From Acidobacteriota bacterium (lineage in GTDB: Bacteria > Acidobacteriota > Thermoanaerobaculia > Gp7-AA8), in the NCBI GenBank assembly GCA_025463165.1, contig JAOBAU010000124.1:1-32393 (forward strand): a DNA stretch of 32,393 nucleotides, given 5' to 3'. The notes beneath the pieces are model-generated. The model had not been told where the DNA came from. It made no database searches and saw only the letters and a program-made list of their open reading frames with translations. How positions within the stretch are numbered: the stretch's first letter is position 1; each line of letters opens with the position of its first letter. Of this stretch, positions 1-32,393 are shown in pieces. Made by a program: the position numbers and the translations under genes.

Positions 1-2
1 CG

Positions 3-3000
3 GTCGATGCCGACACGATCGCGCCGCATCTGCAGCTTCGCTACAAACAGCACGATGTGCCGACGGCTCCTCTCGCGCCGTCAACCCCCGATCCGGCATT
101 CGACGCGAAGCTCGCCAAAGCAAACGCGGTCGCCGCATTGAGCGGACCGGTGCTCTCGTTCTTCCCGACCGAATGGAACCACGAGCGTTTCCCGCCGCGA
201 AAAGAGCTCGTCGTCATCGAAACGAAGCCCGGCATTCCTCCCGACGCGCAGCTCCAGATCCTCCTCGACGGCGAGCTGGCGAAGAGCGCGAGCAACGTTC
301 GCCGCGGACGCGCGCAGGACTTCACGATCGAGCTCGAGCCGGCGTTGTTCGTGAAGAGCATCAGCTGCACGGAGCGCTGCAATCCCGAATCATCGAATCG
401 CATCGAGCTGCGGACGCGCTACGGCGTCGCGTTCGATGAAATGAAGAAAGCGGTGACGGTCGTCGACGTCACCGATCCCGCATCGCCGAAGCCGCTGCCG
501 CAAGCGCCGCCGAGCCGCGAGTGGGACGCGCCGACCGATTCGTTCTCGCTCGACGAGCTCGGATTCACGCTCGTCCCCGCGCACACCTACGCGATCGCCA
601 TCGCGCCGACGCTCACCGCCGTCGACAAACAGACGCTCGGCTATCGCTATACGACGACCGCCGAGTACTGGCACAAGCCGGCCTTCACCAGCTTCGGCGA
701 CGGCCACGGCGTCTGGGAATCGAGCGGCGGTCCGCTGCTGCCGTTCTACGCGCGCAATTTCCGCAACGTGAAGCAGTGGCTTGCGCCGCTGTCGCTCGAA
801 ACGCTGATGCCTTCGATCGCCGGCCTCGAAAAGAACGGCTTCACGAAGGCACCATCGACGTCGCCGCAGGATCGCAAACTCGCTCCCGCGCCCGACAAGA
901 TTCAGTCGTATGGACTCGACGTCAGCTCCGCCGCACCGGGCGGCAAAGGATTGATGTGGGTCGCGCTGCAGGAAGGCGACACGTTGCCGCGCACCGAGCG
1001 CTACAACCCCGAAGAAATCCAGGTCCGTGCGACCGTCGTCCAGGTCACGAACCTCGGCATCTCCGTCAAAGACAGTCCGCTGAACACGCTCATCTTCGTG
1101 ACGCGGCTCGACAACGCCGCGCCGGTCGCCGGCGCGAACGTCGCCATTCGCGACGTCGACAACAAGATCGTCTGGAGCGGAAAGACCGACGACAAAGGAA
1201 TCGCTGTCGCGCCGTCGACGCCGTTGCTGCGCGCCGCCGTGAAACACGCCGAAGCGCAACCGCAGGAGCCGTCGGAAGAAGAGGATGCGTACGAAGATCA
1301 CTGGTCGGCGGTGTCGGAGCTCCGCTTCATCGTCACCGCCGAAAAAGATGGCGACGTCGCGTACGTCGCCAGCAACTGGACCGACGGCATCCTGCCGTAC
1401 GAATTCGACCTGAACTTCGAGCTCGCCGAACAACATCCGCTGCTGCGTGGCACCGTCTTCACCGATCGCGGCGTCTACAAGCCGGGCGAAGAAGTGCATC
1501 TCAAAGCGGTGTTGCGCACCGACACGCCGAACGGCATGCAGCTCCTCGCGCCGGCCAGCGACGTGACGATCGTCGTCAAAGATGCGCACGACAAAGAGGT
1601 CGATCGCCGCAAGCTCTCGCTCAACGAATGGTCGAGCGGCGAGTGGACGTGGAAAGTTCCCGCCGACGGCGTGCTCGGCACGTATCGCGTCATGGCGCGG
1701 GTCGAAGGACAGCGGCTCCGCGTCTACGGCGACTTCCTCGTCGCCGCCTATCGTCGTCCCGATTTCCGCGTCGACGTGAAGCTCACCGCACCAACGTCGA
1801 TCGCCGGCACGAAGGTCGACGGACGAATCTCCGGCCGCTATCTCTTCGGCGGCGCGATGTCCGGCCGTCCTGTGAAATGGACGTATTCGAAGACGCCGCT
1901 GTACGACGTTCCGCGCGCCATCCGCGAGCGTTTCGGCGAGTCCCAATACACATTCCTCGGCTATGACGCAGAGTCGTCGCGCGAAGCGGTCACGATTTCG
2001 TCGAAGGAACAGAAGCTCGACGCGAAGGGCGACCTCGCACTGAAGCTCGACACCGATGCCGCCGCCGGCTGGCCGTGGTCGTACGTGCTGGAAGGCGACG
2101 TGACGGATGTGTCGCGACAGAAGATCGCCGGACGCAACTCGGTCCGCATCGATCCCGCACCGTGGTACATCGGGATCAAAACACCACCGTACTTCGCCGA
2201 CGCGCAAACCGGAATCGACACCGCGTTCGTCGCCGCCGGACTCGATGGCAATGCCGTCGCCGGCGTGACGGTGAACGTCGAGTTGCGCCGCGTTCAGTGG
2301 AACTCCGTCCGCAATGCGACAGGCAACGGCTTCTACGAGTGGACGACCGAGCGAAAGGAAATCCCCTCCGGCAACTGGACGATCTCGACGACCGCGCAGC
2401 CGGCGCCGCTGCACATCCCGATCGCCGAAGGCGGCGAATACGTGCTCGTCGCTACCGCGAAAGATGGGCCCCGCTCGACGATCTCGCGTGCGTGGTTTTA
2501 CGCGAGCGGCGGCGGTTACACGGCGTGGGCTCGTTACGATCACAACCGCATCGACCTCGTGCCGGAACGGCAGACGTACAAGCCGGGCGAATCGGCGCGC
2601 ATCATCGTGAAGTCGCCGTGGGAGCGCGCCACCGCGCTCGTCACCACGGAACGTGAAGGTATTCGTACGTGGAAGCAGTTCGACCTGACGTCGACGCAGC
2701 AGACGATCAGCGTTCCGATCACCGAGAAGGACATCCCGAACGTCTTCGTCAGCGTGCTGCTGTTGAAGGGCCGCACCAAAGAGCCGGGCGGCAACGATGA
2801 AGGCGATCCCGGCAAGCCGTCGTTTCGTCTCGGTTACGTCGAGCTCGACGTCGAAGATGCGATGAAGCGGCTGACCGTTGAAGTGAAAGCGAATCAGGCG
2901 GAGTACCGCCCGGCGACGAAAGCGAAGATCGAAGTGAACGTGCGCGACGCGAAGGGCGCCGGCACGCGCAGCGAAGTGACGCTCTGGGCGGTCGACTACG

Positions 3001-5318
3001 GCGTCCTTTCGCTGACCGGCTACAAAACGCCGGACGTGCTCGATTCGATCTATCTGAAGAAAGCGCTGCAGGTCGTGACCGAAGAGTCGCGGCAGAAAGT
3101 AATCAGCCGCCGCGTGCTCACTCCGAAAGGTGTGACCGATGGCGGTGGCGGCGGACGCGACGCCGGACCCGGCGTGCTGCGCAAAGACTTCCGCGTGCTC
3201 GCGTTCTGGCTTGGCTCGCTCGTCACCGATAAGAACGGCCGAGCGCGCACCGAGATCACGCTGCCGGAATCGCTGACGACGTATCGCATCATGGCCGTCG
3301 CCGGCGACAAGTCATCGCGCTTCGGCTGGGCGCAGAACGAGATTCGCATCAACAAGCCGCTGTTGCTGACGCCCGCATTCCCGCGCTTCCTCGCGCTCGG
3401 CGACAAGGCGCTCTTCGGCTCCGTCATCCATTCGCAGTTGAAGACCGGCGGCAAAGCGACGGTCACGGTGCAGAGTCTCGATCCGTCGATCGTCGCGATT
3501 GAAGGCGAGGCGACGCAGCGCGTCGACGTCGCGCCGGGCGGTGCGCTCGAAGTGCGCTTCCACGCGATTGCGAAAGCGGTCGGAGATGCGCGCATTCGGA
3601 TGAGCGTGGCGATGAACGGTGAGAGCGATGCGTTCGAAGATGTGCTGCCGGTTCGTCTGCTGCTGCCGGCCGATACCGTCGCCGCGTACGGCGACACGAC
3701 GTCGCAGGCGCGTGAAACGCTCGCCGTTCCAGGCGATGCCATTCCGACGGTCGGCGGATTGCGCGTCGAGCTCGCGTCGACGCAACTCGTCAATCTCGCC
3801 GAAGGGGCGCAGTACCTCATCGACTATCCGTACGGTTGCGCGGAACAGCGCTCGTCCGGCGCGCTGTCGCTCATGCTCGCGTCCGATCTCGGCGACGCGT
3901 TCCGTCTGCCGAATCTCAATGCCGCGACCGCGCGCGCGGCGGCGCAGCGCACCATCGCGGAGCTCTACAAGTTCCAGTGCGGCAACGGCGGCTTCGCGTT
4001 CTGGGCCGGCGATTGCGAAAGCACGTCGCCGTATCTCACCGCGTGGGTGCTGCACGTATTGCAGCGCGCGCAGACGCTGCAATACGGCGTCAGCAAGGAC
4101 GTGCTCGATCGCGGCTACCACTATCTCGACACGAGCATCTCGTCGGAGAAACATCCCGCCAACGAAGGCTACTGGCCGTCGTACACGGCGTGGCAGGCCT
4201 TCGCGGTGAAGACGCTTGCGGAAGGGAAGGTCAATCAGGATTCCAACATCAATCGTCTGATCGGTTACGTTGATCGGATGCCGCTCTTCGGCATCGCGCA
4301 TCTGGCCGACGCGCTGCGCGCGAGCGGCGACAAAGGTCCGCGCTACGCCGATCTCCATCGTCGACTGACGAACGCGATCGCGCCGGAAGCCGGCAGCGCG
4401 CACGTCGAAGAGTTGCGCGATGAATATCTCCTCTGGCTCTGGAGCTCGAACACCCGCTCCACCGCCATCGCCCTCGGCACACTCGTGCGCGGCGGCGAAG
4501 ACGAGGCGCTCGTGAAGCAGATGGTTCGCTGGCTGATGCGCGAGCGCGAAGGCGGACGCTGGGGCAACACGCAGGAGAACGCGTGGGCGATGGAATCGCT
4601 CGTCGATTACTACCGCAAATACGAAAGCGAAGTCCCCGACTTCACCGGCGTCTTGACGGTCGGCAAAGAGACGATCGCGCACGATCAGTTCCGCGGACGG
4701 ACGACCGCCGCGCAGGCGCACGACATCCCGATCGCGCAGCTGCCGCGCGGCGAAGTGCCGGTGACGTTCGATCGTCAGGGACCGGCCGGAACGCTCTTCT
4801 ATCTGATGCGTCTTCGTTACGCGGCGCCGTCGCACATGAACGAGCCGCGCGATCAGGGTTTCCGCGTCGAGCGGCGTTACGCGCTGCAGGGCGCGAAGAC
4901 GGAATCGAAGTCGTTTAAGGCCGGCGATTTGATCAAGGTGACGCTGACGATTCGCAACACGAAGGAGCGGCGCTTCGTCGCGATCACCGATCCGATTCCG
5001 GCCGGTACGGAGCCGGTCGAGTCGTGGTTCGCAACGACGGCGACGGAGCTCGTCGACGCGCAGCGGAACGAAGACGCGCGCGCGGCCGGCAGCGACTGGA
5101 TGTGGTGGCTCCGCCGCGGATTCGATCATGTCGAACGGCACGACGATCGCGTGAATCTCTTCGCGACGCGGCTGTCGGAAGGCCCGCACGAGTATTCGTA
5201 TCTCGTCCGCGCGACGACGGCAGGGACGTTCACCGCCGCGCCGCTGCGCGCCGAGGAGATGTATTCGCCGGAGGTGTTCGGAAGGACTGCGAGTGATGAG
5301 GTGGAGGTGAAACCCTGA
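3..5318 (+). CDS. Alpha-2-macroglobulin family protein (YfhM-like), 5' end outside window
   Basis: A large secreted or periplasmic protease-trap protein. The frame is open from the first full codon at position 3, so the GTG at 57 is probably internal and the true start, with any signal peptide or lipobox, lies upstream. Residues are numbered from that GTG. An MG2-type signature FTDRGVYKPGE lies at about 468-478, and an A2M-type domain (FWLGSLVTDKNG) begins near 1050. The thioester motif GCAEQ (Cys1261, Gln1264; nt 3837-3848) is intact and followed by an alpha-helical thioester domain. The length of over 1750 aa is in the range of bacterial homologues. In this family the thioester covalently captures attacking proteases. 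The thioester-bearing class is typically linked to pbpC, and pbpC follows here after 23 nt. The family call is firm; membrane anchoring cannot be judged from this window. Confidence 0.96.
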   Translation, partial: VDADTIAPHLQLRYKQHDVPTAPLAPSTPDPAFDAKLAKANAVAALSGPVLSFFPTEWNHERFPPRKELVVIETKPGIPPDAQLQILLDGELAKSASNVRRGRAQDFTIELEPALFVKSISCTERCNPESSNRIELRTRYGVAFDEMKKAVTVVDVTDPASPKPLPQAPPSREWDAPTDSFSLDELGFTLVPAHTYAIAIAPTLTAVDKQTLGYRYTTTAEYWHKPAFTSFGDGHGVWESSGGPLLPFYARNFRNVKQWLAPLSLETLMPSIAGLEKNGFTKAPSTSPQDRKLAPAPDKIQSYGLDVSSAAPGGKGLMWVALQEGDTLPRTERYNPEEIQVRATVVQVTNLGISVKDSPLNTLIFVTRLDNAAPVAGANVAIRDVDNKIVWSGKTDDKGIAVAPSTPLLRAAVKHAEAQPQEPSEEEDAYEDHWSAVSELRFIVTAEKDGDVAYVASNWTDGILPYEFDLNFELAEQHPLLRGTVFTDRGVYKPGEEVHLKAVLRTDTPNGMQLLAPASDVTIVVKDAHDKEVDRRKLSLNEWSSGEWTWKVPADGVLGTYRVMARVEGQRLRVYGDFLVAAYRRPDFRVDVKLTAPTSIAGTKVDGRISGRYLFGGAMSGRPVKWTYSKTPLYDVPRAIRERFGESQYTFLGYDAESSREAVTISSKEQKLDAKGDLALKLDTDAAAGWPWSYVLEGDVTDVSRQKIAGRNSVRIDPAPWYIGIKTPPYFADAQTGIDTAFVAAGLDGNAVAGVTVNVELRRVQWNSVRNATGNGFYEWTTERKEIPSGNWTISTTAQPAPLHIPIAEGGEYVLVATAKDGPRSTISRAWFYASGGGYTAWARYDHNRIDLVPERQTYKPGESARIIVKSPWERATALVTTEREGIRTWKQFDLTSTQQTISVPITEKDIPNVFVSVLLLKGRTKEPGGNDEGDPGKPSFRLGYVELDVEDAMKRLTVEVKANQAEYRPATKAKIEVNVRDAKGAGTRSEVTLWAVDYGVLSLTGYKTPDVLDSIYLKKALQVVTEESRQKVISRRVLTPKGVTDGGGGGRDAGPGVLRKDFRVLAFWLGSLVTDKNGRARTEITLPESLTTYRIMAVAGDKSSRFGWAQNEIRINKPLLLTPAFPRFLALGDKALFGSVIHSQLKTGGKATVTVQSLDPSIVAIEGEATQRVDVAPGGALEVRFHAIAKAVGDARIRMSVAMNGESDAFEDVLPVRLLLPADTVAAYGDTTSQARETLAVPGDAIPTVGGLRVELASTQLVNLAEGAQYLIDYPYGCAEQRSSGALSLMLASDLGDAFRLPNLNAATARAAAQRTIAELYKFQCGNGGFAFWAGDCESTSPYLTAWVLHVLQRAQTLQYGVSKDVLDRGYHYLDTSISSEKHPANEGYWPSYTAWQAFAVKTLAEGKVNQDSNINRLIGYVDRMPLFGIAHLADALRASGDKGPRYADLHRRLTNAIAPEAGSAHVEELRDEYLLWLWSSNTRSTAIALGTLVRGGEDEALVKQMVRWLMREREGGRWGNTQENAWAMESLVDYYRKYESEVPDFTGVLTVGKETIAHDQFRGRTTAAQAHDIPIAQLPRGEVPVTFDRQGPAGTLFYLMRLRYAAPSHMNEPRDQGFRVERRYALQGAKTESKSFKAGDLIKVTLTIRNTKERRFVAITDPIPAGTEPVESWFATTATELVDAQRNEDARAAGSDWMWWLRRGFDHVERHDDRVNLFATRLSEGPHEYSYLVRATTAGTFTAAPLRAEEMYSPEVFGRTASDEVEVKP

Positions 5319-5341
5319 GCGGTGACGCGCCGCGGCGTTGG

Positions 5342-7477
5342 TTGGCAAAGCCTGCACGACGTGGGGTTGCCGTTGGTGTGCTCGTCGCGATTGCCGCGTT
5401 TTTCGTTTGGCTTTTTTACGGTCCGCTCCCGCCCATCCGCCCGGCCGACGTCACCTCGGCGACGATCGTCGATCGCAACGGCGTCGTGTTGTATGAACCG
5501 CTGTCGCCGAAAGAGACACGTGGCGAATGGCTCGAAGCGAAGGACATTCCGCGGCGCGTCGAGCAGGCCACGCTCGCGGTCGAAGATCGGCACTTCTATC
5601 GCCACCTCGGAATCGATCCGATGTCGGTCGCGCGTGCGCTGTTGCACAACGTGCGGAGCATGCGTGTCGTCGAAGGCGGCTCGACGATAACGCAGCAGGT
5701 GGCGAAGATGCTGCTCGGCCGCAGGGAGCGCGGCATCTTCGACAAGGTCAACGAAGCGGCGATTGCGATTCGCCTCGAGCGTCGCTATTCGAAGCGCGAG
5801 ATTCTCGCGCTCTACCTCAACCTCGCGCCGTACGCGGCGCAGACGAACGGCATCGTGCGCGCGAGCCGGCGCTGGTTCGGCTGCGCGCCGGAAGATTTGA
5901 CTCTCGCCCAGGCGGCATATCTCGCCGCGCTGCCGCGACGTCCGAACACGCGCGATGCGATTCCGCGGCAGCAGCTCGTGCTGCGGCGGATGCTCGATGA
6001 GAAATTCATCTCACGTGATGAGTACTCGGTTGCTCTCGCGGAGCGACTCCGATTCGATCGCGGCGTGCAGCCGCTCATCGCCGCGCATTTCGTCGAGCGC
6101 GTTCGCGAACGAACGCCGGCCGCGACGCGCATCGTGACGACGCTCGATGCCGCACTGCAGCGCGAGGTGCAGGGGATCATCGCCGCGCAACGCGCAACGT
6201 TGCTGCGGCATGGCGCGCACAGCGTCGCGGTGGCGGTGCTCGACAATCGCAGCGGCGAATGGCTGGCGTGGGAAGGATCCGGCGATTACTTCGGCGCAGA
6301 TTTCGGCGGCGCCATCGACGGCGTCACGACCTTGCGCCAGCCCGGCTCCGCCCTGAAGCCGTTCACCTACGCGCTTGCATTCGAGCAGGGCTTCACGCCG
6401 GCGACGGTGCTCAACGACGTGCCGACCAGTTTCCCGACCGCTGAAGAAGGAATCGTCTACACGCCGCGCAATTACGACGGTCGTTATCGCGGTCCGCTTC
6501 GCGCGCGGCTCGCGCTGGCGGGATCGGAGAACGTTCCAGCCGTGGCGCTGCTGGCGAAACTCGGACCGCCATCGCTGCTGCGGATGTTGCGACGCTCCGG
6601 CTTTCGCAACCTCGATCGCACCGCCGATTACTACGGCCTCGGCCTGACGCTCGGCGACGCCGAAGTGACGCTCGAACAACTGATCACCGCGTACGCGGTC
6701 TTTGCGCGCGGAGGCATCGGCGTGACGCCGGCGCTGCTGCGCAACGCTCCGCGCAAAGATTCATCGCGCATCGTCTCGGAGCGCACAGCGTTCTGGATCA
6801 CCGACATCCTCGGTGACGACGACGCCCGCGCGTACGCGTTCGGCAGCGGCGGCAGTCTCGAGTTTCCGTTCGCCGTGGCGGTGAAGACCGGCACGTCGCA
6901 GGCGTATCGCGACAACTGGACGGTCGGCTACACGCGGGACGTGACGGTCGGCGTCTGGGTCGGCAACTTCGATCGAACGCCGCTGCGCAATTCGAGCGGC
7001 GTCACCGGCGCCGGCCCGATCTTTCATTCGGTGATGCTCGCCGCGATGAAAGGACGGACGCCGGAAGAAACGATCGTCGCGCCGCCGTCGAATGTGGAGC
7101 GCGTGGAGATCTGCGCGCTGACCGGCTTGCGACCGTCAACAAGTTGTCCATCGATCGCAACCGAGTGGCTGCCGTCCGAAGCGCCGGCTGTCTTCTGCGA
7201 TGCGCGTCATTCGAGCGCGGCGCCCGCGATCGTGCTCACGAAAACGACGAAGCTGGCCATCACCAATCCGCCGAACGGCGCGACGTATCTCATCGATCCG
7301 ACATTGCGGATGGAGTTTCAGTCGCTGCCGCTGCGCGCCAACGATCCGCGGGCGACGTTTCACATCGACGGCAAGCGGATCGCGTCGCGCTCATGGCCGC
7401 TGCGGCCCGGAAAGCACGTCATCACCGCGCGCAACGAACGCGGTGCGCGCGACGAAGTGGCGATTTGGGTGAAGTGA
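5342..7477 (+). CDS. pbpC: Penicillin-binding protein 1C (bifunctional transglycosylase/transpeptidase)
   Basis: A class A PBP that polymerises and cross-links peptidoglycan in the periplasm, 711 aa. A short basic N-terminus precedes one membrane anchor (about residues 8-28). The GT51 transglycosylase shows EDRHFYRH with catalytic Glu81, and EGGSTITQQVAKMLLG at 111-126. The transpeptidase has SALK (Ser336, Lys339), SEN (395-397) and KTG (515-517). A BiPBP_C-like beta domain covers about 630-710, typical of PBP1C. The start is TTG at 5342. The frame is open upstream to 5300, and a CTG at 5315 would overlap the previous stop, so the N-terminus could be 9 residues longer. Its position directly behind the alpha-2-macroglobulin gene matches the known yfhM-pbpC pairing, thought to couple protease trapping with wall repair. 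It ends 1 nt before the convergent hcp stop, with no terminator visible between them. Confidence 0.95.
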   Translation: MAKPARRGVAVGVLVAIAAFFVWLFYGPLPPIRPADVTSATIVDRNGVVLYEPLSPKETRGEWLEAKDIPRRVEQATLAVEDRHFYRHLGIDPMSVARALLHNVRSMRVVEGGSTITQQVAKMLLGRRERGIFDKVNEAAIAIRLERRYSKREILALYLNLAPYAAQTNGIVRASRRWFGCAPEDLTLAQAAYLAALPRRPNTRDAIPRQQLVLRRMLDEKFISRDEYSVALAERLRFDRGVQPLIAAHFVERVRERTPAATRIVTTLDAALQREVQGIIAAQRATLLRHGAHSVAVAVLDNRSGEWLAWEGSGDYFGADFGGAIDGVTTLRQPGSALKPFTYALAFEQGFTPATVLNDVPTSFPTAEEGIVYTPRNYDGRYRGPLRARLALAGSENVPAVALLAKLGPPSLLRMLRRSGFRNLDRTADYYGLGLTLGDAEVTLEQLITAYAVFARGGIGVTPALLRNAPRKDSSRIVSERTAFWITDILGDDDARAYAFGSGGSLEFPFAVAVKTGTSQAYRDNWTVGYTRDVTVGVWVGNFDRTPLRNSSGVTGAGPIFHSVMLAAMKGRTPEETIVAPPSNVERVEICALTGLRPSTSCPSIATEWLPSEAPAVFCDARHSSAAPAIVLTKTTKLAITNPPNGATYLIDPTLRMEFQSLPLRANDPRATFHIDGKRIASRSWPLRPGKHVITARNERGARDEVAIWVK

Positions 7478-7478
7478 T

Positions 7479-7928
7479 TTACTCGATGCTTCGCGTCACC
7501 AGATTGTGGGTCGCGGAGTCGGACTGACCCTGTGCGATGTAGTCGTACTTAACAATCCCGTAATCGAGCGCGACGTTTTCAACCGGGCTGTCTCCGGGGC
7601 CGCCGGAAACGCTGTAGTTCGACACGATCACGTTCTCCATCGTAATGGTCAGGTACTTCACCGGCTTGTTGTCGCTCCCGGCTCGGTAGCAGGTGATCAC
7701 CGCTTTCCGAATCTGCCGGCCGCTCCAGCACGCTTTCATCAGAAAGCTGGTGTTGTGGTCGAGATACTTCGTAAACGTCAGGTTCTGATGCGTCGCCTGT
7801 TCGATGGTTCCGCCGCCGCTCTGCGAACGGCTTGCGCTCGTCGGCTGCACGAATCCATGGCTCCACGACAGGACCTCGATGCGGTCGGTATTCGGTTCCT
7901 CGAACTGGATGTACATGTTCGTCGCCAT
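7479..7928 (-). CDS. hcp: Hcp-family type VI secretion tube protein, orphan
   Basis: 149 aa, close to the usual length of Hcp1 proteins. The N-terminus (MATNMYIQFEEPN), the SWSHGFVQP stretch, the SGGGTIEQATHQNLTFTKYLD segment and the LTITMENVIVSNYSVSGG beta-strands are characteristic of the Hcp1/DUF796 fold. That protein forms hexameric rings stacking into the T6SS inner tube. There is no signal peptide, as expected for a cytoplasmically assembled protein. A good Shine-Dalgarno AGGAG (complement of 7935-7939) lies 6 nt before the ATG. No other T6SS gene (sheath, VgrG, baseplate, ClpV) is in the window. It may serve a T6SS encoded elsewhere, carry effectors, or be a lone paralogue. The family call is strong; its working context is unknown. 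Confidence 0.88.
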   Translation of the reverse strand: MATNMYIQFEEPNTDRIEVLSWSHGFVQPTSASRSQSGGGTIEQATHQNLTFTKYLDHNTSFLMKACWSGRQIRKAVITCYRAGSDNKPVKYLTITMENVIVSNYSVSGGPGDSPVENVALDYGIVKYDYIAQGQSDSATHNLVTRSIE

Positions 7929-7985
7929 CAGCCTCTCCTCTCGCCGGCAGAATACCAGGCACGCCGCTTGTGATACACATTCAAT
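7929..7985. promoter_or_regulatory. Divergent intergenic region hcp / amidotransferase
   Basis: These 57 bp separate divergent starts. On the plus strand an extended -10-like TGTGATACA (7969-7977) ends 8 nt before the ATG at 7986, with no recognisable -35. There is no Shine-Dalgarno for the plus-strand gene, so it could be leaderless. On the minus strand the hcp ribosome-binding site is clear, but no convincing promoter was found. The assignment is tentative. Confidence 0.25.
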
Positions 7986-8729
7986 ATGACCAGGCCGCTC
8001 ATCGGCATCGGCTCGGACGTTCTCGTGCGCGAGGGCGAACGCGATCGTGCCTTCGCCTTCATGACCTATGTCGAATCGGTTCGCGCCGCTGGCGCGGTGC
8101 CGGTCGTGATTCCGCCGCAGCCGGAGAACGCCGCCGACCTGCTCGAAGGTCTCGACGGTCTGCTGCTCGCCGGCGGTGACGACTGCGATCCGTCAGAGTA
8201 CGGCGAGGAAAGGCATCCGTCGTGTGAGCCGATGGACAAGCGCCGCCAGTCGAACGACGTCACGCTCGCACGCGTGGCGCGGGAGAACGGAGTGCCGACG
8301 CTCGGCATCTGTCTCGGACTGCAGGTGATGAACGTCGCCGCGGGCGGTACGCTCATTCAGGACATCGCCTCATCGCTCGAAACCGACATCGATCACGTCA
8401 GTGAGCCGAGCGATCGTCATCGTCACGAAGTGCTCATCGAAGAAGGGACGCAGCTTTCCACGATCATCAAAGAGCGCGAGCTGAATGTGAACTCTTCGCA
8501 TCACCAGGCCATCGGACGTGTTGCCGAAGGTTTACGCGTCACCGCGCACGCGCCGGACGGCATCGTCGAAGGGCTCGAAGATCCGAATCATCCGTTCTAC
8601 GTCGGCGTGCAGTGGCACCCGGAGGATATGAAGGGCGAGAACAGCGCCTCGACGCTGTTCGGCGCATTCATCGAAGCCGCGAGAAAACGCGCCGAGGAAA
8701 AACGCGGCGCATCCGTAGCGGCGCGATAA
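7986..8729 (+). CDS. Gamma-glutamyl-gamma-aminobutyrate hydrolase-like class I glutamine amidotransferase
   Basis: 247 aa, peptidase C26/PuuD-like family. The nucleophile elbow GICLGLQ places Cys109, and the motif GVQWHPED supplies His211 and Glu213, giving a complete Cys-His-Glu triad. The early sequence LLLAGGDDCDPSEYG (about 60-74) matches the oxyanion and glycine-rich region of this family. Relatives release glutamate from gamma-glutamyl amides such as gamma-glutamyl-GABA, or act as stand-alone amidases. No putrescine-pathway gene is next to it, so the substrate is not settled. The start codon is ATG with no Shine-Dalgarno. It is soluble and cytoplasmic by sequence. It is followed by an 83-nt gap plus a hairpin before the thioredoxin gene, so it is probably not in that operon. 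Confidence 0.88.
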   Translation: MTRPLIGIGSDVLVREGERDRAFAFMTYVESVRAAGAVPVVIPPQPENAADLLEGLDGLLLAGGDDCDPSEYGEERHPSCEPMDKRRQSNDVTLARVARENGVPTLGICLGLQVMNVAAGGTLIQDIASSLETDIDHVSEPSDRHRHEVLIEEGTQLSTIIKERELNVNSSHHQAIGRVAEGLRVTAHAPDGIVEGLEDPNHPFYVGVQWHPEDMKGENSASTLFGAFIEAARKRAEEKRGASVAAR

Positions 8730-8772
8730 TCCGCCGCGAAGCCGGTCGCCGAGGCTTTGCCAGGCAACGCAG

Positions 8773-8810
8773 CGGGCCGTGCCCGCGGAATAGGGGTTTC
8801 TGACGGCCCG
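8773..8810. repeat. Inverted repeat with 8-bp arms upstream of thioredoxin-TPR gene
   Basis: CGGGCCGT (8773-8780) and ACGGCCCG (8803-8810) are perfect inverted arms around a 22-nt loop. No T-run follows, so it is not a standard intrinsic terminator. It could be a weak terminator for the amidotransferase gene, an operator, or chance in GC-rich DNA. Confidence 0.35.
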
Positions 8811-8836
8811 TTGTGGCGCGGCGGAGGATCACCCAC

Positions 8837-9664
8837 GTGAAACGGATTGCCCTGCTGGCCGTCTTCGCGGTCGTGCTGGCGCCGCAGGCGTTCGGCGGCC
8901 CCTGGATCAAGTCGCTCGCTACCGCGCAGAAAGCGGCCAAAGAAAAGCAGCGCCTCATCTTCGTCGACCTCTTCGCCGACTGGTGTGGCTGGTGCCATCG
9001 CGCCGAGCAGGAAGTCTTTCCCTCCGAGGCCTTCCAGAAAGCGACGGACGACATGGTCCTCCTCCGGCTCAACACCGAAGATGGCGGCGAAGGCACGAAC
9101 CTCTCGCGCAATTTCGGCGTCACCTCGCTGCCGACCTTCCTCATTCTCACGCCCGACATGATGGTCGCCGGCATCGTTCGTGGCTACGCGCCGCCGGTCG
9201 AGTTTGCGAAGACCGTCGTCGACACGCGAGCCAAGTACCAGGAATTCGTCCAGCGCGCCGCGAAAGAACCGACCGATCCGCAGCAGCGACTCGATCTCGC
9301 CCGCGAGTACCGAGTGCGCAACGGCTTCGCGCAGAGCGAATCGCGGCTCAAGAAGTTGATCGGCGCGCAGGTGCCGATGACCGTTCGCGACGACGCGTAT
9401 TACGAACTCGCACTCTCGCAGCTCCTCCAGAAAAAGTACGACGACTCGATGAAGACGCTGCGCAAGTTCGCGTCGATCCAGACCAAAGGCGATGCGTACG
9501 AACGTTCGCGGCTGCTCGTCGGCGACGTCTACATTCAGCAGGGCAACTTCGAGAAAGCGGTCGCGGAGTATCGCAACTTCAAGATCAACTTTCCGAACTC
9601 GGCGCTGATCAAGAATGTCGACATGGTGCTGCCGCAGCTCGAGCGGCAGATACGGACGAAGTAA
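8837..9664 (+). CDS. Secreted thioredoxin-fold protein with TPR-like C-terminus
   Basis: 275 aa, probably periplasmic. I chose the GTG at 8837 because GGAGG (8823-8827) lies 9 nt upstream and translation from there gives a clean signal peptide (MKRIALLAVFAVVLAPQAFG). An in-frame GTG at 8813 would add eight basic residues. The thioredoxin-like domain has FADWCGWC with redox Cys50 and Cys53, and the cis-Pro region TSLPTF near 96-101. Residues about 140-270 form helical pairs resembling tetratricopeptide repeats (for example FEKAVAEYRNFKINFPNS), suggesting a protein-binding arm. The next gene, dsbD, begins 1 nt after its stop. That supports a shared role in delivering reductant to periplasmic disulfides or in cytochrome maturation. 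Its precise partner is unknown. Confidence 0.87.
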   Translation: MKRIALLAVFAVVLAPQAFGGPWIKSLATAQKAAKEKQRLIFVDLFADWCGWCHRAEQEVFPSEAFQKATDDMVLLRLNTEDGGEGTNLSRNFGVTSLPTFLILTPDMMVAGIVRGYAPPVEFAKTVVDTRAKYQEFVQRAAKEPTDPQQRLDLAREYRVRNGFAQSESRLKKLIGAQVPMTVRDDAYYELALSQLLQKKYDDSMKTLRKFASIQTKGDAYERSRLLVGDVYIQQGNFEKAVAEYRNFKINFPNSALIKNVDMVLPQLERQIRTK

Positions 9665-9665
9665 C

Positions 9666-11384
9666 TTGCGCCGTTCGCTCTCCTTCCTTCTCCTCCTCCT
9701 GGCGGCCGTCCCCGCGTTTGCGCAGCTCGGCGCGTCCGGCCCGCCGCCGCCCGACGTGCAGCTGGTCGTGCTCTCCGGCTCCGTCACCGCGCGCAACGGA
9801 GCGGAAGTGCACGGCGTCGTCAGCGCGAAGATTACCAACGGCTGGCACATCAACTCCGCGAAGCCGCTCGAGTCGTACGCAATCAAAACCGAGCTGTCGT
9901 TCGACGGCGCCGATCTCGTCAGCGCCGACTATCCGGCGCACACGCTGCACGCGTTCACCTTCAGCGCCGGCACGAAGCTCGCCGTTTACGAAGGAACGAT
10001 TCAGATCCCGTTCGTCGCGAAGCTGAAAGGCGACGCGAAGACGATCAGCGCGAAGCTGCATTACCAGGCGTGCAACGACACCGTCTGCCTGCCGCCGCGC
10101 GATGTGACCGCGGAGATTTCGACGACGCCGGTTGCCGCCACATCCACACCCACAGCGACATCCAACTTCACGCCGCTCAGCGCCGCGCCGGCGAACGCGA
10201 CGCCGGTCGATGCCAACGACAAAGTCGCGTCGACGTTCGCCGCCTACGGTCTGCCGCTCACGCTCGTCGTCCTCTTCCTCGGCGGTCTCGCACTCAATCT
10301 GACGCCGTGCGTCCTGCCGATGCTGCCGATCACCCTCGGCTTCTTCGCGATGCAGAGCGACGGCCGCCGCTCGCGCCGGTTCCTCCTCTCCGTCGCCTAC
10401 GTTCTCGGCATCGTCGTCATGTACGCGTCGCTCGGCGTCGTCGCCGCGCTCAGCGGAAAACTCTTCGGCGCCTGGCTGCAGAACCCCATCGTGCTGGTCG
10501 GTCTTTCGATCCTGATGCTCGTCCTCGCCTCGTCGATGTTTGGCGCGTGGGAGATGACGGTGCCGCAGTTCATCGCCAATCGTTCGCAGGGTCGCGCCGG
10601 AATGGCCGGCGCCGCGATGATGGGACTCTTCGTCGGCATCGTCGCCGCGCCATGCGTCGGACCGATCGTCGCCGCGCTCTTCATCCTCGTCGCATCGATC
10701 GGCAAACCGCTGATCGGTTTCGCGATGTTCGCCACGCTCGGCTTCGGCCTCGGCTTCCCGTATCTCGCCGCGCTGACCGTGCTGCCGAAACCGGGCGAGT
10801 GGATGGTGCAGGTCAAGAAAGCGCTCGGCTTCATCCTCGTCGCCGAGGCGTTCTATTTCGTTCGTCCGCTCATCGGCGATGACATCTATCGATGGGGCGT
10901 CGCCATCAGTCTCCTCGTCGGCGCCGCGTTCCTCTTCTTCGTTAAAGCGCGCGGCGCGCGTGCATTGCGCCTCGGTCTGGCGACACTGCTGCTCGTCGCC
11001 GGCGTCGCGTTCGCGATTCCGAATCGTCAGAGTGCCGTGACGTGGCAGCCATACAACGAAGCGACGCTCGCGAAAGCGGCCGCCCGCGGCAAGCCGGTCA
11101 TCATCGACTTCTACGCCGACTGGTGTCTGCCGTGTAAGGAGCTCGACGAGAAGACGTTCAGCGACAAACGCGTCGCCGCGGAGCTCGATCGCTTCGTTCG
11201 CGTGAAGGGCAACCTGACCGTCGCCGAAGACGCGAAAACGAAGGCGCTGACGAAGCAGTACGGCATCGTCGGCGTTCCGACGATCGTGCTAATCGACGCG
11301 ACGGGACATGAAGTTCGTGCCGCGCGTCTGACGGGGTTCGAACCGCCGGAGAAATTCGTCGCGCGCATCGTCGCGGTGAAATGA
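9666..11384 (+). CDS. dsbD: Thiol:disulfide interchange protein DsbD
   Basis: This protein moves electrons from cytoplasmic thioredoxin across the inner membrane to periplasmic proteins, 572 aa. Signal peptide about 1-20. The N-terminal immunoglobulin-like domain carries Cys136 and Cys141 (CNDTVC). The membrane domain (about 190-450) has the paired cysteines in NLTPCVLPMLPI (Cys215) and APCVGPI (Cys330). The C-terminal thioredoxin domain has DWCLPC (Cys487, Cys490) and the cis-Pro motif VGVPTI. All three redox pairs are present. The TTG at 9666 follows the previous stop by 1 nt and begins exactly at the signal peptide; the frame is open further upstream inside the preceding gene. Translation is probably coupled. 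Downstream it overlaps the NTF2-like gene through ATGA. Confidence 0.95.
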   Translation: MRRSLSFLLLLLAAVPAFAQLGASGPPPPDVQLVVLSGSVTARNGAEVHGVVSAKITNGWHINSAKPLESYAIKTELSFDGADLVSADYPAHTLHAFTFSAGTKLAVYEGTIQIPFVAKLKGDAKTISAKLHYQACNDTVCLPPRDVTAEISTTPVAATSTPTATSNFTPLSAAPANATPVDANDKVASTFAAYGLPLTLVVLFLGGLALNLTPCVLPMLPITLGFFAMQSDGRRSRRFLLSVAYVLGIVVMYASLGVVAALSGKLFGAWLQNPIVLVGLSILMLVLASSMFGAWEMTVPQFIANRSQGRAGMAGAAMMGLFVGIVAAPCVGPIVAALFILVASIGKPLIGFAMFATLGFGLGFPYLAALTVLPKPGEWMVQVKKALGFILVAEAFYFVRPLIGDDIYRWGVAISLLVGAAFLFFVKARGARALRLGLATLLLVAGVAFAIPNRQSAVTWQPYNEATLAKAAARGKPVIIDFYADWCLPCKELDEKTFSDKRVAAELDRFVRVKGNLTVAEDAKTKALTKQYGIVGVPTIVLIDATGHEVRAARLTGFEPPEKFVARIVAVK

Positions 11385-11731
11385 ACGACGTTCGCGCCGC
11401 GCGCGTTTCGCTGAACGAAGCGATCGCCGCGCGTGATGTCGACGCGATCGTCGCGCACTTCCTCCCGTCGTATCAGATCGTCACCGCGCGCAACGCAACG
11501 CGTCATAGCCGCGAAGAGAGTCGCGCCAGCTGGATCGCGCTCTTCGCATCTGATCCCGTCGTCGTCTACGTCCGCACGCCGGTCGAGATTCGCATCAACG
11601 AAACCTTGGGACAGGCGCACGAGAACGGCGAGTGGGAAGGTTCCGGCCTCCGCGGCGTCTACTCCGCGAAGTGGCTGCGCGATGAAGACGGCGAGTGGCG
11701 GCTGCAGGCGGAAATCTTCAGTACCCTGTAG
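11381..11731 (+). CDS. NTF2-like / DUF4440-type small protein
   Basis: 116 aa. The start overlaps the dsbD stop (ATGA, 11381-11384), indicating translational coupling. The pattern of an N-terminal helix (LNEAIAARDVDAIVAHF), a central region starting YQIVTARNATRHSREESRASW and C-terminal strands (YSAKWLRDEDGEWRLQAEIF) is typical of the SnoaL/NTF2 cone fold. Members bind small molecules or act as isomerases or dehydratases, and many DUF4440 proteins have no known substrate. There is no signal peptide, so it is probably cytoplasmic. The fold assignment is from pattern only. A function linked to DsbD is suggested by position but has no direct support. Confidence 0.7.
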   Translation: MNDVRAARVSLNEAIAARDVDAIVAHFLPSYQIVTARNATRHSREESRASWIALFASDPVVVYVRTPVEIRINETLGQAHENGEWEGSGLRGVYSAKWLRDEDGEWRLQAEIFSTL

Positions 11732-11733
11732 GC

Positions 11734-12333
11734 GTGCTGCTCTCAATCGCTGAAGTCACTCTCGTCCGCGCGCGCATCGCCACCGCCCGCGCTCTCGCCG
11801 CGCAACGATTCCGCGACGTCTTCACGCCCGATCTTCCGCCGACCGCGCACCTCGAGCTGCAGGCGAACGCGCTCCTCGAATCGGCCGACGGCGTACGCAT
11901 CATGGGACCGATTCACTACGCCATCGACGGCGACCGCATCACGCCATACGTCGAGCCCGGCCGCCCCATCTACGACTTCTTCGATCTCGATCCGGCGCCG
12001 CTCGCCGTCTTCGAGTACTGGATGATCATCTCCGAGATTACCGCCTCGTCATCGTGGGCGATGACGCGCGTCATCGCGACGTCGGATGAATACAACGACG
12101 CGCTGCGCCGCATCGATGCCCCGCAACTCGTCCGTGTTTTACACGGCGCGCTGCTTCCCGACGTCGAGCTGCGCGACGACGGCACGGCCATGCTCGACGT
12201 CACCGTCTACACGCGCGCCGACGAAGAGCGCGTCGAACGCCGCTCGCTGTTTCTCGATGCGCACCGCGAGTTCCACTTCCACAGCCGCGACCTGATCGCG
12301 GAAGGGAAGGGCGGCGTGCGCGCTACGCGGTGA
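11734..12333 (+). CDS. Hypothetical protein, 199 aa
   Basis: I do not recognise the family. The GTG at 11734 (MLLSIAEVTLVRARIATA) lies 2 nt after the previous stop. An in-frame ATG at 11695 would overlap the NTF2-like gene by 37 nt and is less likely. The sequence has an N-terminal helix rich in Ala/Arg and a mixed alpha/beta middle containing IYDFFDLDPAPLAVFEYWMI. The C-terminal part has alternating charged strands (VELRDDGTAMLDVTVYTR). It has no signal peptide, membrane segment or Cys pairs. The clean codon bias and tight spacing support a real last gene of the thioredoxin-dsbD operon. Its 3' end overlaps by 11 bp the stop of a possible minus-strand remnant. Confidence 0.6.
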   Translation: MLLSIAEVTLVRARIATARALAAQRFRDVFTPDLPPTAHLELQANALLESADGVRIMGPIHYAIDGDRITPYVEPGRPIYDFFDLDPAPLAVFEYWMIISEITASSSWAMTRVIATSDEYNDALRRIDAPQLVRVLHGALLPDVELRDDGTAMLDVTVYTRADEERVERRSLFLDAHREFHFHSRDLIAEGKGGVRATR

Positions 12334-12747
12334 AGGGGCCGCCGGCGAGGTGGAGCTCGCACGCGCAACTGCGCCGCGTGAGAATCGGAGCGACCGTTGC
12401 AATACAGCCGGACAGACGAACATCGTCTTCTTTCTGCGGCTGCTTGCATGAGCGGTCACCGCGACGAACGCCGACTGCCGCTTCCGCATCGTGCAACTGC
12501 GATGCGTTCACGCCGAAGATCGCCCGCCCGTCTTTGATCCCGGCGAACCACTCGGCGGTTCCTTTGTCGTACGCTTCGTCATTCGAGCTGTCCGCCGATG
12601 AAACCGATCAGCGACACGCGCAGTCGCGCGAGTCTGGCGTAGTGCATGAGGTGCTGCGTCAGCCGATGGACGTCGGCGAGGCGTCCGCTCCACGCCGCCG
12701 GGAACGCTTGCGGCGCCGGCAGTACGAGTGGCCCAGCCGCTTCCGTT

Positions 12748-12759
12748 CTTCGATCGAAG
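12748..12759. promoter_or_regulatory. 12-bp perfect palindrome upstream of NB-ARC regulator
   Basis: CTTCGATCGAAG is a perfect palindrome 32 bp upstream of the proposed -35 of the regulator gene. It could be an operator for a dimeric regulator, possibly autoregulation. It also falls inside the putative minus-strand remnant, and the site could be chance. Confidence 0.25.
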
Positions 12760-12791
12760 TAAGAAGACCTGCGTGTGCGCGCGCCCGATAA

Positions 12792-12821
12792 TTGACGTCC
12801 TCTGCCGCGATCCCGCATCAT
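12792..12821 (+). promoter_or_regulatory. Putative promoter of NB-ARC regulator, leaderless geometry
   Basis: TTGACG (12792-12797), an 18-nt spacer and CATCAT (12816-12821) resemble a housekeeping promoter. The -10 ends 8 nt before the ATG at 12830, so transcription would begin at or very near the start codon. There is no Shine-Dalgarno. The same 8-nt spacing is seen at the trp leader promoter (27334-27362). Confidence 0.45.
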
Positions 12822-12829
12822 CGCGGCCT

Positions 12830-15616
12830 ATGCCCTCTTCCCGCTCCGCGACGGCGCAGCCGCGGCGCGTCGAGCCGCTTCCGGAGCCGCTCACGCCGCT
12901 CCTCGGGCGGGCCGGCGCAATCGATGAGACGCTCCCGCTGCTCGATTCCGCGCGGCTGGTCACGCTCACCGGCGCGGGCGGGAGCGGGAAGACGCGACTG
13001 GCTCTCGAGCTCGCGCATCGCGTCGCGGACGCGGGCGGGCGGGCGGTGTGGGTCGAGCTCGCGCCGCTGACGGACGGCGAACTGATCGCGCAGCAGATCG
13101 CCAACGCGCTGCTCATCCGTCCGGCCGGCGCGCGCGAGCCGCTCGAGGAAAGCATCGACGTCCTTCGCGAAGGAGCGACGCTGCTCGTCCTCGACAACTG
13201 CGAGCACCTCATCGACGACTGCGCCGTCATCGCCGAGCGCATTCTCCGCGGCTGTCCGGAGACGACGATCCTCACGACCTCGCGCGAGCCGCTCGGCGTC
13301 GCTGGCGAAACGACGTGGCTCGTGCCGCCGCTCACCAATCCCGACGCCGTGCAGCTCTTCGCCGAGCGCGCCCGCGCCGTGCTGCCGGTGTTCGCGCTCG
13401 AAGCGCACAACACGCACGCCGTCGAGATCATCTGCTCGCGGCTCGACGGCATTCCGCTCGCGATCGAGCTCGCCGCCGCGCGCGTGAAAGTGCTCGCCGT
13501 CTGGCAGATCGCGGAACGGCTGAATGATGCGTTTCGCATCCTTTCATCAGGCTCGCGTACGCTGCCACGTCATCGGACGATTCGCGAGACGATCGACTGG
13601 AGCTTCCGTCTGCTGTGCGGCGAGGAGCAGGTTCTGTTCCGGCGTCTCGCGGTCTTCCATTCGGATTTCGCGCTCGAAGCGGCGGAAACCGTCTGCGCCG
13701 ATGACCTGCTCGGCGCCGACTCAATCCTCGATCTCCTCTCCGCGCTCGTCGACAAATCGCTCGTCGTCTGCGATCGCTCCGCCGCGAAGGCGCGCTACCG
13801 GCTGCTCGAAACCGTGCGCCAGTTCGCGGCGGAGAAGCTCGCCACCGCGCGCGAGTTCGAGCGCTTTCGCGAAGCGCACGCGCGCTACTTCTTCGAGCTC
13901 GCCGAAGCCGCCGAGCCGCTGCTGTTCGCGGGCGCGAGCGATCCGGCGACGATGGCCCGCATCGACGACGAGATCGCGAACATTCGCGCCGTCTTCGAAT
14001 GGGCAGAAGAAGATCCGTCGCGCGCCGAAATGGAATTGCGGCTCGTCTACGCGCTCGACTGGTACTGGTTCGCGCGCGGGCAGTTCGATGAGGCGCGCCG
14101 GCGGATTCACGCCGCGCTCGATCGTTCGGCGGATGTCGATGAACGAATCCGCGCGCATGCATTGATCGCCGCCGCGAACGCCGCGGTCTGGCAGGCCGAC
14201 TGGAAGTCGCTCCATCCGATCGTCGATGAAGCGGCCGCGGTACTTGGCAACGATGACAATCTGCGCGTTCGTGCAATGGCGCGCATGCTCCTCGCGATCG
14301 CGCAGGCGTTCGGCGATGGCGACACGATCGCGGCGCAGCGCACGTTCGACGACGCGCTGGTCGCGGCACGCGCGCATGGCGGCGTCGTCGTCGCCATGAA
14401 CCTTCACTGGATCGGCGCCGCCGCGCTGCTTCGCGGCGACTATCCGACGGCGCGCATCGCGTTCGAGGAAGGGGCGCAAATCGGCATCGCCATCAACAAC
14501 AAGCCGGCCATCGGCCATCCGTCCGCGCTGCTCGGTTTCGTCTGCATTCGTCAGGAGCGCTACGACGAAGCGGTCACGGTTTTCCGCCGCGCGCTCGACG
14601 TCTTCGTCGAGATCGACGATCGCTGGGGATTGACGCACGTCATCGAAGGCGTTGCGCTGCTGCTCCTGCATCGCGACGAGCTCGAAGTCGGCACGCGGCT
14701 CCTCGCCGCCGCTTCCGCCGCCTGGCTGCAGCTCGGCGCGCGCGCCGTGCACAACGCGCAACTGCAGGCCGAAGCGGACGAGCGAATTCAGAACGCGCTG
14801 AGCGACGAACGGCTGCGCGTCGTCCTCGCATCGGGCGCGTCGATGAGTCATGACGCGGTCCTCGCGCTCGTCCGCGCGCAACTCGGCGCGGCGGCGACGG
14901 CCGCGCAATCAAACGCATCGCCGCCGCTCCTCATTCGCGCGCTCGGCACGCTCGAAGTGATTCGCGACGGCGCGCAGGTCGACGTCTCCTCGCTCTCGCT
15001 GCGTGCGCGCGAGTTGCTGTTGTTCCTGCTCTGCAATCGCGGCGCGACGAAGGAGCAGATCGGTGCCGCGCTCTGGCCGGACGCCGACGCGTCGCGCCTC
15101 CGCAACAACTTCCACGTCACGCTGCACAGGCTGCGCAAGGTTCTCGGCGAAGGCGACTGGATCAGCGTGCAGGGCGAGACGTACTCCGTCGCCAAAGACG
15201 TGGCGTTCGACGTCGACGCATTCGAGCGTGACGTGCGCGCGAAGAAATTCGAGCAGGCCATCGCCGCATATCGCGGCGACTTCTTCGCGAACGCGATGGC
15301 CGGCGAATGGGCAGATGACGTTCGCGATCGATTGAAAAATGCGTACGCCGGAGCGCTGGCCGCGCTGGCCCGCCAGCGAACGGAAGCCGGCGATCTGCGC
15401 GCGGCCACTGACGCGTACGAGAAATTGTTTGCAGTCGATGCGCTGGATGAAGACGCGTGCCGCGGATTGATGATCGTCCTCGCGAAACAGGGCGATACGA
15501 CCGGAGCCACGCGCGCGTATCGGCGGCTGTCCGATTCGCTGCGCCGCGTGCTCGACACGCAACCCGATCCCGCGACGGCCCGCCTCCACGCGCAGATTCT
15601 GAACGGCCAGCTGTAG
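12830..15616 (+). CDS. NB-ARC/TPR transcriptional regulator with C-terminal winged helix and BTAD-like domain
   Basis: 928 aa, a STAND-type signalling ATPase and regulator. The N-terminal NTPase has Walker A GAGGSGKT (48-55), Walker B LLVLDN (118-123), an LTTSREPL sensor-like motif and the GIPLAIELAAARV motif of NB-ARC proteins. A long helical repeat region (about 330-690) follows. The C-terminus (from about 703) reads as an OmpR-like winged helix (SLRARELLLFLL, then WPDADASRLRNNFHVTLHRL) followed by a BTAD-type helical domain to the end. In classical AfsR/SARP regulators the winged helix and BTAD come first, so the order is reversed here, as in MalT/LAL proteins where DNA binding is C-terminal. 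ATG 12830 was chosen because it fits the promoter and the first conserved residues; an upstream GTG at 12728 would overlap that promoter. Target genes are unknown. Confidence 0.88.
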   Translation: MPSSRSATAQPRRVEPLPEPLTPLLGRAGAIDETLPLLDSARLVTLTGAGGSGKTRLALELAHRVADAGGRAVWVELAPLTDGELIAQQIANALLIRPAGAREPLEESIDVLREGATLLVLDNCEHLIDDCAVIAERILRGCPETTILTTSREPLGVAGETTWLVPPLTNPDAVQLFAERARAVLPVFALEAHNTHAVEIICSRLDGIPLAIELAAARVKVLAVWQIAERLNDAFRILSSGSRTLPRHRTIRETIDWSFRLLCGEEQVLFRRLAVFHSDFALEAAETVCADDLLGADSILDLLSALVDKSLVVCDRSAAKARYRLLETVRQFAAEKLATAREFERFREAHARYFFELAEAAEPLLFAGASDPATMARIDDEIANIRAVFEWAEEDPSRAEMELRLVYALDWYWFARGQFDEARRRIHAALDRSADVDERIRAHALIAAANAAVWQADWKSLHPIVDEAAAVLGNDDNLRVRAMARMLLAIAQAFGDGDTIAAQRTFDDALVAARAHGGVVVAMNLHWIGAAALLRGDYPTARIAFEEGAQIGIAINNKPAIGHPSALLGFVCIRQERYDEAVTVFRRALDVFVEIDDRWGLTHVIEGVALLLLHRDELEVGTRLLAAASAAWLQLGARAVHNAQLQAEADERIQNALSDERLRVVLASGASMSHDAVLALVRAQLGAAATAAQSNASPPLLIRALGTLEVIRDGAQVDVSSLSLRARELLLFLLCNRGATKEQIGAALWPDADASRLRNNFHVTLHRLRKVLGEGDWISVQGETYSVAKDVAFDVDAFERDVRAKKFEQAIAAYRGDFFANAMAGEWADDVRDRLKNAYAGALAALARQRTEAGDLRAATDAYEKLFAVDALDEDACRGLMIVLAKQGDTTGATRAYRRLSDSLRRVLDTQPDPATARLHAQILNGQL

Positions 15617-15630
15617 ATCCGCCCGAGTAC

Positions 15631-15674
15631 CCCTCTCCCTCCGGGAGAGGGTGGCCGAAGGCCGGGTGAGGGGC
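15631..15674 (+). repeat. REP-like hairpin element, copy 1
   Basis: A 44-nt element starting 15 nt after the regulator stop. Stem 1 pairs CCCTCTCCC (15631-15639) with GGGAGAGGG (15643-15651) over loop TCC. Stem 2 pairs GGCC (15653-15656) with GGCC (15660-15663) over GAA. The tail is GGGTGAGGGGC. Copy 2 lies inverted at 15707-15750. It may also act as a weak terminator for the regulator. Confidence 0.8.
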
Positions 15675-15706
15675 GCGGCTTCGAACAAACGTTGCCAATC
15701 CGCGCA

Positions 15707-15750
15707 GCCCCTCATCCGCCCTTCGGGCACCTTCTCCCGGAGGGAGAAGG
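15707..15750 (-). repeat. REP-like hairpin element, copy 2 (inverted)
   Basis: Read on the minus strand, this matches copy 1 at 39 of 44 positions. Four of the five differences form two compensatory pairs: C/G to T/A in stem 1 (positions 3 and 19 of the element), and G/C to C/G in stem 2 (positions 24 and 32). Stem pairing is therefore preserved. The inverted pair with a 32-nt spacer resembles a BIME arrangement of REP sequences. Confidence 0.8.
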
Positions 15751-15757
15751 ATCCTAT

Positions 15758-15799
15758 GTAAGCGGTTACAGTAAGCGCTTCGTAATCACCGCTTCGTAA
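15758..15799. promoter_or_regulatory. Cluster of short repeats upstream of cytochrome c gene
   Basis: Direct repeats GTAAGCG at 15758 and 15771 (13-bp spacing), and CGCTTCGTAA at 15776 and 15790 (14-bp spacing), sit 30-70 bp before the cytochrome start. GTAA-N4-TTAC (15758-15769) is also an interrupted palindrome. This looks like a regulator-binding or promoter region; no clear -35/-10 pair was identified. Confidence 0.35.
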
Positions 15800-15828
15800 G
15801 TTGCTCCACGTAATCGATGGAGGAACTG

Positions 15829-16431
15829 ATGAAACGGATTCTTAGTCTTGTCGTCGTTGCCGCGCTGGCGCTGATGTTCGCCGGCGTCGAGCGCCAGCTG
15901 GCCGCCGCAAAGACCGCCACGGCGCCGCGGCAAACCTTCGCGGCGCGTGTCGATCGCGGACGCGCGCTGGTCAATTTCGGCGGCTGCCACGACTGCCATA
16001 CGCCGCTGAAGATGGGGGCGAACGGTCCCGAGCCCGACATGAGCCGCGCGCTCTCCGGTCATCCGGCGCAGCTCGTGATGCCGCCGGCGCCGAAGCTCGG
16101 CGGGCCGTGGGTGTGGGCCGGCGCGGGAACCAACACCGCGTTCGCCGGTCCGTGGGGCGTCAGCTACACGCGCAACCTCACCCCCGATCAGGTCACCGGC
16201 CTCGGCATCTGGTCCGAAGAGATGTTCATCAAAACGATGCGCACCGGACGCCACATGGGCGTGTCGCGTCCGATCCTGCCGCCGATGCCGTGGCAGAACC
16301 TGAACTCACTCCCGGATGAAGACCTCAAGTCGATCTACGCGTATCTGCGGACGATCAAGCCGATCCACAACGAAGTGCCAGACGCGATCATCGCGCCACC
16401 GCCGCCCGCGCCGGCCGCTTCCAAAAAATAA
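15829..16431 (+). CDS. Mono-heme c-type cytochrome, secreted
   Basis: 200 aa. The ATG at 15829 has GGAGGA (15819-15824) just upstream and starts the signal peptide directly (MKRILSLVVVAALALMFAGV). An ATG at 15817 would include the ribosome-binding site, so it was not chosen. A single heme-binding motif CHDCH (Cys53, Cys56, His57) follows GRALVNFGG, and PPMPWQNL offers Met153 as the likely distal ligand, as in class I cytochromes. The C-terminus is Pro/Ala rich. It is presumably a periplasmic electron carrier or a subunit of a dehydrogenase; proteins with this SYTRNLTPD region often act as cytochrome subunits, but no partner oxidoreductase is adjacent. The GT1 gene starts 10 nt downstream. The upstream repeats suggest dedicated regulation. 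Confidence 0.9.
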   Translation: MKRILSLVVVAALALMFAGVERQLAAAKTATAPRQTFAARVDRGRALVNFGGCHDCHTPLKMGANGPEPDMSRALSGHPAQLVMPPAPKLGGPWVWAGAGTNTAFAGPWGVSYTRNLTPDQVTGLGIWSEEMFIKTMRTGRHMGVSRPILPPMPWQNLNSLPDEDLKSIYAYLRTIKPIHNEVPDAIIAPPPPAPAASKK

Positions 16432-16441
16432 AGGTCTCGTC

Positions 16442-17734
16442 ATGACGAAGTTTCTCTTTGCCTCGTTCCCGGTGACCGGTCACATCAATCCGGGATTGCC
16501 GATCGCGCGCGAGCTCGTCGCACGCGGCCACGACGTGCGGTGGTATTCGACGCATCGCTTCAAGCGTGCGATCGAAAGCACCGGCGCGCGCTTCGTGCCG
16601 TTCCGCCGCGCCACGCCGATCGACGAGACGCGCCTCTCCGAGCTGTATCCGGAGCGGCCGTCATCGGGACTGGCGCAGCTCCAGTGGGATGTGAAGCACA
16701 TCTTCATCGACTCCGTGCGCGGCCAGTTCGCCGATCTCGTCGAAGAACTCGAGCGCGAGCCCGCCGACGTCATCGTCGGCGACAACGCCTCGGTTGCCGC
16801 GGCCACGATTCAGGAGCGCTTCCATTTGCAGTGGGCGGTTTACGGCGTGACGGTGCCGGGCTTTTCGAGCCGCGACACCGCGCCGTTCGGACTGGCGCTG
16901 ATGCCTTCGTCATCGCCGATCGGCCGCCTGCGCAACCGTCTGCTGACGTGGATCAACGACCGCATCATCTTTCGCGCGGCCGCGAAGCATCTGGCGCTCG
17001 TGCGCCGCGAGCTCGGGCTGTCGTATTACGGCGGCGGCGTCTTCGACTTCGTGCGCAGCGCTGATCTGATTCTGCAGGGCAGCGTCGCGTCGTTCGAATA
17101 TCCGCGCACCGACATGCCGCCGCAACTGCGCTTCGTCGGCGCGACCATTCCGCCCGTGCCGGCCGACTGGACGCCGCCGTCGTGGTGGGGCGATCTCGTC
17201 GGACGCCAGGTCGTGCTCGTCACGCAGGGAACGATCAACAACGATTACGACCAGCTGATCCGGCCGGCGATTCGCGCGCTCGCCGCGGAAGACGTGCTCG
17301 TCGTCGTGACGACCGGCAGCCGTCCGCCGAGCGAGATCGAGATCGAGCCGCTGCCGGACAACGTTCGCGTGGAGCGCTTCATCCCATACGCGCGGCTGAT
17401 GCCGAAGATCGACGTCCTCGTGACGAACGGCGGCTTCGGCTCGGTGCAGATCGCGCTCGCGCACGGCGTGCCGATCGTCGCCATCGGAAAGACAGAAGAG
17501 AAACCGGAGCTCATCAATCGCATCAACTGGTCGCGCGTCGGCATCGGATTGAAGCAGCTCGTGCCGACCGAAACGCAGGTCCGCGACGTTGTCACGCGCG
17601 TGCTCACCAATCCGTCGTACGCGATCCGCGCCGCGTCGATCCGCCACGAGATGGCGGGACTCGACGCGCCGGTGCGCGCCGCCGATCTGCTCGAACAGCT
17701 CATCCGGCAGGAATCGCTCGCAGTCAGTGCCTGA
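16442..17734 (+). CDS. GT1/MGT-family UDP-glycosyltransferase-like protein
   Basis: 430 aa, GT-B fold. The N-terminal motif FASFPVTGHINPGLPIAREL has His14 at the position of the catalytic base of macrolide and UDP-glucuronosyl transferases. The C-terminal donor-binding region reads VLVTNGGFGSVQIALAHGVP. The usual HGG of the donor-phosphate site is NGG here (Asn329), and the following Gln/Asn positions are also altered. Relatives transfer sugars to small hydrophobic acceptors such as macrolides, flavonoids or carotenoids. The loss of that His may change donor use or activity. ATG 16442 has AAAGGT upstream; the frame is open further upstream inside the cytochrome gene, but that part overlaps it and is not protein-like. 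The acceptor is unknown. Confidence 0.85.
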   Translation: MTKFLFASFPVTGHINPGLPIARELVARGHDVRWYSTHRFKRAIESTGARFVPFRRATPIDETRLSELYPERPSSGLAQLQWDVKHIFIDSVRGQFADLVEELEREPADVIVGDNASVAAATIQERFHLQWAVYGVTVPGFSSRDTAPFGLALMPSSSPIGRLRNRLLTWINDRIIFRAAAKHLALVRRELGLSYYGGGVFDFVRSADLILQGSVASFEYPRTDMPPQLRFVGATIPPVPADWTPPSWWGDLVGRQVVLVTQGTINNDYDQLIRPAIRALAAEDVLVVVTTGSRPPSEIEIEPLPDNVRVERFIPYARLMPKIDVLVTNGGFGSVQIALAHGVPIVAIGKTEEKPELINRINWSRVGIGLKQLVPTETQVRDVVTRVLTNPSYAIRAASIRHEMAGLDAPVRAADLLEQLIRQESLAVSA

Positions 17735-17758
17735 GATCAAATCAAGGAGAGATCAACA

Positions 17759-18727
17759 ATGACCACATTCGAAGTTTCCGTTGAACCGCGCGTGGCGCAG
17801 TCGCTCGAAGCGATGCTGCTCATCCGCGCATTCGAAGAGCAGTCGGCCGCGCTCAACGCCGCCGGCAAGTCTCCGTCGATGTGTACGTCGGTCGGCCAGG
17901 AAGCATCGGCCGTCGGCGTCATGAACGCGCTCGATGAGCGCGACCAGATCCTGACCAACCATCGCAGCGCCGGCCATCTGCTCGCCCGCGGCGCCGATCC
18001 GCGGCGCATCCTCGCCGAGATCCTCGGCAAATCGACCGGTTACTGCGGCGGCAAAAGCGGCAGCCTGCACATCTCGGTGAAAGAGCTCGGCGTCGTGCTG
18101 ACGTCGACGATCGTCGGCGGCGAGTTGTCGCTGGCGCCGGGCGTTGCGCTGTCACGGCAGATGCTCGGAGGCGAAGGAATCGTCGTCGTTTTCTTCGGCG
18201 ACGGTGCCGCGACCGAGGGGATTTTTCACGAGTCGATCAACCTCGCGGCGGTGTGGAACCTGCCGGTGCTGTACGTCTGCGAGAACAATCAGTGGCAGGC
18301 GTTCGTCCATCGCAAAGAGACGATGCTCGCCGATCACATCAGCACGTGGGGCGCGTCGTACGGCGTGAAGTCGCAGACCGTCGACGGCAACGATGTCGAT
18401 GCAGTGACGGCCGCGGCGAAGGATGCGGTCGCGTACGTGCGCGGCACGCGCAAGCCGTTCCTGCTCGAGACGTACACCTATCGCCTGCGCGGACACATGG
18501 AGCCCGATCCCGCGTCGTACGTCGATCCGGCGGAGCTGCAGTCGTGGAAAGAGCGCGATCCGATCGCGACGTACGAGCAGCGTCTGCTTGACGAGCACGC
18601 CATCACGCCGGCCGAGCTCGACGCGATGAAGTCGCGCGTTCGCGCGCGCATCGAAGACGCCGCGCAGTTCGCGATGGAGTCGCCGTATCCGAGCTTCGAG
18701 GAGCTGACTACCAATGTCTACGCATGA
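17759..18727 (+). CDS. Thiamine-diphosphate 2-oxoacid/acetoin dehydrogenase E1 subunit alpha
   Basis: 322 aa, of a length typical for PdhA/AcoA alpha subunits. The thiamine-binding motif begins FFGDGAATEGIFHESINLAA (from about 145) and ends in CENNQWQ, giving GDG and Asn177. HRSAGHLLARG and GYCGGKSGSLHI match the substrate and phosphorylation-loop regions of E1 alpha. It decarboxylates a 2-oxoacid (pyruvate, branched-chain) or cleaves acetoin, passing the acyl unit to an E2 lipoyl enzyme. The ATG has AAGGAG upstream. The beta subunit follows 10 nt downstream. No E2 or E3 gene is in the window, so the exact substrate cannot be assigned; the naming is limited to the E1 alpha family. Confidence 0.93.
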   Translation: MTTFEVSVEPRVAQSLEAMLLIRAFEEQSAALNAAGKSPSMCTSVGQEASAVGVMNALDERDQILTNHRSAGHLLARGADPRRILAEILGKSTGYCGGKSGSLHISVKELGVVLTSTIVGGELSLAPGVALSRQMLGGEGIVVVFFGDGAATEGIFHESINLAAVWNLPVLYVCENNQWQAFVHRKETMLADHISTWGASYGVKSQTVDGNDVDAVTAAAKDAVAYVRGTRKPFLLETYTYRLRGHMEPDPASYVDPAELQSWKERDPIATYEQRLLDEHAITPAELDAMKSRVRARIEDAAQFAMESPYPSFEELTTNVYA

Positions 18728-18737
18728 GGAGAACGCA

Positions 18738-19706
18738 ATGACGACGATGACGACCATGACGCCCGAGGCCGCGATGGCGGAAGCGCTGGCGGAAGAGATG
18801 CGCCGCGATGCAACAGTGATCACGTTTGGTGAAGGGGTGGCGACGAAAGGCTACGCGCTGGCGCAGGAGTTCGGCGCGCAGCGCGTGCGCAACACGCCGC
18901 TCGCGGAAGGGATCATCGCCGGCACCGCTGCCGGTGCCGCGGCGACGGGACTCAGGCCGGTGATCGATCTGCTCTTCGCGCCGTTTCTCACGTTCGCGAT
19001 GGAAGAGATCGTGAACAGCGCCGGCAAGCTGAGCTACATCTCCGGCGGCCAGTTCTCGTTTCCGATGGTGACAATCGCGCGCACCGGCAGCGGCTGGGCG
19101 GTCGGCGCGCAGCACAATCAAAACAACGAAGCGTGGTTCGTGCACTCGCCGGGACTGAAGGTCGTGATGCCGTCGAACGCCGCCGATTTCAAAGGGCTGC
19201 TGAAGAGCGCGATCCGCGATGACAACCCGGTGATGTTTTTCGCCGACATCGGTCTGCTGCACACGCCGGGCGAAGTGCCGAGCGGCGATCACGTCGTGCC
19301 GATCGGCAAAGCGAGCGTCGTGCGCGAAGGTGTTGACGTGACGCTGGTGACGTACGGCAAGACGGTCCACAGCTGCGTCGCTGCCGCGTCGACGCTTGAA
19401 GAGAACGGGATCTCTGCGGAAGTGATCGATCTCCGTTCGCTCAAGCCGCTCGATGAAGCGACCGTCCTCGCGTCGGTGCGCAAGACCGGACGCGCGGTGC
19501 TCGTACACGAAGCGGCCGCGCCGTGCGGCGTTGGCGCCGAGCTCGCCGCGATCATCGCGGAGAAAGCGTTCTCGTCGCTGCGGGCGCCGGTGGTCCGGTT
19601 GACCGGCCCCGACGCGCCATCGCCGGCGTCGTTCCCGCTCGAAGCGGCGTTCGCGCCGGGCGCGGATGCGATCGTGGAAGCGGTGGTGAAGCAGGTCGCG
19701 AACTAA
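18738..19706 (+). CDS. 2-oxoacid/acetoin dehydrogenase E1 subunit beta
   Basis: 322 aa. The transketolase-like beta subunit forms the alpha2beta2 E1 with the preceding gene. Recognisable features are FGEGVATKGYALAQEFG near the N-terminus, NTPLAEGIIAGTAAGAAATG, and the C-terminal domain with VTYGKTVHSC and VIDLRSLKPLD. The start is the ATG at 18738, with GAGGAG (18726-18731) six nt upstream; the ATG at 18714 would overlap the alpha gene and lacks a site. It is tightly co-transcribed with alpha. A strong GC hairpin lies 22 nt after the stop. As for alpha, the specific 2-oxoacid cannot be chosen without the E2. Confidence 0.93.
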   Translation: MTTMTTMTPEAAMAEALAEEMRRDATVITFGEGVATKGYALAQEFGAQRVRNTPLAEGIIAGTAAGAAATGLRPVIDLLFAPFLTFAMEEIVNSAGKLSYISGGQFSFPMVTIARTGSGWAVGAQHNQNNEAWFVHSPGLKVVMPSNAADFKGLLKSAIRDDNPVMFFADIGLLHTPGEVPSGDHVVPIGKASVVREGVDVTLVTYGKTVHSCVAAASTLEENGISAEVIDLRSLKPLDEATVLASVRKTGRAVLVHEAAAPCGVGAELAAIIAEKAFSSLRAPVVRLTGPDAPSPASFPLEAAFAPGADAIVEAVVKQVAN

Positions 19707-19727
19707 CTCTCCGTTTGCTTTAATGTG

Positions 19728-19750
19728 GGGGCGGCCGCTTCGGCCGCCCC
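19728..19750. terminator. GC hairpin between E1 beta and acyl-CoA dehydrogenase genes
   Basis: GGGGCGGCCG (19728-19737) pairs perfectly with CGGCCGCCCC (19741-19750) around loop CTT. It lies 22 nt after the E1 beta stop and 9 nt before the next ATG. With no T-run it may be a factor-independent pause, an mRNA-stabilising hairpin or a translational block. It could also be a common GC-rich intergenic repeat. Confidence 0.45.
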
Positions 19751-19759
19751 GGCACACAC

Positions 19760-21238
19760 ATGCACATCCCCGAGCCGCCCGACGTTTCCTTCTGGGATGC
19801 TTCGCCGCGATTTCGCGAGCTCTGCGCGCGTTACCTCTCAACGGCCGCGTACGCGTGGGCGGAACCGCGGCTGCAGTCGATGGGCTTGCGCGCCGCGCGC
19901 GAGGTATCGCCGCTCGCGTGGACTGCCGATCGCGAGCCGCCGCGGCTGCGCGGCAACGTCGTCGAGTACCACCCGTCGTACCGGGAGATGGAAGAGATCG
20001 CGTACGGCTCCGGGATGATCGCGATCAAGTATCGCGAGCACGAGCATCGCGGCGAATCGCCGTTCATCGGCTACGCGATCGGTTATCTCTTCGCGATGGC
20101 GGAGGCGGGTTTGTACTGCCCGCTCTGCATGACCGACGGTGTCGCGCGCGTGATCTCGCGGCATGGAACAGCCGACCAAATCGCGCGTGTCGTCCCGCAT
20201 CTGACGGCGACCGATCGCGCGTCGCTCTGGACCGGCGGGATGTTTCTCACCGAGCGTGCCGGCGGCTCGGACGTCGGCGCGAATGAAACGACCGCGCGTC
20301 GCGACGCCGACGGCACGTGGCGGCTGAACGGACAGAAGTGGTTCTGCTCGAATGTCGACGCGGAAGCGGTGCTGGTGACGGCGCGACCGGAAGGTGCGGC
20401 CGAAGGAACGCGTGGACTGCGGACGTTTCTCATGCTCACGCGCGGCAATGACGGCGTCATCATCGAACGGCTGAAAGAGAAGCTCGGCGTTCGCTCGATG
20501 CCGACCGGCGAAGTGATGCTGCGCGATGCAGTCGCCGAGGAGATCGGGGATTTTCGCGCGATGGCGGAGATGCTCAATCTGTCGCGGCTGTACAACGCCG
20601 TCGCCTCGGTGGCCGTGATCGGCCGAGCGATTCACGAAGCGCGCTGGTATGCCGAGCGGCGCCGCGCATTCGGTCGTGCGGTCAGCGAGCATCCGCTGGC
20701 GCAGGAGACCTTGCGCGATCTCGAGGCCGAGCATGCCGCGGCGCTCGCGCTGACGTTCGATGCCGTCGACGCCCTGCGCGCCGCGGATGCCGGCGACGCG
20801 GCCGCCGCGTTGCGGCTGCGCATCCTCACACCGATCGCGAAGGCGGTGACCGGGAAGCTGGCGGTGCCGTGCGTCTCCGAGTCGATGGAGCTGATCGGCG
20901 GGAACGGCTACATCGAAGAGCACGTGATGCCGCGACTGCTGCGCGACGCGCAGGTCCTGCCGATCTGGGAAGGGACGACGAACATCCTCGTGCTCGATAC
21001 GATGCGCGCCGCACAGAAAGAACGTGCGCACGAGCCGATGCTGGCGCGGATCGGCGGTGCGACGGCCGAGTCGTTGTCTCGCGAGCTGGAGAATCTCGAG
21101 GAGCGCAACGCGCGGCGCTGGGTCGACCGCCTCGCGCGTGCATATCAGCTCGCGCTATGCGCGGAGCTCGGTTGGGAGGATGTGGTGGAGCGGCTGCGTG
21201 CGCGGCCGCTTGGACTGATTCCGGGCGCGAAGCTGTAA
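19760..21238 (+). CDS. Acyl-CoA dehydrogenase family protein, AidB-like
   Basis: 492 aa flavoprotein. The middle beta domain shows [20 protein letters not shown] and [12 protein letters not shown], the FAD and substrate region of the family. The C-terminal helical domain has [12 protein letters not shown] and [14 protein letters not shown], with the family Glu in IWEGTTN. The long N-terminal helical part and the YCPLCMTDG stretch resemble AidB and related large acyl-CoA dehydrogenases rather than short-chain enzymes. Typical members oxidise acyl-CoA at the alpha-beta bond; AidB also binds DNA, which cannot be judged here. The ATG at 19760 follows a strong hairpin and lacks a clear ribosome-binding site. 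Its 3' end overlaps the minus-strand HEAT-like remnant by 94 bp. Confidence 0.88.
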
Positions 21239-21761
21239 TCAGTTTTGCTGATCGCGCTCTGCGCGGTACTGCGCCACACGGCATCGTCCTTCAGGTACTT
21301 CATGGCGATGGCATCGGCCGCGTCGGTGTGGACGTACGCGAGCGCGCTCACGAGCCACGGCTCGGGAGCTCGCCGCTTGCTGATTACCTCGTCGACCAGC
21401 GCGAGCGACTCAGCTCTTTTAGTAAGTACCAGCGCAACGACAGCCCCGTCCGCAACATCCTTGTTCGCTGACTGGAGCGCGCTACGCAGCAACGGCAGCG
21501 CGCGCGGATCGTCGGCGACTGCCCGGAAGGAATCGTCCAGGCTGGACCAGTATTCGTCCGCATCCCATCCGCGCTCCTCGCACCATTTCGCAAGCTCCGC
21601 ATTCGGTTCCTCATTGGTTCGTAGTCATCCTTCGCTTTGACGAGTGCGGCGCCGATCCGATTGCGCTCTCTGAACGTGTACGTCTCGTGATAGCGCTGGC
21701 GAAGCAACACCATCCTTCCGCGATCACCATGTTCCAGTGCGTTAATGAGAGCGGTGTTCAT
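21145..21761 (-). pseudogene. Frameshifted gene with HEAT-like helical repeats
   Basis: Two minus-strand frames join into one plausible protein. The first part starts at ATG 21761 (MNTALINALEHGDRGRMVLL) and reads sensibly to KAKDDYEP. A 1-base shift at about 21610-21620 opens a frame with NEEPNAELAKWCEERGWDAD, then LPLLRSALQSANKDVADGAV and further helical pairs to SAISKTD, before running antisense through the end of the acyl-CoA dehydrogenase gene to a stop at 21145. The break falls in a near-repeat (GAACC-A-ATGAG-GAACCG) where slippage is easy. The helical pairs look like HEAT repeats, but no family is certain. It may be a recent pseudogene, an assembly error, or less likely programmed frameshifting. 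This accounts for the otherwise gene-free 21239-21844. Confidence 0.5.
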
Positions 21762-21844
21762 CTCCCACTCGTCGCACGCCCGGTAACGGATCGGCTACGT
21801 CGCGAAGACGTCTCGCCGAACACCATTACTATTCGCTCTCGCAC

Positions 21845-24400
21845 ATGACGAAGCGTCTCCTCCTCCTTCTTCTCGCGTCGCTCGGCGCAGCATCCGTGCA
21901 CGCCGCAAACTGGCCCGAGCATCCGACGCTCACCGCGGTGCGCGTCAGCGTCGCTCCGTCGATCGATGGCGATCTCTCCGATGCCGCGTGGCAGAACGCG
22001 CCGGAGTTCACCGACTTCACGCAGCACGATCCGAACGACGCGCAGCCGCCGACGATGCGCACCAGCATCCGCATCGTCTACGACGACTCCGCCATCTACT
22101 TCGGCGCGAAGATGACCGATCCGCAGCGGCCGACCGCACTCCTCGTGCGCCGGGATACGTTCGTGCAGGCCGATTTCCTCTCCATCAACCTCGACACGGA
22201 ACACGATCGTCTCTCCGGCAACGCGTACACGATCTCGCCGGCCAACGTGCAGGTCGACTCCGTCCTCTTCAATGACATCGGCGAAGACATCACGTGGGAT
22301 GGCGTCTGGAGCTCGGCCACGAAAGTCGTGGCCGACGGCTGGGTCGCCGAGGTGCGCATTCCGTTTTCGCAGTTGCGATTTCCCGATCGTAGCGAGCATG
22401 TGTGGGGCGTCAACATCACGCGGCGCACGGTGCGCAACAACGAATGGGTGCGCATCGTCAACACGAAGAAAGGCGAGACCGGCTTCGTCTCGCACTTCGC
22501 CGACATCACCGGCATCAGCGGCATTCATCGCGGCCGTTCGTTCGAGCTCGTGCCGTACGGCGTTGCGCGGACCGACATCAAAACGCGCGCCGATCGGAGC
22601 GATCCGCTGCTGGAGCCGCGCGATCATCGCGTCGATGCCGGACTCGATCTCAAGTACGCGCTGACGTCGAGCCTGACGCTGACCGGCACGATCAATCCCG
22701 ACTTCGGGCAGGTCGAGGTCGATCCCGCCGTCGTCAACCTCAGCGACTTCGAAACGTTCTATCCGGAGAAGCGGCCGTTCTTCACCGAAGGGGTGAACAT
22801 CTTCCGTTTCAGCGACACGCCGGCGCCGAGTCACTTCAACTTCTTCTTCGCGCCGAGTCTCTTCTACACGCGGCGAATCGGCCGCGCACCGCAGGTCACA
22901 CCCGACGCCGATTTCGCTGCCGTTCCCGCCGACACCACGATCCTCGGCGCCGCGAAAGTCACCGGCAAACTTCCCGGCGGCTGGTCGCTCGGCGTCCTCG
23001 ACGCGCTCACCGATACCGAGCGCGCGCGATTCGTGAACGTCGAGCCGCCGCGTTCCGGCCGGCAACAGGTCGAGCCGATGACGAACTACTTCGTCTCGCG
23101 CCTCACCAAATCGATCGGCGACGGCTCGCGCCTCGGCTTCATGCTGACGTCGGTCAATCGCCGCGTCGCTGATGAAACGTCGTCGCTGCGCGAGTCGGCG
23201 CTGACCGGCGGCGTCGACGGCTTCACGAGCTTCGCGAACAAGTCGTGGGTGCTCGAAGGGAACTTCGTCGGCTCGAACGTCAGCGGCAGCGCCGAGTCGA
23301 TCGCGCTCACGCAACGCTCGTCATCGCGTTACTACCAGCGGCCCGACGCGAAGCACGTCGACTTCGATCCGACCCGCACGTCGCTCAGCGGCTGGGGCGG
23401 ACGGGCCATGCTGTCGAAGACGACCGGCGTCTGGCGGCCGAACATTCAGGTCCACGCGTATTCGCCCGGCTTCGAGACGAACGATTCCGGTTTCATGCAG
23501 CGCACCGACATCATCTCCGCGCACGCGCTGATGATGTTCGTCGATCAGAATCCGACGACGCGAGTGCGCGGCCGGCAGGCGTGGTTCGGCGTCTGGCAGA
23601 ACCGCAACTTCGACGGCAACACGCTTGAGCGCGGCGTCTTCGGCGACGCCACCGTGACGCTGCTCAACTACTGGAACCTGCACGGCGCGCTGTTCCTGAT
23701 GCCTGGCGCTGTGTCGGATCGTTTGACGCGCGGCGGCCCGCTCGTACGCACGCCGGCGGGCTGGAACGCCGATGCGGATTTCGCCAGCGATGAGCGGAAG
23801 AACTTCTACTACGGCGCCTTCACACATCTCGAAGGAAGCGACGACGATTCGTATCTGCGGCGCGTCGGCGTCTCGTTCACGGCGCGGCCGGCGTCGAACC
23901 TGACGATGAGTCTCGAGCCGACGTTCAGCCGCTCGCACGATCACACGCAATACGTTTCGGCGTTCGCCGATGCGAGCGCGACGTCGACGTTCGGCCAGCG
24001 TTACGTCTTCGCCGATCTCGAGCAACGCTCGTTCGAGCTCGGCACGCGCGTCGACTGGACGCTCAGCTCGCGGCTGTCGCTGCAGCTCTATCTGCAGCCG
24101 TTCGTCGCGTCGGGCGATTACCACGACTATCACACGCTCGACGCCGCGAACACGCGCAACTTCACGCCGTACGCGCGTGCGGGAACCGATCCCGATTTCA
24201 ACTTCCGCAGCGTGCGCGGCAGCGCGGTGGCGCGCTGGGAGTTCCGTCCCGGCTCGGCACTTTACGTCGTCTGGAACGAGAACCGCGCCGACACCGCGCC
24301 GGTCGGCGACTTCCGTTTCGGCCGCGACCTCCGCGCCATTCCCGGCGCGCCGTCGCACGACGTCTTTCTGATCAAAGTCTCTTACTGGCTGCCGATGTAA
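21845..24400 (+). CDS. DUF5916 protein with N-terminal CBM9-like domain, outer membrane
   Basis: 851 aa. Signal peptide about 1-20 (ends VHA). Residues about 30-215 form a family-9 carbohydrate-binding-like domain (APSIDGDLSDAAWQNAPEFT, then YDDSAIYFGAKM and WVAEVRIPFSQLRF). The rest matches DUF5916: NPDFGQVEVDPAVVNLSDFE, FYPEKRPFFTEG, then many amphipathic beta-strands and a C-terminal aromatic strand (FLIKVSYWLPM), as expected for an outer-membrane barrel. The biochemical role of the family is not established; such genes often sit with peptidase or carbohydrate genes. ATG at 21845 directly begins the signal peptide. A TACTAT at 21827-21832 could be a -10, with a poor -35. The 3' end overlaps the convergent membrane protein gene by 29 bp. 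Confidence 0.87.
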   Translation: MTKRLLLLLLASLGAASVHAANWPEHPTLTAVRVSVAPSIDGDLSDAAWQNAPEFTDFTQHDPNDAQPPTMRTSIRIVYDDSAIYFGAKMTDPQRPTALLVRRDTFVQADFLSINLDTEHDRLSGNAYTISPANVQVDSVLFNDIGEDITWDGVWSSATKVVADGWVAEVRIPFSQLRFPDRSEHVWGVNITRRTVRNNEWVRIVNTKKGETGFVSHFADITGISGIHRGRSFELVPYGVARTDIKTRADRSDPLLEPRDHRVDAGLDLKYALTSSLTLTGTINPDFGQVEVDPAVVNLSDFETFYPEKRPFFTEGVNIFRFSDTPAPSHFNFFFAPSLFYTRRIGRAPQVTPDADFAAVPADTTILGAAKVTGKLPGGWSLGVLDALTDTERARFVNVEPPRSGRQQVEPMTNYFVSRLTKSIGDGSRLGFMLTSVNRRVADETSSLRESALTGGVDGFTSFANKSWVLEGNFVGSNVSGSAESIALTQRSSSRYYQRPDAKHVDFDPTRTSLSGWGGRAMLSKTTGVWRPNIQVHAYSPGFETNDSGFMQRTDIISAHALMMFVDQNPTTRVRGRQAWFGVWQNRNFDGNTLERGVFGDATVTLLNYWNLHGALFLMPGAVSDRLTRGGPLVRTPAGWNADADFASDERKNFYYGAFTHLEGSDDDSYLRRVGVSFTARPASNLTMSLEPTFSRSHDHTQYVSAFADASATSTFGQRYVFADLEQRSFELGTRVDWTLSSRLSLQLYLQPFVASGDYHDYHTLDAANTRNFTPYARAGTDPDFNFRSVRGSAVARWEFRPGSALYVVWNENRADTAPVGDFRFGRDLRAIPGAPSHDVFLIKVSYWLPM

Positions 24401-25805
24401 GCACCGCCGTTCCGCCGAGCATCCAGAGGACGATCGGAATGAGCGACGCGCGGGACGCCGCGCCGAACGCGAGCTCGCCAACGTTGCCGGAGTCCCGTGC
24501 GAGCGCGACCGGCTTCACGTGCGTGTCGTGGAACCACGGAATCGTGTCGCGGGTCAGCTCCGGAATCTGGCCGGTGAAAAACGCCGGCGCGAGATAGTCA
24601 ACAAGTGGATTATCGATGCCGGGCGGCGGCATGGCGTCGACGGCTGTGGCGAGAAAGTTCGTGGCGACTGAGAAGAGCGCGGCGGCGATGAACAGCGCGC
24701 GTGCGCGTCGCGATTGCAACGGCATCGCGGCCAGCATCGGAATGCCGAACAGCGGCACGATCGGCAGCAGATAGCGCGGACCGAACGCCCAGCCGCCGTT
24801 CCATTGATTGAACGCGCAGATGGCGACGAAGTAGATCGCGATGCTTCCTGCGATCGCGCAGATCTCGTGACGAAGCTCTCGCGCGCGCCACATTTGCCTC
24901 GCACCGATGAAAGCGAAGAGCAGCACCGGCGACGCGAAGAAGAGTCCGCGATACGGCGACAGCGTCAGTCCGTAAAGCGCGTCGGCGCGCGGCAATCGCA
25001 GCACGCCGAAGAGGAGACCTTTCTCGGTGAACGGCGTGCTCGTTTCGACCGACGTGCGAAACGGCGACTCGAAGCAGAGCCAGTGATAGCAGCCGAGGAG
25101 AATCGCGAACGGCGCGCCGCCGGCGATCATGCGGCGCGAACGGGTGACGAGCACGAGGACGAGCGCGGCCGGCGCGCAGACATAGAAGCAGATTGTCGCG
25201 AGACCGGCGGCCATGCCGGCGAGCAGCGGACGCTCGCGCATCCAGACGACCGCGAGCAGCATGAAGAGCGCAGGCGGCACGTGCGCGAAGAGCATCGTCG
25301 AGTAGGGAAAGACGATCGTGCCGAAGAGAATCACGAGAGTGATGGCGAGCGAATCGCGCGCGGTCGCGCCGAGGCGCCGGCGGCCATAGAGAAAGAGGGT
25401 CGATCCGATGAGCGCGCCGCAGAGTCCGCACGTTGCCGCGGTCGTGATCCATTGATTCAACCGCGCGTATTCGTCGGGTGAGATTCCGGCGGCCCGTTCG
25501 CACGCATACACGATCGCGTAGGGAATGGTGGCGAGAAACGAGAGTCCGGGCGGCTTGTTGATGTAGACGTGTCTGCCGCGACCGGATGAAACGTCGCCGG
25601 TGTTTGCGGAGTAGCCGTCGATGTGCACCGTGCGGCGCTCGACGAGTGCGCGCGTCAGATCGAAGTTCGCGTCCTGGTTCCATCCGGCGCCGCCATGAAA
25701 CGACGCGAACGTGACGAGCGCGAGGACGAAGATGCCGATGGCGATGCGGCGATCGCTGTCGAACCATCCCACCAGTTCGTTCCAGTCGTCGGCCAGCGTC
25801 TTCAT
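24372..25805 (-). CDS. Multi-spanning membrane protein, GT-C glycosyltransferase-like
   Basis: 477 aa with roughly ten or more hydrophobic segments. The first (IAIGIFVLALVTFASF) is followed by a periplasmic loop with NQDANFDLTRALVERRTVHI and NKPPGLSFLATIPYAIVYA. An acidic pair in the first loop followed by NKPPG or a similar motif is characteristic of GT-C/PMT-type lipid-linked sugar transferases. Later loops contain LSPYRGLFFASPVLLF and WNGGWAFGPRYLLPIVPLFG, seen in related membrane proteins of this class. It would use a polyprenyl-phosphate sugar at the periplasmic face; the acceptor is unknown. Its ATG overlaps the recO stop (ATGA), so the two are co-transcribed. The C-terminus overlaps the DUF5916 gene on the other strand by 29 bp. 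Confidence 0.75.
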   Translation of the reverse strand: MKTLADDWNELVGWFDSDRRIAIGIFVLALVTFASFHGGAGWNQDANFDLTRALVERRTVHIDGYSANTGDVSSGRGRHVYINKPPGLSFLATIPYAIVYACERAAGISPDEYARLNQWITTAATCGLCGALIGSTLFLYGRRRLGATARDSLAITLVILFGTIVFPYSTMLFAHVPPALFMLLAVVWMRERPLLAGMAAGLATICFYVCAPAALVLVLVTRSRRMIAGGAPFAILLGCYHWLCFESPFRTSVETSTPFTEKGLLFGVLRLPRADALYGLTLSPYRGLFFASPVLLFAFIGARQMWRARELRHEICAIAGSIAIYFVAICAFNQWNGGWAFGPRYLLPIVPLFGIPMLAAMPLQSRRARALFIAAALFSVATNFLATAVDAMPPPGIDNPLVDYLAPAFFTGQIPELTRDTIPWFHDTHVKPVALARDSGNVGELAFGAASRASLIPIVLWMLGGTAVLTSAASKRL

Positions 25806-26551
25806 CGCGAGCCCGCCAGGCTGGCGAGGATGTCGAACGACTTCAGTTCGTGCCCGAGGAAGTGGCGGCGGAGTGCGCCGGCAAGGGAGCGGAGCTCGAA
25901 GATGACGGCGTCTGATTCGGCGCGCGCCGCGAATTCGGCGACCGGAAATTTCATGATGGCGTCGAGCGCATCGGCAACGTCGTTCGGGATCACGTCGGCA
26001 TCGCGCGTCGTGCAGTTTTCGCAGACGAAGCCGGACACGCGCGCGTCGTAACGCAACGGCCGCGCGAGCGGCTGATCGCAGACGATGCAGTTCTTCAGCG
26101 AAGGAAGAATTCCGCTCAACCGCAGGATCCAGACCTCGGTATACGCAACGACCGCCAGCGGCGTCGCGCCGGCGAGGAGCGCTTCCGTCGTGCGATCGAG
26201 AAGCCGGTAGATCAACTCGGATGGATCGTCGGCAATCGCGAAGGTGTCGACCGTCTCCGCGATGTACGTCGCGGCGATACTTCCGAGCAGATTTTGCTGC
26301 GCAGGAAAGAGCGAGCGAATCAGATCGACCGATTCAATCCGCACGACCTCTTCCGATTCCTTCTCAATAAAGCCAATGTTGATTTTCGCCAGCGGCTCGA
26401 GTGATGCGCCGAACCGGCTCCGAGCCCCGCGCGCGCCATAAGCCCACCCTTTTCGTTTGCCATGCTCCGGCGTAAGAAAGACTACGAGCTTGTCACGCTC
26501 GCGCACGGCAATCGTGTGCAGCACAATCGCCTCCGTGCGCTTCGGCTTCAT
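25802..26551 (-). CDS. recO: DNA repair and recombination protein RecO
   Basis: 249 aa. The N-terminal OB-fold begins MKPKRTEAIVLHTIAVRERD and continues through KGWAYGARGARSRFGASLEP, typical of RecO. A C4 zinc-binding cluster is present (Cys155, Cys158, Cys177, Cys180 in NCIVC and VCENC). RecO works with RecF and RecR to load RecA on SSB-coated DNA and anneals strands. ATG at 26551 was chosen; a GTG at 26566 would add MYPSP. A TACCCT box ends 6 nt before this ATG and there is no Shine-Dalgarno, so a leaderless message is possible, though no -35 is seen. Downstream, the GT-C-like gene overlaps by 4 nt. The upstream region holds a long hairpin. Confidence 0.93.
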   Translation of the reverse strand: MKPKRTEAIVLHTIAVRERDKLVVFLTPEHGKRKGWAYGARGARSRFGASLEPLAKINIGFIEKESEEVVRIESVDLIRSLFPAQQNLLGSIAATYIAETVDTFAIADDPSELIYRLLDRTTEALLAGATPLAVVAYTEVWILRLSGILPSLKNCIVCDQPLARPLRYDARVSGFVCENCTTRDADVIPNDVADALDAIMKFPVAEFAARAESDAVIFELRSLAGALRRHFLGHELKSFDILASLAGSR

Positions 26552-26588
26552 GGGCGAAGGGTACACTCAGGGAACAGGACTGAGTGAT

Positions 26589-26645
26589 GAGGACTGAGGA
26601 CTGAGTAAAGGCCGCCGACGCGAAGCGACTCAGTCCTCAGTCCTC
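26589..26645. repeat. 18-bp inverted repeat built from 7-bp tandem units
   Basis: GAGGACTGAGGACTGAGT (26589-26606) and ACTCAGTCCTCAGTCCTC (26628-26645) are perfect inverted arms over a 21-nt spacer. Each arm is a tandem of the 7-mer GGACTGA or its complement, and both sides carry extra partial units. It lies between the divergent recO and SirB1-like starts, so it is not a terminator for either gene. Confidence 0.85.
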
Positions 26646-26666
26646 AGTCCTCAGCACTTTCCGAGC

Positions 26667-27359
26667 ATGACCTTTTTCATCCACCCCGCCGAAGCCCGCC
26701 GCCAATTTGTCGAGCTTGCGGAATCCGAGATCACGACCGGCGATCTGGCGCGGGCTGCGCTGCTCATCGCGCTGGAGGACTATCCGCGCACGGACGTGCC
26801 GCGTTATCTCGCGGAGCTCGAGTCGCTCGTTGCGCGGGTTCGGGCGAAGGCGGTGGCGGGGGAGCCTCCGATTTTCTTGCTCGGGCATTTGCATGCGGAG
26901 CTGTTCGACGTCGATGGTTACAGCGGGAACAGCGACAACTACTACGACCCGCGCAATGCGTATCTGAGCGACGTCATCGATCGGAAGATCGGATTGCCGA
27001 TCGCGCTCTCCGTGATTTTTCTGCATGTCGCACACGCGGTCGGACTCGATGCGTATGGCGTCGGGCTGCCGGGACATTTCATCGTCAAGGTGCAGTTCGA
27101 GCTCAACGAGGTTTACGTCGATCCGTTTCATGGCGGCACGACGCTGACGCAGCCGGAGATCGCGCAGCTGCTGTCGAACATCAGCAACGGCCAGCTGCGG
27201 CTGGCGCCCGAACATCTGCGCGCGTGGGCGCCGCGGCAGACGCTCATCCGGCTGCTCGCGAATCTGGAGAGCATGTGGCGCGGTTCCGGCGATGCGCGCA
27301 AAGCGGCGGCCGCGCGCGAGCGGATGCTCATCCTTGACACCTCGCCGCGCGCCAACTAA
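26667..27359 (+). CDS. SirB1-family transglutaminase-like protein
   Basis: 230 aa, predicted cytoplasmic. The middle region matches the SirB1/UPF0162 transglutaminase-like core: YYDPRNAYLSDVIDRKIGLP, then IALSVIFLHVAHAVGL and GVGLPGHFIVKV. The C-terminal 40 residues form helical pairs (RQTLIRLLANLESMWRGSGD) of the type found as a TPR tail. The conserved His of GLPGHF is present, but the cysteine of active transglutaminases is not evident, as in other members. Function in the family is poorly defined. No clear ribosome-binding site precedes the ATG, which lies 21 nt after a hairpin. Its last codons contain the -35 of the trp leader promoter, and its stop codon is part of that promoter's -10. 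Confidence 0.88.
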   Translation: MTFFIHPAEARRQFVELAESEITTGDLARAALLIALEDYPRTDVPRYLAELESLVARVRAKAVAGEPPIFLLGHLHAELFDVDGYSGNSDNYYDPRNAYLSDVIDRKIGLPIALSVIFLHVAHAVGLDAYGVGLPGHFIVKVQFELNEVYVDPFHGGTTLTQPEIAQLLSNISNGQLRLAPEHLRAWAPRQTLIRLLANLESMWRGSGDARKAAAARERMLILDTSPRAN

Positions 27360-27362
27360 CCT
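27334..27362 (+). promoter_or_regulatory. Promoter of the trp leader / aroDE-trpE operon
   Basis: TTGACA (27334-27339) is a perfect -35 consensus, followed by a 17-nt spacer and TAACCT (27357-27362). TAACCT fits the TANNNT form of high-GC bacteria. The -10 overlaps the TAA stop of the SirB1-like gene. It ends 8 nt before the leader ATG, so the RNA would start at or next to A27371. This gives aroDE-trpE a promoter of their own, independent of the upstream gene. The transcription start is inferred, not mapped. Confidence 0.7.
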
Positions 27363-27370
27363 CGCCGGCG

Positions 27371-27412
27371 ATGAACGCCCCTCGCAATTCCTGGTGGTAC
27401 CGCCGCGCATAG
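27371..27412 (+). CDS. trpL: Putative tryptophan operon leader peptide
   Basis: A 13-residue ORF, MNAPRNSWWYRRA, ending in TAG. Two adjacent Trp codons (27392-27397) are followed by a Tyr codon, the hallmark of a trp attenuator leader peptide. It sits between a strong promoter and an intrinsic terminator, directly upstream of aroDE and the Trp-pathway gene trpE. There is no Shine-Dalgarno; its ATG lies where transcription is predicted to begin, so it is probably leaderless. The peptide itself would have no function. Its job would be to make ribosome position sensitive to charged tRNA-Trp. The Tyr codon might add sensitivity to another aromatic amino acid. Confidence 0.75.
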   Translation: MNAPRNSWWYRRA

Positions 27413-27501
27413 GGGCCGCGTTCGCGCGCCCCGACTGGAAGGGGCCGCCGCGTCAGTTGCAATTCGCCTGAACCTCTTCCGGATGCCGGAAGAGGTTTTT
27501 T
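27377..27501 (+). promoter_or_regulatory. Trp attenuator with six alternating RNA segments (A-F)
   Basis: Segments: A GCCCCT (27377-27382); B AGGGGC (27411-27416); C GCCCC (27428-27432); D CTGGAAGGGG plus C (27435-27445); E CCTCTTCCGG (27473-27482); F CCGGAAGAGG (27486-27495). A:B, B:C, C:D, D:E and E:F can each pair, and neighbours exclude one another. D:E has ten pairs, two of them G-U. A ribosome stalled at the Trp codons would cover A and leave B free to pair with C; then D pairs E and the operon is read through. A ribosome reaching the stop codon (27410-27412) would cover B; then C pairs D and terminator E:F forms. Without translation A:B, C:D and E:F give termination. F also carries the GGAAGAGG possible ribosome-binding site of aroDE. 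The model is from hand-made pairings, not folding energies. Confidence 0.72.
27473..27501 (+). terminator. Intrinsic terminator of the trp attenuator
   Basis: CCTCTTCCGG (27473-27482) and CCGGAAGAGG (27486-27495) form a perfect 10-bp stem with loop ATG, followed at once by six T (27496-27501). It ends 7 nt before the aroDE ATG, so it must be conditional for aroDE to be expressed from upstream. Confidence 0.9.
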
Positions 27502-27508
27502 GTTTGCG

Positions 27509-28768
27509 ATGAAACTGATCGTCACGATTCATGAAGAGACGCCCGCAGCCGCGATCGCCGCGATCCGCGCCCTGACGTTGCGCCATGACGTCGTCGAAGT
27601 GCGCTTCGACGCGTTTGGTCAACTACCGTACGACTTTCGTCCGTTCCGCGACGCGACGTCGAAGCCGATCCTCGCCACGAATCGCGGTCATGGTCATGTC
27701 GATATTGGTCGTGCGCTCGAAGCGGGGATCGATCTGGTCGACGTCGAATGGCACGAGGCATTGACGCTGGAGGCCGGGCGCGAACGGATCGTCCTCTCGC
27801 ATCACGACTGGAATGGCGTGCCGGAACTCGCGCCGCTCATCGATGCGATGTCGTCGTTCGGCTGCGCGCACATCAAGATCGCGGTGACGCCGCGAACGCT
27901 GCGCGAAAACGAGCTGTTGCTCGCCGCCGCCCGCACGCACGAACGGCTGTCGATTTTCGGGATGGGGGAGCGCGGACTTTACTCGCGCGTGCTCGCGCCA
28001 TTCTTCGGTTCGGAGCTGACGTTCGTCGCGCCGGACGAAGCGCACGTCGCGGCGCCGGGACAGCTGACGCTGGAACGGGCGCTGGCGATTTACGGGGATG
28101 GAGAGCTGCCGCGCGAGCCGAAGATCTTCGCGATCGCCGGCAACCCCGCGGGACACAGTCTCTCGCCGTCGATTCACAACCCGTTGTTCCGCAAGCGCGG
28201 AGTAAACGCCGCGTACACGATCGCCTCGTTCGAAACGTTCGATGAGGTCGCCGAGGCGTTTCTCTCGCGGCGCATCGCGGGGCTGAGCATCACCGCGCCG
28301 TTCAAAGAGGATGCGTACCGTTTCGCGGTCGACGCGGGAGCGGAGATCCGGCCGAACGCGCAGCATGCGGAAGCGATCAATACACTCGTCAACACGACGC
28401 GCGGCATGGTCGCGGAGAACACGGACGTCGACGGACTGCTGGCGTTGCTGCCGGCCGGTGTGAAGCGTGCCGCGGTCATCGGCGCCGGCGGCACTGCGCG
28501 CGCCGCCATCGCGATGCTGAAGTGGGAGCACGCGATCGTCGAAGTGTTCAACCGCACGCCGCGCACGATCCTCGGCTGCGCCACGAAGCCGCTCGAAGAG
28601 CTCGCGCGATTCGACGGCGATCTCATCATCGATACGTTGCCGGGCGGCGTCGACATCGAGCTGCCGAAGCTGCCGACAATCTCCGCGGCCTACTCGCGCG
28701 GCGGACTGAAACTCCTGCACGCGCAGGCCGGGCCGCAGCACGACATCTTTCTCGAGGCATTCGAATGA
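27509..28768 (+). CDS. aroDE: Bifunctional 3-dehydroquinate dehydratase (type I) / shikimate dehydrogenase
   Basis: 419 aa fusion catalysing two successive shikimate-pathway steps, dehydroquinate to dehydroshikimate to shikimate. The N-terminal type I dehydratase (about 1-195) has the general-base His in LSHHDW (97-101) and the Schiff-base Lys123 in AHIKIAV. The C-terminal dehydrogenase (about 205-419) has GNPAGHSLSPSIHN (substrate serines), catalytic Lys266 in SITAPFKED, NTDVDG (Asp306) and the NADP-binding GAGGTARA (325-332). Start ATG 27509; a TTG at 27500 would lie in the terminator T-run. The best ribosome-binding site, GGAAGAGG (27488-27495), is inside the terminator arm, so translation may also depend on the attenuator state. 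It overlaps trpE by ATGA, so the two are coupled. Confidence 0.95.
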   Translation: MKLIVTIHEETPAAAIAAIRALTLRHDVVEVRFDAFGQLPYDFRPFRDATSKPILATNRGHGHVDIGRALEAGIDLVDVEWHEALTLEAGRERIVLSHHDWNGVPELAPLIDAMSSFGCAHIKIAVTPRTLRENELLLAAARTHERLSIFGMGERGLYSRVLAPFFGSELTFVAPDEAHVAAPGQLTLERALAIYGDGELPREPKIFAIAGNPAGHSLSPSIHNPLFRKRGVNAAYTIASFETFDEVAEAFLSRRIAGLSITAPFKEDAYRFAVDAGAEIRPNAQHAEAINTLVNTTRGMVAENTDVDGLLALLPAGVKRAAVIGAGGTARAAIAMLKWEHAIVEVFNRTPRTILGCATKPLEELARFDGDLIIDTLPGGVDIELPKLPTISAAYSRGGLKLLHAQAGPQHDIFLEAFE

Positions 28769-30168
28769 ACTATGAATCGCTGCGCCAGCAGTACGACATC
28801 GTCCCGGTTTTCCGCGAGCTGTCGGCCGACACCCTTACGCCGCTCGTCGCGTTCGCGGCGCTCTCTCCCGGCGCGACGGAAGCGTTCCTGTTCGAATCCG
28901 TCGAGCGGGGAGAGAACGTCGGGCGCTATTCGTTCATCGGCTTCGAGCCGCGCCGCACGCTCGCTCCCGACTCCGCGCGCGTCGTCAACGAAGAGCTGCG
29001 GCCGCTGCGCGTCTACAACGAAGAAGCGCTTCCGCCGTTCTTCGGCGGCGCGGTCGGCTGGTTCGGTTACGGCGTCGCCGGCTGGACGGAACGGATTCCT
29101 GATTCGCATCCCGATGAATACGGCATCCCCGATGCGAAGCTCCTCTTCTTCGACAACGTCGTCGTCTTCGATCACGTCCGGCAGAAGCTGTTCGTCGTCG
29201 CCAATCTCTTCACCTCCGACGAACATGCGTCGCTCGACGCCGCCAACGCGCGCATCGAGCGCGCCATCGAACGGCTGCGCGGCGCGAGCGTCGAGCTGCT
29301 CGACTTCCCCCACAACCCGCCGCCCGCCGAGTTCCGATCGAACGTGACGCGCGAACAGTTCGAGCAGTCGGTGCGCGACGCGAAGGAAGAGATCGTGGCC
29401 GGCGAGATTTTCCAGATCGTCCTGTCGCAGCGTTGGGAGACCGACTACCCGACGAACGAAGCGCTGACGCTCTATCGCTCGCTGCGCTCGATCAATCCGT
29501 CGCCGTACATGTTTCTGCTGCGCGCCGCCGAGTGCACGCTGGTCGGCGCGTCGCCGGAGATGCTGGTGCGCGTCACCGGCGACGTCGCGGAAACGCGTCC
29601 GATCGCCGGCACGCGGCCGCGCGGCGCGACGCGCGAGGAAGACGCCGCGCACGAAGCGTCGCTCATCGCCGACCCGAAAGAAAATGCCGAGCACCTCATG
29701 CTCGTCGATCTCGGGCGCAACGATCTCGGCCGCGTCTCGAGCAGCGGCTCGGTTGAGGTCAGCGATTTCTGCCACATCGAGCGCTACAGCCACGTCATGC
29801 ACCTCGTCACGAACGTGACGTCGAAGCTGCGCGCCGGACGGACGCCGCTTGATGTGTTTCTCAGCTGCTTTCCGGCCGGCACCGTCAGCGGCGCGCCGAA
29901 GATTCGTGCGATGGAGCTGATCGATCGCTTCGAAACAACGCGACGCGGACCGTACGCCGGCGCCGTCGCGTACGCCGGCTTCTCCGGCAATCTCGATTCG
30001 TGCATCACGATCCGGACGATCGTTCTCGCCAACGATCGCGCGTACGTGCAGGCAGGCGCCGGCATCGTTTACGACTCCGATCCCGCCACCGAATACGTCG
30101 AATGCGTGAACAAATCGGCCGCGCTGCGGCAGGCGATCGCCGTCGCCAAAGTCAACATCTCACTTTAG
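28765..30168 (+). CDS. trpE: Anthranilate synthase component I
   Basis: 467 aa; converts chorismate to anthranilate, the first committed step to tryptophan, using ammonia from a TrpG partner not in this window. The N-terminal domain contains FLFESVE (about 41-47), the region of Trp feedback binding, so the enzyme is probably inhibited by Trp. The chorismate-binding domain has PIAGTRPRG, with Ala281 where PabB enzymes have Lys. That favours anthranilate synthase over aminodeoxychorismate synthase. Other conserved parts are LVDLGRNDLGRVSSSG, PAGTVSGAPKIRAMELI and the C-terminal GAGIVYDSDP. The ATG overlaps the aroDE stop by 4 nt. The GT2 gene begins within 12 nt of its stop. Confidence 0.95.
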   Translation: MNYESLRQQYDIVPVFRELSADTLTPLVAFAALSPGATEAFLFESVERGENVGRYSFIGFEPRRTLAPDSARVVNEELRPLRVYNEEALPPFFGGAVGWFGYGVAGWTERIPDSHPDEYGIPDAKLLFFDNVVVFDHVRQKLFVVANLFTSDEHASLDAANARIERAIERLRGASVELLDFPHNPPPAEFRSNVTREQFEQSVRDAKEEIVAGEIFQIVLSQRWETDYPTNEALTLYRSLRSINPSPYMFLLRAAECTLVGASPEMLVRVTGDVAETRPIAGTRPRGATREEDAAHEASLIADPKENAEHLMLVDLGRNDLGRVSSSGSVEVSDFCHIERYSHVMHLVTNVTSKLRAGRTPLDVFLSCFPAGTVSGAPKIRAMELIDRFETTRRGPYAGAVAYAGFSGNLDSCITIRTIVLANDRAYVQAGAGIVYDSDPATEYVECVNKSAALRQAIAVAKVNISL

Positions 30169-30179
30169 AATTGGCGGAG

Positions 30180-31136
30180 GTGCTCGTCCGCCCGTCCGTT
30201 TCGATCGTGTTACCGGTGCGCAATCGCGGCGCGCTACTGCGGCGTTGTCTCGACGCGCTCGTGGTGCAGGATTATCCGCTGGAGCTGACCGAGATCATCG
30301 TCGTCGACAACGATTCTTCGGATGACACGCCGGAGGTGGCGTCGCGCTACGACGTCATGCTGCTGTTCGAGCGCGAGATTCGTTCGTCGTATGCGGCGCG
30401 CAATCGCGGCATCGTCCATTCGTCCGGCGAGATCATCGCGTTTATCGACTCCGACTGCATTCCCGCGCGCGACTGGCTGACGAATCTCGTCGCGCCATTC
30501 GTCGACGAGAGGATCGGAGCGGTCGCCGGTACCATTGATGACGCGCCGCCCGAAACGATCTGCCAGGAGCTCACCGCGCGCGTGCAGCCGTTTGCCCGTT
30601 CGCTGCGGCGCGGATTAAAAACGCTGCTCACCGCGAACGCGGCCGTCCGCCGGAGTGCGCTCGATGCGGCCGGTCTCTTCGATGAGTGTCTGCCGACCGG
30701 CGGCGACGTCGATCTCGCCTGGCGCATTCAGTCGAACCTCCACCTCGAGATCGCCGAGAGCGCGGCGGCGAAAGTGTTGCACGTTCATCGCGCCTGTTTC
30801 GCCGACGTCTTCGAGCAATTCCACGGTTACGGGACGAGCGAGATTCTGCTGGCGACGATTTACGGCGAAGGCGGCGGACACGTGCGGCAAATGCTGCGGC
30901 AACTCCGCGCCATCGGTACGTACGTGCTGAGTTTCGGCTGGCGTCTGGTGACGTCGCCGCTGCGGCGCGAGCATCGCCGCCGCTTGGCGTGGCCGCTCTT
31001 TCTCCTGACCGTCGAAACGGGGAGCGTGACCGGCAAGCTCGCCGGGCTGCTGGCGACGCGCTGGTATCGGCGCAACCCGTACGCGAATCCGCGTCCGATC
31101 GTTCGCGCCGCTTTGCTGCCATCCGACGCTTCATGA
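30180..31136 (+). CDS. Family 2 glycosyltransferase
   Basis: 318 aa, GT-A fold. VSIVLPVRNRGALLRRCLDA opens the nucleotide-sugar domain. Asp90-Ser91-Asp92 (FIDSDC) is the DxD metal site, and LPTGGDVDLAWRIQ is the acceptor and catalytic-base region. A basic patch and a hydrophobic stretch near the C-terminus (LAWPLFLLTVETGSVTGKLA) may associate with the membrane. It would add a sugar to a polysaccharide or lipid; no specific substrate can be assigned. The start is uncertain: GTG 30180 or TTG 30171, both keeping the first strand. Neither has a well-spaced ribosome-binding site, so coupling to trpE (stop 30168) is likely. Its place at the end of an aromatic amino acid operon is unusual. Confidence 0.87.
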   Translation: MLVRPSVSIVLPVRNRGALLRRCLDALVVQDYPLELTEIIVVDNDSSDDTPEVASRYDVMLLFEREIRSSYAARNRGIVHSSGEIIAFIDSDCIPARDWLTNLVAPFVDERIGAVAGTIDDAPPETICQELTARVQPFARSLRRGLKTLLTANAAVRRSALDAAGLFDECLPTGGDVDLAWRIQSNLHLEIAESAAAKVLHVHRACFADVFEQFHGYGTSEILLATIYGEGGGHVRQMLRQLRAIGTYVLSFGWRLVTSPLRREHRRRLAWPLFLLTVETGSVTGKLAGLLATRWYRRNPYANPRPIVRAALLPSDAS

Positions 31137-31233
31137 TTGCGAATCGGCTTTTCTGTTTTGCGCGGGCCCGGGGGCGATGCTTCGACCGGATCGTGGAGAC
31201 GATCGGTCACGAACTTGCAGTCGCTTCGCGCGG

Positions 31234-31905
31234 ATGAAGACTTTCGCAGTCGCGCTCACCATCGTCGTTTACGCCTGCGCCGCGCCGCCCGAAACGTCGA
31301 AGAGCGCCACAACCACGCCAGCAGTTAAACCTGCACCGATCACTGCAGTCTGTTCCGACGCGCCGAACCGGCTCTGTCCGCGCGACGAAGCATCGGACGA
31401 TCCGTCGTTTCTGCAGTTCCGCGACCGGATGCGCGAAGCGGTCGCGCGCAAAGACGAAGCAACGCTGAAGATGATGATCGATCCGAAGATTCGGACGAGC
31501 TTCGGCGCCAGCGATGGAATCGCGTCGTTCAAACCGCAATGGGACGAGCTCGACGCGATCCTGAAACTCGGCGGCGCGTTTCGCGGCGGCGACTCGTTCT
31601 GGGCGCCGTACGTTTACGCAAACTGGCCGGAAGCGGTCGACGCCTTCTCGCACGTTGCCGCGATCCGGAGCGGCGTGCCCGTTCATGAAGACGCAAACGA
31701 AGAGGCGCCGGTCGTCACTCGCGTCGACTGGGAAATCCTCGCGGTGATCCCGCAAAAGAATCCCGCCTGGTTTCACGTTCGCACCGCGGGCGGCAAAGAA
31801 GGATGGGTCGCCGCTGCCGACGTTCGCAGTCCGATCGCGTTGCGTGCCGGCTTCAGCAAACAGTCCGGCCAGTGGAAGATGAACGCGCTCGTCGCCGGCG
31901 ACTAA
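31234..31905 (+). CDS. Probable lipoprotein with C-terminal SH3-like domain
   Basis: 223 aa. The ATG at 31234 begins a signal sequence MKTFAVALTIVVYAC whose Cys15 may be a lipobox cysteine (V-Y-A-C, not a perfect consensus). A longer in-frame start at 31177 would bury the signal. A Ser/Thr/Ala/Pro-rich linker follows, then a helical part (FLQFRDRMREAVARKDEATL) and a C-terminal bacterial SH3-like segment beginning at SGVPVHEDANEEAPVV and including AWFHVRTAGGKEGWV. SH3b domains often bind peptidoglycan or other cell-wall ligands. It is probably anchored in the envelope; no enzymatic motif was seen. It ends 2 nt before the stop of the convergent DUF4230 gene. Confidence 0.72.
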   Translation: MKTFAVALTIVVYACAAPPETSKSATTTPAVKPAPITAVCSDAPNRLCPRDEASDDPSFLQFRDRMREAVARKDEATLKMMIDPKIRTSFGASDGIASFKPQWDELDAILKLGGAFRGGDSFWAPYVYANWPEAVDAFSHVAAIRSGVPVHEDANEEAPVVTRVDWEILAVIPQKNPAWFHVRTAGGKEGWVAAADVRSPIALRAGFSKQSGQWKMNALVAGD

Positions 31906-31907
31906 CG

Positions 31908-32393
31908 CTATTGCGGCATCGTCGCCGGCGTACCGGCGCGCTCGAATCGCACCCGCTTCACTCCGATCGCCTGAACGAACGCCGCCAGCTTCGCCTCGGC
32001 GTTGTTCGCGGCGAGCGGCAGAATCCCCTTCTTCATCGCTTCCTGACGAATCCCGATCTCCGCGTGCTGCCGCGCGCGGCTCTCCAGATTGTCATCCGCG
32101 CGGCGGAACATCCCGGTCCTTCTCGTGATGACACGCGTCTCGCGATTGTCGAGCCGCGAGATGAGGATTTCCGGCGACGGCAGGCGCATCACGATCGAGC
32201 CGTCGGGCTCGCGGCGAATATCGTTCTGCGTCAGCCGGGAGAGGTCGACGCCGGCAATCACGTCGCCGGTCGCGAAGAGCGTCAGCTCATCGCCGCCCAT
32301 CGCATTCGGAACGAGTTTGTACGATTGCGTGATCGTGCTGACGTGCGTCACGCGCATCGCCGCCGTCTCGAGCCGGTTGAGATCGCGGACGCG
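31908..32393 (-). CDS. DUF4230 family protein, 5' end outside window
   Basis: The frame is open to the window edge, so the ATG at 32357 is probably internal. Residues before it (RVRDLNRLETAAMRVTHV) fit the start of the DUF4230 domain. The visible part includes ATGDVIAGVDLSRL, LPSPEILISRLDNRETRVIT and a C-terminal helix-rich segment with many Ala/Arg residues, all typical of this family. DUF4230 proteins usually have an N-terminal membrane anchor and an extracytoplasmic domain of unknown function. At least 161 residues are visible. It is convergent with the SH3-like lipoprotein gene, with only 2 nt between the stops. Confidence 0.82.
   Translation of the reverse strand, partial: RVRDLNRLETAAMRVTHVSTITQSYKLVPNAMGGDELTLFATGDVIAGVDLSRLTQNDIRREPDGSIVMRLPSPEILISRLDNRETRVITRRTGMFRRADDNLESRARQHAEIGIRQEAMKKGILPLAANNAEAKLAAFVQAIGVKRVRFERAGTPATMPQ

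Follow-up and report, generated by a model that had tools for sequence, protein, structure and literature searches.

Attenuators are usually regarded as separate inventions, one for each operon. In E. coli, the thr and ilvGMEDA operons each have a single leader peptide whose codons cover several of the operon's end products. The trp attenuator of E. coli (trpL; Rfam Trp_leader) has a short leader ORF with tandem Trp codons, forms an antiterminator when the ribosome stalls and a terminator when the ribosome stands at the stop codon, and controls trpE as its first Trp gene; in all these respects it is like the locus analyzed here. In the his attenuator of E. coli and Salmonella, the leader hairpin is separated from the terminator by an extra hairpin, which is held to lower basal read-through (PMC1183508). 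In Sinorhizobium meliloti, the trpLE(G) transcript begins at the ATG of a leaderless Trp leader located 5' of the trpE gene (PMC7298713). Outside Proteobacteria, Corynebacterium and Streptomyces have Trp attenuators of the classical type, whose leader peptides have repeated UGG codons and whose terminators are GC-rich (PMC1262725). The locus described here belongs to an Acidobacteriota bacterium, and the window is the whole stretch of 32,393 nucleotides that was analyzed (contig JAOBAU010000124.1). We propose, with a probability of about 0.9, that positions 27334-27501 form a ribosome-mediated transcription attenuator through which abundant charged tRNA-Trp represses aroDE-trpE, and that the same RNA switch has further copies in this bacterial family, before the his operon and before chorismate mutase. 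The evidence for the attenuator is computational throughout (sequence, folding and comparison), and we infer from it the transcription start, stalling, termination and amino-acid response in the window.

An earlier note on this DNA had described a TTGACA promoter, a 13-codon leader ORF and a terminator before aroDE, and all of them were found where it had placed them (Table 1). The promoter sits within the 3' end of an upstream transglutaminase-like ORF, and a consensus promoter scan of the window did not call it because its -10 is weak. In most relatives, TTGACA with a 16-19-nt spacer is also present 5' of the leader ATG. The -10 and the leader ATG are 8 nt apart in the window, and therefore the leader ORF is probably leaderless; this distance is 6-11 nt in many relatives and 22-79 nt in others. 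Counterpart leader ORFs in relatives include MNASRTSWWFLRS, MNAPRNWWWSRRS, MNASLRLWWWPSSE and MNATLRHWWWSLR. Behind the leader come aroDE, starting at ATG 27509, and then the Trp biosynthesis gene trpE, and their control is judged by position only. As to the description of aroDE-trpE as fused, the fusion lies within aroDE itself, which is a bifunctional gene; trpE is separate, and its ATG (28765) overlaps the stop codon of aroDE as ATGA. A further aroDE in the same genome is diverged (31% identity) and lacks a Trp leader (L002, L187; G000:C7). No rRNA was detected in this genome, and the 16S rRNA of relative G008 does not have the Acid31F primer site. A scan of genome contigs with one sequence gave AroE matches that were all distant and came almost entirely from Gammaproteobacteria.

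Table 1. Features of the leader region and the genes behind it (positions in the window)
Feature	Positions	Strand	Basis
Promoter, TTGACA (27334-27339), 17 nt, TAACCT (27357-27362, weak -10)	27334..27362	+	sequence
Leader ORF, MNAPRNSWWYRRA then stop; 13 codons, ATG 27371, TAG 27410-27412, Trp codons 27392-27397	27371..27412	+	sequence
Segment A (GCCCCT), early in the ORF, partner B (27411-27416)	27377..27382	+	MFE fold
Segment B (AGGGGCCGCG, starts inside stop codon), partner A or C	27411..27420	+	sequence; ribosome-position folding
Segment C (GCGCGCCCC), partner B or D	27424..27432	+	alignment
Segment D (CTGGAAGGGGC), partner C (sequester) or E (antiterminator)	27435..27445	+	D:E duplex energy, folding
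Segment E (AACCTCTTCCGG), terminator 5' arm	27471..27482	+	sequence
Segment F (CCGGAAGAGGTT) and T-run, intrinsic terminator	27486..27501	+	terminator -20.7 kcal/mol
aroDE, fused 3-dehydroquinate dehydratase (type I) / shikimate dehydrogenase	27509..28768	+	Pfam PF01487 E 2.8e-28, PF08501 E 6e-17
trpE, anthranilate synthase component I	28765..30168	+	TIGR00564 above cut-off

Five chained pairings are possible between the leader ORF and aroDE, with A:B, C:D and E:F on one side and B:C and D:E on the other. In the proposed mechanism, the 13-codon, probably leaderless ORF would be translated while being transcribed. A ribosome stalled at Trp8/Trp9 would leave B free to pair with C; once B:C is formed, D would pair with E, the terminator E:F would be blocked and RNA polymerase would continue. 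A ribosome at the stop codon would mask B and let C capture D; with C:D formed, E would pair with F and transcription would stop. When no ribosome is present, A:B would form and the default would be termination.

Folding of the leader region is consistent with this logic. The whole region folds more stably than its dinucleotide shuffles (z -3.15). The terminator and its T-run (27496-27501) are present as the earlier note had claimed, but the stem is not 10 bp; it has 12 perfect pairs (27471-27482 with 27486-27497) around the loop ATG. The D:E duplex has 10 pairs and an energy of -17.2 kcal/mol (p 0.017 against shuffles). In our ribosome model, the RNA becomes free to pair 12 nt downstream from the first nucleotide of the A-site codon. 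With this model, the probability that E is sequestered by upstream sequence was 0.85 with the ribosome at the Trp codons, 0.12 with it at the stop codon and 0.24 without a ribosome. This difference of 0.72 between Trp and stop was matched by none of 300 dinucleotide shuffles of the spacer. The probability that D is paired upstream falls at the second Trp codon. Thus, in silico, the terminator and antiterminator are mutually exclusive and the position of the modelled ribosome sets the choice. The pattern that we defined for the core has 0.00 chance occurrences expected in the window.

The same promoter, Trp leader, segments and terminator are found before aroDE in relatives of the same family and the same order. 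The predicted logic, a Trp stall leading to antitermination and a ribosome at the stop codon to termination, is thus supported in silico both by these relatives and by ribosome-position folding. A terminator retained without Trp codons, which would have spoken against attenuation, was not seen; relatives that have the terminator before aroDE-trpE keep the Trp codons. Relatives have a B-like GGG..CGCG just after the leader stop, CGCCCC of segment C is invariant in 16 aligned trp, his and tyr leaders of the window's order, and CCTCTTC of segment E is invariant in the family alignment. Of the conserved Trp codons and covariation expected from aligning the leaders, the former were found, but almost no covariation was seen in our alignment A5 because the paired columns hardly vary; MAFFT alignments also blur the C-D spacer. 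Compensatory evidence therefore rests on D:E across families. Among the 15 leaders from the window's order, D:E reached significance in 13, and the cognate E outperformed the E of other families in 87% of comparisons. When first run without the terminator loop, this test was weak beyond the window's family; the version with the loop is stronger, and the loop was included after the first result was known. D is freed at the regulatory codons and recaptured at the stop, since the probability that D is held upstream was higher at the stop than at Trp/His in 36 of 46 leaders (p 5e-4). Over all leaders, the mean probability that E is sequestered was 0.73 at Trp, 0.54 at the stop and 0.59 without a ribosome in equilibrium folding, which separates no clear states in many relatives, including many dual leaders (see below). 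This suggests that kinetic trapping or the order of folding must matter there. In one relative (G010), D comes straight after the stop codon and there are just four segments, so the extra pair B/C can be missing while the logic is preserved.

Besides aroDE, the core stands before other operons in the window's family. On other contigs, the his operon of this family is preceded by leaders with runs of His codons (e.g., MNITRAHRHHHHHHQR, MKFTLAHRSHHHHHHVM). A profile built solely from the RNA that follows the Trp-leader stop codons found eight his leaders as its top matches (E 8e-11 to 6e-4), and the reverse search with the his-leader core recovered the Trp leaders. The core pattern occurred at 17 places in 12 of 18 genomes, compared with one in the reversed control. 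The trp and his cores of the family are thus homologous, as judged from their sequences. The pattern and a covariance model also revealed a third set, Tyr/Phe leaders (MNHSALRYAYYYGYYS, MTRTAQRFAYYYGYFT) before chorismate mutase type II (L308, L309, L313, L315, L317, L319, L322, L335, L339-L341), whose core matches the trp and his cores by both methods; at L317 a DAHP synthase domain lies just behind chorismate mutase. According to the covariance model, G003, G008 and G010 each have three copies of the core. Since this homologous core is common to the trp, his and tyr leaders, one switch appears to have been copied and then re-addressed by codon swaps. In the window's own genome, the assembly of which is fragmented, the trp copy alone was detected, and hisB was not found in this assembly. 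The model also gave a borderline match (E 0.007) before an isopropylmalate/isocitrate dehydrogenase-like gene in G020 (L338), which may be due to chance.

In eight families of the class, the genes form a 15-gene operon, aroDE-hisZ-G-D-C-B-H-A-F-IE-trpE-G-D-C-F (contents by tblastn). We located leaders by a rule that is blind to codon identity (a promoter followed by the first ATG ORF), and nearly all of the leaders found in this way have Trp and/or His codons. Those before the 15-gene operon hold both, as in AGWWHGVHHHGDF, VLWHWHHS and AWAWRTHHHHAVS; that of G029 is MNSPDSTFALVVASVAPATGVVATSWWAHGHGKG. The mean number of His codons among the last 14 was 3.45 in 20 genera with his-containing operons and 0.35 in 10 genera with trp-only operons (p 3e-6), where p counts genera, which are related; the phylogenetically independent contrasts number 3-5, none of them opposed, which is not enough for p < 0.05. 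Separate his operons have leaders with on average 6.1 His and 0.25 Trp codons. In L241 and L242, whose operon is interrupted behind aroDE, the dual leader precedes hisZ instead. The match between codons and operon has exceptions: a His-only leader, MQAMGTTRHHHHGPPRR, precedes aroDE-hisD-trpEG in G046 (L230); G119 has no Trp codons before an aro-his operon; G012 has three His codons before aroDE-trpE; and G018 of the sister family f2 (L200), with a partial his set arranged as aroDE-hisD-HisA/HisF-like fusion-HisS/HisZ-like-trpE.., has one His codon in its leader. A dual leader would presumably open on lack of either Trp or His, that is, by OR logic. Both the dual leaders and the homologous His and Tyr/Phe copies lie outside 27334-27511, and the earlier note did not anticipate them. 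Among the other classes of the phylum, RRWRATVHHHRYHA is the leader of one family whose operon includes his genes. Homology of the RNA core at the level of the class is weak (best E 0.0016). The Trp leaders before aroDE in the other classes (L255-L294) often end in a (T/A)EGA-like motif (TAEGAAV, TEGAPALA), which suggests a different RNA core.

A plain intrinsic terminator next to a fortuitous ORF, with read-through that is constitutive or controlled by a protein and with incidental Trp codons, would agree with the fact that several genomes of the window's family have aroDE without any leader. However, the Trp codons are kept across families and in other classes though the surrounding sequence varies, they are re-coded for His and Tyr/Phe before the his and chorismate mutase genes, and shuffles show no such switch, so we regard this explanation as extremely improbable. 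Control could also be mainly translational: the hairpin would hide the Shine-Dalgarno sequence of aroDE until a ribosome on the leader exposes it, and there would be little termination. In 38 of 47 leaders, the 3' arm of the terminator indeed carries an SD-like core (GGAGG/GAGG) at a distance of 6-10 nt from the in-frame start codon that follows, often TTG (e.g., L190, L196 and L198, upstream of aroDE), and some hairpins of family f8 have poor T-runs. In the window and most relatives, by contrast, a T-run follows the hairpin, and G008, G016 and G004 keep hairpin and T-run though the gene starts far downstream. The SD-like core of the window is 13 nt from ATG 27509 and 4 nt from TTG 27500, which is poor spacing, and for this reason we do not claim an SD role for the window. 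Mainly translational control is therefore very improbable, and the terminators of relatives may hide the ribosome-binding site of the first gene as well as ending transcription.

As for the dual leaders, their His codons might serve RNA pairing or the peptide sequence, while the operon is sensed via Trp only. By eye, the TGGCAC repeats of family f5 might pair with downstream sequence, and His and Trp stalls give nearly the same predicted fold, so that folding does not tell them apart. Against this, operons without his genes have leaders depleted of His codons, and His runs occur before pure his operons in otherwise the same RNA cores; we think that sensing via Trp only is unlikely. A tentative alternative, which we hold to be quite possible, concerns the history of these leaders: insertion of his genes between aroDE and trpE could have turned a Trp-only leader into a dual one, and the Trp-only leaders of the window's family may then be primitive. 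Consistent with this, aroDE-trpEGDCF with Trp leaders was found in 9 of the 10 families of other classes whose operons were read, all ten having been picked because a leader was seen. On the other hand, the 15-gene order is shared by both sides of the TrpE tree, which is midpoint-rooted and whose root is not established, and trp-only types fall in three places within the class; thus, loss of his genes is favoured over insertion. We infer both the direction of evolution and the common descent of the family's leaders and the class-wide leaders.

Taken together, it is likely that one core stands before three operons in the window's family, with the codons of the leader deciding whether it answers to Trp, His or Tyr/Phe. 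A dual Trp and His leader of similar build would, in relatives, gate the 15-gene aro-his-trp operon with OR logic, the two codon sets would separate where the operon is split, and in most relatives the terminator arm, which also carries the Shine-Dalgarno of the first gene, would make a double lock. These genomes would then be a natural experiment in which one switch is retained but its sensor codons follow the genes downstream, and a combined sensor for two pathways is among the variants. The evolution of attenuator specificity thereby becomes testable by comparison and codon swaps. In a 2010 survey, almost no predicted attenuators of Acidobacteriota had an assigned function (PMC2965389); our analysis assigns functions in a phylum-level group in which such leaders recur widely.

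Rfam covariance models gave no match in the window at the gathering score and only unrelated matches at chance level with E <= 10. The T-box riboswitch model had no match in the window, which has a Trp leader ORF instead. A literature search limited to open-licence papers, and so weak evidence, revealed no description of a Trp and His leader, an aroDE-led attenuator or a re-coded family. We considered whether six segments are a new topology and rejected this. The layout is unusual for trp, as the earlier note had said, since E. coli trpL has four segments, but it has a precedent in the his attenuator (PMC1183508), and G010 has only four. The window shares its six-segment plan with hisL of E. 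coli and Salmonella as a layout, which does not imply homology; the window is predicted to sense Trp and hisL senses His, and as far as Rfam shows, their sequences are unrelated. Compared with E. coli trpL, the window has a probably leaderless leader, an operon that starts with aroDE and no Rfam match. The leaderless Trp leader of S. meliloti trpLE(G) is like that of the window, but it is not aroDE-led, and we know of no His or Tyr/Phe sister copies of it. The Trp attenuators of Corynebacterium and Streptomyces differ from the window in pairing sequences and gene order. While the amino acids of the thr and ilvGMEDA leaders share one pathway, the dual leaders of relatives join Trp and His, two pathways in one operon. 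In summary, there are precedents for multi-amino-acid leaders, for leaderless Trp leaders and for six-segment layouts; their combination, and re-coding within one family, are new as far as can be told.
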